DNA from: Flavobacteriales bacterium
GTDB lineage: Bacteria > Bacteroidota > Bacteroidia > Flavobacteriales_F > PHOS-HE28
Reading direction: 5' to 3'
Assembly (NCBI GenBank): GCA_023957375.1
Contig: JAMLHB010000002.1
Coordinates: 310,001 to 374,000 of the forward strand
DNA: 64,000 bases
Shown in pieces: positions 1-64,000 of this stretch. The stretch's first letter is position 1. Each line of letters begins with the position of its first letter. The position numbers and the translations under genes are program-made. The notes beneath the pieces are model-generated. The model did no database searches. It was given only the letters and a program-made list of their open reading frames with translations, and had not been told where the DNA came from.

Positions 1-460
1 CTCAGGAGGAAGCGCTACAGCGAATGCGACAAAAGCTGGAAATCTCCCGGTACAGTCCACGGACGATCAGCATGTACGTAGCGGCCACTAAACAACTGTT
101 CGTGCGCTTTCCCGGCACGGTCCCGAAGGAGATCACGACCGCGGATATCGAGACCTTTCAACATGAGCTGGCCACCGTGCGAAAAGTGAGCAACAGCACC
201 TTGAACCAAATGGTCAACGCGGTGCGGTACTACTACAAGGATGTGCTCGGAGATCCGGCAAGGGTAAAATTCATCGAACGACCACGGGCTGAACGCAAAT
301 TGCCCAACGTGCTCAGTGAGGAGGAAGTTACAACCTTGCTCCGATCGGTGACCAACCTGAAGCACCGGTGCATACTCATGTTGATCTACTCGGCCGGATT
401 GCGCTTGGGCGAATTGACCGCTTTGAAACGGGCTGATATCATACCCGAACGAAAACAGAT

Positions 461-468
461 AGTGATCC
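461..468. repeat. Target site duplication of the IS66 element, left copy
   Basis: AGTGATCC lies immediately before the GTAAG end. The identical copy is at 2710-2717, immediately after the CTTAC end. Deleting the element and one copy restores the recombinase frame. Confidence 0.95.
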
Positions 469-499
469 GTAAGCGTCCGGCCAACCACACCTTAGTGCC

Positions 500-1954
500 C
501 TAGTTGGCTAATGATTGCCAGTTCTGTGGCAGCAGCTCATGGAGCTTGTTGGCCTTGTGGTCGCTGATCCGTGCGATCACATCGCTGAGATAGGCGAAGG
601 GTTCCACGCCGTGCAGTTTGCACGTTCCGAGCAGGGAGTACATGAGGGCGGCGTTGCGCGCACCCCGGTCGCTGCCGGCGAAGAGGTAGTTTTTCCGCCC
701 AATGGCCAGGGGCCGGATCGTGTTCTCGATGCGGTTGTTGTCGATCAGGTAGCGGCCGTCAAGTGTGTAGGCGCGCAGGCGCGGCCATAGGCCCAGGGCG
801 TAGGCCATAGCTTGTCCGATGGGACTCTTGGGTGCCACCACATTGATCTCCGTCTTGACCCATTGTTCGAGTTCGTCGAGTATCGGCACGGCTTCTTCCT
901 GCCTGTGCCCATGGCGCTTGTCCGGGGGATCATCACGTTCATCGCACCGCCGTTCGATGGCATAGAGCTGCTGGATCTTTTCCAGCGCATACGTGGCTCG
1001 GGCCTTATCGTTGTCCAGGGCCTTGTCGAAGTAACGCCGTGCATGGGCCATGCACGCAAGTGCCGTGATGTCTTCTCGCGCAGCAAGCTTCTCGTAGCCC
1101 GCGTAGCCATCCGTTTGCAAGGCACCTTGGAAGTCCTTCAGCACAGCGGCGGGGAACTCGGCGCTGCGGCCAGGACGGTAGTCGAACAGCACGGCCCTGA
1201 TCAGCGGTGCATGATAGACCCATTGGTAGCCTTTGCGCAGCGTGCCTTCCTTATGGTTGTCCTGCACGGGGGCCGGGCTCTCGTCCACCTGCAGGTAGGG
1301 CTGGGCAAGCACTTCCTTGCGCAGCACCTCGCCCAAGGGTTCCAGCAAGGTGGCCGTGGCCTGGAACCAACCGCCGATCGTGCTGTCGCTAACATCGAGG
1401 CCGGCGCGCTTGAGCTGGGTGCGCTGGCGGTACAGCGGCAGGTGGTCGGCGAACTTCGAGACGCAGATATGGGCAGCGAGCGACGCCCCCAAGTTGCTCT
1501 TGGGGAAGGGCAATGTGGGCATCGGTGCGATGGTGACGCTGTCCGCCGCCGCGTACTTGGGCCGCACCAGTTTGTCCACGTGGATGGTGCCCGGAGTGTA
1601 TTGCAAGGTCTCGGTGATCTCCTCGCCGATCCGCTTGGCTCCTTCGGGGATGTTCTCCGGTTCGATCACCCGCTCCACGCGCGGCAGGTGCGCGGCGATA
1701 GCCTCGCGCACGGGCTGCTTCTTCTCCTGCGGCCTGGTGCGCGTATAGCTGATCGCTTGCGTGGGGGGCGGTGCCGTAGCCGGTGTCTCGAAGAGCGTGG
1801 CTTGGCCGGGGTCCGCAGGCACGAAGCGCTCGCTCCTGCTGCCGAAGATCATCCGCTTGAGCTGCTCGAGCTGGAAGGTCAGCAGGGCAACTTGTTCCTG
1901 CGAACGGCGCAATTGCCCGCGTAGTTCCTCGATATCGGTGGCCTCGGCGATCAC
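500..1954 (-). CDS. tnpC: IS66 family transposase TnpC
   Basis: This is the DDE transposase of the IS66 element, 484 residues, close to the usual family length. The N-terminus carries a coiled-coil/leucine-rich segment (IEELRGQLRRSQEQ). The catalytic region shows VDESPAPV, then LQTDGYAGY, then IDNNRIENTIRPLAIGRKN, which matches the conserved C-terminal part of the IS66 core, followed by a small C-terminal domain. It is the last gene of the tnpA-tnpB-tnpC set and ends about 30 bases inside the left end of the element. No frameshift or stop is seen, so it is probably functional. Confidence 0.96.
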   Translation of the reverse strand: MIAEATDIEELRGQLRRSQEQVALLTFQLEQLKRMIFGSRSERFVPADPGQATLFETPATAPPPTQAISYTRTRPQEKKQPVREAIAAHLPRVERVIEPENIPEGAKRIGEEITETLQYTPGTIHVDKLVRPKYAAADSVTIAPMPTLPFPKSNLGASLAAHICVSKFADHLPLYRQRTQLKRAGLDVSDSTIGGWFQATATLLEPLGEVLRKEVLAQPYLQVDESPAPVQDNHKEGTLRKGYQWVYHAPLIRAVLFDYRPGRSAEFPAAVLKDFQGALQTDGYAGYEKLAAREDITALACMAHARRYFDKALDNDKARATYALEKIQQLYAIERRCDERDDPPDKRHGHRQEEAVPILDELEQWVKTEINVVAPKSPIGQAMAYALGLWPRLRAYTLDGRYLIDNNRIENTIRPLAIGRKNYLFAGSDRGARNAALMYSLLGTCKLHGVEPFAYLSDVIARISDHKANKLHELLPQNWQSLAN

Positions 1955-2009
1955 GGTGCGAAGCTCCGATCCACACGCCGGACCGTCAAGATCCAGTTAT
2001 GAGCGTTTC

Positions 2010-2369
2010 TCAACAATGCGCTGTGATCACCGCAGGTTCCCAGCGCAGGCGTGTTCTTGGCTGCTCCAGCGCGATGCCTTCGAGCATGCGCACCAATTGC
2101 CCCCAGGTGAGCTTCACCGCTCCATCACCCTTGGGAAGTTCGATGGTGCCGCGCTCCAGGCGCTTGTACCAAAGCACATAGCCGCCGCTCTCATACAGCA
2201 GCAACTTGATGCGGTCACGCCGCGAGCCGATGAACACGAAGACCTCGCCACTGAGCGGGTCGCGCCCGAGCTCATCACGCACCAGCCCGCACAGGCTATC
2301 AAAGCCCTTGCGCATGTCGGTGGGGGCCTTGCGCAAGAGGTAATGGTGGGCGCTGGTGAGCGCCAACAT
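2010..2369 (-). CDS. tnpB: IS66 accessory protein TnpB
   Basis: A 119-residue IS66 Orf2 protein, needed with TnpA for transposition of this family. The pattern DMRKGFDSLCGLV, then GEVFVFIGSRRDRIKLLLYE, then GYVLWYKRLERGTI is diagnostic of IS66_Orf2. I chose the ATG at 2369 because it gives the family's usual length and its A is shared with the last base of the TGA of tnpA, indicating translational coupling. The frame is open further upstream, but that stretch overlaps tnpA. Confidence 0.95.
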   Translation of the reverse strand: MLALTSAHHYLLRKAPTDMRKGFDSLCGLVRDELGRDPLSGEVFVFIGSRRDRIKLLLYESGGYVLWYKRLERGTIELPKGDGAVKLTWGQLVRMLEGIALEQPRTRLRWEPAVITAHC

Positions 2370-2650
2370 CAGTAAAGCCGCACATAAGCGGCCACTTGGG
2401 CCATGCTTGTTCCCGTGGGCAACAGCAGGCGCACGCCGTTCGGATAGTGCAACTCCAGTCCCTCTCCGGCACCGACTTCCAAGGGCACAAAGCCTCCAGG
2501 CATTTGCTCGCGCCGTGCCTTGCTGCACCAGTAGGCCATGGTATGCAGCCCCAAACCGTGCGCTGAACAATAGCTCTTGCGCGGTTGACCGCTCGCCTTC
2601 CATGCGGCCACATGGGCCAGCATCTCCGTCCTCCGTTCAGTACGTGTCAT
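2369..2650 (-). CDS. tnpA: IS66 accessory protein TnpA
   Basis: A small protein (93 residues from the ATG at 2650; a start at 2677 would give 102) in the position of the first IS66 gene. It begins MTRTERRTEMLAHVAAWK, an N-terminal helix-turn-helix-like region as in TnpA of this family (SGQPRKSYCSAHGLGLHTMAYWC). The C-terminus carries the short strand pattern LELHYPNGVRLLLPTG typical of these proteins. It overlaps tnpB by one base. Confidence 0.88.
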   Translation of the reverse strand: MTRTERRTEMLAHVAAWKASGQPRKSYCSAHGLGLHTMAYWCSKARREQMPGGFVPLEVGAGEGLELHYPNGVRLLLPTGTSMAQVAAYVRLY

Positions 2651-3092
2651 GGCCGCAAACCACGGTATGCGAGCCAAAACTCACAAGATGCAGTTGGCCG
2701 GAGGCTTACAGTGATCCGTGGCGGCAAAGGTCGAAAGGACCGCATCACGTTGCTTAGCAGCAAGGTCCTTGAGAAGCTGGACCGGTACCTTTTGGAATAC
2801 CGACCCAAGGTATACCTGTTCGAAGGGCAGACCGGTGGGGCATACTCGGCAACCAGTGTTCAGAAGGTGTTCCTTCAAGCCAAGGCGAGAGCTGGCATCA
2901 AAGCCCCCGCCACCGTACACACCCTTCGCCACAGTTTTGCCACCCACCTTTTGGAAAAGGGAACCGATCTGCGCTATATTCGAACCCTCTTAGGGCACAG
3001 CTCAAGCAAGACCACGGAGATCTACACCCATGTCAGCACCAAGGCCATTGGAAAGATCCGCAGCCCATTGGATGATCTGGACATCTAGGTTG

Positions 3093-3135
3093 AAGGTGTG
3101 CTTTACGTGCCGAAAAGGCACGATATACACACCTT
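3093..3135 (+). terminator. Hairpin directly after the recombinase gene
   Basis: AAGGTGTG (3093-3100) pairs with CACACCTT (3128-3135), and GTGCC (3107-3111) pairs with GGCAC (3117-3121) around a GAAAA loop. It starts five bases after the recombinase stop codon. There is no T-run, so it may be a Bacteroidota-style terminator or part of the attI region. Confidence 0.5.
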
Positions 3136-3136
3136 A

Positions 3137-3185
3137 CAAAGGCGAAATATCAACACCTGTTACGTCAACTGAGTAGTTATGGTGC
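3137..3185 (+). other. attI-like integration site next to the recombinase gene
   Basis: The junction core GTTATGG is at 3176-3182. GTTATGGTGC (3176-3185) is exactly complementary to GCACCATAAC (3942-3951) at the head of the first attC-like site. That is the relation expected if the G belongs to attI and TTATGG is the start of cassette 1. A second, related GTTACGT lies at 3160-3166. I infer that this is the primary attachment site, because it lies between the recombinase gene and the first cassette and has no paired inverted arms of its own. Confidence 0.6.
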
Positions 3186-3316
3186 ATTTTAAAAGACATA
3201 GCCGTAGGAAACCAACATTTAACTTTTATACTTCTTGACAGACAAAATTGACAATTTAGAAAAGTGGAGACCAGCAACCATTAATGAAAAAACGGGGCGA
3301 CACCGAAAAGCCAAAT

Positions 3317-3345
3317 GAGTAGGGTTAATTTTAAATAAAAAGAAG
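3317..3345 (+). promoter_or_regulatory. Cassette leader with GAGTAGG box, copy 1
   Basis: GAGTAGG starts exactly 29 bases before the ATG of the cassette 1 gene and is preceded 25 bases upstream by ACGGGG. Cassette 2 has the same two words (4131 and 4108), again with GAGTAGG 29 bases before its first ATG. The stretch before each ATG is A-rich, as expected of Bacteroidota translation initiation regions. Its role is unknown. Confidence 0.4.
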
Positions 3346-3936
3346 ATGAAATCGAAAATTCTAATTCATTTAATTGCATTAGTCGTGTTGACAGGATGTA
3401 AAACTTGGGACGCTTCAATGTTAACGCCTAAGAACGACCCTATCACACCAAAGTTACTCACGCTAGAAAGACGAATGGAAGATATGGCGAATACTAGTGT
3501 AGTAACAAGTAACTATGAACTAAAATTATTTACTAAGGAAGTTGAGAATAATTTAATTGACCCCTATGGAGACAAGTATGGTTACATTGCATTAAAAAGA
3601 AATATTATTGACGCAAAAATGGGTATGGGCCAATATATATTATCTAGTATGCTACTGACAATTCCTAATATATTCGGTATGCCTTTTATGAATATTCGAT
3701 ACAAAGTGGAAGTTGAAATAAGAATTCTTGATAGAGACAATAAATTGGTAAGCAAATACACGGCAATTGGCGAATCAAGTGTTAAGGTGGCATACTATTA
3801 CGGATATTCAATGAAAAATGCTATGAGAAAAGCATATCCAGATGCTTTGCTTGATGCTTTCAATAAAATTCGACCACAGATTAAATCGGATGCACAGCGA
3901 GTAAATGAAAAACTAATAACAGCAGGGAAATTATAA
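3346..3936 (+). CDS. Hypothetical lipoprotein, cassette 1 gene
   Basis: A 196-residue protein with an N-terminal signal (MKSKILIHLIALVVLTGCK) ending in the lipobox LTGC, so Cys18 is the expected lipidated residue. It should be anchored in a membrane. The mature part has no motif I recognise; residues about 95-115 are hydrophobic (YILSSMLLTIPNIFGMPFM), perhaps membrane-associated. Codon use is AT-rich and unlike the neighbouring core genes. It is the only gene between the attI-like junction and the first attC-like site. No promoter is obvious apart from the leader shared with cassette 2. Function unknown. Confidence 0.8.
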   Translation: MKSKILIHLIALVVLTGCKTWDASMLTPKNDPITPKLLTLERRMEDMANTSVVTSNYELKLFTKEVENNLIDPYGDKYGYIALKRNIIDAKMGMGQYILSSMLLTIPNIFGMPFMNIRYKVEVEIRILDRDNKLVSKYTAIGESSVKVAYYYGYSMKNAMRKAYPDALLDAFNKIRPQIKSDAQRVNEKLITAGKL

Positions 3937-3944
3937 AAAACGCA

Positions 3945-4077
3945 CCATAACACTCGGTTCAGCGTCAGCCAAGTTAATCGCTTCGATTTAACATTTTTGC
4001 TAAGAAAAAAGTTTTATCTTCGTGTCTAAGTTTAACGTAAAAAGTTGGCCGTACGCCGAGCCGAGGAAACGTTAGCG
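3945..4077 (+). repeat. attC-like recombination site of cassette 1
   Basis: The site is 133 bases, bounded by CCATAAC (3945-3951) and GTTAGCG (4071-4077). The left arm 3953-3972 (20 bases) pairs with the right arm 4045-4065 (21 bases). T4052 is left unpaired, and there are two A/C mismatches and one G/T pair. A 72-base central part separates the arms. This imperfect pairing with an extrahelical base is what a single-stranded attC hairpin shows. Arm length, bulge position and mismatch next to the bulge are the same as in the second site. Confidence 0.72.
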
Positions 4078-4159
4078 GTCAGGCTGTAACGACAGTCCCG
4101 ACCAAAAACGGGGAAGCTGAAAACCGAACAGAGTAGGCAAAAAATAAAACAGACAAATT

Positions 4160-4366
4160 ATGCCAGTAGCACTTCAAGGAGCGGTTATCGTGAAACAAAA
4201 CGGACTGCAAATCTCTTACAAAAAGAAATGTGAAAAATGCGGCAACTTGGACAACAGCACAACTTCAACATCTGCACCATCTACCAAAAGTTCTAAATTA
4301 ACAACCTCATTTCGTTGCTCAAAATGTGGTAACCAACAAAAAGTTGAAATTCAAGGTGGACTTTAA
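4160..4366 (+). CDS. Small zinc-ribbon-like protein, cassette 2
   Basis: A 68-residue protein with two CxxC pairs, KCEKCGN and RCSKCGN, about 28 residues apart. Together they would bind one zinc ion as a zinc ribbon. The linker is rich in Ser and Thr. Such small ribbons occur in nucleic-acid-binding or protein-binding adaptors; nothing more specific can be read from the sequence. It overlaps the next ORF by 41 bases in another frame, so the two may be translationally coupled. It uses the 29-base GAGTAGG leader also seen in cassette 1. Confidence 0.65.
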   Translation: MPVALQGAVIVKQNGLQISYKKKCEKCGNLDNSTTSTSAPSTKSSKLTTSFRCSKCGNQQKVEIQGGL

Positions 4367-5027
4367 GCAGACAACAACAAACAAAACCGATTTGCTTAAC
4401 GACTTGTTTGACAAGTGGGAAAACACCATTCCCGAATATCAAGGCAAGTTCGTTAAGGACGGTATTGTGGACGAGCAACAATTCTTATCTGCCCCGACAA
4501 AGGTTTTGTTCATTGCCAAAGAACCGAACAATCCTAACCAAGACGCAGGCGATTTTAGAGAATGGTGGCGTGAAGAAATTGCTTACACTTTTTCTTATCG
4601 CATTTCCGAATGGAGCTTTGGACTTCTTAACAACTTTCCGCAGTATGACAACATTTGGACAAATAAAGGTTCTGCTCATAAAGCAATCCAAAGTATAGCC
4701 TTTATGAACATTAAAAAATCGGGTGGACTTGGAAACTCTGAATACGACCGAATGATGGAGCATTTAGAAAAGAACTTTGACTTTTTACATCAACAAATTG
4801 ACATCATTTCGCCAGACATCATAATTACCGGAACTTCTTGGAAAGAACTTCGCAACGGACTTTTTCCAAAAGTAAATTGGGTTAATAGTGGTTACGGAAT
4901 TGCAATCGGCAGACACAAAAATGCCAAAGTAATTGACTTCTATCATCCATCGTCACGGACAGCACCTTCTGCTTCATACAGCTTGCTTCAAAACATTATT
5001 AACGCTGAACAATTCCGACAACTATGA
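4326..5027 (+). CDS. Uracil-DNA glycosylase-superfamily-like protein, cassette 2
   Basis: A 233-residue protein. The segment VLFIAKEPNNPNQD near residue 58 sits where UDG-like proteins carry the strand and loop around the first catalytic motif. SIAFMNIKKSGG follows as the usual central strand, and VIDFYHPSSR near the C-terminus matches the HPS motif region of the superfamily. This points to a UDG-like fold; catalytic activity is not assured because the classic water-activating motif is not clear. The start is uncertain: the ATG at 4326 lies inside the preceding zinc-ribbon gene, and the conserved part begins near TDLLNDLFDKWEN. Pairing a zinc ribbon with a UDG-like protein in one mobile cassette could reflect DNA repair or defence, which is inference only. 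Confidence 0.6.
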   Translation: MVTNKKLKFKVDFKQTTTNKTDLLNDLFDKWENTIPEYQGKFVKDGIVDEQQFLSAPTKVLFIAKEPNNPNQDAGDFREWWREEIAYTFSYRISEWSFGLLNNFPQYDNIWTNKGSAHKAIQSIAFMNIKKSGGLGNSEYDRMMEHLEKNFDFLHQQIDIISPDIIITGTSWKELRNGLFPKVNWVNSGYGIAIGRHKNAKVIDFYHPSSRTAPSASYSLLQNIINAEQFRQL

Positions 5028-5049
5028 CGAGAAGAACAGAAGCCCGAAC

Positions 5050-5181
5050 CGCTAACACGGGTTTTGCGTCAGGCGGGCTGATGTGCAAACTTGGAGCTTT
5101 GTGCTTCTATTCAAGTTCAGTGCTGGCAGACAGTTTTGTGCTCCGAAACCCGCCCGAACGCAAAGCCCGAAACCGTTGAAC
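5050..5181 (+). repeat. attC-like recombination site of cassette 2
   Basis: The site is 132 bases, bounded by CGCTAAC (5050-5056) and GTTGAAC (5175-5181). The left arm 5058-5077 (20 bases) pairs with the right arm 5149-5169 (21 bases). A5157 is unpaired, with one A/C mismatch beside it and one G/T pair. The bulge is at the same place as in the first site. The sites share AACAC, GCGTCAG and ACGC...AGCC in equivalent positions, while the 71-base centre differs. Confidence 0.72.
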
Positions 5182-5214
5182 GCCATTCCGCCAAAGCGCG
5201 GAACGGCGTTCAAC
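5175..5214 (-). terminator. Strong hairpin after the acyl-CoA dehydrogenase gene, at the cassette array edge
   Basis: GTTGAACGCC pairs with GGCGTTCAAC, and TTCCG with CGGAA, around CCAAAGCG, with one A/C mismatch. It lies about 35 bases after the stop of the minus-strand acyl-CoA dehydrogenase gene, so it is probably its terminator although a T-run is missing. Its base is the same GTTGAAC that forms the last core site of the cassette array. Confidence 0.55.
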
Positions 5215-5248
5215 TATGAATGACCACGCTGTTCAAGGTCCTCGCGGT

Positions 5249-6421
5249 CTAGCCTTCCTTCAGCACGCTCCTACCGATCACAATGCGCTGCACTTCGCTG
5301 GTGCCCTCGTAGATCTGGGTGATCTTGGCGTCGCGCATCAGGCGCTCCACGTGGTATTCCTTCACGTAGCCATAGCCACCGTGTACCTGCACGGCCTCCA
5401 CGGTGGTCTTCATGGCCGTTTCGCTGGCGAAGAGCTTGGCCATGCTGCTGGCCCGGTCATAATCCAAGTGCTGGTCCTTCAACCATGCTGCTTTCAGGCA
5501 GAGCAGGCGGGCGGCCTCGATCTCGGTGGCCATGTCGGCCAGCTTGAAGGCGATGGCCTGGTGCTCGCTGATGGGTTTTCCAAAAGCCTTGCGTTCCTTG
5601 CTGTAGGCCACGGCCAGCTCGAAGGCGCCGCTGGCAATGCCCAAGGCTTGAGAAGCAATGCCGATGCGGCCACCGGCCAAGGTCTTCATGGCGAACTTGA
5701 AGCCGAAGCCGTCCTCGCCGATGCGGTTGGCCTTGGGCACCTTCACGTCCTGGAACATCAGGGTGTGGGTGTCGCTGCCGCGGATGCCGAGCTTATCCTC
5801 CTTGGCACCCACCACAAAGCCGGGCATGCCTTTTTCCACGATCAGGCAGTTGATGCCTTTGTGGCCCTTTTCAGCGTGCGTTTGGGCCATCACCAAGTAC
5901 GTGCTGGCGGTGCCGCCGTTGGTGATCCAGTTCTTGGTGCCGTTGAGCAGGTAGTGGTCGCCCATGTCGATGGCGGTGGTGCGCTGGCTGGTGGCATCGC
6001 TGCCGGCCTCAGGCTCACTGAGGCAGAAAGCGCCGATCTTTTCACCCTTGGCCAAGGGCACCAAGTATTTCTGCTTTTGGTCCTCGTTGCCGAATTCCTC
6101 GAGGCCCCAGCACACTAAGCTGTTGTTCACGCTCATCACCACGGAGCAGCTGGCGTCCACCTTGCTGATCTCCTCCATGGCCAGCACGTAGCTCACGGCG
6201 TCCATGCCGCCACCGCCGTACTTGGGGCTCACCATCATGCCTAAGAAGCCGAGCTCGCCGAGCTGCTTGATTTCCTCCTTGGGGAATTTCTGCTCGCGGT
6301 CACGTTCGATCACGCCGGGCTTCAGCACGTTTTGGGCAAAATCGCGGGCGGCGTCGCGCACGGCTTTTTGTTCTTCGGAAAGTTCGAAGTTGATCCCAGA
6401 GAGGGTGGCAGTTTCAGACAT
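5249..6421 (-). CDS. Acyl-CoA dehydrogenase (short-chain/butyryl type)
   Basis: A 390-residue FAD flavoprotein that introduces the 2,3-double bond in acyl-CoA during beta-oxidation and passes electrons to ETF. The family order is intact: N-terminal helical domain, beta-barrel with FCLSEPEAGSD and NGTKNWITNG, and C-terminal helical domain with QIYEGTSEVQR, in which Glu372 is the expected catalytic base. The length matches short-chain enzymes (about 380). The next gene upstream (anmK) points the other way across about 500 bases of repeat-rich DNA. Chain-length specificity cannot be read with certainty. Confidence 0.95.
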   Translation of the reverse strand: MSETATLSGINFELSEEQKAVRDAARDFAQNVLKPGVIERDREQKFPKEEIKQLGELGFLGMMVSPKYGGGGMDAVSYVLAMEEISKVDASCSVVMSVNNSLVCWGLEEFGNEDQKQKYLVPLAKGEKIGAFCLSEPEAGSDATSQRTTAIDMGDHYLLNGTKNWITNGGTASTYLVMAQTHAEKGHKGINCLIVEKGMPGFVVGAKEDKLGIRGSDTHTLMFQDVKVPKANRIGEDGFGFKFAMKTLAGGRIGIASQALGIASGAFELAVAYSKERKAFGKPISEHQAIAFKLADMATEIEAARLLCLKAAWLKDQHLDYDRASSMAKLFASETAMKTTVEAVQVHGGYGYVKEYHVERLMRDAKITQIYEGTSEVQRIVIGRSVLKEG

Positions 6422-6486
6422 GGATTGAGGGGAATGAATGCACGTGCGGCAAATGTAGGGGAATGGGGGTGTGGTTCGCAGGGCTC

Positions 6487-6553
6487 AGTTCGTAGGGCGC
6501 AGTTCGTAGGGCACAGGGCGTTGGCTCGCGCGCTGCACTACGCCCTACGAACT
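6487..6553. repeat. Inverted repeat of the GTAGGGC type
   Basis: AGTTCGTAGGGC occurs at 6487-6498 and 6501-6512, and its reverse complement is at 6542-6553. It lies in the gap between the acyl-CoA dehydrogenase gene and anmK. Similar AGTTCGTAG words recur at other gene borders in the window (near 56290 and 52880). Confidence 0.7.
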
Positions 6554-6608
6554 ACGCCCCTTGTCCAAATCCATATTCCCAATCCACTGGCGTCCGGGAT
6601 AACATCCC

Positions 6609-6789
6609 AACACCGGCTGCGACACCCTCCGGGGTCGGCGCGCACACGGGCCTGTTAGTCTATAAGCTTTGACCCCTCCGGGGTCAGGCCCCTTTGTTGA
6701 CGCTGGGTTCTTGACCCCGGAGGGGTCGCAGCTTGTAGCATTTGCCCACCACATGGTATTCGACCCCGGAGGGTGTCGCAGCCGGTGTT
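6609..6789. repeat. Palindromic REP-like cluster between two divergent genes
   Basis: A perfect 29-bp inverted repeat occupies 6609-6637 and 6761-6789. Between the arms lie two further palindromes, GACCCCTCCGGGGTC (6671-6685) and its complement GACCCCGGAGGGGTC (6713-6727). So the same CCCCGGAGGGGTC core occurs four times within 181 bases in alternating orientation. No gene is seen in 6422-6918. Confidence 0.85.
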
Positions 6790-6918
6790 CCTGACACGGG
6801 GAGCTTCATTGCACGCCCCATCCATTTCCATACAGGGCAGGGCGTTCCGACCTATGCCGATGCTTTTCCCGGACACCAATGATTCCCAATCCCCCTCGGA
6901 AAATACCTTCGCCCCGGC

Positions 6919-7971
6919 ATGGAACATCCAAGTGTCATCGGTGTGATGAGCGGCAGCTCCTTGGACGGCATCGACCTGGCCCTGTGCCGCTTTGAACCGA
7001 ACTGCGCGCACTGGTCCTTCACCATCGAAAAAGCCGAAACTGTCACCTTGCCCGGCACCTTGCGGGAACGTCTGCTCCACGCCACCGGGGCGGATGCACT
7101 GGAACTGGCGCGCCTGCACCGCGATGTGGGCATCGCCATTGGCGCGGCCTGCAAGGACTTCAGGAAGGGAACGGATGCCGCGCTGATCGCCAGCCACGGC
7201 CACACCGTGTTCCACAAGCCGGATGAAGGACTCACAACACAAGTGGGCTGCGGCGCGCACATCGCGGCACTTTCCGGCTTGCCGGCGGTATGCGACTTCC
7301 GCACCATGGACGTGGCGCTGGGCGGACAAGGCGCGCCGTTGGTGCCCTTCGGCGAACGGATGCTCTTTCCGGAGCATCGTGCGTTCGTGAACCTCGGCGG
7401 CATTGCCAATCTGTCGGTACACACCGATGGAAAGGTGACCGGCTACGATGTCTGTCCGTGCAACCAGGCATTGGATTTTCTGGCCCAGGAGGCGGGCCTG
7501 GCGTATGATGCGGACGGTGCCTTGGCGCGTTCCGGGGCGGTGCTTCCGGAGCTGTTGGAAGCGTTGAACGCGCTGCCCTTCTTCCGGCAACGCCCTCCCC
7601 GCTCCTTGGGCCGTGAGTGGTTTGATGAGCAACTGAAACCGCTGATCGCCACCTCTGCCCCGCTGGCGGACCGCCTGCGCACGGCGGTGGAGCACATTGC
7701 CGCGCTGGTGGCGGGGGAATTGGCCCGTGCCGGAACGCGGTCTGCGCTGTTCACCGGGGGCGGGGCGCACAACGGCTTTCTGGTGGAACGGATCGCGGCC
7801 TTGGGCCCGTGCAAGCCCGTATTGCCTTCCGCTGCGCTGATCAACTTCAAGGAAGCAGTGATCTTCGCCTTTCATGGGCTGATGCGGTGGCGCGGCGAAG
7901 TGAACACCTTGGCCAGCGTGACCGGCGCGGCACACGACAGCATGGGCGGGGCCATTTACCTGCCCAATTAA
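6919..7971 (+). CDS. anmK: Anhydro-N-acetylmuramic acid kinase
   Basis: A 350-residue kinase of the AnmK family. It cleaves and phosphorylates 1,6-anhydro-MurNAc to MurNAc-6-phosphate in cell-wall recycling. The N-terminus carries the signature GVMSGSSLDGIDLAL, followed by ASHGHTVFH, the glycine-rich NLGGIANLS of the sugar-kinase/actin fold and FTGGGAHN near the C-terminus. The length is normal. It stands alone, divergent from the acyl-CoA dehydrogenase gene. TACCTTCG just upstream resembles the -7 box of this phylum. Confidence 0.95.
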   Translation: MEHPSVIGVMSGSSLDGIDLALCRFEPNCAHWSFTIEKAETVTLPGTLRERLLHATGADALELARLHRDVGIAIGAACKDFRKGTDAALIASHGHTVFHKPDEGLTTQVGCGAHIAALSGLPAVCDFRTMDVALGGQGAPLVPFGERMLFPEHRAFVNLGGIANLSVHTDGKVTGYDVCPCNQALDFLAQEAGLAYDADGALARSGAVLPELLEALNALPFFRQRPPRSLGREWFDEQLKPLIATSAPLADRLRTAVEHIAALVAGELARAGTRSALFTGGGAHNGFLVERIAALGPCKPVLPSAALINFKEAVIFAFHGLMRWRGEVNTLASVTGAAHDSMGGAIYLPN

Positions 7972-8058
7972 CAGTGGGCAAGGGATAACCCGGCAGTCGC
8001 ACGCCGAACGCCCTTGTTCACGCGGCTAATTTTGGCTGCCCGCCAAGGCGTGTACAGC

Positions 8059-9285
8059 ATGAGGGAAGCATTGAAGCAGTTTGAGGAGCGCGAGCCGGAG
8101 ATCGTATTTGAATGGCATGACGGCCCCACCGGTGCCAAAGGCTGGGTGGTGATCAACAGCCTGCGGGGCGGCGCTGCCGGTGGCGGCACGCGCATGCGCA
8201 AGGGCTTGGACAAGCGTGAGGTGACCAGCTTGGCCAAGACCATGGAAGTGAAGTTCAGCGTGAGCGGGCCGACCATCGGCGGGGCCAAGAGCGGCATCGA
8301 CTTCGACCCGCAGGACCCCCGGAAGCACGAGGTGCTCCAACGCTGGTTCAAGGCCGTGATGCCCCTGCTGAAGAACTACTACGGCACGGGCGGCGACCTG
8401 AACGTGGACGAGCTGCACGAGGTGATCCCCATCACCGAGCAATACGGCCTGCTGCACCCGCAGGAAGGCGTGGTGCGGGGGCATTTCGGCTTGGACGAGG
8501 CAGGCCGGGCGCGCATCATCGGCCAGTTGCGCACGGGGGTAAGCAAGCGGGTGAGTGACACCGCCTACACGCCCCTCCCGGGCAAATATGCCGTGGCCGA
8601 CCTGATCACGGGCTGGGGCGTGGCCCAAAGCGTGATCCACCACTATCGCATCAAAGGGGGTACGGTTGAAGGCAAGCGGGTAGCCGTGCAGGGTTGGGGC
8701 AACGTGGCCTCGGCCGCAGGCTATTACCTCGGCCAGGCCGGTGCATTGATCACCGGTATCGTCGACCGGCACGGCGGCCTGCTGTCTGCACAGGGCTTGG
8801 ATGCCGCAACGGTGAAGGAGCTCTACCTCAACAAGGAAGGCAATTTGCTCAATACGCCGGACCTGATGCCCTTCGAGCAGGTGAACCAGCGGTTCTGGGA
8901 CTGCGGTGCGGAAGTATTCCTGCCCTGCGCGGCTTCCCGGCTGGTAACTCGCGAGCAGGTGGACCGCCTGTGCGCTGCCGGGCTGGAAGTGATCGCCTGC
9001 GGGGCCAATGTGCCTTTCGCCGACCCGGAGATCTTCTACGGCCCCATCGCCGAGCATGCCGATGGGCAGGTGGCCGTGATCCCCGACTTCATTGCCAACT
9101 GCGGCATGGCCCGCGTGTTCGCCTACTGCATGATGTACGGCTCGGACCTTTCCGACAAGGCCATCTTCCGCGACGTGAGCACTACCATTGGTCACGCACT
9201 GGAAAAGGTCCATGCGCGCAGCGCCGGCAACACCCACATCACGCGCACGGCCTTCGAGATCGCCCTCGCACAGCTCAACCGATGA
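8059..9285 (+). CDS. Glu/Leu/Phe/Val dehydrogenase
   Basis: A 408-residue NAD(P)-dependent amino acid dehydrogenase that interconverts an amino acid (probably glutamate or a branched-chain amino acid) and its 2-oxo acid plus ammonia. The dimerisation/catalytic half contains GGAAGGGTRMRKGL, then GPTIGGAKSGIDF and GTGGDLNVDE. The Rossmann half starts at VAVQGWGNVASAAGYYL. I chose ATG 8059; a TTG 45 bases upstream would add an unlikely N-terminus. It follows anmK by about 90 bases. Substrate specificity is not assigned. Confidence 0.92.
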   Translation: MREALKQFEEREPEIVFEWHDGPTGAKGWVVINSLRGGAAGGGTRMRKGLDKREVTSLAKTMEVKFSVSGPTIGGAKSGIDFDPQDPRKHEVLQRWFKAVMPLLKNYYGTGGDLNVDELHEVIPITEQYGLLHPQEGVVRGHFGLDEAGRARIIGQLRTGVSKRVSDTAYTPLPGKYAVADLITGWGVAQSVIHHYRIKGGTVEGKRVAVQGWGNVASAAGYYLGQAGALITGIVDRHGGLLSAQGLDAATVKELYLNKEGNLLNTPDLMPFEQVNQRFWDCGAEVFLPCAASRLVTREQVDRLCAAGLEVIACGANVPFADPEIFYGPIAEHADGQVAVIPDFIANCGMARVFAYCMMYGSDLSDKAIFRDVSTTIGHALEKVHARSAGNTHITRTAFEIALAQLNR

Positions 9286-9330
9286 AATTTCCGGGAGATC
9301 ACCCCGTTCAATAACCAGCAACCTTCCTCC

Positions 9331-10056
9331 ATGCATTTCGAGCTCATCGCCCAAATACAGGACAACGCCGAGGCCGCCCGCCAACTTTTGGAACAGGCCG
9401 CCACCGCCGCACCAGCCGCACCGGTGGAGGACACCCTGACGGTGTGGCAATTGATCAAATACGGAGGCTGGTACATCATGGGCCCCTTGGGCTTGATGTC
9501 CCTGATCGCGGTATACCTGATCATCGAGCGCAGCATGGCCATCCGGCGCGCGCTAAAGCAGGCACCGGACTTCATGGAGAAGCTCCGCGATTACATCCAC
9601 GAAGGCAAGATCGATTCAGCCAAAAACCTGTGCGCCCAAACACCCGCCCCGGTAGCCCGCATGCTGGAGAAAGGGCTCAACCGCATCGGCCGCCCGCTGA
9701 AGGACATCGAGGTGAGCATTGAAAACGCGGGCAAACTGGAAGTGTACAAGCTGGAAAAAGGCCTGAGCGTACTGGCCACCATTGCAGGCGCTGCGCCCAT
9801 GCTGGGCTTCCTGGGTACCGTGATCGGCATGGTGGTCACCTTCCACACCATCGAGATCAGCGGCGCGGGCGTGGAAGTCAGCCAGCTCTCCGGTGGCATG
9901 ATGCAGGCCATGGTCACCACCGTGGCCGGCCTGATCATCGGCATCATCGCCTATGTGGCCTACAACACGTTGGTGGCCCGGGTGACCAAGGTGGTGCAGC
10001 AGATGGAAGCCTCCTCCATCGCCTTCATGGAAGTGTTGGATTCCCCAGCGAAATAG
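9331..10056 (+). CDS. exbB: MotA/TolQ/ExbB proton channel protein
   Basis: A 241-residue inner-membrane protein that forms, with the next gene product, the proton channel energising TonB. A membrane segment lies at about residues 47-66 (YIMGPLGLMSLIAVYLII). Two more are in the conserved C-terminal half (SVLATIAGAAPMLGFLGTV and MVTTVAGLIIGIIAYVAY), the MotA_ExbB core. The N-terminus has an Ala-rich periplasmic stretch. The gene is followed after three bases by exbD and then tonB, a complete energy-transduction operon that can serve TonB-dependent receptors such as the one at 21512. Confidence 0.93.
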   Translation: MHFELIAQIQDNAEAARQLLEQAATAAPAAPVEDTLTVWQLIKYGGWYIMGPLGLMSLIAVYLIIERSMAIRRALKQAPDFMEKLRDYIHEGKIDSAKNLCAQTPAPVARMLEKGLNRIGRPLKDIEVSIENAGKLEVYKLEKGLSVLATIAGAAPMLGFLGTVIGMVVTFHTIEISGAGVEVSQLSGGMMQAMVTTVAGLIIGIIAYVAYNTLVARVTKVVQQMEASSIAFMEVLDSPAK

Positions 10057-10059
10057 GAA

Positions 10060-10455
10060 ATGGGACTGCGCAACTCACATAAGGTGGACGCCGGGTTCAA
10101 CATGAGTTCGATGACCGACCTGGTCTTCCTGTTGCTCATCTTCTTCGTGCTGCTGAGCACCTTGGTCAGCCCCTACGCGCTGCCGGTGGACCTGCCCACC
10201 AGTGCGAACAAGACCAAGGAGAAGGCGAGCGTGTCCGTGCGGTTGGATGCCGAAGGCCACTATAGCGTGAACAACCAATTGATCGATCCTTCCCAATTGG
10301 AACCCGTGCTTACCGCCGAAATGGCGAAGATCCCCGCGGACCAGGCCATCGTGCTGCATGTGGACCAGAGCGTGGCCACCGGCATCACGGTAAGCGTTCT
10401 GGACATCTGCAAGCGCAACAAATGGCGGGTGATCCTGGCCACCAAGCCGAAATGA
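10060..10455 (+). CDS. exbD: ExbD/TolR biopolymer transport protein
   Basis: A 131-residue protein with one N-terminal membrane helix (LVFLLLIFFVLLSTLVS). It is preceded by the conserved MSSMTDLVF, whose Asp takes part in proton translocation. The rest is the periplasmic ExbD domain (ADQAIVLHVDQSV). It sits three bases after exbB and 49 bases before tonB, so it is almost certainly co-transcribed. Confidence 0.93.
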   Translation: MGLRNSHKVDAGFNMSSMTDLVFLLLIFFVLLSTLVSPYALPVDLPTSANKTKEKASVSVRLDAEGHYSVNNQLIDPSQLEPVLTAEMAKIPADQAIVLHVDQSVATGITVSVLDICKRNKWRVILATKPK

Positions 10456-10504
10456 ACGACCCCCGCATGGAGCGCACGCCCCGTGCCCGCGTGAACTGAA
10501 CAGG

Positions 10505-11290
10505 ATGGACAGCCTGAGCCTCAAGCAGCAGGAACATGACCGGCGGACGGGCGCCATCGCCACCGTCGTGTTCCACGTGCTGCTGCTGCTGCTGTTCCTG
10601 TATGTGGGCTTGAAACAGCCCAACCCGCTGCCCAAGGAACAGGCTGTTGAACTGGTGTTCGAGGACATGGGAGGCGCCAGCGGAGGGGGGGGCACGCCAA
10701 CCCCCGAGGTGGCCGCCGCACCTCCGGTGGAGGCCGCCGAACCCGAGCCTGCGGAGCCGGTAAGCACGCAGGAAGAAAGCCCCGTTTCCGTGCCCAAGGC
10801 GGAAAAGCCAAAGCCCACACCCAAGCCGACCGCCCCCAAGCCGGTGGTGGAGCAGGCGCCCAAGCCGAACCCCAATGCGCTCTTCACCCCGTCCAAGACG
10901 GGCAGCAACGAACCCAAGCCGGGCAGCACCTTCAGCCCTGGTGGCGATGGCGGGCCCGGCAGCGGCGGCAACAGCGGCGGGGGAACGGGGGGGGGCACGG
11001 GGAGCTTCAGCGGGCAAGGCTTCCAAGGGCGCTTGGCAGGGCGCGGGCTGAAGCGCGGGCCCAGCATTTCCGAGAAGCCCAGTGAAGGCGGGCGGGTATC
11101 CTTGGACATTTATGTGGACCGCAGCGGCAAAGTGACCCACGTGGCCCAAAACCTGGACCGTAGCACCACCACCAGCACGCTGCTCTTCAACTTAGCCAAG
11201 AAAGCCGCGCTGCAATGCACCTTCAGCGCCAAACCGGACGGGCCCGCCGAGCAAAAGGGGGAGATGACCTTCATCTTCGAGCTGCAATAG
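10505..11290 (+). CDS. TonB-like energy transducer
   Basis: A 261-residue protein with the build of TonB. It has a short cytoplasmic N-terminus, one membrane helix at about residues 18-37, a long Pro/Lys/Glu-rich spacer (repeated KPKPTPKP) and then a Gly/Ser-rich stretch at about 145-185. The C-terminal domain (GGRVSLDIYVDRSGKVTHV) has the strands of the TonB fold. As the third gene behind exbB-exbD it should couple the proton motive force to outer-membrane receptors. The Gly-rich segment is longer than usual. Confidence 0.87.
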   Translation: MDSLSLKQQEHDRRTGAIATVVFHVLLLLLFLYVGLKQPNPLPKEQAVELVFEDMGGASGGGGTPTPEVAAAPPVEAAEPEPAEPVSTQEESPVSVPKAEKPKPTPKPTAPKPVVEQAPKPNPNALFTPSKTGSNEPKPGSTFSPGGDGGPGSGGNSGGGTGGGTGSFSGQGFQGRLAGRGLKRGPSISEKPSEGGRVSLDIYVDRSGKVTHVAQNLDRSTTTSTLLFNLAKKAALQCTFSAKPDGPAEQKGEMTFIFELQ

Positions 11291-11300
11291 CTTCTTTCAA

Positions 11301-11368
11301 CCAAGGATGCACACGGATGGACACCGATCCCATTTTCACCATCCGCGTTTATCCGCGTGCATCCGTGG
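11301..11368. repeat. Imperfect inverted repeat before folC
   Basis: The 18-base arm at 11301-11318 (CCAAGGATGCACACGGAT) pairs with 11351-11368 with two mismatches. It fills the short gap between the tonB-like gene and folC. ATCCGCGT is repeated twice inside. Confidence 0.7.
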
Positions 11369-11389
11369 TTCTCTACCGGTGACCACGCC

Positions 11390-12607
11390 ATGAACTACGC
11401 GGAAACGCTGTCGTACCTCAACGCACGGCTCCCCATGTTCTCGCGCATCGGCAAGGCCGCGTACAAGGCCGACCTGGGCAATACGCATGCACTCATGGAC
11501 TTGCTTGACCATCCGGAACGCGGGTTGAGGTGCGTGCACATAGCCGGCACCAATGGCAAGGGCAGCACCGCCAACATGCTGGCCAGTGTGCTCCAGGAAG
11601 CGGGCTACCGCACCGGCCTGCACACCTCACCGCACCTGCGCGACTTCCGCGAACGCTTCCGCCTCAACGGCGAAATGATCGCGCAGGAAGCGGTTACGAC
11701 CTTCGTGCAACGGCACCACCAAGCCTTTGAGCCCATCGGCGCCTCCTTCTTCGAATGGGGTGTGGCCTTGGTGCTGGACTGGTTCCGGAGGGAACACACG
11801 GACATCGCCGTGATCGAATGCGGACTGGGCGGAAGGTTGGACAGCACCAACGTGGTAATGCCCGAGGTATCCGTGATCACCAACATCGGCTGGGACCATG
11901 CCGACCTGCTGGGCGACACCCTTGAAAAGATCGCCGCTGAGAAGGCCGGCATCATCAAGCCGGGCATCCCCGTGGTGGTCGGCGAGGCGGAAGGAACGAT
12001 CGCGGAGGTGTTCCGCAGAAAGGCGGAGGAAGTGGGCGCACCCGTTCATTTCGTGGACCAAGGTGCGGCCATGCCCCTTCAGCTTGACCTCCAGGGGCCG
12101 CACCAGCAGCGCAATGCGCGCACCACCCTGGCCGCACTGCGCATCCTGCGGGAAAAAGGATGGCAGATCAGCGATGCGCACATCACCTCCGGCCTGGCGC
12201 ACGTGTACCGCAACACCGGCTTCGCGGGCCGCTGGCAAACCATCGCGGAACGGCCGCACACCATCGTGGACATCGGCCACAACGCCGACGGCCTGCGCGT
12301 GGTGCGCACCATGCTGGAACAAACGCCGCATGAACGCTTGCACCTTGTATTGGGCACCGTGAGCGACAAGGACATCGGCCGCATGCTGGCCCTGCTGCCC
12401 AAGGAAGCCGTGTACTACTTCTGCAAAGCCGACATCCCGCGCGGGCTGGAGGCGGAAGCATTGCAGGAAAAAGCACAGGAGCACGGCTTGCACGGGGAAG
12501 CCTATCCTTCCGTGCAGGCCGCATTGGCCGCAGCCCGGAACACCGCCCACGGAAACGACCTCGTGCTCGTTACGGGCAGTGCATTCGTGGTGGCGGAGGT
12601 GGTGTGA
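11390..12607 (+). CDS. folC: Folylpolyglutamate/dihydrofolate synthase
   Basis: A 405-residue Mur-ligase-family enzyme that adds glutamate to dihydropteroate and/or tetrahydrofolate. The P-loop is HIAGTNGKGSTANML (about residue 50). The dihydrofolate-binding stretch LHTSPHLRDFRERFRLNG follows, then ECGLGGRLDSTNVV, ITNIGWDHADLLG and, in the C-terminal domain, DIGHNADGLR. I chose ATG 11390; an upstream GTG would run into the intergenic inverted repeat. The length is normal. Confidence 0.95.
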   Translation: MNYAETLSYLNARLPMFSRIGKAAYKADLGNTHALMDLLDHPERGLRCVHIAGTNGKGSTANMLASVLQEAGYRTGLHTSPHLRDFRERFRLNGEMIAQEAVTTFVQRHHQAFEPIGASFFEWGVALVLDWFRREHTDIAVIECGLGGRLDSTNVVMPEVSVITNIGWDHADLLGDTLEKIAAEKAGIIKPGIPVVVGEAEGTIAEVFRRKAEEVGAPVHFVDQGAAMPLQLDLQGPHQQRNARTTLAALRILREKGWQISDAHITSGLAHVYRNTGFAGRWQTIAERPHTIVDIGHNADGLRVVRTMLEQTPHERLHLVLGTVSDKDIGRMLALLPKEAVYYFCKADIPRGLEAEALQEKAQEHGLHGEAYPSVQAALAAARNTAHGNDLVLVTGSAFVVAEVV

Positions 12608-12630
12608 GGGAGGATTGCGTTGATTCCCTC

Positions 12631-12675
12631 CACCGATTTCACCGATTTCACCGATTTCACCGATTACGCCGATTA
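12631..12675. repeat. Tandem 9-bp repeat, five units
   Basis: CACCGATTT occurs three times in a row, followed by CACCGATTA and CGCCGATTA, directly after folC. The rest of 12608-12949 has no gene; its 3' part holds the poly-C promoter candidate. Confidence 0.9.
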
Positions 12676-12845
12676 CGGAGCCACACACTGTCCTGAGCCG
12701 TGCGTTGCTTGACCACATGGCGGGCTTGCGGACGTTTTTTTTTAAGCGACTCGACTTTTGGAGGTGCTGGGATGGCTGGTCCGTGCTGCTCCGAAGCGTT
12801 CGCAGGGACACCTTATAACCCATGACCTAAATACATCTGTTAATG

Positions 12846-12880
12846 TTTTGTTATTTTTTTACCCCCCCCCCCCCGATTTG
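12846..12880 (+). promoter_or_regulatory. Possible phase-variable promoter with a 13-C tract
   Basis: An uninterrupted run of 13 C (12862-12874) lies between TTTTG (12846-12850, a possible -33 element) and GATTTG (12875-12880, a possible end of a -7 box of the TAnnTTTG kind). It is 70 bases before the next ATG. Slippage in the run would change promoter spacing. The promoter reading is an inference. Confidence 0.4.
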
Positions 12881-12949
12881 TAACAGACCTTCACACTCGT
12901 CAGTGCAAGCCAGTCTTGTGCTATGGAGTAAAACCTCAACACCAGCCCA

Positions 12950-14320
12950 ATGTCACCCACGTCTACCCCGCCCGCCAGGAAATCCGCTAAACGTCATTTA
13001 GGGATCCCATTGGTGTTCGCAATCATGAACCTTGCACTGCCTGCATGGGCCGCCGACTCGTTGCATGTCGCGCTGCAGGTGAGCAACTACAACGGTTTCC
13101 AGGTAAGTTGCTTCGGCATGAAAGATGGATGGATCGGCCTGAACGTAAGCGGCGGCGAGGCACCTTATACATACAAATGGAGCAATGGGTCCGGAGAAGA
13201 AGACCAGTTCCATTTGGCAGCCGGTTACTATAAGGTGGACGTGACCGATCAGGGTGGCCAGATCGCCACTTTACAAGTAACCCTGGAGCAGCCCCTGCCC
13301 ATGAAGCTGGACGTGGACGTGTACGAATACCCCAACGGCCATAACATCAGCTGCTACGAATGCAACAACGGCAACGCTTCCGTGGTGGTGATGGGCGGCG
13401 CGGCCCCCTTCACGGTTGGCTGGAGCGACGGCCCCGTGGGCGCCAACCGCTACAACTTGGGCCCGCGCGACTACAAGATCACCGTGGCCGACGCCAACGG
13501 TTGCGAGGGTACCAACACCACCATCTACCTACGAGGACCCGCACCCAGCAACTGGGGCATGGCAGGCAACGCCAACACCGTGCCCGGCACCAACTACTTG
13601 GGCACGGCCGACAACCAGGACCTGGTGCTGAAGAGCAACGGGCAGGAGGTGTTGAAACTGCAGGCCGATGGCAACATCAGGATCTGGGGAAGCGATACGC
13701 TGACCGGCGTGCTCTACCGCGATTCCACCGGCGTGCTGAAAAGCGGACCCTTCACCACGGCATTGTCGGAAATTTTTACGCCATATGCGCCCTGCACGGG
13801 TGGCGAAGGGGAGGGCGTGCCCTACTGGCGGGTGTACGGCAACGACTTCGAGTACCTGTGTGACGAAGATCCATTGCCCTGGCTGGGCACCCTGAGCAAC
13901 CACAATTTAGCCATCCGCACCAACAACGTGCAGCGCATGGTGGTCACCACAAGCGGCAAGGTGGGGATCGGCACCAACCCGCCCGGCGGTGCCATCGGCG
14001 ATTATCGCCTCTATGTGGAGAACGGCATTGTGTGCCGCGATGTATTGGTGAAGCTGGGCACCTGGCCTGACCATGTATTCCAGCCCAATTACTCCCTGAT
14101 GCCGCTGGATGAGCTGCGCGAATACCTCCGCACCAACAAGCACCTGCCGGGCATTCCCTCTGCGGCCGAATTGGAGGCCAAACAGGGCGTGGAGGTGGGC
14201 GACATGCAAACCCGCATGCTGAAGGTGATGGAGGAGCAGTCGCTGTACATCCTCCTACTGGAGGAAAAACTGACGGAGGTGGAGCAGCGGATCAGGGCGT
14301 TGGAAGCGTCTCAACGGTAA
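12950..14320 (+). CDS. SprB-repeat surface protein with coiled-coil tail
   Basis: A 456-residue exported protein with an N-terminal signal (hydrophobic about residues 19-35, ending AWAAD). Two SprB-type repeats follow (GGEAPYTYKWSNG... and GGAAPFTVGWSDG..., about residues 60-195), as in gliding adhesins of this phylum. A middle part resembles tail-fibre-like modules (LGTADNQDLVLKSNGQEVLKL; GKVGIGTNPPGG; DYRLYVENGIVCRDVLVKL). The C-terminus is a coiled coil (LYILLLEEKLTEVEQRIRAL). There is no T9SS sorting domain. It heads a run of secreted-protein genes and lies behind a 13-C tract, so its expression may vary. A copy of its tail occurs at 20262. Confidence 0.85.
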   Translation: MSPTSTPPARKSAKRHLGIPLVFAIMNLALPAWAADSLHVALQVSNYNGFQVSCFGMKDGWIGLNVSGGEAPYTYKWSNGSGEEDQFHLAAGYYKVDVTDQGGQIATLQVTLEQPLPMKLDVDVYEYPNGHNISCYECNNGNASVVVMGGAAPFTVGWSDGPVGANRYNLGPRDYKITVADANGCEGTNTTIYLRGPAPSNWGMAGNANTVPGTNYLGTADNQDLVLKSNGQEVLKLQADGNIRIWGSDTLTGVLYRDSTGVLKSGPFTTALSEIFTPYAPCTGGEGEGVPYWRVYGNDFEYLCDEDPLPWLGTLSNHNLAIRTNNVQRMVVTTSGKVGIGTNPPGGAIGDYRLYVENGIVCRDVLVKLGTWPDHVFQPNYSLMPLDELREYLRTNKHLPGIPSAAELEAKQGVEVGDMQTRMLKVMEEQSLYILLLEEKLTEVEQRIRALEASQR

Positions 14321-14325
14321 CCGTG

Positions 14326-17300
14326 ATGGGAACGGGGCAATTCATAAGGTTCGTTTGGCTCTTGATGGTGCTGTGCATGTCATCCAAGCCGATCCATGGG
14401 CAACAATGGTCGATCGATTTTCAAGGTCGGGATTTCTTTCAGCTGCGGGATTCCTTGAGGCACTACTACGACAGCTTGGCCACGGCAGGAGACAGCAGTG
14501 CATATCACGAAGGAGGCCCCTATTCCCGTTTCAAGCGATGGGACGAATTCTGGTCCTTGCGGCTCAAGGCAGGAACGAATTTCCGGGACTACTTCAACGC
14601 CGAAGCTGTGGCGCGTGCTGACATGCAGAGCCGCTCTGCCGGGAATACGGACCCTTGGTATGAGATCGGCCCGAAAGACAAGCCGACTTTGGGAGAAAAC
14701 AGTATCGGCCAAGGTTCGCAACCGGGCATCGGACCCATCCATTTCATCTCCTTCAGTGATGTGGACGCGGACAAAATGCTTTGCGGGTCAAACATCGGAG
14801 GGCTTTGGTATTCCGACAATGAAGGTCAGCAGTGGGTGAATGGAGGGAGTGATGGTGGTGCCTGGAAACGGACCGGCTGCAAATCCGCGGTTTTCAAGGT
14901 TGGGGACGCTTTCACTTGGTATGCCGCTAATTCAGGCTACTTCTTTTACTCCGGTGCTATCCTTCGTGGCACCAACTACGGAGCAACTTGGGAAGTGATT
15001 GCTGACCAGTCCGATTTCCCGGCAGGCGGTGTTTGGACGAAGGTGAACAAGATCGTCACCGTCCATAACGATCCCAACGTACTGTATGCCGCAACGGAGC
15101 ATCGGCTGTGGCGCACCACCAATGTGAATGACCAGGACCCGACCTGGAGCGAAGTGTACATTCCCGTTCCTCCAAGCATTACGGGAAATCCTGACTACGG
15201 TACCAACGCTGGGTACACGTACAGCGATGTGCGCAACGTGTATGACTTCGAAGTGGACCCCATACATGCCACAAACCTCTATGCCACGGTCCGGTTTGAC
15301 GGTGAAAATTCCGCCCAGCAGAAGGTGCAGTTCTGGCGGCTTATGCGCTCGCAGGACGGTGGGGGGACATGGACGGAAATGCCTAACCAACCACTTCATC
15401 CCTTTTACTTGGCGTCCGACGGTTCAATGCGCAATGCAAACCTGATGACCATAGAAGTGACTCATGCAAACTCCAACTGGCTCTATGTATTCTATGACCT
15501 GAATGACCCCAATCCACCCCCACCACCGCAACCACCCAATCAGAACGTGGATGAACTCTACAAAATCACGGACGCAGCAATGGGCAATTGGGCACCTCCT
15601 TTGAAAGCGGATATCCATTTAACCTATGGTGCTGGTAACGGGTTCGGTGTAGATCAAATTATCGGAGAGGATGTTTATATCGAAAATAGTACCTCACTCG
15701 GAAGGTATTCGTCATACGTAAATGGCGGTTGGACTACCTATACAAGTGCCGGCAACTATTTACAATACCACGTCGATGTGGAAGATTTCGTTGGTGACCC
15801 TGATGAAGAAGATGTGGTTTGGATGGCCAATCACGGAGGAATCCATAGATCGGCGGACGGCGGGGCCACCTGGGAATGGCGGGGCAGCGGATTAGCCGTC
15901 GCGCAGGTCTACCGGATGGCCAATTCCTACAGTGAGCCAGACCGGTTGATCACGGGTCTGTACCACGATGCCAGCCTACTTACCCAAGGGATGTATGGCC
16001 CCGCTTGGGAACCCCAATGGTGGCAGTTGGGCGGTGCGGACGGGCAAAAGCCCTTGATCGATCACGACGAAGGCAACTGGATGTATTGGTCTTCGCAGTC
16101 TTCAGCGTGGCGGAAATCGGACAACTATGGGAGTAACTGGCAAAGTATGTCCGCCTGGAATTGTGGTTGCTTGGAGTGGGAGACAGCGGGCGCGATGGAC
16201 AATGGAGTTCCAAATGCCATCTACCTGCCGGGCTGGTCTGCAGGCTCAGGGGGTTGCTACTCAGGGTCTCCCTGCATGTCAGTTAATCACCCCGCCGAGA
16301 TAAAGCGATCAGTCGACCGAGGGGCCAGTTGGGAGGTCATTTCCAACTTCCTGTCCCCACTGGGAACAGGCCGTAAGATCGTTTGGCGCATCTATTCCTC
16401 CCCTTATGATGCAAACGAGCTGTTGGTCCACTTCCCTGACGGCCAACGGGTGTTCCGCACGCGAATGGCCAGGAGTACCGCAACCGCAGTCCAAGGCAGC
16501 TGGCAAGAAGTTTATGTGCCCAGGACAGATCGCTTCATTGCGGATATCGACTTCGATCCCTTGGACCCTGACGTGCTCTATTTCGCATACTCCTCCGAGG
16601 TCATGGACGATCCCGTCCCAAATGGAAGTGGCATGCTGTTCAAGGTGCGGTACGAAGATGCGCAGAACCCCATGAATGCCACGGCACAGGACCTGAGCGC
16701 ACTCCCAGGGGCGGGTGCATTGCCCAATACGGGGGTGGGTTCGGATGCCGTAGTGCTGGAACGCGGAAGCAATGGCGGAATGTACATTGGAACGGACCTG
16801 GGCGTGTACTACACCAACAACGAATTCCTCGCCAACGGTACTGGATGGCAATTGCTGGGGGGCGATTTGCCCCATGTGAGTTGTCGCGGATTGGAGATCA
16901 GTTACAAAGCCAACAGGCTGCGAGCGGGCATGGAAGGGCGGGGTGTGTGGGAACATGACCTGTGGTGCCCATCGGAAATTGACCTGGTGGAGTCAGGAAC
17001 ATACAATGTCAATGCTTTCAGAGAAGCCCTCAACGACATCAGTGCAACGGCATTGGTTCCTGTCGGGAAGGATGTATCCTACAGAGCGGGAAATGAAGTA
17101 CACCTGCTGCCCGGTTTTCATGCAAGCAGTGGTTCACGCTTCCATGCCTTTATCCATCCCTGCGACAAGGCAGGCAATAGTTTCAAGTCCATGCTTGCAG
17201 GTGCTCCACCGGCAGAAGGCAGTATTGACTTCCGTTCCATTGGAAGTGCCGAATTGGAAGTATACCCGAACCCGAATAAAGGCCGGTTCACCCTGCTCTT

Positions 17301-17496
17301 ACCGGATGGAACTGCTGCCATGGCAAGTACGATCTTGTGGAATGCACAAGGCAAGCGATTCCCAATCCATCCAAAGGGTAGCGGGCGAACAATGTCCGTA
17401 ACCCTAGACGACGACATACCCAGCGGACTCTACTTGATGCGGGTACAACTCGATGATGGGGCCGTCCTCCACACCAAGATCATCATCGAGCCATGA
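14326..17496 (+). CDS. Large secreted BNR/sialidase-like repeat protein with T9SS sorting domain
   Basis: A 1056-residue secreted protein with a signal peptide ending near IHGQQ. Many repeats contain the Asp-box-like pattern S.DGG.TW (SQDGGGTWTEM, SADGGATWEW, SVDRGASWEV), which indicates a beta-propeller of the BNR/sortilin type. The C-terminal 75 residues form a type A T9SS sorting domain (LEVYPNPNKGRFTLLLPDG ... GLYLMRVQL). A stretch before it (ATALVPVGKDVSYRAGNEVHLLPGF) matches the filler region often found ahead of such domains. I chose ATG over the GTG one codon upstream. It overlaps the next gene by ATGA. The enzymatic role, if any, is unknown. Confidence 0.87.
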   Translation: MGTGQFIRFVWLLMVLCMSSKPIHGQQWSIDFQGRDFFQLRDSLRHYYDSLATAGDSSAYHEGGPYSRFKRWDEFWSLRLKAGTNFRDYFNAEAVARADMQSRSAGNTDPWYEIGPKDKPTLGENSIGQGSQPGIGPIHFISFSDVDADKMLCGSNIGGLWYSDNEGQQWVNGGSDGGAWKRTGCKSAVFKVGDAFTWYAANSGYFFYSGAILRGTNYGATWEVIADQSDFPAGGVWTKVNKIVTVHNDPNVLYAATEHRLWRTTNVNDQDPTWSEVYIPVPPSITGNPDYGTNAGYTYSDVRNVYDFEVDPIHATNLYATVRFDGENSAQQKVQFWRLMRSQDGGGTWTEMPNQPLHPFYLASDGSMRNANLMTIEVTHANSNWLYVFYDLNDPNPPPPPQPPNQNVDELYKITDAAMGNWAPPLKADIHLTYGAGNGFGVDQIIGEDVYIENSTSLGRYSSYVNGGWTTYTSAGNYLQYHVDVEDFVGDPDEEDVVWMANHGGIHRSADGGATWEWRGSGLAVAQVYRMANSYSEPDRLITGLYHDASLLTQGMYGPAWEPQWWQLGGADGQKPLIDHDEGNWMYWSSQSSAWRKSDNYGSNWQSMSAWNCGCLEWETAGAMDNGVPNAIYLPGWSAGSGGCYSGSPCMSVNHPAEIKRSVDRGASWEVISNFLSPLGTGRKIVWRIYSSPYDANELLVHFPDGQRVFRTRMARSTATAVQGSWQEVYVPRTDRFIADIDFDPLDPDVLYFAYSSEVMDDPVPNGSGMLFKVRYEDAQNPMNATAQDLSALPGAGALPNTGVGSDAVVLERGSNGGMYIGTDLGVYYTNNEFLANGTGWQLLGGDLPHVSCRGLEISYKANRLRAGMEGRGVWEHDLWCPSEIDLVESGTYNVNAFREALNDISATALVPVGKDVSYRAGNEVHLLPGFHASSGSRFHAFIHPCDKAGNSFKSMLAGAPPAEGSIDFRSIGSAELEVYPNPNKGRFTLLLPDGTAAMASTILWNAQGKRFPIHPKGSGRTMSVTLDDDIPSGLYLMRVQLDDGAVLHTKIIIEP

Positions 17497-18434
17497 AATC
17501 CCTTGCAATTTTAATCTTCCTGTGGTTCATGTCCGGCATCAATTCCGCATGCGCCCAATTCCCCAATTTTCCGGATTCGAATGCGTTTTGGGGTATGTAT
17601 TCTTGGGGCGTGATCAACGTGACCCCCGAGGGGTATCATGAATCCGGAATTACCGGGGTTTGGGGATATCATTTCAAGGAGCTAAATGAAGATACTATTC
17701 TCCAAGGCACCTTGTACAATGTCCTTTGGAGTGGTGCCGATGGGCAAGAGGGTGCCTTTGCCGGAGGAATCCGAATGGATACGACAGGGAAGATTTATTA
17801 CTTTCATCCCAACACTATTTCGGAGTACCTACTATATGACTTCGGGGTTGAAGTTGGCGATACGCTGGTGGTATGGGTAGGTGAGTATAATTCCACAGGG
17901 CCGTCATTGCTGCTCATGCATGTCGTGTCGCTTGATACACTGGCCAACAACAATGGTGTTGAATATAGGAAGGTAGGTATTGTTAATGATGCGGCCATGG
18001 CTGGTGGATTTGGTCCTGAATATTGGATCCAAGGTGTGGGTGGATCCGGCGGATTGCTTTCCACCTATGGGACCGACTTATATCCTGGCGACACCCCATA
18101 CCTTGATTGCATGTCGCACAATGATACGCTCTGGCCTTCTGGTCAGCCAGGCATTTGCTCAACAGTGGGCATGGAAGAGCGAAATGTGGCGGGCATCAAT
18201 GTTCACCCCAACCCAAACCAAGGCCGGTTCACTGTACACCTGCCGGAAGGGACGCTTGCCGTGGAAAGCATGACCTTATGGAATGCCCAAGGCCAGCAGT
18301 TCCCGGTCCATCCAAAGGGCAGCGGGCCAATAATTTCCATAACCGTTGATGATATCCCCAATGGCCTCTATGTGCTGCGGGTACAACTTGTGGATGGGAC
18401 GGTCCTTCACACCAAGCTCATCATCCAGCCATGA
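17493..18434 (+). CDS. Secreted 'FPDSNA' family protein with T9SS sorting domain, paralog 1
   Basis: A 313-residue protein with a signal peptide (to about residue 22) followed directly by QFPNFPDSNAFWGMYS. Shared family blocks are YLLYDFGVEVGDTLVVWVG, then GPEYWIQGVGGSGGLLSTYG, then a Cys-containing CMSHNDTLWPSGQPG. The C-terminus is a T9SS sorting domain (VHPNPNQGRFTVHLPEG). The gene overlaps its neighbours on both sides by ATGA, and the next two genes are paralogs. Function unknown; the build suggests an extracellular, surface-attached protein. Confidence 0.85.
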   Translation: MKSLAILIFLWFMSGINSACAQFPNFPDSNAFWGMYSWGVINVTPEGYHESGITGVWGYHFKELNEDTILQGTLYNVLWSGADGQEGAFAGGIRMDTTGKIYYFHPNTISEYLLYDFGVEVGDTLVVWVGEYNSTGPSLLLMHVVSLDTLANNNGVEYRKVGIVNDAAMAGGFGPEYWIQGVGGSGGLLSTYGTDLYPGDTPYLDCMSHNDTLWPSGQPGICSTVGMEERNVAGINVHPNPNQGRFTVHLPEGTLAVESMTLWNAQGQQFPVHPKGSGPIISITVDDIPNGLYVLRVQLVDGTVLHTKLIIQP

Positions 18435-19348
18435 AAGTGAAAACCATCTGGGTCCTAATGGTTTCCCTTTCCGGTGCGGGTGGCGTAAATGCCCAATTCC
18501 CGCAATTCCCGGACTCAAATGCATTTTGGTTGATGGATGTGACCGATGGACCGCAATTCCTCTATTCCTATGGATACCAATTGCCAGCTGAACACCCCGA
18601 CACCTTGATAGGAGGTAACTGGTACAGCCCGGTCTTGGGGGGAATGATCGGTCAATCCGGCGCATATTTTGGTGGGTTGCGGGAAGACACTGCAAGCCGT
18701 GTGTACTTCTATCCCGCAGGAGCGGACACGGAATACCTACTGTACGACTTTGATCCAATGGTGGGTGATTCCTTATTGGTATGGGTCGGTGATCCCATAT
18801 GGAATGGAAGTCCACCTCTCCAGATGATGTACGTCGACACCATCGAGATGCTGGAGAACGCTCAAGGCGTGTCATATAAGAAGATTGGCATTGTGAACAA
18901 TGCGTCGATTACAGGAGGTCAAGGGGTCGATCAATACTGGATACAAGGAGTGGGTGGCACTGGTGGGTTGTTCACCACCATTGGGGCCTTAAGTATTTCA
19001 TTGAGCATATCATTGGCTTGCATGCAGGCAAACGATACGATCTGGCCAGGTGGAGGGCCGGGAGCTTGTTGGCCTACTGGAGTGGTGGAGTACAATGCGA
19101 GTGATTTGTCGATCTTCCCCAACCCGAACCAGGGCCGGTTCACCCTGCACTTACCGGAAGGAGCGGCTGCCGTGGAAAGCATGACCTTGTGGAATGCACA
19201 AGGTCGGCAGTTCCCGGTCGATCCAAGAGGCAGTGGGCCGACGATATCCGTAAGCGTTGATGTCGGCATTCCAAGCGGAATGTACATGCTTCGGATACAA
19301 CTGGCGGACGGGTCCATCCTGAAATCCAAGATCATCGTACAGCCATGA
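18431..19348 (+). CDS. Secreted 'FPDSNA' family protein with T9SS sorting domain, paralog 2
   Basis: A 305-residue paralog of its two neighbours. Signal peptide, then QFPQFPDSNAFWLMDV, YLLYDFDPMVGDSLLVWVG, DQYWIQGVGGTGGLFTTIG, CMQANDTIWPGGGPG and the T9SS domain FPNPNQGRFTLHLPEG. The sorting domain is nearly identical to that of paralog 1 while the middle differs more, as expected after tandem duplication with conversion of the tails. ATGA overlaps at both ends. Function unknown. Confidence 0.85.
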   Translation: MKVKTIWVLMVSLSGAGGVNAQFPQFPDSNAFWLMDVTDGPQFLYSYGYQLPAEHPDTLIGGNWYSPVLGGMIGQSGAYFGGLREDTASRVYFYPAGADTEYLLYDFDPMVGDSLLVWVGDPIWNGSPPLQMMYVDTIEMLENAQGVSYKKIGIVNNASITGGQGVDQYWIQGVGGTGGLFTTIGALSISLSISLACMQANDTIWPGGGPGACWPTGVVEYNASDLSIFPNPNQGRFTLHLPEGAAAVESMTLWNAQGRQFPVDPRGSGPTISVSVDVGIPSGMYMLRIQLADGSILKSKIIVQP

Positions 19349-20265
19349 AAGCACGTACCGCTTTGTTTGTACTGATTATCCTGGGCAGCGCTGATCCAAA
19401 TAGCGCCCAATTCCCCAATTTCCCGGATTCGAATGCTTTGTGGCTTATGGATGTGTATGGCCAACCAGGATTCATCGAACAATATGGCTATCACATTAGA
19501 ACAATCAATCACGACACGCTCATCAACGGAACTTTGTATAACACGCTATGGGCCGGTGCTGAAGCCCAAGGCGGAGCTTTCTCAGGGGGCCTACGTGAAG
19601 ATGCTCAACATCGCGTTTACTACTATCACCCGAATACGAATATCGAGTATCTTCTTTATGACTTTGCCCCCGCGGTGGGTGATACCATGCAGGTATGGAT
19701 CGGCGATTCACAGACGAGCACCTATATACCGCAATTGATCCACATCGTGTCCATCGAGCAACTACAAAATACACAAGGTGATCAGTACAAGATGATCGGC
19801 ATTGTGAATGACACCCAGTTTGATCAAGCTGGACAGGAAGCTGCGGAATTCTGGATAGAAGGTGTAGGTGGTACCGGTGGCCTCTTATCCACCTTTGGAC
19901 TATACTTCTATCCCATGAATGTGGCTTTTCTCAGTTGCATGCAGCACAACGATACGATCTGGCCCTCCGGCGAAGTCGGCATGTGCTCACAAGTGGGCAC
20001 TCAGGAGCGAACCGAAGCAACCATTAAGGTATACCCCAACCCGAACGAAGGTGAGTTCACAGTCCAACTTTCAACAGGCCAGTCCGTTGTTTTGGCTGTG
20101 CATCTGTTGGATGCCTTGGGGCACCAAGTGCCGGTCAGCGTGCGCCACAGTTCCGGTAGGCTCAACTGTTCAATAAGCGGCAACGCGCCAGGAGGCGTGT
20201 ACACCTTGCTGTTATTCTTTACGGACGGGGTGGTCCGTCGGGCCAAAGTCGTGTTGCGCCCATGA
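19345..20265 (+). CDS. Secreted 'FPDSNA' family protein with T9SS sorting domain, paralog 3
   Basis: A 306-residue protein with the same blocks: QFPNFPDSNALWLMDV, YLLYDFAPAVGDTMQVWIG, AEFWIEGVGGTGGLLSTFG and CMQHNDTIWPSGEVG. Its sorting domain has diverged (YPNPNEGEFTVQLSTGQSV) and no longer matches those of paralogs 1 and 2. It overlaps the following short ORF by ATGA. Function unknown. Confidence 0.85.
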   Translation: MKARTALFVLIILGSADPNSAQFPNFPDSNALWLMDVYGQPGFIEQYGYHIRTINHDTLINGTLYNTLWAGAEAQGGAFSGGLREDAQHRVYYYHPNTNIEYLLYDFAPAVGDTMQVWIGDSQTSTYIPQLIHIVSIEQLQNTQGDQYKMIGIVNDTQFDQAGQEAAEFWIEGVGGTGGLLSTFGLYFYPMNVAFLSCMQHNDTIWPSGEVGMCSQVGTQERTEATIKVYPNPNEGEFTVQLSTGQSVVLAVHLLDALGHQVPVSVRHSSGRLNCSISGNAPGGVYTLLLFFTDGVVRRAKVVLRP

Positions 20266-20450
20266 AGAACCACCTCCCCGGCATCCCCTCAGCTGCCGAG
20301 CTGCACGCCAAGCAAGGCGTGGAAGTAGGCGACCTGCAAACTCGCATGCTGAAGGTGATGGAGGAGCAGGCGCTGTACATCCTCCAGTTGGAGGAAAAAC
20401 AGGCGGGCTTGGAGCAGCGGATCCAAGCGTTGGAAGCATCTCAACGGTAA
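20262..20450 (+). pseudogene. Duplicated tail fragment of the SprB-repeat protein
   Basis: A 62-residue ORF (NHLPGIPSAAELHAKQGVEV ... EQRIQALEASQR) that matches the last 60 or so residues of the protein ending at 14320, with the same final sequence EASQR. It has no signal peptide and is only the coiled-coil end. Its ATG overlaps the TGA of the gene before it. It looks like the leftover of a duplication in which the T9SS gene array now lies between the two tails. Translation is possible but a function is doubtful. Confidence 0.8.
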
Positions 20451-20455
20451 GGGCC

Positions 20456-21424
20456 ATGAAAGAGCCTGCTTCAAATTCAAGATCCACCATGGTAGCATGG
20501 AGCCAATGCAGAGGCATGCTCTGGGGCATTGCTTTCCTTGTGAGCACCTCGCAAGTAAAAGCCCAGTACAACGTGTACCACCCCTTCCCGGACAGCAATG
20601 CGGTATGGGGGATGGTGTCAGGTTGCTCGGACATGGTTCTACAATGCGGCAATTCGATATACATCCAAAACTATTTTGCCGGGGATACCTCGATCGAAGG
20701 AAACACATATAAAGTCGTTCATGAAGTAGTAAGCCAGGATGCCGGAGGATGTTGCGGACCACCGGAAGATCTTGGTCCGGGTTTTCTACGGGACGATACG
20801 GTGGCCCGTAAGGTCTATTGGCGGATACCTGGGATGGATGCCGATACTTTGCTCTTTGATTTCACCCTTGAATTGGGCGATACGCTTGGTGGGCTCTATG
20901 GCAATACCGGGTTATGCGCTGGTGGTGTATTTACAGTCCAATCGATTGATTCCGTTCAAGTGGGGGGAAGTTTTCGGAGGAGGATCAATTTTTCGGGAAC
21001 GGATCCCTGCCAACAAACTTCCATCATTGAAGGTATGGGATCAACCAATGGACTTACGGCTTGTTATGCCACCCCAAATACGTTCTCCATCCTACTGATG
21101 TGTTTCACCGTGAACGGAGAATTGCTCTATATGTCGCCTTGTGGAGAACCGGACCTACAGGCATGTGGGGAAATACCGAGCACGATCACGGATACTTCAC
21201 ACAACCTCGGAGCTGTGAGACCAGCCACCCCCAACCCCTCCACCGGCCTCTTCCACCTTAGCCAAGCAGCCGAACAGATCATCGTGTACAACGCCCAAGG
21301 CAAGCTGCTTTTCCGGCAGCACGGCAACGAAGTGGACCTGAGCGCATACGCACCGGGGGTGTACACGGCCGTGGTGCAAACGGCAAAAGGGAGGAGTGCG
21401 ATGCGGTTGGTGGTGGTGCGATGA
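20456..21424 (+). CDS. Secreted 'FPDSNA' family protein with T9SS sorting domain, distant paralog 4
   Basis: A 322-residue protein with a somewhat long N-terminus and a signal ending near VKAQ. Then comes YHPFPDSNAVWGMVSG, the family start, and LLFDFTLELGDTLGG. It has more Cys than the other three (CSDMVLQC, GGCCGPP, CGEPDLQACGE), suggesting disulfide bonds. The C-terminus is a short T9SS-type domain (TPNPSTGLFHLSQAAEQIIV...). It starts six bases after the tail fragment. Function unknown. Confidence 0.82.
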   Translation: MKEPASNSRSTMVAWSQCRGMLWGIAFLVSTSQVKAQYNVYHPFPDSNAVWGMVSGCSDMVLQCGNSIYIQNYFAGDTSIEGNTYKVVHEVVSQDAGGCCGPPEDLGPGFLRDDTVARKVYWRIPGMDADTLLFDFTLELGDTLGGLYGNTGLCAGGVFTVQSIDSVQVGGSFRRRINFSGTDPCQQTSIIEGMGSTNGLTACYATPNTFSILLMCFTVNGELLYMSPCGEPDLQACGEIPSTITDTSHNLGAVRPATPNPSTGLFHLSQAAEQIIVYNAQGKLLFRQHGNEVDLSAYAPGVYTAVVQTAKGRSAMRLVVVR

Positions 21425-21511
21425 GGAATTAAGCAAGGAAAGAAATTGAAGAAATTAAGCAATGCACTTTGAACTATGAATGCGCAATTCCTTTTCCGAT
21501 CCTTGTCCCAC

Positions 21512-23941
21512 ATGAGCAATAGAACCATTGCCTTTTGCGCGGTTACTTGCCTGCTCGGATTCAACCTTCAAGCCCAAACCGTCACCTTCTTGGACCAGAC
21601 CACGCGCACACCCATACCCGATGTCACGCTCACCTGTGTAGCCTCCGGAAAATCGGTGCTGTCCAAGGCCGATGGCCGCGCTGACATTGCGCCCTTGAAG
21701 GGTTGCGACAGCATCCGCATCGACCACCTTTCCTATACGCCGGTCACCATGGCTTGGGCGGCGTTGGCGGCTGATTCCGAAGTGGACCTGACCTACCGTG
21801 TGAACCTGCTGCGCGAGGTGGTCACCAGCGGCAGTCGCTTCACCGAGCCCAAGCGGGACGTGCCCGAGCAGATCGATGTGCTGCCCCGGCGGGAAATCGC
21901 CTTCATGGCGCAGCCCACGGCGGCGGAGCTGCTGCAGAACACGGGCACCGTCTTCGTGCAGAAAAGCCAGCTCGGCGGCGGCAGCCCCACCATCCGCGGC
22001 TTTCAGGCCAACCGCATCCTGCTCGTAGTGGACGGTGTGCGCATGAACAACGCCATCACCCGCAGCGGACACACACAGGACCTGATCACCGTGGACCAGT
22101 ACGCGCTGGACCGAGTGGAAGTGGTGAGCGGCCCCAACTCGGTGGCCTACGGCAGCGATGCCCTCGGCGGCACCATCCACCTGATCACCCGCAGCCCGCA
22201 GTTCATGGGCGCCGACAGCATCCGCACCACCGGCGATGCCTTTGTGCGCTACGCCACTGCCGCACACGAGAAGACCGCCCATGCCGGCATCGAGCTCCGC
22301 GGCAAGAAACTGGCCAGTTTCACCAGCATCACCGCCAGCGACTTCGGCGACCTGCGGCAGGGCAGTACCCGTAACCCTTTCTACGAGGACCTCGGCCGCA
22401 TGCCTTATGAGGTGGTGCGCGAGAGCGGCATGGATGTGGTGAAGCGCAACGACGACAGCAACGTGCAGCTCGGTTCAGGCTACAAGCAACTGGACCTGCT
22501 GGAGAAGCTCCGCTACCGCTCCGGCAAGCACGTGGTCCATCAATTGAACCTGCAGTTCACCACGTCCTCCGATGTGCCGCGTTATGATCGCCTCTCCACC
22601 TACACCATGGACAGCGCCGGGAGCTACGTTCCGAGATTCGCTCAGTGGTATTACGGGCCGCAGCAGCGGGTGCTGGCAGCTTACAGGCTGGAAGTGGACA
22701 AGGAGGCCAGCTGGTACGACAAGGCCCGCTTCACACCGTCCTGGCAGCACCAGGAACAGACACGCCACAACCGGCGGTTCGGTTCGTCCAACCTTGGACA
22801 CAACATCGAACAAGTGGATGTGTTGGGCCTCAGCGCCGACATGGAGAAACGGATCGGCATGCACGAGCTGCGCTATGGCGGGGACCTCAGCGGTGAGGAG
22901 GTGGAAAGCAGCGCCTACAACGAAGACATCGATACCGGTACCCGGACGTACCGCACCACCCGCTACCCGAACGGAGGCACCACGATGAGCAGCTTCGCCG
23001 CGTACGTGAACCACAGCCTGGAGTACTCCCCGAAGCTCATCTTCACCGAGGGTTTGCGCTTCACCCACGTGAGCCTGCACACCACCTTCAATGACGGCGA
23101 GGACTTCCGATTCCTCAATGGCACCTACGCGCAGAACAACGCGGCCCTCACCTGGCGGGCCGGTGTGGTATGGATGCCGGGGAGCGACTGGCGTTTCAGC
23201 CTGCTGGGCAGCTCCGGTTTCCGCGCGCCCAACGTGGACGACATCGGCAAGGTGTTCGACAGCGCCCAAGGCGACGTGATCGTACCCAACCCGCACCTGG
23301 AGCCGGAATACACCACCAACTTCGAGGGCTCCATCAGCAAGACCATCAACCAACAGGTCACCTTCGAGGCCAACGGCTTTTACACGCTTTACACCAACGC
23401 CATCACCGTGGGACCCTACCTGGTGAACGGTCAGGACAGCATCGACTACGATGGGGTACTGAGCCGGGTGGCTGCCTTGCAGAACACCTCGGAAGCGTAC
23501 CTCTACGGCGCCAGCGGCCATTTCACGGGGCATTTCAATGCCCACTTCACCTTACGAAGCGGCTTCACCTACACCTACGCGCGCATCCGCACGGACAGCA
23601 CCGACATCCCGCTGGACCACATCCCGCCGGTTTTCGGCCGCACCAGTTTGGAATACCAGGCCAAGAAGCTCCGCATGGAAGCCTCCGTGGTGTACAACGG
23701 CTGGAAACGACTGCGTGATTACAATACCACGGCCGGTAGCGAGGACAATTTGGAGTCCGCCACGGCCTACGGCTCACCGGCGTGGTACACGCTGAACGTG
23801 CGCGGATCGGTTGCTTTCAATGTGCACCTCAGTCTGCAACTCGCCTTGGAAAACATCCTGGACATGAACTACAGGACCTTCGGCAGCGGCATCAGTGCGC
23901 CGGGGCGCAACTGCATGGTGAGCGTGCAGGCGCGGTTCTGA
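21512..23941 (+). CDS. TonB-dependent outer-membrane receptor
   Basis: An 809-residue receptor. From this ATG the N-terminus is a clean signal peptide (MSNRTIAFCAVTCLLGFNLQ); an ATG 36 bases upstream is the alternative. A carboxypeptidase-like beta-sandwich follows (TRTPIPDVTLTC, about residues 30-100). The plug domain has TIRGFQANRILLVVDGVRMN and VVSGPNSVAYGSDALGGTIH. The C-terminal beta-barrel ends in aromatic Phe (VQARF). The plug pattern is closest to the haem/iron or vitamin group, but no specific ligand motif can be claimed. It stands alone and would be energised by ExbB-ExbD-TonB. Confidence 0.92.
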   Translation: MSNRTIAFCAVTCLLGFNLQAQTVTFLDQTTRTPIPDVTLTCVASGKSVLSKADGRADIAPLKGCDSIRIDHLSYTPVTMAWAALAADSEVDLTYRVNLLREVVTSGSRFTEPKRDVPEQIDVLPRREIAFMAQPTAAELLQNTGTVFVQKSQLGGGSPTIRGFQANRILLVVDGVRMNNAITRSGHTQDLITVDQYALDRVEVVSGPNSVAYGSDALGGTIHLITRSPQFMGADSIRTTGDAFVRYATAAHEKTAHAGIELRGKKLASFTSITASDFGDLRQGSTRNPFYEDLGRMPYEVVRESGMDVVKRNDDSNVQLGSGYKQLDLLEKLRYRSGKHVVHQLNLQFTTSSDVPRYDRLSTYTMDSAGSYVPRFAQWYYGPQQRVLAAYRLEVDKEASWYDKARFTPSWQHQEQTRHNRRFGSSNLGHNIEQVDVLGLSADMEKRIGMHELRYGGDLSGEEVESSAYNEDIDTGTRTYRTTRYPNGGTTMSSFAAYVNHSLEYSPKLIFTEGLRFTHVSLHTTFNDGEDFRFLNGTYAQNNAALTWRAGVVWMPGSDWRFSLLGSSGFRAPNVDDIGKVFDSAQGDVIVPNPHLEPEYTTNFEGSISKTINQQVTFEANGFYTLYTNAITVGPYLVNGQDSIDYDGVLSRVAALQNTSEAYLYGASGHFTGHFNAHFTLRSGFTYTYARIRTDSTDIPLDHIPPVFGRTSLEYQAKKLRMEASVVYNGWKRLRDYNTTAGSEDNLESATAYGSPAWYTLNVRGSVAFNVHLSLQLALENILDMNYRTFGSGISAPGRNCMVSVQARF

Positions 23942-24019
23942 TGCTCCAATTTGGACAGGATATCAGATTGTATAGAATGGGCGCCCAATTTCTTGGTGTA
24001 GCCAATTCATCCAAGCGCT

Positions 24020-24055
24020 GAAAAAGCGAAGCCCCCCAAATTGCTTGGAGGGCTT
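24020..24055 (-). terminator. Terminator of the tRNA-Val pair
   Basis: Read on the minus strand, AAGCCCTCC pairs with GGGGGGCTT and is followed by CGCTTTTTC. It lies 15 bases downstream of the second tRNA gene. Confidence 0.75.
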
Positions 24056-24069
24056 GCTGCTGCAAGGAG

Positions 24070-24144
24070 TGGGACCTACTGGATTCGAACCAGTGACCTC
24101 ATGCGTGTGAAGCATGCGCTCTGAACCAACTGAGCTAAGATCCC
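24070..24144 (-). tRNA. tRNA-Val (CAC)
   Basis: A full cloverleaf: acceptor GGGATCT/AGGTCCC, D-arm GCTCAGTTGGTTCAGAGC, anticodon stem CATGC/GCATG around TTCACAC (anticodon CAC) and T-arm ACTGG-TTCGAAT-CCAGT. CCA is not encoded. It lies downstream of the other tRNA-Val, with 36 bases between them. Confidence 0.95.
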
Positions 24145-24180
24145 AAAATATCAAGGCCTTGCCAAAGCGGCAAATGTATG

Positions 24181-24255
24181 TGGGAGCAGCCGGATTCGAA
24201 CCAGCGACCCTCTGCTTGTAAGGCAGATGCTCTGAACCAGCTGAGCTATGCTCCC
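24181..24255 (-). tRNA. tRNA-Val (TAC)
   Basis: A full cloverleaf: acceptor GGGAGCA/TGCTCCC, D-arm GCTCAGCTGGTTCAGAGC, anticodon loop CTTACAA (anticodon TAC) and T-loop TTCGAAT. It is the first gene of a two-tRNA unit. Confidence 0.95.
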
Positions 24256-24376
24256 CAATGACGGGGCGCGAATATACACCCCGGAGCGATGCCCCGGAAC
24301 GGGAAATATGAGCGGCCTGGATAGTCGTTGGTCCTATCCGCCGATATGCAGCCAGACGTGATCTTTGCATGCCCCA

Positions 24377-25549
24377 ATGGGAATGTTCCGCCGCTTACTT
24401 CCGTTCTATGTTGTTGTGGCCCTGTTGATCGTTGCCAGCTTGGTGCTGGAATTCGCCAACGGGCGCTTTTGGGTGAACGACTTCCGGGTGTACTACATGG
24501 CCGCGGACAACCTGCGGCACGACCTGCCCATCTATGGAGAAGTGTTCGGCGAGGACACCGGCCTGTACAAATATGCCCCGGTGGTGCTGTACTTCTTCCA
24601 GCCCTACACGTTGCTGCCCTTCCAGGTGGCAGGCGCCCTGCACGTACTGGTGATCGGTGTGATGCTGATGGCCTGCTTTGCCGTGATCGAACGTTCACTG
24701 GGGCGTTTGCACCCCGGCTTGCCGCGGCCCGCGCAGCGCGCGGCGCTTGGACTGCTCTGCATCGCCGTGCTGCTCACGCGGGAGCTGCACATGGGCAACA
24801 TCAACATGGGCTTGGTCCTGCTGGCGGTATTGGGCGTGGAGCGCTTGTTGGCCGGGAAGCACGTGCAGGCCGGCCTTGCGCTGGGCGTGGTTTGGCTCAT
24901 CAAGCCTTACCTTCTGCTGATGCTCGTGCCCTTGGTGGTGCGGCGCGAGTGGAAAGTACTGCGCACGGCGGGGGCTGTCATGCTGGCCGGGCTCCTGTTG
25001 CCGCTGCCCATGGAGGGGCCGCACCAATGGTGGGAACTGCTGCGCGAATGGGGACACTCCATGTTGTACCACACGCAGGTAATGGACAGCCCGGACCGCA
25101 TCGGCGCCATCCTGGGCAAACCCTTCGGGCTGGCAACAAACACGGTTTCGGACGCCATTTTCATTGCCATCGCCGGAGCCTTGCTCGCCTGGTTCACCCA
25201 CCGGAACCGCCGACGCGCCCGCAATGAAGCCGAAACCCGCATGGACACCGCGTTTGAGCTGTGGCTTGCCATGGCCGTGGTACCCAACCTGGTGATCACT
25301 GACCAGCAGCACTTCATGTTCGCCCTGCCCCTGATCCTGCTCACCCTGGCCTACCTTTTTGCCAAACGCGACCTGTGCGTGCTCACCGCCTTCCTGTCCG
25401 CCATGCTGCTGTACGGTACCCGAAGCTCCGATTTGTGGGGCCCCCGGCTGGAAAACCTCGTGGTGGGGTGGGGTGTTCTCGGATTGGGGAATATCTTCCT
25501 GATGACGGTGGCCTTCGCGGTATGGCGAAAGGGCGTACCGGAACGGTGA
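24377..25549 (+). CDS. DUF2029/GT87-like polytopic glycosyltransferase
   Basis: A 390-residue membrane protein with about ten hydrophobic segments. The first loop holds NDFRVYYMAADNL and YKYAPVVLYFFQPYTLLP, the DF..YY and P-rich pattern of GT87 (polyprenol-phosphate-mannose-dependent) transferases. HMGNINMGLVLL and WLIKPYLLLMLVP follow as in that family. It probably transfers a sugar from a lipid carrier on the outer face of the inner membrane; donor and acceptor are unknown. I chose ATG 24377 (a second ATG is at 24383). It is divergent from the tRNA pair. Confidence 0.82.
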   Translation: MGMFRRLLPFYVVVALLIVASLVLEFANGRFWVNDFRVYYMAADNLRHDLPIYGEVFGEDTGLYKYAPVVLYFFQPYTLLPFQVAGALHVLVIGVMLMACFAVIERSLGRLHPGLPRPAQRAALGLLCIAVLLTRELHMGNINMGLVLLAVLGVERLLAGKHVQAGLALGVVWLIKPYLLLMLVPLVVRREWKVLRTAGAVMLAGLLLPLPMEGPHQWWELLREWGHSMLYHTQVMDSPDRIGAILGKPFGLATNTVSDAIFIAIAGALLAWFTHRNRRRARNEAETRMDTAFELWLAMAVVPNLVITDQQHFMFALPLILLTLAYLFAKRDLCVLTAFLSAMLLYGTRSSDLWGPRLENLVVGWGVLGLGNIFLMTVAFAVWRKGVPER

Positions 25550-25656
25550 AAGGCACAGCCAGCGTGCGTTGCAGACACGGCCATGGCCTGCGGCACGATG
25601 ACGGGCCCGCACAGGAACGGGGTTTGCGGCCGGAAGGGCCTAAACACACAATTAAG

Positions 25657-26148
25657 ATGTCAAGTGTTGAATTTTCCCGCCAACTCGTCGATCTCCGCAA
25701 CCCCTTGTTCTATTTTGCACTGAGCCTGACCCACGACCGTGACGATGCCTCCGACCTCGTGCAGGAAAGCATGTTGCGTGCGCTCACGTACAGTGACAAG
25801 TTCCGTGAGAATACCGATTTCAAGGCATGGATCTATACGATCATGAAGAACACCTTCATCAATGCCCATCGGCGCAACAAGCGTACTGGCCGGGTGATGG
25901 AACATGTGGACCGGGTACGCCAGCAGGCAAGTTTGGTTGAGACACCGGCAACCTCGGAATCCAAGATCCGAATGAGCGAGATCAACGGTGCGCTCGGACG
26001 ATTGGACGACATCTTCCGTACACCGTTCCAAATGCACCATGACGGATACAAGTACAACGAGATCGCAGACGAGCTGTCGATTCCCGTTGGCACGGTGAAA
26101 AGCCGGATACACCAGGCCCGCCAACGGCTGATGGGCATGTTGTCCTGA
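25657..26148 (+). CDS. ECF-type RNA polymerase sigma factor
   Basis: A 163-residue sigma factor. Region 2 contains LTHDRDDASDLVQESMLRAL and FKAWIYTIMKNTFINAHRR (residues about 25-80). Region 4 contains FQMHHDGYKYNEIADELSIPVGTVKSRIHQARQRL, the helix-turn-helix that binds the -35 element. No anti-sigma gene is next to it; the neighbours are a GT87-like protein and a 53-residue hypothetical protein. The target genes cannot be predicted. Confidence 0.93.
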   Translation: MSSVEFSRQLVDLRNPLFYFALSLTHDRDDASDLVQESMLRALTYSDKFRENTDFKAWIYTIMKNTFINAHRRNKRTGRVMEHVDRVRQQASLVETPATSESKIRMSEINGALGRLDDIFRTPFQMHHDGYKYNEIADELSIPVGTVKSRIHQARQRLMGMLS

Positions 26149-26288
26149 ACGCGCATGACGCGTTCGATGAGCTTGGTGCAGCGGTTAACATCTGTTAATC
26201 AAGGGGCTTGCCGCAGGCATGGGCAAACTATCACACACCAAGCGTCGTTACACCAACGGCCTGCGAGCCAATAATCGGAACTCATAAA

Positions 26289-26450
26289 ATGCCACGCAAA
26301 AAACGCCAGCCCATACTAACCCAGCCTGTTCGTGAAGGCATCAAGACGTTCAAGGTTCGCTTGGACGCTCGTACAGTGATCACCTTGGCCAGCAAGAAAG
26401 CCTTGGATTTCTGGAAGGAAAAGTACCCCGGTGCGGTGGTGATCGGTTGA
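26289..26450 (+). CDS. Short basic protein of unknown function
   Basis: A 53-residue ORF starting MPRKKRQPILTQPVREGIKT. It has a strongly basic N-terminus and a compact rest, VRLDARTVITLASKKALDFW. It lies 140 bases after the sigma factor gene on the same strand. Codon use fits the neighbours and the frame ends cleanly, so it is probably real, but I do not recognise the family. The frame stays open for 27 codons upstream; I took the first ATG that gives a compact protein. Confidence 0.6.
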   Translation: MPRKKRQPILTQPVREGIKTFKVRLDARTVITLASKKALDFWKEKYPGAVVIG

Positions 26451-26492
26451 TCCTATTCGACGGACCGAGGCGATCAGCGAACGGAACGACCC

Positions 26493-26536
26493 GGGGCATG
26501 CCGGTGCGCGAATACATTCGCGCACCGGCATGCCCC
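26493..26536. other. Near-perfect hairpin covering the next gene's start codon
   Basis: The arm from 26493 (GGGGCATGCCGGTGCGCGAA) is complementary to the arm ending at 26536, leaving a few bases of loop. It could be the terminator of the short upstream gene, but there is no T-run, and the ATG at 26530 lies in its 3' arm. It could therefore hide that start codon. Confidence 0.75.
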
Positions 26537-27318
26537 TTATCACACATCCTGTTCGGGCGTATTTCAGCCATTGGGCCAAGGCGGGCAACCGGCATGGGGT
26601 CCATTCACCATTTGTTTACCACTTGATCGCCGAGGTGCTTCGCGTGCCTACGAAAGCGTCGGAGTTCGCGGCGGTGGAAAAGCTCCGCCACAAACTGCGT
26701 CGGCGCAAGGACTGCATCAACGTCACCGACCTGGGTGCCGGATCGCGCCACCTCCGCGGCGATCGCCGCCGCATTGGCAGCATTGCCTCCAGTGCCCTGA
26801 AACCGAGGCGGCAAGCCGAGCAGCTGGCCCGGATCGCCAACCACTTCAAACCGGCGACCATCGTCGAACTGGGCACCAGCTTGGGCATTACCACGCTATA
26901 CTTGGCACAGGCCGCGCCCAATGCCCGGATCCACACCGTGGAGGGCTGTCCTGCCACGGCACAGGTCGCCTTGAACAACTTTCACCTCCTTCAAGCGGAC
27001 AACATCACCTTGCACACCGGCCCGTTCCAAGATCAACTGCCGCGTGTATTGGCTGCATTGGACCGGCTGGACATGGCCTATATCGACGGCCACCATGCCA
27101 AAGAACCCACGTTGCAGTACTTCAACCAATGCCTGGCCAAAGCACACAACGACACCGTGTTCATCTTTGACGACATCCATTGGAGCCAAGGCATGGAAGA
27201 GGCATGGGCGCTGATCAAAGTGCATGCCCAGGTAACGGTCACCATTGACCTGTTCCATTTCGGGATCGTCTTTCTGCGCCGCGAACAAGCGAAGCAGCAT
27301 TTCCGTTTGCGCTATTGA
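26530..27318 (+). CDS. Class I SAM-dependent methyltransferase
   Basis: A 262-residue methyltransferase of the Methyltransf_24/O-methyltransferase-like kind. The SAM site is TIVELGTSLGITTLYLAQ (about residue 117), then the acidic HTVEGC loop and LDMAYIDGHHAKE, followed by FIFDDIHWSQGMEEAW. The N-terminal quarter is helical with a basic stretch (KLRHKLRRRKD). The substrate is unknown. ATG 26530 is the only good start in frame and lies inside a strong hairpin. Confidence 0.85.
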   Translation: MPLITHPVRAYFSHWAKAGNRHGVHSPFVYHLIAEVLRVPTKASEFAAVEKLRHKLRRRKDCINVTDLGAGSRHLRGDRRRIGSIASSALKPRRQAEQLARIANHFKPATIVELGTSLGITTLYLAQAAPNARIHTVEGCPATAQVALNNFHLLQADNITLHTGPFQDQLPRVLAALDRLDMAYIDGHHAKEPTLQYFNQCLAKAHNDTVFIFDDIHWSQGMEEAWALIKVHAQVTVTIDLFHFGIVFLRREQAKQHFRLRY

Positions 27319-27339
27319 CCCTCCGCAACACCACCACCC

Positions 27340-27891
27340 ATGAAGATCTATACGCGCACCGGCGACAAAGGCCAGACATCGTTGCTCAACGGCAAGCGCG
27401 TGCCCAAGGACAGCCTGCGCATCGAAACGTACGGAACCATTGACGAGCTCAACAGCCACACCGGGCTGCTGCGCGACTTGCTGGAGGGCCAAAGCGCGGA
27501 ACTGCTTATCACGGTCCAAATGCGCCTGTTCGACATGGGTTCCACCCTTTCCGCCGGTGATGAGGCGACCATCGAACGCTTCAAGGTGCCCCAAGTGCAC
27601 GACGCCGACGTGGAGGCCTTGGAGAAAGCCATGGATACCATGGATGCCGACCTGCCCACCATGCGGCACTTTATTCTCCCTGGTGGCCATCCGGCCATAT
27701 CACAAGCCCACGTGTGCCGTACCGTTTGCCGACGGGCAGAGCGCATGGCGATACGCTTGGCCGAACAAGAACCAGTACCGGAGATCGCGGTGCGCTACCT
27801 CAACCGGCTCAGCGACTTCTTCTTCATGCTGGCCCGGTGGACCGGATGGAAAATGAACGTGCCGGAAACACAATGGGCACCGCGCGGATGA
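27340..27891 (+). CDS. ATP:cob(I)alamin adenosyltransferase (PduO type)
   Basis: A 183-residue enzyme that transfers the adenosyl group of ATP to cob(I)alamin to make coenzyme B12. The diagnostic N-terminus KIYTRTGDKGQTSLLNGKRV is present, with IETYGTIDELNSHTGLLRD, HFILPGGHPAISQAHVCRTV and LNRLSDFFFMLAR, all PduO/MMAB landmarks. It lies 21 bases after the methyltransferase gene, so there is no room for a cobalamin riboswitch in front of it. It suggests that the cell uses B12, for example in methylmalonyl-CoA mutase. Confidence 0.94.
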   Translation: MKIYTRTGDKGQTSLLNGKRVPKDSLRIETYGTIDELNSHTGLLRDLLEGQSAELLITVQMRLFDMGSTLSAGDEATIERFKVPQVHDADVEALEKAMDTMDADLPTMRHFILPGGHPAISQAHVCRTVCRRAERMAIRLAEQEPVPEIAVRYLNRLSDFFFMLARWTGWKMNVPETQWAPRG

Positions 27892-27975
27892 TCATGTGGA
27901 GCGGCGTACTTGGCTGGTCATCAGCCACAAAACACCGGGCCCGCGCCACCTTCCGGAACGCCAAGGCGATCCGGT

Positions 27976-27983
27976 TATATTTG
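27976..27983 (+). promoter_or_regulatory. -7 promoter box TATATTTG
   Basis: It matches TAnnTTTG, the -7 element of Bacteroidota, 36 bases before the ATG of the DUF2795 gene. A -33 TTG at the right distance is not clear. Confidence 0.5.
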
Positions 27984-28018
27984 CGGCCAATTTCAAAAAA
28001 CGCCCTGTGCGGGTAGAT

Positions 28019-28240
28019 ATGTACTGGACCCTTGAACTTGCCTCCTATTTGGAAGATGCTCCTTGGCCTGCCACCAAGGACGAGCTGATCGACTTTGCCA
28101 TGCGCACCGGTGCCCCGCTGGAGGTAGTGGAAAACTTGCAGGCCATTGAGGATGATGAAGAGATGTTCGAGACGATCGAGGACATCTGGCCTGATTACCC
28201 CAGCAAGGAAGATTTCTTCTTCAACGAAGACGAATACTGA
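28019..28240 (+). CDS. DUF2795-type small acidic protein
   Basis: A 73-residue acidic protein: MYWTLELASYLEDAPWPATK, DELIDFAMRTGAPLEVVENL, then a very acidic tail (EDDEEMFE, DFFFNEDEY). The layout (LASYLEDAPWPATKDELIDFA) matches small DUF2795 proteins widespread in Bacteroidota. The biochemical role is unknown. I chose ATG 28019, behind a -7 box; the longer frame upstream overlaps the preceding gene region and is unlike the family. A terminator follows. Confidence 0.85.
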   Translation: MYWTLELASYLEDAPWPATKDELIDFAMRTGAPLEVVENLQAIEDDEEMFETIEDIWPDYPSKEDFFFNEDEY

Positions 28241-28261
28241 ACCCCATTTCAACTACGATCG

Positions 28262-28290
28262 AAAGCCCTGCCCCAACCGCAGGGCTTTTT
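28262..28290 (+). terminator. Rho-independent terminator after the DUF2795 gene
   Basis: AAAGCCCTGC pairs with GCAGGGCTTT, followed by a T-run. It starts 21 bases after the stop codon. From here to 28742 no gene is supported; that stretch holds only the secA promoter region. Confidence 0.9.
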
Positions 28291-28631
28291 GCTGCCTCCA
28301 TGGCGTATGGCGCTCCTTCGCCCGGAGCCTGCAGCAGGGGCGCCGCCTTGGCCCGGGATCCCGGCGGCATCAACGACCCACCGGCTCTCCCCCCGCCACA
28401 ATAGCCGAGGCTATTGCCCTTGGCGGAACCTTGGCCGGCATTGTGCTTTCCACGGGCGAAAAGAAACCCGCTGCACCATCCCGATCTCAATAGGTCGTTG
28501 GAAAAGAATGCGAAATGAGCAACCCCGTGGCGGTCCATTGGTGATCAGCGGCACAGGGACCATCGCACCTTCGCACCCTCAGGATGCCGGTTTGTTAACC
28601 ATTTTCGCCGAAATACCACCCGGCGGCTTGC

Positions 28632-28639
28632 TAACTTTG
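28632..28639 (+). promoter_or_regulatory. -7 promoter box TAACTTTG of secA
   Basis: It matches TAnnTTTG 104 bases before the secA ATG, in an otherwise empty stretch. No convincing -33 element was found at the usual spacing. Confidence 0.5.
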
Positions 28640-28742
28640 CATCCCTTAAAAAGTAAAGCAGCGCACAACCGCATTGCACGGGCACACGGAATTATTATCC
28701 AAGGCCCTCGGGAACGCAGCGGTTGTCGGCACCCCTTCTTCC

Positions 28743-32111
<3,369 letters not shown>

Positions 32112-32129
32112 GATGTTCCCGCACCAAAA

Positions 32130-32159
32130 CGAAAAGCCCCGGTCGCCCGGGGCTTTTCG
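32130..32159. terminator. Bidirectional terminator between secA and the TonB-domain gene
   Basis: CGAAAAGCCCCGG pairs with CCGGGGCTTTTCG around GTCGC-type loop bases. Runs of A on one side and T on the other let it serve both converging genes. Confidence 0.9.
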
Positions 32160-32182
32160 CATTGGTGTATGTCGGTTGGTTC

Positions 32183-32851
32183 TTATTTCAGGGGTACGCG
32201 CATCTGAACGCGCACCGGTTGGCCATCCTGTTGGCCGGCAGCCCAGCGGGGCGCGGCGCTGATGGCCGAGGCGATCTGGTCGGCGATCTGCGGGTCTTCC
32301 GCACCCACCACCTGCACGCCGCTCAAATTCCCGTCCTTCTCCACGATGAAACTGGCCATGACATCCCCTTGGGCCCTGCCCACCTTTTCACGGATGTAAC
32401 GCACCATGGCCTTCTCACCGCCGGGATACTGCGGCATGGTCTGCGCCACGGTGTAGACAATGTTCTTCATCCATTCGGCATTGTACACCTTTTCGGCAAG
32501 CGGTCGGCCCCATTGGTCCTTGCGTACCCAGATGCCATCCTTATTGCCCATGGCGTAATCCCCTTCGCTTTCCAGCTTGCCATTGGGATGAAAGAACTTG
32601 AAGTGGCCGTCCGGCACACGGAAGGCCTGATCCGCATAGCGGCCCTGGGCCTTCAATGTCCCGTCCAAATTGAAGATGTCCGCCAGGAACCCGCCGGTCC
32701 CGTCAGTGCCCCCGGCCTCCAGATAATAGGTGGCCTTGGCCTTGACCGAAGGCTCCAGCCCCTGGTCCAGCCACACGCGTTGTGCATTGGCACTAACCGC
32801 CATCCCGGACAACAGGACCGCAGTTAGGAGAAATGATACTTGATGTTTCAC
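32183..32851 (-). CDS. Periplasmic protein with MORN-like repeats and TonB C-terminal domain
   Basis: A 222-residue exported protein with a signal peptide ending SANAQ. Its middle has MORN-like repeats seen in Bacteroidota (GTLKAQGRYADQ, HFKFFHPNGKLESEGDYAMGN, GIWVRKDQWGRP). The C-terminal domain is TonB-like (MPQYPGGEKAMVRYIREKVG ... GDVMASFIVEKDGNLSGVQVV), the form common in this phylum. Unlike true TonB there is no N-terminal anchor or Pro-rich spacer. It converges on secA and shares its terminator. Its role is unclear, perhaps in envelope protein contacts. Confidence 0.82.
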   Translation of the reverse strand: MKHQVSFLLTAVLLSGMAVSANAQRVWLDQGLEPSVKAKATYYLEAGGTDGTGGFLADIFNLDGTLKAQGRYADQAFRVPDGHFKFFHPNGKLESEGDYAMGNKDGIWVRKDQWGRPLAEKVYNAEWMKNIVYTVAQTMPQYPGGEKAMVRYIREKVGRAQGDVMASFIVEKDGNLSGVQVVGAEDPQIADQIASAISAAPRWAAGQQDGQPVRVQMRVPLK

Positions 32852-32917
32852 GATGGGGATGTTCTGATGGCTCCTACGCTACAGGCGTACCGAAGGTTTC
32901 ACCAAGGCCTGAGGCTT

Positions 32918-34456
32918 CTAACCGGCCCAACCTTCGCGGTCGAGGCTGCGGTATTGAATGGCTTCGGCCAGGTGCTCATTGCCGATGGCCACGCTGCCGG
33001 CCAGGTCGGCGATGGTGCGCGCCACCTTCAGGATGCGGTCGTAGGCACGGGCGCTCAGACCGAGGCGCTCCATGGCCTTCTGCAGCAGGGCCTGCCCTTG
33101 TGCATCCACCCGGCAGTACTTGCGCAGTTGCTGGGTGGAGATCTGTGCGTTGGAGTAGATCCGCGTACCCCGATAGCGCTGCTCCTGCAAATTGCGTGCT
33201 TTCACCACCCGTTCGCGCACGGCGGCACTCTTCTCGGTTTCGCGTTCACTGGCCAGCTCAGTGAAGGCCACCGGGGTCACCTCCACATGGATGTCGATGC
33301 GGTCCAGCAGCGGTCCGCTGATCTTGTTGAGGTACTTCTGCACCACCCCGGGCGGGCAAACGCATTCGCGTTCCGGGTGGTTGTGGTAGCCGCAAGGGCA
33401 TGGGTTCATCGCCGCCACCAGCATGAAGCTGGCGGGATAGGCCACGGTGAATTTCGCCCTGCTGATGGTCACCACGCGTTCCTCCAAAGGTTGGCGCATC
33501 ACCTCCAGCACGGTGCGCTTGAACTCCGGAAGCTCATCCAGGAAAAGCACGCCATTGTGGGCCATGCTGATCTCGCCCGGCTGCGGATAGGACCCGCCCC
33601 CCACCAAGGCCACATCGCTGATGGTGTGGTGCGGTGCCCGGAACGGGCGCGTGCTCACCAGGGCATCCTCCTTGGCTAACTTGCCCGCCACACTGTGGAT
33701 CTTGGTGGTTTCCAAGGCTTCCTCGATGTTGAGCGGCGGCAGGATGGTGGGCAGCCGCTTGGCGATCATCGTTTTACCGGCCCCCGGCGGACCGATGAGG
33801 ATGACGTTGTGCCCACCGGCCGCAGCAATCTCAAAGGCCCGCTTGATGTTCTCCTGGCCCTTCACGTCGCTCAGGTCCACGGGGTAGCCCCTGCTCCGGG
33901 CGTCAAACTCGGCTGCGATATCCACCCGGGTCGGTTCCATGTTTTCGCGCCCTTCCATGAATTCCACAACTTGTTGCAGGTGTTCCACGCCGTACACTTC
34001 GAGGCCTTGGACAATAGCGGCCTCGCGCGCATTTTCGCGGGGCACCACCACGCCCTTGAAACCTTGCTTTTTGGCCTCCAAAGCAATCGGCAACGCCCCC
34101 TTTATCGGACGCACCTCGCCATCCAGCGACAGTTCGCCCATCACCACCAGATCGGTAAAACGTGAGGTGCTGATCTGTTCACTGGCACCCAGGATGCCCA
34201 AAGCGATGGGCAGGTCGTAAGCAGTGCCCTCCTTGCGCAGGTCCGCCGGTGCCAGGTTGATCGTGATCTCCTTGCCGCGCGGCATGTGCAGCCCGATGTT
34301 CTTGATCGCTGCGCTCACGCGCTGGTGGCTTTCCTTCACGGCATTGTCGGGCAGGCCCACCATGAAGAACAGGCCCCCCTTGACGATGTTGGTCTCCACC
34401 GTGATGACGGTGGCCTCCACGCCGAACACCGCACAGCCGAAATTCTTGACGATCAT
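32918..34456 (-). CDS. comM: YifB/ComM family Mg-chelatase-like AAA+ ATPase
   Basis: A 512-residue protein. The N-terminal Lon-protease-like domain starts FGVEATVITVETNIVKG. The AAA+ module has Walker A GPPGAGKT (residues 222-229) and LDELPEFKRTVLEVMRQPLE as Walker B. A Cys-rich stretch (NPCPCGYHNHPERECVCPPG) is followed by the C-terminal Mg_chelatase_C domain (YRGTRIYSNAQIS...YDRILKVARTIADLAGS). In naturally competent bacteria ComM is a branch-migration helicase that extends integration of incoming DNA. The length is normal. It is followed by gmhA on the same strand upstream. Confidence 0.94.
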   Translation of the reverse strand: MIVKNFGCAVFGVEATVITVETNIVKGGLFFMVGLPDNAVKESHQRVSAAIKNIGLHMPRGKEITINLAPADLRKEGTAYDLPIALGILGASEQISTSRFTDLVVMGELSLDGEVRPIKGALPIALEAKKQGFKGVVVPRENAREAAIVQGLEVYGVEHLQQVVEFMEGRENMEPTRVDIAAEFDARSRGYPVDLSDVKGQENIKRAFEIAAAGGHNVILIGPPGAGKTMIAKRLPTILPPLNIEEALETTKIHSVAGKLAKEDALVSTRPFRAPHHTISDVALVGGGSYPQPGEISMAHNGVLFLDELPEFKRTVLEVMRQPLEERVVTISRAKFTVAYPASFMLVAAMNPCPCGYHNHPERECVCPPGVVQKYLNKISGPLLDRIDIHVEVTPVAFTELASERETEKSAAVRERVVKARNLQEQRYRGTRIYSNAQISTQQLRKYCRVDAQGQALLQKAMERLGLSARAYDRILKVARTIADLAGSVAIGNEHLAEAIQYRSLDREGWAG

Positions 34457-34485
34457 CGGCCGGAAGATAGCGCGGTCCTCCGGGT

Positions 34486-35061
34486 TCAGGCCATGGCCTG
34501 CTCGATGTGGTCGATCAGGGCGTGGATCACCTTGATGTGCACCTCTTGGATGCGGTCGGCGTAGCCTTGGTGTGCCACGCGCACTTCCATGTCGCAGCTT
34601 GCGGCAAGCTTTCCGCCGTCCTTGCCGGTGAGCGCCACCACCTTCATCCCGGCTGCGCGGGCGGCCTCTGCTGCGCGCAGCACGTTGGGGCTGTTGCCGC
34701 TGGTGCTGATGGCCAGCAGCACATCGCCTGGTTTTCCGTGCGCCTGCACAAAGCGTGCGAACACCTGCTCAAAGCCATGGTCGTTGCCTACGCATGTGAG
34801 GTGCGAGGGGTCGCTGATGCTCATGGCGGCGATGGGGGCGCGATCGTTGCGGAATTTGCCGGTAAGCTCCTCGGCAAAGTGCATGGCATCGCACATGCTG
34901 CCACCGTTGCCGCAACTGATCAGCTTGCCACCGGCCTTGAGCGCTGCCACCATCATGTCGCCTGCATGCTGCACGACCTCTATGTTGCGCTGTTCGGCGC
35001 GGAACCGCTCCAACACGGCGGCTGCTTCTTCAAAGTGGGCGGAAATGCGTTGGTTCCCCAT
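34486..35061 (-). CDS. gmhA: Phosphoheptose isomerase (SIS domain)
   Basis: A 191-residue SIS-domain isomerase that converts sedoheptulose-7-phosphate to D-glycero-D-manno-heptose-7-phosphate for LPS core or S-layer glycans. Markers are [60 protein letters not shown] and [19 protein letters not shown]. It lies 29 bases upstream of the comM start on the same strand. No other heptose gene is nearby. Confidence 0.9.
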
Positions 35062-35110
35062 GGCTTTGCTGACCGCGAAGATGCGCAGGAATGATGGATG
35101 GAGGGGTGTT

Positions 35111-35299
35111 AGTCATGAAGTCCGGAGTCCTTTAGTCCTGAAGTCATGAGTCCTTTAGTCCTGAAGTCATGAGTCCTTTGGTCCTAAAGTCGTGAGTCCT
35201 TTGGTCCTGAAGTCGTGAGGCATGGGTACGACTTCGGGACTCACGACTTCAGGACTCACGACTTCAGGGCTCACGACTGAAAGGGGTCACGACTGCAAG
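35111..35299. repeat. Tandem AGTC repeat with inverted second half
   Basis: The left half has about four 23-bp units of the type AGTCATGAGTCCTTTAGTCC plus TGA, in close succession. The right half (from 35229) has the complementary words ACTTCAGGACTCACG repeated three to four times. The whole can fold into a long, slipping hairpin between gmhA and dsbD. No spacers of constant length are present, so it is not a CRISPR array. Confidence 0.9.
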
Positions 35300-35313
35300 G
35301 ACTCTCTCCTCAC

Positions 35314-37830
35314 CTACTTGCTTGCCTTCGCATCCAGGTGCTCCATGGCCTTCAGGCCGCGTTGCAAAAAGGCGCTGTACTCCTGGGCGTCCGGGGTGTA
35401 GCCCACGGGGTCGGTGAGCAACTTGCCGTCAGGGCTCAGCAGTGCATAGTATGGCTGGCTGTTGTTGATGAACGTTTCGGTTTGCAGCGTGCTCCACTTG
35501 TTGCCCACGGTTACCAAGCGTTTCTGCTTACCGGAGCAGGTGGTATAATCGCGCTGCTCTTCCGCCGGAAGCGCGGTCTTGTCATCCACGTACAGGGAGA
35601 TCAGGACGTACTCCTTGTCGATCTGCTGGTGCACACCTTTCACAGGCCACACGTGCTCCTCCATCTTGCGGCAGTTCACGCAGGCATAACCGGTGAAATC
35701 GAGCAGGATGGGTTTACCGGTAGCCCTGGCTTGGGCCATTCCGGCCTCCAGGTCGTGGTAGCAATCGAAGCCGCTGGGGCATTCCTTGGGCATGATCCAG
35801 CTGTAGCCCACGGGCGGGGCCAGGCCGCTCATGAGCTTCATGGTGGTGAAGGTGTTGTTGGTCTTGTCGGTCCGGAAGCCCATGGCCAAGTAAATGGTGA
35901 AGGCCGTGAACACGGCAGCAAATCCCCAGCGTAGCGGGGAGACCTTGGTGAGCGGGCTATCGTGCGGGAAGCGCAATTTTCCGAGCAGGTACAGCACGAT
36001 GCCCAAGGCGCAGAGCACCCAGATGGCCATGAACACTTCGTAGGGCACGATGCGCCATCCCTTCACCAAGTCGGCATTGCTGAGGAATTTGAAGGCCAAG
36101 GCCACCTCGGCGAAGCCCAGCACCACCTTCACGCTGTTCAGCCAACTGCCGGACTTGGGCAGGGAGTTGAGCCACCCGGGGAACATGGCGAAGAGCGCGA
36201 ATGGCAAGGCCAAGGCCAAACCAAAGGCGCCCATGCCCACAGTGAGCTGCCAGGCTCCTCCGTCGCTGGTAAGCGCCCCCGCCAGCAGGGAACCCAGGAT
36301 GGGGCCGGTGCAGGAGAAGGAGACCAGGGCCAGGGTAAGGGCCATGAAGAAGATGCCGATGCCCCCGCCGAACCGGCTGGCATTGGTGTCCATCTTGTTC
36401 ACCCAGCTGGCCGGCAGGGTGATCTCGAAGTAGCCGAAGAAGGAGATGGCGAAAACGATGAAGATGATGAAGAAGAAGATGTTCAGCCAGGGGTTGGTGC
36501 TGATCTCATTGAAGATCTCCGGGCTCACCGACCCCAGGACGTGGAACGGAATGCTAAAGAGCAGGTAGATCAGCAGAATGAAGCCACCGTACGTGATGGC
36601 GTTGCGCAGGCCCTTGGCCTTGTCTTCGCTGCCCTTGGTGAAGAAGCTCACGGTGAGCGGGATCATGGGGAACACGCACGGGGTGAGCAAGGCGATCAGC
36701 CCGCCGATGAAGCCCAGGAAGAAGATGTTCCACAACGACCCGTTTTTGCGCACTTGGGTATCGATGGTATCGGTATCGCCCCGCAGCACGGGTGCGTCCA
36801 AGTCCACTTTGGCCAGCTTGAGGTCGCAGCCCTGCCCGGAAGCTTCACCGCCCCCTTGCTGGTTTCCAATGACCGATGCTCCCGTGGCGGGGATGATCTG
36901 AAAGGGTAGCGGGTCCGGGAATACGCACCGGGCATTGTCGCAAGCCATGAAGTCGATGGACCCCTTGATCGGCTCCATGGGGTCCATCACCTGCATTTCA
37001 CGGCTGTAGGTGACCTCCTTGTAAAACTTGCGTACCACAATACCAAACAGCTCATCCATGCCCTCGTGCATGTTGGGCCCGCTCTCCATGGTTTCGCCGA
37101 GGGGTATCGCACTCCCGGTGGTATCGAACTGTATGTGCGTGGGGATGGGCCCTTCCCCGAAGGAGACCTGCGAGTACACGCCCCACGGGTCGTCGATCGT
37201 GGCCTTGAGGTCCACCCTCCATTTGCCGCCGCCCAGCTCCTGGGCGGAAATGGTCCACTTCACCGGCTCCAGAATGCCTTGCTCCTGCCCCGGGCCATTG
37301 CTTGCCTGCACCGCCATCGCGTCGGCCTTGATCGGGAGCGCACCCATGGTGGCCCCGCCGGTGGACGGGATGACGCTGAAGTACACCGGATCGGGGAAAA
37401 TGCAGGCTTCGTCATTGCACGTCATGAAATCGAACCGGCCGGTAACTGGGCTTTCCGGGGAGGTGGTTCGGATGCGCTGGGTAAAGACGGCCTGCCCGGC
37501 GAACTTCTTCACCTTCATTTCAAATACCGGGTCCATGCCTTCCTTTACATGCGTACCCTTTTCCGAGGTGCCGCCTTCCAAGGTGAAGGTGGACAGGGTG
37601 TCAAAAGCGAAGGTGGTGGGCATGGGGCCCATTTCACCGAAATGTTGCTGCGAGTACACGTACCAGCCATTGTCGGCAGTTGCCGTGAAGGTGATGTCCC
37701 ATGCATCCGGCCCGGCATTGGATGCGGTGATGGCCCATTTCACGGGATCCTGGGCCGCAGGTTGTGCGCCCGGTTGTGCCAAGGCTGCGAAGGGAGCCGA
37801 TAAGAGGGCGGCTATGGCGATCGGTCGCAT
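35314..37830 (-). CDS. dsbD: Thiol:disulfide interchange protein DsbD with two N-terminal domains
   Basis: An 838-residue protein that carries electrons from cytoplasmic thioredoxin to periplasmic thiols. After a signal peptide there are two DsbD-N-like domains in tandem (about residues 28-155 and 190-320), each ending in a Cys pair pattern: FMTCNDEACIFPDPVYF and FMACDNARCVFPDPLPF. The membrane domain has eight or so helices with LTPCVFPMIPLTVSFF and FSCTGPILGSLLAG, the two redox Cys positions. The C-terminal thioredoxin-like domain has CVNC at 717-720. A third copy of the N-domain is encoded separately three bases upstream. Confidence 0.93.
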   Translation of the reverse strand: MRPIAIAALLSAPFAALAQPGAQPAAQDPVKWAITASNAGPDAWDITFTATADNGWYVYSQQHFGEMGPMPTTFAFDTLSTFTLEGGTSEKGTHVKEGMDPVFEMKVKKFAGQAVFTQRIRTTSPESPVTGRFDFMTCNDEACIFPDPVYFSVIPSTGGATMGALPIKADAMAVQASNGPGQEQGILEPVKWTISAQELGGGKWRVDLKATIDDPWGVYSQVSFGEGPIPTHIQFDTTGSAIPLGETMESGPNMHEGMDELFGIVVRKFYKEVTYSREMQVMDPMEPIKGSIDFMACDNARCVFPDPLPFQIIPATGASVIGNQQGGGEASGQGCDLKLAKVDLDAPVLRGDTDTIDTQVRKNGSLWNIFFLGFIGGLIALLTPCVFPMIPLTVSFFTKGSEDKAKGLRNAITYGGFILLIYLLFSIPFHVLGSVSPEIFNEISTNPWLNIFFFIIFIVFAISFFGYFEITLPASWVNKMDTNASRFGGGIGIFFMALTLALVSFSCTGPILGSLLAGALTSDGGAWQLTVGMGAFGLALALPFALFAMFPGWLNSLPKSGSWLNSVKVVLGFAEVALAFKFLSNADLVKGWRIVPYEVFMAIWVLCALGIVLYLLGKLRFPHDSPLTKVSPLRWGFAAVFTAFTIYLAMGFRTDKTNNTFTTMKLMSGLAPPVGYSWIMPKECPSGFDCYHDLEAGMAQARATGKPILLDFTGYACVNCRKMEEHVWPVKGVHQQIDKEYVLISLYVDDKTALPAEEQRDYTTCSGKQKRLVTVGNKWSTLQTETFINNSQPYYALLSPDGKLLTDPVGYTPDAQEYSAFLQRGLKAMEHLDAKASK

Positions 37831-37833
37831 GGT

Positions 37834-38307
37834 TCAATGAAGGGATGGTGGGACGTTCAAGGTAAACTCCACGGTTTTCGGCGGCAGGCAGGTTCTGTCA
37901 TTGCACGCCATGTACTCCACGGTTCCGCTTACCATAAAGGCTTCGGTTGTTGTCCGCCTGATGTTCTGGGTGAAGGTGGCCTTGCCGGCATGGTATTTTA
38001 CCGGCATGGCAAAGGCAGTATCGAAGGCTTCCGTTGCGGGTGGCGCCATGAGCGCACCTGCCAAGTGGTAGCGTTGCCCATCGCCCAAGGTGATCACCGT
38101 GGGCAAGGGGCCCTCGTCAGCCTGCAGGTCCAGCGCGTAGATGTGCCAGCCGGGCCCGCAATCCGCCGTCAACAGTACCTGAACCGTGTCGCTGCCCAAC
38201 GCTGTGGCCGCAAACGTCCAGGTCACCGGCCCGCCTGCCATGACCACTCCCCACAGGCCCATGGCCAGTGCCAACAGGAACATACGGATGGGCTGCATGT
38301 TGGGCAT
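37834..38307 (-). CDS. Stand-alone DsbD N-terminal-domain-like protein
   Basis: A 157-residue exported protein with a signal (MPNMQPIRMFLLALAMGLWG...). One DsbD-N-type domain ends in YMACNDRTCLPPKTVEFTL, the same Cys-x5-Cys layout as in the adjacent dsbD product. It lies three bases upstream of dsbD and is surely in the same operon. It may take electrons from DsbD to a periplasmic target, or act as a partner domain; this is inferred from similarity and position. I chose the ATG at 38307; the longer open frame upstream is antisense to nothing known but has no signal peptide. Confidence 0.82.
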   Translation of the reverse strand: MPNMQPIRMFLLALAMGLWGVVMAGGPVTWTFAATALGSDTVQVLLTADCGPGWHIYALDLQADEGPLPTVITLGDGQRYHLAGALMAPPATEAFDTAFAMPVKYHAGKATFTQNIRRTTTEAFMVSGTVEYMACNDRTCLPPKTVEFTLNVPPSLH

Positions 38308-38372
38308 GCCCCAAAAGTACCGACCACGGTGCGGACAACCGGCAATCAATGCCCTGCCGATCGTGATCCTTG

Positions 38373-39701
38373 TCACAAGGGCCGGTAGGCGAGCCGTAAC
38401 ACTTCTTTGGTATTGGCTGCCGGGGAGTGCCCTTCCGCCACGCGGTGGCCCACGAGCCAAATGATGCGTTCACCACTGGCAAGCACATAAGTTCCTGGTT
38501 TCGTGCTACTGTCCGCATGGCCGTCGGTGAGGATGTCGCTGATGAGCTTGGACCCGCGCAAGCCGATGGGCCGCATGCGTTCCCCATGGCGCCATGGCCG
38601 AAGTACCAGGGGAAAATCCAGCGTCGCGAGATCCAGCCATGCCGTGTTCATTCCCTCTCCCAGGTCCACGTTGGAAGCAAGGACGGTGGCCCACTTGAAC
38701 GGCCCGGCGGAGCCCTGGGGCAAGTGCTCCCGGAAAATGGTGAAAGTGGGAAAGCCAACCGGCCCATGGTCCACGACCAAGGCCTCGCGGTCCAGCGTGG
38801 CCCAGCGCCTCCCTATTTGGAACCGGGAACCAGTGGCACCGCTCTCCACGGCCTCCATGATCCGCACCACCAGGTCCGGGTGGGGGCTGTCCGGGCGGAG
38901 CAGGTGCAGGAGCAGGAGCTGCGGCGCCGCACTGCGTTTCAAGGTTTTCAGGGGGACGCTCAGGCTGCCATCGGTCCCGGGGCGGATGGTGCGGGCTTCG
39001 TGTTCCAACTGGCGCGAGGCTGTCCGGGCCAGGCCGTGCAGGGCTTCCGCGCTGTGCGCAAGCGCGTTCCGTGCCCCCGGCCTGAGGTCTTCCAAGAATG
39101 GAACCAGCTCATTGCGCACGCGGTTGCGCAGATACTTGGGGTCCCTGTTGCTGGCATCCTCGCGAAACGCAATGCCATGGGCCGCCGCATAGGCCGCAAT
39201 TTCCTTTCGCCCCACGCCCAGCAACGGCCTGCACACGCGGCCCTCCTCCAGCCGGGTGACCGCCGGCATGCCGTTCCAGCCCCGCGCACCAATGCCGCGA
39301 AGCAGATGCAGCAGCAGCGTTTCGGCCCTGTCGTCGGCATGGTGGCCCAAGGCGATCACCGGCGGGCCTTCGCGCAGCAGGGCCTTGAACCATTGGTAAC
39401 GCAGCTGCCGCGCGGCCATCTGCACCGAGCTTCCGTCGGCCACGGACTTCACGTCCACGCGCACCGCACGGAAAGGCAACCCCAATTTGCCGGCTTGCGC
39501 CTCCACAAAGGCACGGTCGGCATCGCTTTCGGCGCCGCGCAGGCCATGGTCCACATGGGCCACCTGTACGGGGTGGCCCAGGCAGTGAAGCACGTGCAGG
39601 AGCACCATGCTGTCCACGCCGCCGCTCACGGCCACCCACACCGGTTCACCGGATTTCAGCATGGCCTCGCGCCGGATGGTGCGCCGGACTTCAGCAAGCA
39701 T
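38373..39701 (-). CDS. tilS: tRNA(Ile)-lysidine synthase
   Basis: A 442-residue enzyme that converts C34 of the CAT-anticodon tRNA-Ile to lysidine with ATP. The PP-loop motif AVSGGVDSMVLLH is at residues 24-36. VAHVDHGLRGAESDADRAFV and ALGHHADDRAETLLLHLLRGIGARGWNGM follow, with RPLLGVGRKEIAAYAAAHGI and REDASNRDPKYLRNRVRNELVPFL. The C-terminal domain (LRPWRHGERMRPIGLRGSKLISDILTD) is complete. I chose the ATG at 39701, which overlaps the end of pabB by 11 bases. Confidence 0.95.
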   Translation of the reverse strand: MLAEVRRTIRREAMLKSGEPVWVAVSGGVDSMVLLHVLHCLGHPVQVAHVDHGLRGAESDADRAFVEAQAGKLGLPFRAVRVDVKSVADGSSVQMAARQLRYQWFKALLREGPPVIALGHHADDRAETLLLHLLRGIGARGWNGMPAVTRLEEGRVCRPLLGVGRKEIAAYAAAHGIAFREDASNRDPKYLRNRVRNELVPFLEDLRPGARNALAHSAEALHGLARTASRQLEHEARTIRPGTDGSLSVPLKTLKRSAAPQLLLLHLLRPDSPHPDLVVRIMEAVESGATGSRFQIGRRWATLDREALVVDHGPVGFPTFTIFREHLPQGSAGPFKWATVLASNVDLGEGMNTAWLDLATLDFPLVLRPWRHGERMRPIGLRGSKLISDILTDGHADSSTKPGTYVLASGERIIWLVGHRVAEGHSPAANTKEVLRLAYRPL

Positions 39702-40914
39702 GGCCCAGGGCGTTGAGCACCGAACGCGCCTTGTGTTCACACTCCTCCCATTCCAGCACCGGGTCACTGGCGGCAGTGAGGGCACCTCCGGTAAGCAGTG
39801 CAGCCTCCCCGGTGGCGGCATCCCAGGTGATGGTGCGGATCACCACGTTCAGGTCGGCGGTATTCCCGGGCAGGAAAAAGCCCATGGTCCCGCTGTACAA
39901 GCCGCGCGCCATGTCCTCCGTTCCATCGATCAATTGCATGGCGCGCACCTTGGGAGCCCCGGTCATGCTGGCCATGGGGAAGGTGGCCCTGAGGATCTGC
40001 ATGGGCGTGGCACCCGGCCTGATCCGCGCACTGGCGGAGCTCACCATCTGGTGTACGTTGGGGAAGGTTTTCACGGCACAAAGTTCACCCACTTGCACGG
40101 AGCCCGGCACCGCCACGCGGCCCAGATCGTTGCGCGCCACGTCCAGGGCCATGATGTTCTCGCTTCGCTCCTTGGCATCCGCGGCCAGTTCCTCCACCAG
40201 TGCCCGGTCCTCCGCTTCCCCCAACCCCCGGGGCCGGGTTCCCTTCATCGGTTGGGTGAAGATCCGTCCTTGTTCCAAGCGGAAGAAACGCTCCGGGCTG
40301 GCACACAGGGCAAAGTGGTTTCCCCAGCGGAGAAAGGCCGCGTGTGGCGCATCCGTATACCGCACCAAGCGCTCAAATGCCGCGTAGGGGTTCAATTCAG
40401 GCAGCAGCGCTGTACGCCTGGTGCAATAATTCACCTCGTAGATATCGCCCCGGTGCACGTGTTGCAACAAGGTACTTGCTTGCTGCAGGTAGCGTTCCCG
40501 TGGCGTCGTACGTGTCCAACGGGCCGGCCCCACGGGTGGTAGGGGGCCAGGTGCACGCAGGAACGACCGGAGGAAGGCACGGGCTTCGCCCCCGGCCCCC
40601 GGGGTGGCCCAATAGGCGGCCATGCCTTTGGCCAAATGCACAGTGATCCGTGGGGTCCACCATGCCGAGCGCGGGAAGCCGTCCTGCACCGGATGCTTGG
40701 TCGAAAGGTCTTCGAACTCGTTCTTCAGATCATATCCGGCGAATCCAAAACAGGGTTGTTCCCCCCAATCGGGTCCGGCGGAGGAAGTTCCCTCGCGCCC
40801 CAACCCGATCCACCATTCATTCCGGTCACCCACCCTTCGGGCCAGCACGGTGTCCCACTGCGCCAAGGCGGACCGGTCCACTATGCCATTCCACTCAGCC
40901 TTGCCGTGCTCCAT
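39691..40914 (-). CDS. pabB: Aminodeoxychorismate synthase component I
   Basis: A chorismate-binding enzyme of 407 residues from the ATG at 40914. With a glutamine amidotransferase it turns chorismate into 4-amino-4-deoxychorismate for folate. Landmarks: GDIYEVNYCTRR, CASPERFFRLEQGRIFTQPMKGTRPRG, ENIMALDVARNDLGRVA, ATFPMASMTGAPKVRAMQLI and GLYSGTMGFFLPG. This fits with folC elsewhere in the window. An IS5-family element has inserted exactly at the start codon: the ATG is kept by the target duplication, but everything upstream is now IS sequence. An in-frame ATG inside the IS end (40947) would add 11 residues. Expression may depend on the IS or on tilS-side promoters and could be lost. Confidence 0.92.
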   Translation of the reverse strand: MEHGKAEWNGIVDRSALAQWDTVLARRVGDRNEWWIGLGREGTSSAGPDWGEQPCFGFAGYDLKNEFEDLSTKHPVQDGFPRSAWWTPRITVHLAKGMAAYWATPGAGGEARAFLRSFLRAPGPLPPVGPARWTRTTPRERYLQQASTLLQHVHRGDIYEVNYCTRRTALLPELNPYAAFERLVRYTDAPHAAFLRWGNHFALCASPERFFRLEQGRIFTQPMKGTRPRGLGEAEDRALVEELAADAKERSENIMALDVARNDLGRVAVPGSVQVGELCAVKTFPNVHQMVSSASARIRPGATPMQILRATFPMASMTGAPKVRAMQLIDGTEDMARGLYSGTMGFFLPGNTADLNVVIRTITWDAATGEAALLTGGALTAASDPVLEWEECEHKARSVLNALGHAC

Positions 40915-40916
40915 AT

Positions 40917-42130
40917 GGGTACCTCTAAAAACTCTGTCCTCCGTCACGATGTTGCGTTTTGGATGGAATTCAAGCGGAGCGTGTCAAGTTTTTGTATTGA
41001 ATCCTGGGCTTTTTCGATGCGTTCGGGCGCACGTTCCCCTTCAGATAGCGCGTAGCTGAATGCTGCGGAACATGTTGTAGGTGATGTTCACCAAGCCGTT
41101 CATGGCGTGTACGCGTGCCTTTCCGATGACATGGAGGTACATCCCGTTCATGCTCATCTCCATGAAGCCGAAGATGTGCTCCACCCGTGCCCGTGTCTTG
41201 GATTTCGTGCGGTTGGATGCCTTCTGAGCATCATCAAGCGGCTTGTTCCGGTAGCCTTTCTCATGCACGTGGTTCTTCATGCCTGTCTTCCCGATGGCCT
41301 GCTCTTGCTCCTTCCCTACATAGGCAGAATCTCCATGCATCGGCTGGCCCTCGTCTGTGCTTTTGTCCAACAATGCTTCAAGTGCTTGGCTATCATGCAC
41401 GCTGGCATCGGTGGTGACATACCGTAAAATGAGTTTGCTGCCGCTGTCCGCTTTCACGTGGTTCTTGTAGCCGAAATAGTTCACCCCGTTCTTCTTCGTC
41501 CAGCGCGCCTCAACGTCCTTTTGTGCTCTGCGGGGTGCATGCTCGGCGATACTTTCCGGAATCCCACCCTCCTTGATCGTCTTGTTGTCGTCACGGCTGT
41601 TGCGCTGTCTTGGCACCTCAACGAACGAGGCGTCCACGATGCGGCCTTCATTGACAATGAGTCCCAACCGCGCAAGTTCTCCAAGGAACCGTTCGAAGCA
41701 TTTATCCACCAACCCTAGGTCGGTGATCCGCTCACGGAAGTTCCATACCGTACGACTATCAGGCACATCGTCCGAGATGGTCAGGCCCAGGAAGCGCATG
41801 AACGACATGCGGTCGTTGATCTGGAACTCCACCTGGTCATCCGACAGGTTGTAGTACCGCTGAAGGATCAGCACCTTGAACATCAACACATAGTCGTAAG
41901 GAAGGCGACCACCCTTGCCCGCTGGTTCGCGATGAAGGCCATCGGTGAGCAGTTCGCGGAAGACCTCGAAATCCACTTCACGGCCCAGCCGTTCCAACGG
42001 GTCCCCTAACTGGGTGAGTCGGCTCAACCGGATGTCTTGATCGAAAAAGCCGTAGTCCCGATGCCGCTTGAATCGTTTCATGCCGCGAAGAACGGATCAA
42101 ATGACCAATTCTGGGTTTTTAGAGGTGCCC
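40917..42130 (-). mobile_element. Complete IS5-family insertion sequence, 1214 bp
   Basis: The terminal inverted repeats are GGGTACCTCTAAAAACTC (left) and GGGCACCTCTAAAAACCC (right, read inward), with two mismatches in 18. The 4-bp direct repeat ATAT flanks it at 40913-40916 and 42131-42134. It has one transposase gene, intact. The insertion falls at the start codon of pabB. Confidence 0.93.
41041..42081 (-). CDS. IS5 family transposase
   Basis: A 346-residue DDE transposase: N-terminal DUF772-like domain (PYDYVLMFKVLILQRYYNLSDDQVEFQI), first Asp in IVDASFVEVP, second Asp in MHGDSAYVGKE, and Glu in RARVEHIFGFMEMSM with the Y(2)R(3)E(6)K-like spacing. The frame is complete and ends with LRAI. 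It fills the element between the inverted repeats. No frameshift is seen, so the element may be active. Confidence 0.95.
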   Translation of the reverse strand: MKRFKRHRDYGFFDQDIRLSRLTQLGDPLERLGREVDFEVFRELLTDGLHREPAGKGGRLPYDYVLMFKVLILQRYYNLSDDQVEFQINDRMSFMRFLGLTISDDVPDSRTVWNFRERITDLGLVDKCFERFLGELARLGLIVNEGRIVDASFVEVPRQRNSRDDNKTIKEGGIPESIAEHAPRRAQKDVEARWTKKNGVNYFGYKNHVKADSGSKLILRYVTTDASVHDSQALEALLDKSTDEGQPMHGDSAYVGKEQEQAIGKTGMKNHVHEKGYRNKPLDDAQKASNRTKSKTRARVEHIFGFMEMSMNGMYLHVIGKARVHAMNGLVNITYNMFRSIQLRAI

Positions 42131-42134
42131 ATAT

Positions 42135-42427
42135 GTCTTGCAAGGATAAGTCCGCCTGCGCCTAGTCCCCTGTGCATGGCATCTTGTACAACGGTGAAAA
42201 AGCACTTGGCGGCCCTGCTCAGGCAACCAACGGCACCTTCGTGCGTCTTTCCCTTGCCCCGCCCCCCAAACCCACCTTTGGCAGGCTTCGCACCCTTCGG
42301 ATGCACTTGGCCACCCCCGCTGCACGGCTGCCCCTACCCACCAACCGGTTGGTACCGCCGCTTATGCGATGCCCTGTTCAGGCCGAGCATATTTTGATTA
42401 CTTTAGCATTGCCCTAAACCCCTGCCA
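42135..42427. other. Former upstream region of pabB and leader of the next T9SS gene
   Basis: This stretch was adjacent to pabB before the IS insertion. On the minus strand a frame (42306 down to the IS) is open and in register with the pabB ATG across the insertion site, but its Gly/Lys-rich translation (KGAKPAKGGFGGRGKGK) does not look like a pabB N-terminus. Near the other end, TACTTTAG (about 42398) is a weak -7 candidate for the plus-strand gene. Confidence 0.35.
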
Positions 42428-43765
42428 ATGAACAAACTCGTTACCCTGGCCCTCGGTACCGCAGCTGCGTTCTCCGCCCATGGACAAGCCGCGCGGCTCG
42501 TGTTCAACAATGCCTCGGCCACCATGGGTAACCACCCATGGGTGGTGTTCAGCCCCACCAGCCCGGGCGCCTACTTGGTGATCGACAACCCGGCCACCAC
42601 CGGCATTACCCAGTTGGTGACCACCAGCGGCGTGCCGGTGATCAAGAGCGAGCACGAGCAGAACAAGACGCGGTGGGCGGTTGGGAGCGGCACTGGCACG
42701 TACACGGTCCCGTTCTCCACCACCAGTGCGGTGGCCATGCCGCTATCGGTGCAAGTGACCACCGCCGGCAGTGCAGATGGCTCTCTGGTTTTTTCCACCT
42801 ACAACAGTTTGGCGGTAGGAACCCCGGTAAACGCCGGATACGACAACAATGGGTACAGGCCCAGCGATGTGACGCACATGCATGACGAACCCACCGGCAC
42901 GGCGAACAACTCCAGCAATGCCATCGATCGGTTCTGGATCATCGATGCGGGGGAAGGAAGTTACGCCTACACGACCAAACCGGCGGTCAACATCACCTTC
43001 GGGTTCGACCCGGTGGAGACGAACGGGAACGGCGGCAACGACCCCGCCATCCAAGCTGCCAACGGGAATTTGGTGGCCCAGCGCTTCAACTCCTCCTTGG
43101 GCTTGTGGTACGATATTCTGCCCCTGGGGGCGCAAAGTGGCAACACCGTTGGAAGTGTCAACCCGGCACCGGCCGATTTCCTGCGCAGTTGGACGCTCTC
43201 CAACAAGAACCTGCCGTTGCCCATCACCTTGGCGGCGTGGGAGGGCCGCTGTGATGGTGGTGCCGTGAAGCTGGCCTGGACCACCGCGTCGGAGCAGGAC
43301 AACCTGTTCTTCACCATCGAGAAAAGCCGCAATGCCACCGATTGGGCCGCCATCGGCACCGTGCCCGGAGCGGTGAACAGCAGCCAGATGATCCAGTACT
43401 CGTTCGTGGACGAGGATGCCCACGGTTTGGCCTATTACCGGCTGCGCCAAACCGACATCAACGGCAGCAGCACGGTGAGCAACACCCTTGCGGTGGGCTG
43501 CGGAACGGGCAACGGCACCGCCATCGTGAACGCTTGGGATGACGGCGGTTACCTGAACCTGGTGGTCTCTTCCACCATTGACGGTGCTTATGACCTGGTG
43601 CTGATGGATGCCCAAGGCAAGGTGATGGCCAGCCGCGGTGCCCAAACGATCAACACCGGTACCACCACCCTGCGCGTGGACAAGCGGGACATCGCCACCG
43701 GCATCTATGTGGTGCAGCTGTACAACAGCACCAACATGATGAGCCGCCGGGTACACTTGGAATAA
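42428..43765 (+). CDS. Secreted protein with T9SS sorting domain
   Basis: A 445-residue protein with a signal peptide (MNKLVTLALGTAAAFSAHGQ). The first 270 residues are beta-rich and unknown. From about residue 275 comes a module common before T9SS tails in this phylum (LPLPITLAAWEGRCDGGAVK, LAWTTASEQDNLFFTIEKSR, YYRLRQTDINGSSTVSNTLAV), and then the C-terminal domain (YDLVLMDAQGKVMASRGAQT ... GIYVVQLYN). It is a single gene between the IS5 element and the convergent lnt. Function unknown. Confidence 0.85.
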   Translation: MNKLVTLALGTAAAFSAHGQAARLVFNNASATMGNHPWVVFSPTSPGAYLVIDNPATTGITQLVTTSGVPVIKSEHEQNKTRWAVGSGTGTYTVPFSTTSAVAMPLSVQVTTAGSADGSLVFSTYNSLAVGTPVNAGYDNNGYRPSDVTHMHDEPTGTANNSSNAIDRFWIIDAGEGSYAYTTKPAVNITFGFDPVETNGNGGNDPAIQAANGNLVAQRFNSSLGLWYDILPLGAQSGNTVGSVNPAPADFLRSWTLSNKNLPLPITLAAWEGRCDGGAVKLAWTTASEQDNLFFTIEKSRNATDWAAIGTVPGAVNSSQMIQYSFVDEDAHGLAYYRLRQTDINGSSTVSNTLAVGCGTGNGTAIVNAWDDGGYLNLVVSSTIDGAYDLVLMDAQGKVMASRGAQTINTGTTTLRVDKRDIATGIYVVQLYNSTNMMSRRVHLE

Positions 43766-43798
43766 GCGGCCCCCATTGCATCGGGTGGTTGAAGACGG

Positions 43799-45478
43799 CT
43801 ACGGCGCGGGATCCTTCCTTCGAAGGACCGCCCTTCCCGCCGCCACCAACAGCAATACCAAGGTGGCGGCATAGGCTCCCTTGCCGATGTAATCGCCGTG
43901 GAGCACGAAGAAGGTCAAGTCGTGCCGGAGGAGCACTTCGCTCTTGATGGCTGCGGGCACCCACCAGTCCGTTGTTTGGTGCATGTCCCCGCGCTGGTCG
44001 ATGAAGCAGGAGATGCCGGTGTTTGCACTGCGGGCCACGTCGCGGCGGGTTTCCACCGCCCGCAGCTTTCCGTACAGCAGGTGCTGGTGATAGCCGGGGG
44101 TATTGCCCCACCATCCGTCATTGGTCATGATCACTAGCAGGTTGGCTCCATTGCGCACGTGGGCGGCTACATGGTCGCCATAAATGCTTTCATAGCAAAT
44201 GATCGGGGCCGCGCCGATCGGTTGGGGGCCGCTCCAAATCACCTCCCGGTCCTGTTGGGTGCCCAAGCTGCCGGTGGTACCGCCCAGGTCTATGGCCAAG
44301 CCACCCAAGGGGCCCAGCACCTTTTCGAAGGGCATCAGCTCCACGCCCGGCACGAGCTTGGATTTGTTGTAGTCCTCCACGGTGCCGTCGGCGCGCACCA
44401 ACAAGGCGGCGTTGTAGGCATCAAAAGCGCGGTCCATGCCCTCGAGAACGCGTGCGGACACCGGGTATTCAGCGCCAGGCGGGTACAACCTGGCAGCGGA
44501 CATGCCCGCAATAACCGCCGCCTTGGGCCAGGGCTGGAGGAAATCATGGATGCGGGCCACGCTTCGGCTTCCGCGCATGTCGTTCTCCCAAAGGCCGTGG
44601 AACACCAGGCGTCCGCGGTCGTTGGAGATCGTGGTCGGCTCCTGGAGGGCTGTTTCAGGCATCACCACCAAGGCCGTGGCGCTGTCCATCAATGGCCTGG
44701 CCTGGCCGAGCATGCGCTCCAACTGGTCCATGGGGTCGATGGCGCCGAATTTCTCCTTGTACGGGTCGATGTTCGGTTGCACCACCACCACTTCGGCGGA
44801 GATGCCCCGCTCCTGGAACGTGGCGTAGCGCAGGAGCGATCCGGCCCATGGCACGGCCACCACCAGCACGGCGGCCAGCGCGGGCTTCGTGATGGCCTGC
44901 TTCACCCCCTTGGCGCCCCTGATCGCCACGCGCAGCACCATGATGTTGGCCGCCCATACCCAAATGGTTCCCCCGAGATGGCCGGTCACCTCATACCACT
45001 GCACCCATGCCGTATGGCCGGCGAAGGCATTGCCCAAGGTGAGCCACGGCCAGCTGAGGTCCCAGTGCATGTGGAAGCGTTCGAAGGCTAACCAGAACAC
45101 CATGAGGGACCAACGGGCCGCCCCCCCTCCGATGCTTCGCCGCACGATGCGGAACAACAACCAGGGCACGGACATCACCAGCACGTTGCCCACATTGGGG
45201 CCGATGAGGGTGAAGAGCCGGGTGGCCAAGTGTTCGCTGACGTTGAACAGCCACCAGGTTGTGGCCCCGTTCCACACGAGCAGGGCCAGCATCACATAGG
45301 GCATGAAGTTGCGCGGCCGCTCCCTTTCCGGGCTTCGGGCGAAGACCTCCTCGGCCCACAACAGGGGTACCCATGCGATGAAGATCAACGGAGTGATGCC
45401 CCCCGTACCAGGCCATGCCAACGCCAGCAGCACCCCGGTAAGCAGGGCGCAGCGCAGGTAGAAGGTGCGGTGCCGCAT
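43799..45478 (-). CDS. lnt: Apolipoprotein N-acyltransferase
   Basis: A 559-residue inner-membrane enzyme that N-acylates the lipidated Cys of lipoproteins. The N-terminal half has several membrane helices (LLALAWPGTGGITPLIFIAWVPLLW and others). The nitrilase-like periplasmic half carries the Glu-Lys-Cys triad: Glu in VVMPETALQEP, Lys in NKSKLVPGVELMPFE and Cys in APIICYESIYG. NDGWWGNTPGYHQHL is also typical. One more membrane helix is at the C-terminus. It is somewhat longer than E. coli Lnt, as usual in Bacteroidota. Confidence 0.94.
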   Translation of the reverse strand: MRHRTFYLRCALLTGVLLALAWPGTGGITPLIFIAWVPLLWAEEVFARSPERERPRNFMPYVMLALLVWNGATTWWLFNVSEHLATRLFTLIGPNVGNVLVMSVPWLLFRIVRRSIGGGAARWSLMVFWLAFERFHMHWDLSWPWLTLGNAFAGHTAWVQWYEVTGHLGGTIWVWAANIMVLRVAIRGAKGVKQAITKPALAAVLVVAVPWAGSLLRYATFQERGISAEVVVVQPNIDPYKEKFGAIDPMDQLERMLGQARPLMDSATALVVMPETALQEPTTISNDRGRLVFHGLWENDMRGSRSVARIHDFLQPWPKAAVIAGMSAARLYPPGAEYPVSARVLEGMDRAFDAYNAALLVRADGTVEDYNKSKLVPGVELMPFEKVLGPLGGLAIDLGGTTGSLGTQQDREVIWSGPQPIGAAPIICYESIYGDHVAAHVRNGANLLVIMTNDGWWGNTPGYHQHLLYGKLRAVETRRDVARSANTGISCFIDQRGDMHQTTDWWVPAAIKSEVLLRHDLTFFVLHGDYIGKGAYAATLVLLLVAAGRAVLRRKDPAP

Positions 45479-45561
45479 GCGCCGAAAGTAATTGCAGGGA
45501 GGTGTTCCGGTGCCGGTTCATCCTGCAGGGCAGGAACATGCGGCAACGCGCGGAACGTGGG

Positions 45562-48500
45562 CTACCGGAGCAGGTACATTTTGCCGAACCCCTTGGTGAA
45601 GAAGCTTCCCGCTCCCCCATCGCGGTATTCAATGTCCTGCCCGTGAAGCTGTGCCAAGACGCGGTACAGGTATACGCCCCGGGCCAACCGGTCGCCAAAC
45701 TGGTCGGTGCCGTCCCAAGCGAAGTCGGTGATGTTTCGCCCCACGTGCAGCGGCCCCAGTTCGGCCATGGACACCTCGCGCACCACGCGGCCGGTAACGG
45801 TCATGATCTGGATGCGCATGGCCGTCGGCACCTCGCGCCCGGTGAGGGTGAACACAAAGCGTGTGCTGGTGGTGAACGGGTTGGGGTAATTGAGCACCTC
45901 GGTGATGGTGGGCCTGTTGATCACTTCGAAATTCACGCTGTTGTCGCGGTCGCCGCTGTTGTTGCGGCTTTTGTCCGTGGCCCTCACCATGATGCGGTAC
46001 TTCCCGTCTTGCATGAGGTTGGGCCTGTAGAACACCTTGCTAAGGTTGTCGGGCCCGGTGGCGGGCACGAATTGCAGCACTTCCTGTCCTCCCTCGTGGA
46101 AATAGATCCGCTTGATGGTGCCCGACGGGTCGGTGAGGAACACCTTGAAGTACAAGGTATCGCCCGGTTCGTTGAGCAGCAGGGTCTGGTTTTCATCCTG
46201 CAGGGTCACCTGGATCTCGGGCTGTGCGCTCACGATGTCCCCGTCCAGGATGTGGATGCCGTCGAAGGTGATGTCGAGGATCGGGTTCTCCAGGTCCTGC
46301 TGGGTAAGGAACCGCAGTTGGGCAATGTTGTTGAAGTGGTGTTGTTCGGGCTGGTCGTAGAGCCCGGTTAGGGTATCCACCGGGTTGGCCTCGATGAGCA
46401 TGGCGTTGGGCCCGGGGAACTGCTGGGTGTTGAACCGGATGGTATCGCGCAGCACGGCGCCCACTGGCAGGGGGGCGTTGTACTTGTAATGCACGCGGTG
46501 CGCCTGGTTGTTGCTGCCGGTGACCCAAGCGGTCATCAGGAGGCTGTCCATGGGCACTTGGCCGATGTTCCGCACGGCCACCATCACCTCCGCGTCCTGG
46601 CCCTGGAACAGGCTGTCCACCATCACGTGCAGGCCCGAGGGGGGATCGATAGCGCATTCGGGCGCGGGCACCCCCAGCAACTGCCATCGCTTGAGCTGTG
46701 CGGGCAGGGGTGTTTCCGCCGTGTCGTTCCAGAAATATCCTTTCAGCCTGAGCTGTGGATACTGCTGTGCGGTGAGCAGCGGTTGCAGGTCCACGTCGCC
46801 GCTGTGGTCCGTGAACTCCATCAGGGGGGCTTCGGCGCCTTGCGGGGTGATGCCGGCCAATTGCACCTTGGTGCTGTCGTTGCCCAGGACGGGCTTGGCC
46901 TGCCAGCTCAGGCCTTGCCATGCCGTTGCCGCATTGCTGCGCGGGGCCTGCATCGTGCCACTGCGGCTATTGAGGTGCATGTAGGCCGTCATTTGGACCA
47001 GGGCATCGCGGGTGTTCCCCCACACTTCCTGCACCGAGGAGGGATCGCCCTTCTTGCAGAAGAAGATATACGGCACCGTATCGGGCACGGTGCCATTGGC
47101 CAAGTTGGTGGCCCCCAGCGCGGCCAGCGCGGCCATGGCATTGCTGTTTTCCAAAGCGGTGCGCTGCAGCCGCAGATACGTATGCACCAACACGTAATAG
47201 CCGTCCGGGATCACGTTGGAAAGCATGTAGGCCATGGTATCCATTCGTTGCTGCTGATGGTACCAGAACACGAAGTTCTTTTCGCTCCTTGCCCGGCAGC
47301 TTCCGTTCCTGTTCACCTGGCCGAAATCATACCCCACCCCGTTGTACTGCGTCACCCATGTGCTGAAATCAAAGGGGTCCACCACGCTCACGTTCATGGA
47401 AGCGTACGGCCCGCACCCGCCGCTTTCCTCCATGCCCAGGTCCTTGAGCCAATAGCATTGCACAAAGCTCTCGCCGCGCACTTCGCAAGTGATCTGGTGG
47501 TCGCCGCCAAAGAACTCGAACTGCCGCTCCGGCCGGTCGTAGTTCAACAAATTGAAGCCGTCGTTCTTGAACTGGAAGAAATGCGATTGCCCCCACCCGG
47601 TTTTCCCGGCAATGTGCTGGAAGGAGGATTCGTGCCAGTTGTAGCCGCCCTGGCCCGCGCTGTCCAGGGTGCAGCGCCAAAAGAAAACCACGCTGTCACG
47701 CACGCTGTTGATCGCGTACACCGGACCAGGCTGCCATTCCACCACCCCGCCCGGCGCCACCAGCGTGTGCTGTTCCATGAGGGGGCTGTTGAACAAGTCG
47801 GTGGTGTCGATCTGAAAGATGTAGGCCCTGGGCGGCGCGAAGGGGTCGCCGGTACTGGCCCTGAGCATGGGCGCAGGCTGGGACACGATGGCAAAGTCGT
47901 ACGGTTCCACCGGTAGCAGATCCCCTGCGGTGATGGTGATGCGCTTGGTCACTTGGTTGTTGCCCGTATCGTCCAGTTCGGCGATCAGGTCGGGGTCCAG
48001 GTCCAGGCGAACGTTCAGGTCGTTCATGCCCAGGCCTGCGGATCCCACTTTCACCGGAAGGGTGAACACCACGGTGTCCTGGAAGCTGTTCAATGTGACC
48101 TCCTGTACCTGCGCGGGGACCATGACTCCCTCGGCCACCATGGTGCGCTGCAGGACTACGGTGAACGGTTGCCCCGTACCCTTTCCGATGTTCCTGAAAG
48201 CCACCTTTACTTGGAAGGAGTCCAGGTCGGCGGTCACTTGTTCGGGGATCAGGGTGATATCCTCGGCCTTCACCTCCAGGTCCGACCATTGGGGCGAGTT
48301 CATCACTAAGGCGGGATCGCCGTGCAGGGTCATTGTTTCACCGCTGTTGAGCGCCTCAATGGTGTTTTGGCTGAGCTGGTGGAAGGCCGCAAAGCGCATG
48401 TGGTCGCCGATGGCCTTGCCGTAGTTCACCTGGCTGAAGCTTTTGTAGAACTCGCGCGAGTATTCGGCCAGCCTGTTGGAGAGCCCCACGTCGGTGGACG

Positions 48501-50637
48501 AAAGGAAGGCGCTGGCGCCGGCGTTCTCCTGGAGCACGAAGAGCTCGCTGGCACTGGAGGGGTCGTACAAGTGGATGTTGCCGGTATAGCACGAGTTGCC
48601 CAGGATCATGGGGTACTTGCCGTGCCAATCGTAGTTGGAGGGCACATCGATCGTAATGTCGAAACCGCCGCCGTAGGCGTGTGCGAAGAAGGTCATCATC
48701 GTCACGCCCTGGCCGATCATGTCGGCCACGCTGTCCGCGGTGATCTGCTGGATCACATCGGCGCTGTTCTTGGAGAACTTGGTGACCTTTCCGTAGAAGA
48801 AGGAATCCTCGGCCAGTACTTGGAAGCTTTGCAGGGCGGCGTCGAACTGGTTCCATTGCTGCTGGTTGAACCCTCCCCGGAAGTGGAGGATGTTCTTCAT
48901 CCAGGCGGCCGGTGGCTGGCTTTCCTGGGATTCCACCTTTTGCAGGTAGTGGAGCACTTGCTCCGGTGTACTGGCCGCCAAGCGGCCCACCGGCACGGAG
49001 AGGTAGGCCGGCTGATCCCCCGCGAGGTTCAGCCCGAACATCATGTCGCTGCACGGCCAGCCGATGCTGGGTACCAAGCATGCTGCCGACGCCAACGGAT
49101 CGTTACGATAGCCCTTTTGGTAGGAAAGTCCGCCCGTTGCGTGTGGCTGAACGGACTTGCCCACCAGGAACAGGTAGCGCGGCCGGGAGGGCGCGTGGTC
49201 GTACACGTAGCGCAGGTAGTTTCGGATGGCCAACGGATGTTGCCTTACTCCGGCAGCAAATTGGTCGTACAGTTGCTCCACGTCGGCCACCACGGTGTTG
49301 TGGCGGTTGTACGGGTTGGTTTGCCTGTAATTGGCGTATTGGGCGGCGGCGGCCATCACCTTGGGGTGGGTCACGATCACTTCCGCCGAGTCGGGCAGGT
49401 TGGCACCGAAGTCGGTGAAGAAGCCGTTTCCGTTCACGGCAGCCACGGAGGTAACGGGAATTGCCCCGACGATGGTGGCTGCCCAAATGCGCATGTCCTG
49501 TGCGCTCGGTGGCAGCACGGCCCTTAGGCCTCCCGGCACCTGAACGGGTTGGATGCGGTGCATGCCATCGGGCGCTTGTGCGTAGATCACCGGGAAGGTG
49601 CTCATGGTCAGGGCCATCATCAGGCTATCGCCTCCCGGTTGGCCGGGCACCTCCATGTTGGCTTGGTGGTTGAAGGCGAAGATGCTCGGGTAGCGTATGC
49701 TTTGCCACGCGGGGGCCGAGGCGTCCCAATAATCCGGTGCGAGGAGGTCGCACGTCAGGTCATGCACGGCCGTTATGCTCACGGTGGTGCTGGCTCCGGA
49801 TACCGATCCCGGCGGCAGTTCAAACGCGTACTTCAAGAGGGCATAGCCGTTGAAGATGGTATCGGCATATACGGTACTGCCGTGCTTCATCCGGAGGTGA
49901 TGGTCCGCGCATCCGTATCCGCCCGGATTGTTCAGGCTGGCCAATGCCAAACTCCAGGTGGATGGCGGTGCGTCCGCACCGGTGTACAAGCCGGGCACCG
50001 CCAGATTATAAGTATTGGTGGCATCGTTTCCGGTGGCAATGAGGGCTACGTAATTGAAGTAGCCTTCGGCTTCGTTCATCTGGCTGATGGAAGCACCTAG
50101 CGGCGTGCGCTTGCCGGTTTGGTAGCCGGAGGTATAGGACAGCATGGTAGTGCCGAAGCAATAAGGCAGCGGTGTGTAGGCCGCCCAGTTGGAACTGCCC
50201 GAAACGGTCGCCCGCCGCGCTTCGCCCTGCGGCCCCCATGTGAGGTAGTAGCGTATGGTGTCGTTGTAGAGGGAGTAGTAGGGATTGTTGATGTGGGCGG
50301 GGTCGTCCCACAGGGTGCTGTCCAGCCAGGCATCGTTCTTCGCCCCTACGAACTCGATGAAATCCCCGCTATTGAACACTCCGTCCGCATCACCTTCCAC
50401 GTGAATGGGCACCTGCCTGCCCCTGGCATACAACTGGATGTTGCGCGGATCCACCGACTGCAGGGGAAAACCCGCCGCGGAAAGCGTGGCGGAATCGATC
50501 CGGAAGATGCCTTCCTGCCATACTTTGAAGAACCAGTATTCCCTGTCGTAGTGGATCCACTCGTTGCCGTAGGGCCCCTGTGCCGCGGTTTGAAGTCCCG
50601 CAGCCAGCACGGCCGCAACGAGCAGAAATTTCTTCAT
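45562..50637 (-). CDS. porU2: C25 (gingipain-like) cysteine peptidase, PorU2-like putative T9SS sortase
   Basis: A 1691-residue secreted protein. After the signal peptide a PorU-like N-terminal beta-region begins (GNEWIHYDREYWFFKVWQEG). The C25 peptidase domain has the catalytic His653 in FFAHAYGGG and Cys683 in GNSCYTGN, 30 residues apart as in gingipains. CARDB-like Ig domains follow, and the end resembles sorting domains (NYPNPFTTSTRFVFTLTGRE ... GFGKMYLLR). It is longer than classical PorU (about 1160-1300) and is paired with a PorV-type barrel by an ATGA overlap. Classical PorU cleaves sorting domains and attaches cargo to lipid; the alternative sortase role here is inferred from this pairing. 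The many T9SS proteins in the window are possible substrates. Confidence 0.87.
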   Translation of the reverse strand: MKKFLLVAAVLAAGLQTAAQGPYGNEWIHYDREYWFFKVWQEGIFRIDSATLSAAGFPLQSVDPRNIQLYARGRQVPIHVEGDADGVFNSGDFIEFVGAKNDAWLDSTLWDDPAHINNPYYSLYNDTIRYYLTWGPQGEARRATVSGSSNWAAYTPLPYCFGTTMLSYTSGYQTGKRTPLGASISQMNEAEGYFNYVALIATGNDATNTYNLAVPGLYTGADAPPSTWSLALASLNNPGGYGCADHHLRMKHGSTVYADTIFNGYALLKYAFELPPGSVSGASTTVSITAVHDLTCDLLAPDYWDASAPAWQSIRYPSIFAFNHQANMEVPGQPGGDSLMMALTMSTFPVIYAQAPDGMHRIQPVQVPGGLRAVLPPSAQDMRIWAATIVGAIPVTSVAAVNGNGFFTDFGANLPDSAEVIVTHPKVMAAAAQYANYRQTNPYNRHNTVVADVEQLYDQFAAGVRQHPLAIRNYLRYVYDHAPSRPRYLFLVGKSVQPHATGGLSYQKGYRNDPLASAACLVPSIGWPCSDMMFGLNLAGDQPAYLSVPVGRLAASTPEQVLHYLQKVESQESQPPAAWMKNILHFRGGFNQQQWNQFDAALQSFQVLAEDSFFYGKVTKFSKNSADVIQQITADSVADMIGQGVTMMTFFAHAYGGGFDITIDVPSNYDWHGKYPMILGNSCYTGNIHLYDPSSASELFVLQENAGASAFLSSTDVGLSNRLAEYSREFYKSFSQVNYGKAIGDHMRFAAFHQLSQNTIEALNSGETMTLHGDPALVMNSPQWSDLEVKAEDITLIPEQVTADLDSFQVKVAFRNIGKGTGQPFTVVLQRTMVAEGVMVPAQVQEVTLNSFQDTVVFTLPVKVGSAGLGMNDLNVRLDLDPDLIAELDDTGNNQVTKRITITAGDLLPVEPYDFAIVSQPAPMLRASTGDPFAPPRAYIFQIDTTDLFNSPLMEQHTLVAPGGVVEWQPGPVYAINSVRDSVVFFWRCTLDSAGQGGYNWHESSFQHIAGKTGWGQSHFFQFKNDGFNLLNYDRPERQFEFFGGDHQITCEVRGESFVQCYWLKDLGMEESGGCGPYASMNVSVVDPFDFSTWVTQYNGVGYDFGQVNRNGSCRARSEKNFVFWYHQQQRMDTMAYMLSNVIPDGYYVLVHTYLRLQRTALENSNAMAALAALGATNLANGTVPDTVPYIFFCKKGDPSSVQEVWGNTRDALVQMTAYMHLNSRSGTMQAPRSNAATAWQGLSWQAKPVLGNDSTKVQLAGITPQGAEAPLMEFTDHSGDVDLQPLLTAQQYPQLRLKGYFWNDTAETPLPAQLKRWQLLGVPAPECAIDPPSGLHVMVDSLFQGQDAEVMVAVRNIGQVPMDSLLMTAWVTGSNNQAHRVHYKYNAPLPVGAVLRDTIRFNTQQFPGPNAMLIEANPVDTLTGLYDQPEQHHFNNIAQLRFLTQQDLENPILDITFDGIHILDGDIVSAQPEIQVTLQDENQTLLLNEPGDTLYFKVFLTDPSGTIKRIYFHEGGQEVLQFVPATGPDNLSKVFYRPNLMQDGKYRIMVRATDKSRNNSGDRDNSVNFEVINRPTITEVLNYPNPFTTSTRFVFTLTGREVPTAMRIQIMTVTGRVVREVSMAELGPLHVGRNITDFAWDGTDQFGDRLARGVYLYRVLAQLHGQDIEYRDGGAGSFFTKGFGKMYLLR

Positions 50638-51731
50638 GACCCGGGGTGCTTGAAGAGGTCGAAGCGGAGGGAGAAGACGTTGGAATAGAGTGCCACGCTG
50701 TTGTCACCGATGTCGGTGAGGGCGTAATCCAAGGCCACGCTTTTGATCTTCAAGCCCACGCCGATGTTGGGCTGGAAGTTGAGCGAACGCTTGTCGTTGA
50801 TGTCGGTGACGTATTGGAAATTGTTCACCCCTGCACGCAGGAACACCACGCGTGCATAGCCCACTTCCAGGCCCACGCGGGGGTCGCCGCTCCACGTGCT
50901 GGTGGCGATCAAGGTGTTGCGCTTTCGGTCGAAGGTGTTTTCCAGGTTGACCTCGGCGAGCAGGTCCACCTTGCTGCCGATCTTGAATTGGCGGGCCGCG
51001 CCGAGCACCATGCGCGGCAGGGTGACCTCCACGCCGTTCACCGGCAGTTCATTGCCCGTGCGTACGAACACGTCCTGCATGCGTTGGTCCAGGGAGTAGC
51101 TCCAAGCGTTGAAGGTGCTGGTGACGTCGCGCCCCATGGCTGCGAAGCGCCACGGCCCGCGGTCGTACTGCAGGCCGGCATCGAGGCCGAAGCCCCAGGC
51201 CTTGGCGAACTGGCCCACATTGCGGTAGATCACCTTGGCATTGGCGCCCAAGCGGAGGCCCGGCACCTTCAATTTCCGTGCATAACTGATCAGGAAGGCG
51301 TTGTCCGTGGCGGAAAAGCTGGTGATGCGGTCATAGTCGAGGTTGCCGTTGTTGTCGATCAGCTCGGTGGTGTTGGGGATGTTGTCCACTCCGAAGCGCA
51401 GGTAGGAGATGCCGATCACGCTGGCCGAATCGATGGGTTTGGCCACGGCCAAGTAGTCGTACTTGGCGATGCCGGCGAAGTATTCGCTGTGCATGGCGCC
51501 CACCTGCAGGTCCCCCTTCACGCCCAGCAGGCCGGCGGGGTTCCAGTAGCCCGCGGTCACGTCGTTCACAGCGGCCACCTGCGAGTAGCCCATGCCCAAG
51601 GAGCGGGCGCCCACGCCGATGGCCAGGAACTCGTTGCTGTATTTGGGTGCGTCCTGCGCCTGTGCCGCCCCACCTCCAACCAAGAGGCCAACGACCAACA
51701 TCCCCTTGCCAAACCTTCCGGAAAATTCCAT
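50634..51731 (-). CDS. porV2: PorV/PorQ family outer-membrane barrel, PorV2-like
   Basis: A 365-residue outer-membrane protein of the FadL-like PorV group. It has a signal peptide (GGGAAQAQ) and then the family start NEFLAIGVGARSLGMGYSQVA, AVNDVTAGYWNPAGLLG, and a series of amphipathic strands to the C-terminus (FSLRFDLFKHPGS). In T9SS, PorV carries folded substrates from the translocon to the sortase. Its stop overlaps the start of the C25 peptidase gene by four bases, so the two are made together. Divergent from pssA. Confidence 0.87.
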   Translation of the reverse strand: MEFSGRFGKGMLVVGLLVGGGAAQAQDAPKYSNEFLAIGVGARSLGMGYSQVAAVNDVTAGYWNPAGLLGVKGDLQVGAMHSEYFAGIAKYDYLAVAKPIDSASVIGISYLRFGVDNIPNTTELIDNNGNLDYDRITSFSATDNAFLISYARKLKVPGLRLGANAKVIYRNVGQFAKAWGFGLDAGLQYDRGPWRFAAMGRDVTSTFNAWSYSLDQRMQDVFVRTGNELPVNGVEVTLPRMVLGAARQFKIGSKVDLLAEVNLENTFDRKRNTLIATSTWSGDPRVGLEVGYARVVFLRAGVNNFQYVTDINDKRSLNFQPNIGVGLKIKSVALDYALTDIGDNSVALYSNVFSLRFDLFKHPGS

Positions 51732-51807
51732 GTGCTGTGTTATTGACGCAACTTCTAACAGAAGGTGCCCCGCATTATTGCCCGAAAATAGTCAACTTCG
51801 GCCCGCT

Positions 51808-52599
51808 TTGGCACACCTTCCACGGTTACCCGATCTGTTGACCACCGCGAACCTATGCTGTGGGGTGCTTTCCGTACTGTTTGCCGTACAGGGAGAATTG
51901 ACGATCTCCTGTTGGTTCATCTTCATCGCCGCCCTGTTCGACGTGTTCGACGGGCTGGCGGCACGTACCCAGGGCGGGGGCAGCGAATTCGGCAAGCAAC
52001 TGGACAGCCTGGCGGACATGGTGAGCTTTGGCGTGGCACCGGGCTTCCTCGTCCACCAAATGATCGGCAAAGGGTTGACCACTTGGATCTATCTCAGGTT
52101 CCTGACCCCCGACGTGATCCCGTCCCATACCACCTCCCTATTGCACTGGAGCTTATGGCCCGCTTACGTTATTGGGCTGGCCATTCCCATTGCCGCCGCT
52201 TGGCGTTTGGCCAAGTTCAACATCGATACCCGCCAGTCCCACGGCTTCCTCGGACTGCCCACCCCGGCAAACGCGCTTTTCTGGGCAGGGCTGATCATGT
52301 GGATGGTGGAGCAGCGGAGCGGGGAACATGAATCGACAAGGTGGCTGGCGGAGTTCCTGTTCGACCCCGTGGTGATGGCGCCGGTGGTGATCCTTCTCGC
52401 CGCGTTGATGTTGGTGGAGATCCCGCTGCCTTCACTGAAGTTCACGCAAACCGGATGGCGCGGCAACGAGGTGATGTACGTACTTGCCGGCCTTGGGGTC
52501 GTACTGGTGATCGCATTCGGATTCCTTGCCGTTCCTTTGCTGCTGTTCCTGTACCTGACCAGCCCCCTCTGGGGCAAGCTCTTTCCCAAGCCACAATGA
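51808..52599 (+). CDS. pssA: CDP-diacylglycerol-serine O-phosphatidyltransferase
   Basis: An integral membrane enzyme making phosphatidylserine from CDP-diacylglycerol and serine. The CDP-alcohol phosphotransferase motif reads DGLAARTQGGGSEFGKQLDSLAD, fitting DG-x2-AR-x8-G-x3-D-x3-D. Several membrane helices follow. No ATG sits where the family starts; the TTG at 51808 gives AHLPRLPDLLTTANLCCG, which matches the usual N-terminus (about 263 residues). An ATG at 51730 would overlap the divergent porV2 start, so I prefer the TTG. It overlaps purS by ATGA. Confidence 0.85.
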   Translation: MAHLPRLPDLLTTANLCCGVLSVLFAVQGELTISCWFIFIAALFDVFDGLAARTQGGGSEFGKQLDSLADMVSFGVAPGFLVHQMIGKGLTTWIYLRFLTPDVIPSHTTSLLHWSLWPAYVIGLAIPIAAAWRLAKFNIDTRQSHGFLGLPTPANALFWAGLIMWMVEQRSGEHESTRWLAEFLFDPVVMAPVVILLAALMLVEIPLPSLKFTQTGWRGNEVMYVLAGLGVVLVIAFGFLAVPLLLFLYLTSPLWGKLFPKPQ

Positions 52600-52850
52600 A
52601 GACATTCCACGCCGCCATTGAAGTGATGCCGCACGACAACTTGTTGGACCCGCAAGGCAAGGCGGTGGGCGGCAGCATGAAGAACCTCGGCCTGCCGGAG
52701 ATCGGCAACGTGCGGATCGGCAAGCACATTACCCTGCAGGTGGAAGCTGCGGACAAGAAGACGGCCGAGGCCAAGGTGGACGAGGCCTGCCGCAAGTTGT
52801 TGGCCAACTTGGTGATGGAGAAGTACAGCTTCACGGTAACCGAGGGGTAA
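52596..52850 (+). CDS. purS: Phosphoribosylformylglycinamidine synthase subunit PurS
   Basis: An 84-residue protein of the PurS family, the small subunit that bridges PurQ and PurL in the fourth step of purine synthesis. MKTFHAAIEVMPHDNLLDPQGKAV, GLPEIGNVRIGKHITLQVEA and ACRKLLANLVMEKYSFTV match the family over its whole length. It starts inside the stop codon of pssA (ATGA). PurL and PurQ are not in the window. Confidence 0.92.
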   Translation: MKTFHAAIEVMPHDNLLDPQGKAVGGSMKNLGLPEIGNVRIGKHITLQVEAADKKTAEAKVDEACRKLLANLVMEKYSFTVTEG

Positions 52851-52976
52851 GGCGTGGTGCATTGATCATGGAACGTGGCTCTAGTTCGTAGATCGTAGTT
52901 CGCAGTGCATAGTTGAGGGAGGACTGGACGCCCTATGCTCCATTCCCTCCGCCCTATGCCCCACGCACCTAACAAC

Positions 52977-53575
52977 CTATTCCCCGCAATTGCACGGCTG
53001 GGAAAAGAAGATCCGGGTGGACGGCAGCAGGGAGCTGATGCGGTCCATCTCCTTTTGTGAGAATTGGATCACGCGCAGGTCCAAGAAGCGTAGGGCTTTC
53101 ATGCCGCTGATCTCGTCCGGGAAGTCGCCGAGATCATTGCTCCACAGGTTCAGTGAATAAAGTTCCTTCAGGTTGCCGATGCATGCGGGAAGTCCTTCGA
53201 TGCGGTTCTGGTGCAGGTCCAATCGCCTGAGGTGCTTCCACTGGCACACCACGTTGGGGATCTTGGTGAACTTGTTCCGTCCGGCATAGAATTCCTGCAG
53301 GTATTGCAGCTCGTTCATCCAGGCGGGGAGCTCCTTCAATTTATTGCGGCCCAGGTCCAGTGCATTGAGGTTCTTCAACTGGCGCACCGCCTCGGGCACT
53401 TCCCTCAGTTTCTTCCGCGACAGGTCCAGGCGGTACACGCTGTCGGGGACTAGCAGCGCACGTTCCAGGCTGTAGAAGGTGCGCACGCTGTCCAACGCTT
53501 GATGCGGGAGCAATTGGGCCTTTGCCTGCCCGGTGACCAGCACCAACAGGAAGGCGAACAAGGAAGTGCGCATGT

Positions 53576-53579
<4 letters not shown>
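52977..53579 (-). CDS. Exported leucine-rich-repeat protein
   Basis: A 200-residue protein with a signal peptide (MRTSLFAFLLVLVTGQAKAQ) and about five to six leucine-rich repeats of the 23-residue type (VYRLDLSRKKLREVPEAVRQ, LNALDLGRNKLKELPAWMNE, LRRLDLHQNRIEGLPACIGN, LYSLNLWSNDLGDFPDEISG). The repeats are of the plant/Bacteroidota surface kind. It ends with a short Cys pair (QPCNCGE). It starts inside the stop codon of ribF (ATGA), so it is translated behind ribF. The partner is unknown. Confidence 0.85.
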
Positions 53580-56281
<2,702 letters not shown>

Positions 56282-56323
56282 ACGGTGCGTAGTTCGTAGT
56301 TGCCAGTTGATAGGGAGCAATAC

Positions 56324-56560
56324 ATGGACCTGCAGATCATCACCCCGGACAAGGAGCTGTTCAACGGCCAGGCCAAGCGCGTAAGCGTTCCCGGCGTGGA
56401 CGGTAGCATGGGCTTCCTGGACCATCACGCCCCGCTGATCACCGTGCTGAAAGCCGGTGAGGTAAAAGTGACCCTGCCGGAGGGCAAGGTGGAAACCTTC
56501 AGCTTGAAAGGTGGCGTGGTGGAAGTGAGCAAGAACAAGGTGATCGTGCTGGCGGAATAA
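56324..56560 (+). CDS. atpC: F1F0 ATP synthase epsilon subunit
   Basis: A 78-residue epsilon subunit containing only the N-terminal beta-sandwich (LQIITPDKELFNGQAKRVSV, GSMGFLDHHAPLITVLKAG, GGVVEVSKNKVIVLAE). The C-terminal inhibitory helices are absent, as in many Bacteroidota. It lies 42 bases after atpD and is followed by a strong terminator. Its last 29 codons and the terminator are duplicated at 59276. Confidence 0.93.
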   Translation: MDLQIITPDKELFNGQAKRVSVPGVDGSMGFLDHHAPLITVLKAGEVKVTLPEGKVETFSLKGGVVEVSKNKVIVLAE

Positions 56561-56587
56561 GCCGGGACCACCAAAGCGGCAACCCAA

Positions 56588-56623
56588 GGCGGGGCGGTGA
56601 TCGAACACCGCCCCGCCTTTTTT
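56588..56623 (+). terminator. Rho-independent terminator of atpD-atpC
   Basis: GGCGGGGCGGTG pairs perfectly with CACCGCCCCGCC around ATCGAA, followed by six T. Confidence 0.95.
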
Positions 56624-56679
56624 CAGCCCGATCGTTCACATTCATAGACTTTCCCGATGCACTGGTACACCACCGCCAG

Positions 56680-57144
56680 ATGCCGGAAATTACCCCCCAG
56701 GAAGGATCGGCCACCACGGTCCGCACCGTGATCATGTTTGCCGTGGCCGAGGGCCAGGACGTAACACCGGAGCAGATGCGCAAGGGTACGCCGGGGATCT
56801 TGCTGAGCAGCAACGACCCGCAAGTGTTGCTGCACGCCATCCGCGAAATGGGCAAAGGCAATCTGCCAAACGACAGCAGCATTGCCCAGCGCGTGATGCT
56901 GCAGGTGACCGAACCTGGGCTACAAGCCGAAGCCACACCAGTAACCGCGTTGAGCCCGCGCGAAAAAGAGGTGCTCAACGCGCTGGTGGAGGGCCTGAGC
57001 TACAAGATGATCGCTGCGCGGCTCAGCATCAGCTTCGAGACCGTGCGCACCCACGTCAAGCGCATCTACGAAAAGCTCGCCGTACACAACAACACCGAGG
57101 CTGTGGCCAAAGCCTTGCGCAACGGCCTGGTGGAATACGCCTGA
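56680..57144 (+). CDS. LuxR/NarL-type regulator with truncated receiver, copy 1
   Basis: A 154-residue protein. The C-terminal half is a complete GerE/LuxR helix-turn-helix: LSPREKEVLNALVEGLSYKM, IAARLSISFETVRTHVKRIY, EKLAVHNNTEAVAKAL. The N-terminal part (GTPGILLSSNDPQVLLHAIREMGKGN) matches only the last strand and helix of a response-regulator receiver domain; the phosphorylation Asp and the first two thirds are missing. It may act without phosphorylation. It lies about 57 bases after the atpC terminator and just upstream of a beta-helix-like secreted gene. A close paralog with the same truncation is at 59485. The target is unknown; the linked secreted-protein genes are candidates. Confidence 0.88.
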   Translation: MPEITPQEGSATTVRTVIMFAVAEGQDVTPEQMRKGTPGILLSSNDPQVLLHAIREMGKGNLPNDSSIAQRVMLQVTEPGLQAEATPVTALSPREKEVLNALVEGLSYKMIAARLSISFETVRTHVKRIYEKLAVHNNTEAVAKALRNGLVEYA

Positions 57145-57185
57145 AACCAGAACCACATCGATCCATGCAAACCAATACAAACAAC

Positions 57186-58294
57186 ATGAAACTCCATCGT
57201 ACCCTTTCATTGATCGTTGGACCGCCTTGGCGATGACCACCCTGGCCCAACAGCCCCGCATTGTAGTGCAGGGCAGCGGAGACCCGCACATTTTCACCAG
57301 TTTGGCCGATGCCATTGCCGGCGCCCAGGCCAACGACGTGGTATACTGCAGCGGGGGCACCTTCGCCTTCACCGGCGGCCTGGTGATCAACAAGCCGCTG
57401 CACTTCATCGGAGCGGGCTTCCACCCGGACAGTACGTTGGCCACCGGTGCCACGGTGTTTTTCCGCCAAGGCAACACCGAACCGATGCGCATCAGCCAGG
57501 CGGCTTCCGGCAGCACCTTTACGGGCATCGACTTTTCCAGCTCCTCCAATGTCTTTAACCACTGGCTGATCGCCTACGGCACCGACGCCAGCGATGACCT
57601 CACCACCGACATCCTCTTCCACCGTTGCCGTTTTGGAACAGGCTCCGTCCGCTTGGGGAGCAACACCGCCCCGGACGCACCGCTCCACCCGGAACTGATC
57701 ACCACGTTTGACGAATGCCAAATCCATGCCGCCGTGAACGGGGTGGGCCGCAGTGCCGTGGTAACCCGATGCATCTTCGACGCGAAGGGCACCAACGTGT
57801 ATGCGCTGGGGGGGTTCAACGGCGCCAGCCTCACCGTGCAAAACTGCGTGTTCCTCGGGGCCATGATGAACACTTGTGCAGGCTCCCAAGTGAGCAATTG
57901 CATCTTCACCGGCAACGGCAACCAATATGACAAGCTATGCATGGACTGCGCGGGCGGCACCATCAGCAACACCCTGAAGGGCTTCGCCGACCTGGCCTAT
58001 TACAATCCCCAGCCTGCCACGATGAACGTGCTCCAAGTGGATCCGGCCACCTTGTTCTTCTCGGAAACCGACCACAACTACCAGTTCACCGACGACCTGC
58101 ACATGGCTGCGGGCAGCACCGGCACTGGCTTCGGCACCGACGGCAACGATGTGGGCATTTATGGCAGCACCTCACCGTACAAACCCGGGGGCGTGCCTTT
58201 CAACCCGCACTTCCGCCAGGCCAACATCGCCCCCGCCACCAACAGCAGCGGGGCCTTGCCGGTGAACCTCAAGGTGGCCGCACAACAGCACTGA
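57186..58294 (+). pseudogene. Beta-helix-like secreted protein, signal peptide frameshifted (copy 1)
   Basis: The main frame (from TTG 57227 or ATG 57233) encodes about 355 residues beginning TLAQQPRIVVQGSG and matches the paralogs at 59975 and 61993: LADAIAGAQANDVVYCSGGT, NKPLHFIGAGFHPDST, DHNYQFTDDLHMAAGS, DVGIYGSTSPYKPGGVPFNP. The repeating NC.F pattern suggests a right-handed beta-helix. The paralogs have a signal peptide directly before this. Here the expected one (MKLHRTLSLI from ATG 57186) is in another frame and stops at 57234. A single missing base between about 57205 and 57232 would explain it. So the copy has lost secretion by mutation, or a sequence error is present. Confidence 0.75.
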
Positions 58295-58297
58295 GCC

Positions 58298-59035
58298 ATG
58301 AGAGCCCCATGCATCACCTTGCTGCTGCTGGCCTCGGCCACTGCAAGCGCACAGCAGATCGACGCCTACCGCTATTGGTACAACGACAATGCGGCCAGCG
58401 CCACCACCATCACCGTGGCCGCCACCGATGTGCTGGTACTGAACACCAACCTGCCCACCGGCCCACTGGGTGCGGGCTATCACCTGATCTCCCTTCAGGT
58501 ACGCGATACCAACGGCAATTGGTCCGTTCCACGCACCGGCCACTTCGTCCGTGCCAGCGGGCAGGTGAACGGCTACGAATGGTGGACCGATGACGCCATA
58601 GAGGACCGCACCCCGGGCACCATCGGCCCGGGCGGGCTGGTCACCCTGGTTGCGGACCTGCCGGTGCCTGCGTTGCCCGACGAACACTTGTTCACCATCC
58701 GCTTCAGCAGCGCGAACGGTACCTGGTCCGTGCCGATCAGCACCACCTACAGCTACCATGTGGGTGTCGCGGAACTTCCCGGTATCAGCGGCCTGCTGCT
58801 GTTCCCCAACCCGGCCACGGACCAATTGGGCCTCCGGTTGAACAGCGACGCCGGCCGCACGCTGCAACTGGAAGTAGTGGACCTGGCCGGCCAACACGTG
58901 CTGGACTTAGGTTCCTGGGCCGTGGCCGGAAGCACGTGGCGCAATTGGGACATCAGCGGGCTGGCGAACGGCGCCTACCTGCTGCGCGTCACCGGCGAAA
59001 AAAGCACGTGGAACACCCGCTTCATGAAACAATAG
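58298..59035 (+). CDS. Secreted repeat protein with T9SS sorting domain (copy 1)
   Basis: A 245-residue protein with a short signal peptide (CITLLLLASATASAQQ). Two internal repeats have the pattern YRYWYND...W: IDAYRYWYNDNAASATTITV and VNGYEWWTDDAIEDRTPGTI, each ending in a GNWSVP/GTWSVP stretch. The C-terminal T9SS domain starts LLLFPNPATDQLGLRLN. The paralog at 61025 has three repeats. It follows the beta-helix gene after three bases, and the pair is repeated downstream. Function unknown. Confidence 0.85.
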   Translation: MRAPCITLLLLASATASAQQIDAYRYWYNDNAASATTITVAATDVLVLNTNLPTGPLGAGYHLISLQVRDTNGNWSVPRTGHFVRASGQVNGYEWWTDDAIEDRTPGTIGPGGLVTLVADLPVPALPDEHLFTIRFSSANGTWSVPISTTYSYHVGVAELPGISGLLLFPNPATDQLGLRLNSDAGRTLQLEVVDLAGQHVLDLGSWAVAGSTWRNWDISGLANGAYLLRVTGEKSTWNTRFMKQ

Positions 59036-59060
59036 AACGTTGGTTTCGTGTGGTTTGCAA

Positions 59061-59100
59061 CGCCCGTCCCGGAGTTCCGGGGCGGGTGTTTGCTCTTTTA
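59061..59100 (+). terminator. Terminator after the first secreted-protein pair
   Basis: CGCCCGTCCCGG pairs with CCGGGGCGGGTG around AGTT, followed by TTTGCTCTTTT. From here to 59275 nothing else is recognised. Confidence 0.8.
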
Positions 59101-59275
59101 CTGAGCCGGTGATGAAGATCCGGTCACCCCGATTGGCGTCCGTTATGGTGAAGAAGAGAAGAAGTGAAGATGGGCGCAGCTTCCCCACTCCTTTATTTCT
59201 TCACGAATTACCGGCAAGGACCGCTTCTTTGCCACCGTACCAGTAATGCCGCCATACGGTTCAGGCAAATGCGGG

Positions 59276-59364
59276 CCCTGCCGGAGGGCAAGGTGGAAAC
59301 CTTCAGCTTGAAAGGCGGCGTGGTGGAAGTGAGCAAGAACAAGGTGATCATGCTGGCAGAATAA
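59276..59364 (+). pseudogene. Duplicated 3' fragment of atpC
   Basis: It encodes LPEGKVETFSLKGGVVEVSK and so on to IMLAE, stop, matching the last 29 codons of atpC with a few base changes (V to M near the end). No start or promoter belongs to it. It marks the left edge of the second duplication copy. Confidence 0.93.
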
Positions 59365-59391
59365 GCCGGGACCACCAAAGCGGCAAACCAA

Positions 59392-59427
59392 GGCGGGGCG
59401 GTGATCGAACACCGCCCCGCCTTTTTT
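59392..59427 (+). terminator. Duplicated atpC terminator
   Basis: The same hairpin as at 56588-56623, GGCGGGGCGGTG/CACCGCCCCGCC with six T, here downstream of the atpC fragment. Confidence 0.93.
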
Positions 59428-59484
59428 CAGCCCGATCGTTCACATTACGGGGCCGTCCCCGATACATCGGTACACCACCACCCG

Positions 59485-59940
59485 ATGCAGGACATGCCCC
59501 CCCAGGAAGGATCGGCCACCACGGCCCGCACCGTGATCATGTTTGCCGTGGCGGAGGGCCAAGGCGTAACACCGGAGCAAATGCGAACGGGCACGCCGGG
59601 GATCTTGCTGAGCAGCAACGACCCGCAGGTATTGCTGAATGCCATCCGCGAGATGGGCCGGGGCAACTTGCCCGGTGACAGCAACATTGCCCAGCGCGTG
59701 ATGCTGCAAGTGACCGATCCCTTCCCGCAGCCGGTGGCCACGCCAGTAACCGAACTAAGCCCACGCGAAAAAGAGGTGCTCAACGCATTGGTGGAGGGCC
59801 TGAGCTACAAGATGATCGCTCACCGCCTGAGCATCAGCTTCGAGACCGTGCGCACGCACATCAAGCGCATCTACGAAAAGCTCGCCGTACACAACAACAC
59901 CGAGGCCGTGGCCAAAGCCTTGAGATACGGGCTGGCCTAA
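59485..59940 (+). CDS. LuxR/NarL-type regulator with truncated receiver, copy 2
   Basis: A 151-residue close paralog of the protein at 56680, with the same two parts: a receiver remnant (GTPGILLSSNDPQVLLNAIREMGRGN) and a complete LuxR helix-turn-helix (LSPREKEVLNALVEGLSYKM ... HIKRIYEKLAVHNN). The linker between them (DPFPQPVATPVTE) is the most diverged part. I chose ATG 59485 by alignment with copy 1. Both copies remain open despite divergence, suggesting that both are under selection. It precedes the second beta-helix gene by 34 bases. Confidence 0.88.
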   Translation: MQDMPPQEGSATTARTVIMFAVAEGQGVTPEQMRTGTPGILLSSNDPQVLLNAIREMGRGNLPGDSNIAQRVMLQVTDPFPQPVATPVTELSPREKEVLNALVEGLSYKMIAHRLSISFETVRTHIKRIYEKLAVHNNTEAVAKALRYGLA

Positions 59941-59974
59941 TGAAACCGAACCAAAAAACGCAACACCAACCTAC

Positions 59975-61021
59975 ATGAACCTCAAACTACTCCTCGCCTG
60001 CTGCCTCACCGGTGCATTCGCCACCACGGCAAGCGCCCAACTGCCACGGATCGTGGTGCAGGGCACGGCCGGCCCTGCGGTTTACACCAGCTTGGACACC
60101 GCCATCCAGGATGCCCAGCCCGGTGACAAGCTTTACCTCAGCGGAGGCAGTTTCCTCCTGCCCGCATCCTACACTGTGGACAAGCCCCTGCACTTCATCG
60201 GCGCGGGCATGCATCCGGACAGCTCGGCCGTTACGGGCTCCACCACGATCGCCCTGGTCTCCGGCGCCCTGCGGTTCACCACGGAGGCCAGCGGTACCAC
60301 GTGTACCGGCATTGCCTTCGCGAATGCCGTGGGCTATGGTACTGAAGCGGCGGATGACGACCCCACAGGGATGGTCTTCCAGCGGTGCGACTTCACCGGC
60401 GGGCTGAGCTTAGGCTGGGCAGAAGGGGCCATATCCTCCTCGGTGCTGGACGAGTGCGTGATCCGCCAAGGCGGCAACGTTCATTTCAATGGGTATGGAG
60501 GCCGGGCCGTGGTGACCCGATGCATCATTGATCACTGCGGTATCAACCTCTTCCGCCCGTCCGGCCTGTTCATGAAGAACTGTGTGGTGCTGAATGCCCA
60601 GCTGTCGAATTCCAAGAACGCCATCGTCCAGAATTGCGTGTTCACCATCAACGCTGCACCACTCTGGCAGGTGAGAGGCGTACAGATCAGCAATTGTTTG
60701 ATCACGGGCACCGAACTCTACAGCAATGCCTCCGGCAACTACGAGACCAACATCATCTATGACCAACCTGCATCGTCGATCTTCGTGAACGAGACCGACA
60801 ACACCTACCAGTACAGCGACGACCTGCACCTGGCAAGCGGCAGCCCGGGCGCCAATGCCGGCAACGACGGGCACGACGTGGGCATTTATGGCAGCGGCAG
60901 CCCCTACAAGGCGGGCGCAGTGCCTTATGACCCCCACTTCCAGGCGGCCACCATCAACGGGGCCACGAACAACCAGGGTGAACTTCCCGTGAACATCCGC
61001 ATGGCGGCACAATCGCATTGA
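59975..61021 (+). CDS. Beta-helix-like secreted protein (copy 2)
   Basis: A 348-residue protein with a clear signal peptide (MNLKLLLACCLTGAFATTAS AQ), then LPRIVVQGTAGPAVYTSLDT, GDKLYLSGGSFLL, DKPLHFIGAGMHPDSS and repeated short strands with Cys (QNCVFTI, SNCLITG, TRCIIDH), suggesting a right-handed beta-helix. The C-terminus DVGIYGSGSPYKAGAVPYDP and VNIRMAAQSH is shared by all three copies. No T9SS domain of the usual kind is seen. The next gene starts three bases later. Function unknown. Confidence 0.85.
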   Translation: MNLKLLLACCLTGAFATTASAQLPRIVVQGTAGPAVYTSLDTAIQDAQPGDKLYLSGGSFLLPASYTVDKPLHFIGAGMHPDSSAVTGSTTIALVSGALRFTTEASGTTCTGIAFANAVGYGTEAADDDPTGMVFQRCDFTGGLSLGWAEGAISSSVLDECVIRQGGNVHFNGYGGRAVVTRCIIDHCGINLFRPSGLFMKNCVVLNAQLSNSKNAIVQNCVFTINAAPLWQVRGVQISNCLITGTELYSNASGNYETNIIYDQPASSIFVNETDNTYQYSDDLHLASGSPGANAGNDGHDVGIYGSGSPYKAGAVPYDPHFQAATINGATNNQGELPVNIRMAAQSH

Positions 61022-61024
61022 ACC

Positions 61025-61996
61025 ATGAAGAAGTTCCGGAACATATTGCCATGCCTGCCCTTGGCCTTCGGCTCGGCCATGCTGTTGGGCAGCACCGCCC
61101 AGGCGCAACAGATCACCAACTACCGGTATTGGTTCGACGATGAGACCGCCAACCTGGTCAACGTAACCATTACGGCTACCCCCGAACTGAACGCGGGGAT
61201 CTCCCTCAACAGCGCCGCACTATCTCCCGGCTACCACACGGTAACAGTGCAGTTCAAGGACAACGATGCACATTGGTCGGCCCCGTGGACCAGCGAATTC
61301 AACCAGAAGGGCGGCACGCTCGTGGCGTTGCAATACTGGTTCAACGATGATGCGGGCAATGCCAGCCTGCTGCCGGTAACGCCCACTGCGGACTTGGACC
61401 TTTCCGCTTCGCTTGATGCAGCCGCCCTGCCCGTGGGTCTTCACCTTGTTACGCTGCGCGGCAAGGATGAGCGCGGCGAATGGAGCGTGCCTTACACCTC
61501 GCTGATGACCCGCGGCGGCGGCCTGATCACGGGCTATGAATACTGGATCGATGACCAGGTGGCGGACCGCGTTACGAACACCATTGGACCCGCAGGAATG
61601 GTGGACCTGATCAGCGACCTGCCGCTGAACACCCCTGCCGGCGACCACACCTTCACCGTCCGCTTCCACGATGAGGCCGGGGAGTGGAGCGTGCCGATCA
61701 CCACCACGGTGAGCGTCTATGTGGGCATGGACGAACTCCCTGGCGTGGGCAGCCTGACCGTGTTCCCCAACCCGGTGCAAGACCAATTGACCCTTCGCTT
61801 GGACGCGCTGAACCCCGCCGAATACGAAGTGGGCGTGCTCGACCTCCTCGGCCGGACCGTAGCCCCGACGGTGCAGTGGAACGTGCAAGGCCTTTCGCAG
61901 CGCAGTTGGGACACGCGCTCCCTTGCGGCCGGCCAGTACATCATCCGCATTTCATCCCAAGGCCACACGGCCAACATCCCCTTCACAAAGCCATGA
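61025..61996 (+). CDS. Secreted repeat protein with T9SS sorting domain (copy 2)
   Basis: A 323-residue paralog of the protein at 58298, with one repeat more. Repeats start TNYRYWFDDETANLVNVTIT, VALQYWFNDDAGNASLLPVT and TGYEYWIDDQVADRVTNTIG, and end in HWSAPW, EWSVPY and EWSVPI. The T9SS domain begins LTVFPNPVQDQLTLRLD. The signal peptide ends TAQAQQ. It overlaps the next gene by ATGA. Copy-number change of the repeat distinguishes it from copy 1. Confidence 0.86.
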   Translation: MKKFRNILPCLPLAFGSAMLLGSTAQAQQITNYRYWFDDETANLVNVTITATPELNAGISLNSAALSPGYHTVTVQFKDNDAHWSAPWTSEFNQKGGTLVALQYWFNDDAGNASLLPVTPTADLDLSASLDAAALPVGLHLVTLRGKDERGEWSVPYTSLMTRGGGLITGYEYWIDDQVADRVTNTIGPAGMVDLISDLPLNTPAGDHTFTVRFHDEAGEWSVPITTTVSVYVGMDELPGVGSLTVFPNPVQDQLTLRLDALNPAEYEVGVLDLLGRTVAPTVQWNVQGLSQRSWDTRSLAAGQYIIRISSQGHTANIPFTKP

Positions 61997-63054
61997 AGAC
62001 CATCCACCTTCTTTTTGCGGCAGCAGGCGTGGCCTGTGCCACCACCTTGGCCGCGCAGCTTCCCCGCATCGTGGTGGACGGCCAGGGAGCACCGATGGTG
62101 TTCAGCGACCTTGGTGCGGCCATGCTGGCCGCACCGGCGAACAGCAACCTGTACCTCAGTGGCGGCAGCTTCTTTGTTGAGGGCGGTTTCGCCTTGAGCA
62201 AGCCCCTGCACTTCATCGGCGCAGGCATGCACCCGGACAGCACCAATGGCACGGGGGCCACCAACATCTGCACCACGGGCAGCGGCAAGTTCGCCTTGAT
62301 CTCGGGCGCGTCCGGCACTTCCTTCACCGGGATCATGTTCACCAACGAGGCCTCGCCCACGATCTCATTCGGCACCTTCTCCGGGAACCAGTTCGTAACC
62401 GACGTGGACTTCCTGCGCTGCATGTTCAGCAACGGCGTGAACTTGGGCGTGGAGGAGCCGAGCGGCACCACCAGTTCCTTCACCGAGTGCATATTCCATG
62501 GCACCTTCGCGGGGTACGGCGGCACGAGCGTGGTGAACCGCTGCATCTTCGACTACACACCTGGCACCGGGGGCATGATCACCATTTTCCGGCCCACGGG
62601 CCTCTACATGTTGAACAGCGTAGTGCTGGGCGGCAAGCTTGATCATTGCCTGAATGCGTCCATCGCGAATTGCGTGTTCACGCACATGGGCGGCGCGATC
62701 TGGCAGAGCCAGGATGCGCAGGTGAGCAATTGCCTGTTCTCCGACACCTTGATCTTCAGCAACTGCACCGGCCTGGAGGAAAATAATGTGTTCGGCATAC
62801 CTGCGGACGCCATCTTCGTGAATGAACTTGACGGCAAGTATCAGTTCACGGACGACCTGCACCTGGCCGGGTCAAGTCCAGGTGCCGGGGCCGGAAATGA
62901 TGGCACCGACATCGGCATCTATGGCACGGATTCGCCCTACAAGCCAGGAGGTGTGCCGCACACCCCCCACTACAGGCGGATCGAAGTGGCCACCGGCACC
63001 GATGCTTCAGGCAATCTGCCCGTGAACGTGCGCGTGGCGGCGCAGCCGGATTGA
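61993..63054 (+). CDS. Beta-helix-like secreted protein (copy 3)
   Basis: A 353-residue third member: signal peptide MKTIHLLFAAAGVACATTLA, then AQLPRIVVDGQGAPMVFSDL, NLYLSGGSFFVE, SKPLHFIGAGMHPDST, Cys-containing strand repeats (TECIFHG, NRCIFDY, ANCVFTH, SNCLFSD) and DIGIYGTDSPYKPGGVPHTP. Its ATG overlaps the TGA of the T9SS gene before it, so it is the last gene of this operon. An open frame runs far upstream but is a shadow of the preceding gene. Confidence 0.86.
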   Translation: MKTIHLLFAAAGVACATTLAAQLPRIVVDGQGAPMVFSDLGAAMLAAPANSNLYLSGGSFFVEGGFALSKPLHFIGAGMHPDSTNGTGATNICTTGSGKFALISGASGTSFTGIMFTNEASPTISFGTFSGNQFVTDVDFLRCMFSNGVNLGVEEPSGTTSSFTECIFHGTFAGYGGTSVVNRCIFDYTPGTGGMITIFRPTGLYMLNSVVLGGKLDHCLNASIANCVFTHMGGAIWQSQDAQVSNCLFSDTLIFSNCTGLEENNVFGIPADAIFVNELDGKYQFTDDLHLAGSSPGAGAGNDGTDIGIYGTDSPYKPGGVPHTPHYRRIEVATGTDASGNLPVNVRVAAQPD

Positions 63055-63079
63055 TCTTCGTATTCAGTTGGAAGCACCA

Positions 63080-63107
63080 CGCCCGTCCTGGAAAACCGGG
63101 GCGGGCG
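63080..63107 (+). terminator. Terminator after the third beta-helix gene
   Basis: CGCCCGTCCTGG pairs with CCGGGGCGGGCG (one mismatch and one G/T) around AAAA, followed by TTGTTGCTT. It resembles the hairpin at 59061. Confidence 0.75.
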
Positions 63108-63252
63108 TTGTTGCTTGGGGCGGTTCGTTGTTGGTTGTCCGTTGTTCGGCCTGTCAATTGGCAACAACCAACGGAACCCTCGCGTCCAAAGCGTGTACTG
63201 CATGGAAACGGCACATTCCCTGTCCCTTCCGTTGCAACACCAACCCGGCGCC

Positions 63253-63615
63253 ATGCACCTCCACTCCCTGCTGCTTCCCGCCCTGCTCACCGCTACCCTT
63301 GCGGCGTTCGCCGGCGACAACGAAAAGAGCCTTCCGTCCACCCGCACCTCCGCCAAGGCCTTCCTGCAAGGCGCACAGATCACGCGCACGGCCAGCGCCT
63401 CCATTGCGGCGGGAGCCAGCACTATCGTCTTCACCGGGCTGTCACAGCACTTGAACCCGCAAAGCCTGCAAGTGACCGGAAAGGGCGCCTACACCATCCT
63501 GAGCGTGAACCAGCGGATGAACTACCTGAGTGAAAGCCCGAAGAAAAAGGAACTGGACGGGTTGCTGGCCCGGATGAAAAAGTTGGACCAGGACGTCGCC
63601 ACGGGCGTGCACTGA
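63253..63615 (+). pseudogene. Truncated DUF4140/DUF4139-type protein
   Basis: A 120-residue ORF with a signal peptide (HLLSLLLP-like, MHLHSLLLPALLTATLAAFA). The N-terminal DUF4140 pattern follows: AFLQGAQITRTASASIAAGA, IVFTGLSQHLNPQSLQVTGK, TILSVNQRMNYLSESPKKKE. Family members are several hundred residues long and continue with a coiled coil and the DUF4139 domain; here a stop codon ends the frame at DVATGVH and the following 200 bases do not continue it in any frame I could see. I take it as a 5' fragment. Confidence 0.7.
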
Positions 63616-63822
63616 GTGAACACCGGGGCAGCTAATGAACGGATCGTGCAGCGCACCAGCGCAATCAACTGGGTCAACGCCGGGGCTCTCATGGGCCCGG
63701 CCCTGAGGGCTAAGGTCGGCACAGCCACCGGCAGGCCTCGAACACAACGCTACCACGTGAAGGTCCATCTTGGTTTCCGGGGTGGGCCTTTCCATTTCCG
63801 CCTGTCCTATCTTGCCGTTTCG

Positions 63823-64000
63823 ATGCGACACGTGCTCACCATGGCAGGCGCGGTCCTGGTACTCCAGGCGGCGGGTGCACGCCCTCTGCTCTTCCAGCAC
63901 TTGTCCACCGCGAACGGCTTCACCGATAACTCCATCACGGCACTCCATCAAGACCGCGACGGATTCCTATGGGTGGGCACCGAGAACGGCCTGAACCGGT
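63823..64000 (+). CDS. Two-component regulator propeller protein, N-terminus (runs off the window)
   Basis: The first 59 codons of a longer gene. After a short signal (MRHVLTMAGAVLVLQAAGA) comes FQHLSTANGFTDNSITALHQ DRDGFLWVGTENGLNR. This is the first Reg_prop repeat (F.HL...GL..N.I..L.QD..GFLW.GT..GLNR) of periplasmic propeller domains in hybrid two-component systems or LuxR-type sensors of Bacteroidota. The cytoplasmic output domain lies beyond the window. Confidence 0.85.
   Translation, partial: MRHVLTMAGAVLVLQAAGARPLLFQHLSTANGFTDNSITALHQDRDGFLWVGTENGLNR

Follow-up and report, generated by a model that had tools for sequence, protein, structure and literature searches.

The 64,000-nucleotide stretch of Flavobacteriales DNA analysed here (the window, G000:C2:310001-374000) most probably carries, at a probability of roughly 0.85, two gene cassettes that are cut at G|TT on the folded bottom strand and moved by a tyrosine recombinase without the domain specific to integron integrases (IntI). 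With its defining domain absent, the system falls outside the strict definition of an integron, and it is integron-like in its anatomy and, as far as sequence can tell, in its working. A sequence-only reading had taken the array for an integron or for a convergent system served by a non-IntI recombinase, an interpretation supported by the missing IntI domain and by a pairing rule, between the start of each unit and the head of its closing repeat, that holds in nine cassettes.

A split recombinase gene and its two cassettes

Features of the window are on the plus strand unless stated otherwise. The array, locus A, is preceded by a tyrosine recombinase gene in two pieces. The 5′ part (1..468; Pfam PF13495, E 7.7e-19, and a partial PF00589) encodes the N-terminal SAM-like domain and the first part of the catalytic domain. 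The 3′ part (2710..3088; PF00589, E 6.3e-25) encodes HTLRHSFATH and the catalytic tyrosine region and lacks the IntI additional domain, its matches to TIGR02249 omitting the middle of that model. The 5′ end of the gene and the start of an N-terminal extra domain lie upstream of the window, the frame beginning at position 5575 of L010. Between the two parts sits an IS66-family element on the minus strand (469..2709; DDE_Tnp_IS66, E 4e-90), with terminal inverted repeats at 469-493 and 2685-2709 and, flanking it, the 8-base target AGTGATCC in duplicate (461-468, 2710-2717). The tyrosine recombinase gene that the earlier reading had placed before the array is therefore present but not intact, the insertion having been missed; that it reads towards the array agrees with the downstream position and shared direction of the cassettes. 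Because the gene is split by the IS66 element, present movement at locus A would have to rely on a different recombinase copy, for instance that of locus B, where the paralogue is intact.

The gene is followed by a putative attI-like leader (3089..3176), assigned from its position and from comparison with the leaders of other loci, which ends in GAGTAG|TT. Cassette A1 (3177..4071) has cores at 3176 and 4071, and cassette A2 follows at 4072..5175. The start of A1, GTTATGGTGC at 3176, is the complement of GCACCATAAC, a 10-base stretch that ends at 3951 and heads the closing repeat of the same unit; in A2, GTTAGCGGT at 4071 is the complement of the 9 bases ending at 5056, ACCGCTAAC. The closing elements, attC-type site 1 (3937..4074) and site 2 (5042..5178), are imperfect inverted repeats, each opened by the head and closed at the next GTT, which measure 119 and 118 bases from AAC to GTT and about 136 including both cores. 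Both the start-to-head complementarity and the termination of each unit in a repeat bounded by cores, as previously described, are confirmed, and the unit structure can be read directly from the bases. In the array context, site 1 favours the bottom strand and site 2 slightly the top, while in the circular form both are predicted to favour the bottom strand (site 1, top -27.9 and bottom -33.5 kcal/mol; site 2, -34.8 and -37.6 kcal/mol).

The open reading frames share one orientation and the units have a GC content of 34% (A1) and 40% (A2), in line with the AT-rich, co-oriented frames noted before. Cassette A1 encodes 196 aa (3346..3936) with a lipoprotein-like start and no family above cut-off. 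Cassette A2 encodes 68 aa (4160..4366), zinc-ribbon-like by weak matches below cut-offs, and 233 aa (4326..5027) with faint similarity to the uracil-DNA-glycosylase superfamily (PF03167, E 0.003, below cut-off).

The array ends in a hairpin (5175..5214), an inverted repeat of the form GTTGAACGCC...GGCGTTCAAC, which occupies the same position at the array ends of some related loci. In its strict form (a GTTGAnCGCC start, a complementary end, then GAATGACC or similar) it occurs in 5 of 22 loci and lies exactly at the end of the chained array in four of these five, L050 being without a chained unit; within the genus, the hairpin was noted in the window, L008, L049, L050 and L053. Further downstream, the window has intergenic palindromic repeats of the GACCCCTCCGGGGTCA type (6495-6559 and 6609-6789), and a similar set is found in L008 near 5200-5050. 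The empty attI site that the earlier reading had envisaged, sought as a junction to TTGA-CGCCAT, was found at none of the loci examined.

Site anatomy and the strand probably used

The comparison covers 79 recombinase loci, drawn from the genus, from a sample of the phylum and from the 80 best entries of a named-genome scan. By a loose rule, 54 of the 79 hold at least one unit, 132 units in total, including doubtful cases (the first units of L052, L121, L130 and L140). Across 127 unique start-head pairs, nine bases are complementary by selection, 62% are paired at position 10, and core position 11 is mispaired (A.C in 101/127, A.G in 17/127). Pairing then resumes at positions 12-14 (85, 88 and 75%), which were unselected. 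A lone A comes directly after the head in 122 of 128 unique sites, and a five-base spacer, often AAAAC or AAACC, connects the other arm to the core. Within the arms, position 14 is mispaired as A.C in 61/128 or A.A in 35/128, and position 5 is T.G in 34/128.

A rival account retains the recombinase and has it act on ordinary double-stranded, Xer-like sites, the arms serving for protein binding only and no hairpin entering the reaction. The recombinase does lack the I2 helix, through whose acquisition, according to passages of an eLife article (PMC7790495), integrases gained the handling of single-stranded sites. Most arms are also free of bulges, at least 13 of 20 positions being paired without a gap in 97 of 117 sites, with the fixed mispairs present. 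However, arm sequences vary freely while their pairing is kept, and compensatory double changes occur at all 15 of 15 predicted arm pairs in 56 aligned sites, although arm pairing had contributed to unit selection; a double-stranded site needs no such pairing. It would equally have no need of a preferred strand, and when the 117 sites no longer than 125 bases are taken in their circular form, the bottom strand is predicted to be the stabler in 110 and the top strand in 5 (median 4.0 kcal/mol). The double-stranded account is considered rather improbable, and the better folding favours the bottom strand as the probable substrate.

In canonical integrons, extrahelical bases have an orienting role for IntI. 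If the folded bottom strand is indeed what is recombined here, a cassette circle would present its attC as that folded strand, and the recombinase, presumably the mover of the cassettes, would bind the core and arm boxes. The fixed mispairs (core position 11 and arm positions 5 and 14) would orient the site, taking over the role of the extrahelical bases, and the N-terminal domain would perhaps help hairpin recognition as a substitute for the I2 helix. The circle would then be joined at G|TT to the leader behind the recombinase's own gene, newer cassettes displacing earlier ones downstream.

The array recombinases and integron integrases

The array recombinases have 58-63 residues between KDR and HTLRH, as against 99-100 in IntI, and their matches to 2a3v and TIGR02249 are gapped at the IntI-specific additional domain (patch III / I2 helix). 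In a phylogenetic tree, 12 IntI form one clade (100/100) and the array recombinases fall into a separate group (100/98); a sister relationship between the IntI clade and the array recombinases is not rejected (p-AU 0.351). An extra N-terminal domain, whose predicted fold is nearest the XPB N-terminal domain and may be one that it shares with XPB and with the HARP domain of SMARCAL1, is linked to the arrays, being present in 48 of 49 array recombinases and in 0 of 12 IntI. As the recombinase lacks the domain that defines integron integrases, it likely recognises folded sites differently.

Among solved structures, IntI4 is the one that the recombinase matches best, which could be taken to favour a canonical integron, with cassettes that belong to an IntI elsewhere and an adjoining recombinase that is a bystander. 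The same could be said of a Calditrichia IntI locus, four stretches of which faintly match (15-17 bits) a site model, R1, built from 56 training sites, A1, A2 and C1 included; over 33 IntI and other non-Bacteroidota loci, R1 scores reach a maximum of 22 bits, and its accepted matches in the genome of the window score 31-105 bits. Yet none of 44 genus genomes has an IntI above cut-off. Measured from the recombinase match, the first core is no more than 170 bases away in 46 of 54 unit-bearing loci and no more than 464 in the remaining 8, and canonical arrays in the same data stand on the opposite side of intI (4/12 loci on inspection; four others hold fewer than 500 bases there). On the residue spacing and the lack of an IntI above cut-off in those 44 genomes, the canonical explanation is rejected as very unlikely.

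What the system shares with IntI integrons is considerable: a recombinase gene beside an array, a putative attI-like leader, cassettes mostly in one orientation and bounded by GTT cores, complementarity between the start of each cassette and the head of the attC that closes it, an imperfect hairpin with core and inner boxes and better bottom-strand folding, and diverse accessory cargo. It differs in that the recombinase, without the additional domain and with an extra N-terminal one, stands outside the IntI clade, and in that the array is downstream of the recombinase and runs in the same direction. The sites themselves have a long core box (about 10 pairs, the fixed mispair and 3-4 more pairs) and, in most cases, mispairs instead of a fixed bulge, a difference drawn from the general form of canonical sites.

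The best NCBIfam model for the recombinase is NF040815, the XerA-like 'site-specific tyrosine recombinase/integron integrase', which gives a single unbroken match of 218.5 bits, under its cut-off of 220; the proteins described here differ from that family in the adjoining cassette arrays and the extra N-terminal domain. They also contrast with the account given, in the passages seen, of an 'integron-like' subgroup of simple tyrosine recombinases (Mol Syst Biol 2021, PMC8138268), in which the insertion is deemed essential for integron function and arrays behind insertion-less members are not described. Passages of two other papers treat the additional domain as the defining feature of IntI (PMC9668308, PMC2426708). 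No published description of arrays behind recombinases lacking the IntI domain was found in the open literature; subscription journals and preprints, outside the scope of the search, may hold one.

A broader proposition has about even prospects, namely that Bacteroidota as a whole possess a second integron solution, where the tasks of IntI's I2 helix and of the extrahelical bases fall instead to an N-terminal domain of XPB/HARP-like type and to fixed mispairs in the folded site, whether as an independent invention or as a relic of the time before I2. A cassette system without the I2 helix makes the I2-acquisition step directly testable.

Recurrence, mobility and cargo

In the genome of the window, the arrangement occurs at five loci. 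Locus B has an intact second recombinase (P0001, 386 aa) followed by two further cassettes, and loci C, D and E have recombinase remnants only, followed by one, three and one cassette, respectively. The cassettes behind decayed remnants at loci E (G000:C2:731235-733446, L205) and C (G000:C3, L009) were observed separately, that of locus C being 4.9 kb long with several ORFs. Start-to-head complementarity holds in 9 of 9 cassettes (8 distinct) with 9 or 10 exact matches, and so extends to other copies as the earlier reading had required. Through R1, locus E was discovered; at E≤1 the model gives 8 matches in this genome, each at the site of one of the 9 cassettes, D2 being missed. Loci B and D have near-identical leaders up to CCTACG, and their first cassettes differ. 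Cassette A2 has a copy at locus D that is 100% identical over its full length and ends at the cores; one cassette at two sites is not what fixed intergenic elements would give.

Beyond this genome, the recombinase is found in 25 of 45 genus genomes (E≤1e-60) and in 107 of 395 phylum-sample genomes (E≤1e-50), in 71 of 171 genera. An initial, looser scan was weak, a score of 23 being reached by 3/110 shuffles and 6/67 reverse-strand windows, the latter not an independent control because the start-to-head rule is symmetric, and it was replaced by a signature test. The signature, the fixed mispair at position 11 with resumed pairing, had played no part in finding the units. Of the 71 Bacteroidota-side loci, 46 have a signature unit; there is none in 41 other relatives or in 24 upstream stretches, and a single one in 710 shuffles. 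For loose-rule units the figures are 54/71 (Bacteroidota-side loci), 5/41 (other relatives), 40/710 (shuffles) and 0/24 (upstream stretches). The 71 loci have at least 700 bases downstream and include a few records named otherwise (L136 Firmicutes, L137 Spirochaetota), and the non-Bacteroidota rows of the named-genome scan were mostly assigned to the other relatives. Named carriers of the signature include Flavobacterium aciduliphilum, Algoriphagus ornithinivorans, Winogradskyella ursingii, Rufibacter and Aquiflexum; Flavobacterium enshiense has a unit chain by the loose rule only. In a related recombinase group, L156-L188 (mostly Alphaproteobacteria), no arrays were detected 3′ of the gene.

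A reading of the repeats as fixed hairpins or terminators between genes, complementary by chance, would accord with the folding of the single window hairpins, which exceeds that of shuffles by a modest margin (z -1.4 to -2.7); it is rejected as exceedingly improbable by the shuffle test and by the finding of one unit at different places with different neighbours. The earlier judgement that chance was unlikely is thus borne out by the relatives, which follow the rule and carry the unselected signature, and not by the window alone.

Matches to the site model are present in 187 of 395 phylum-sample genomes (E≤1e-5), 16 of which supplied training sites. They occur in 93 of 107 genomes with the recombinase vs 94 of 288 without it at E≤1e-50, and the attC-type site and the recombinase go together across the sampled Bacteroidota genomes. 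The 94 genomes with sites and without the recombinase at that threshold may have lone sites, or decayed or remoter recombinases. Bacteroidota are listed among integron carriers in review passages (PMC8618304), and integron surveys, in the passages seen, select on the IntI domain (PMC2426708, PMC9668308), which IntegronFinder requires (PMC9668308). Such surveys would therefore miss the recombinases described here, and the integron-like gene pool of the phylum may be badly undercounted.

Six between-locus pairs of chained units are 90-100% identical, with ends no more than 11 bases from the cores, and four further pairs are partial matches at 73-76% identity. Cassette D2 (L015 2059-2778, minus strand) recurs in L057 and L106; identity is 99.9% in G023, of the same genus, and 99.5% in G103, of another class of the phylum. 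Its product is a Sul-like dihydropteroate synthase, for which Sul3 is the best model at 294 bits, under the cut-off of 475; the frame has 240 aa in this genome and 272 aa in the copies. That such similar cassettes stand in different classes points to wide transfer in the recent past.

Of the 131 units that have an ORF of at least 50 aa, 123 have the longest one in the array direction, and the median GC is 33% in cassettes and 41% in recombinase ends. The cargo family scan covered 123 ORFs (70 + 53) of the 131, eight being omitted, four of them copies or doubtful units; defence models were run on the first 70 ORFs. Among the families listed (25 of 50 and 25 of 35) are C5 DNA methylases (at least 6), restriction enzymes, LinB-like nucleotidyltransferases (at least 3), serine beta-lactamase-family proteins (at least 3), cation and mercury transport, and superoxide dismutase.

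Two cassette leaders of the window contain RNA motifs above their gathering thresholds, DUF805 (RF03081) in A1 (3259..3329; 71.7 bits, threshold 51.1) and DUF805b (RF02914) in A2 (4107..4139; 43.2 bits, threshold 35.6). Other Rfam matches were all below cut-offs. As a general part of cassettes the DUF805 RNA is rejected, 18 array loci (11 + 7) having given one further match, and none of four other genus matches lies inside a detected unit. Motifs of the two families stand 27-83 bases behind the core in the cassette leaders of the window, of L117 (16062-16128), a Flavobacteriaceae S0862 locus with one such cassette, and of G000:C3:166972-167006, the last below cut-off. Rfam lists both families as cis-regulatory, and they may in part be cassette-borne leaders.
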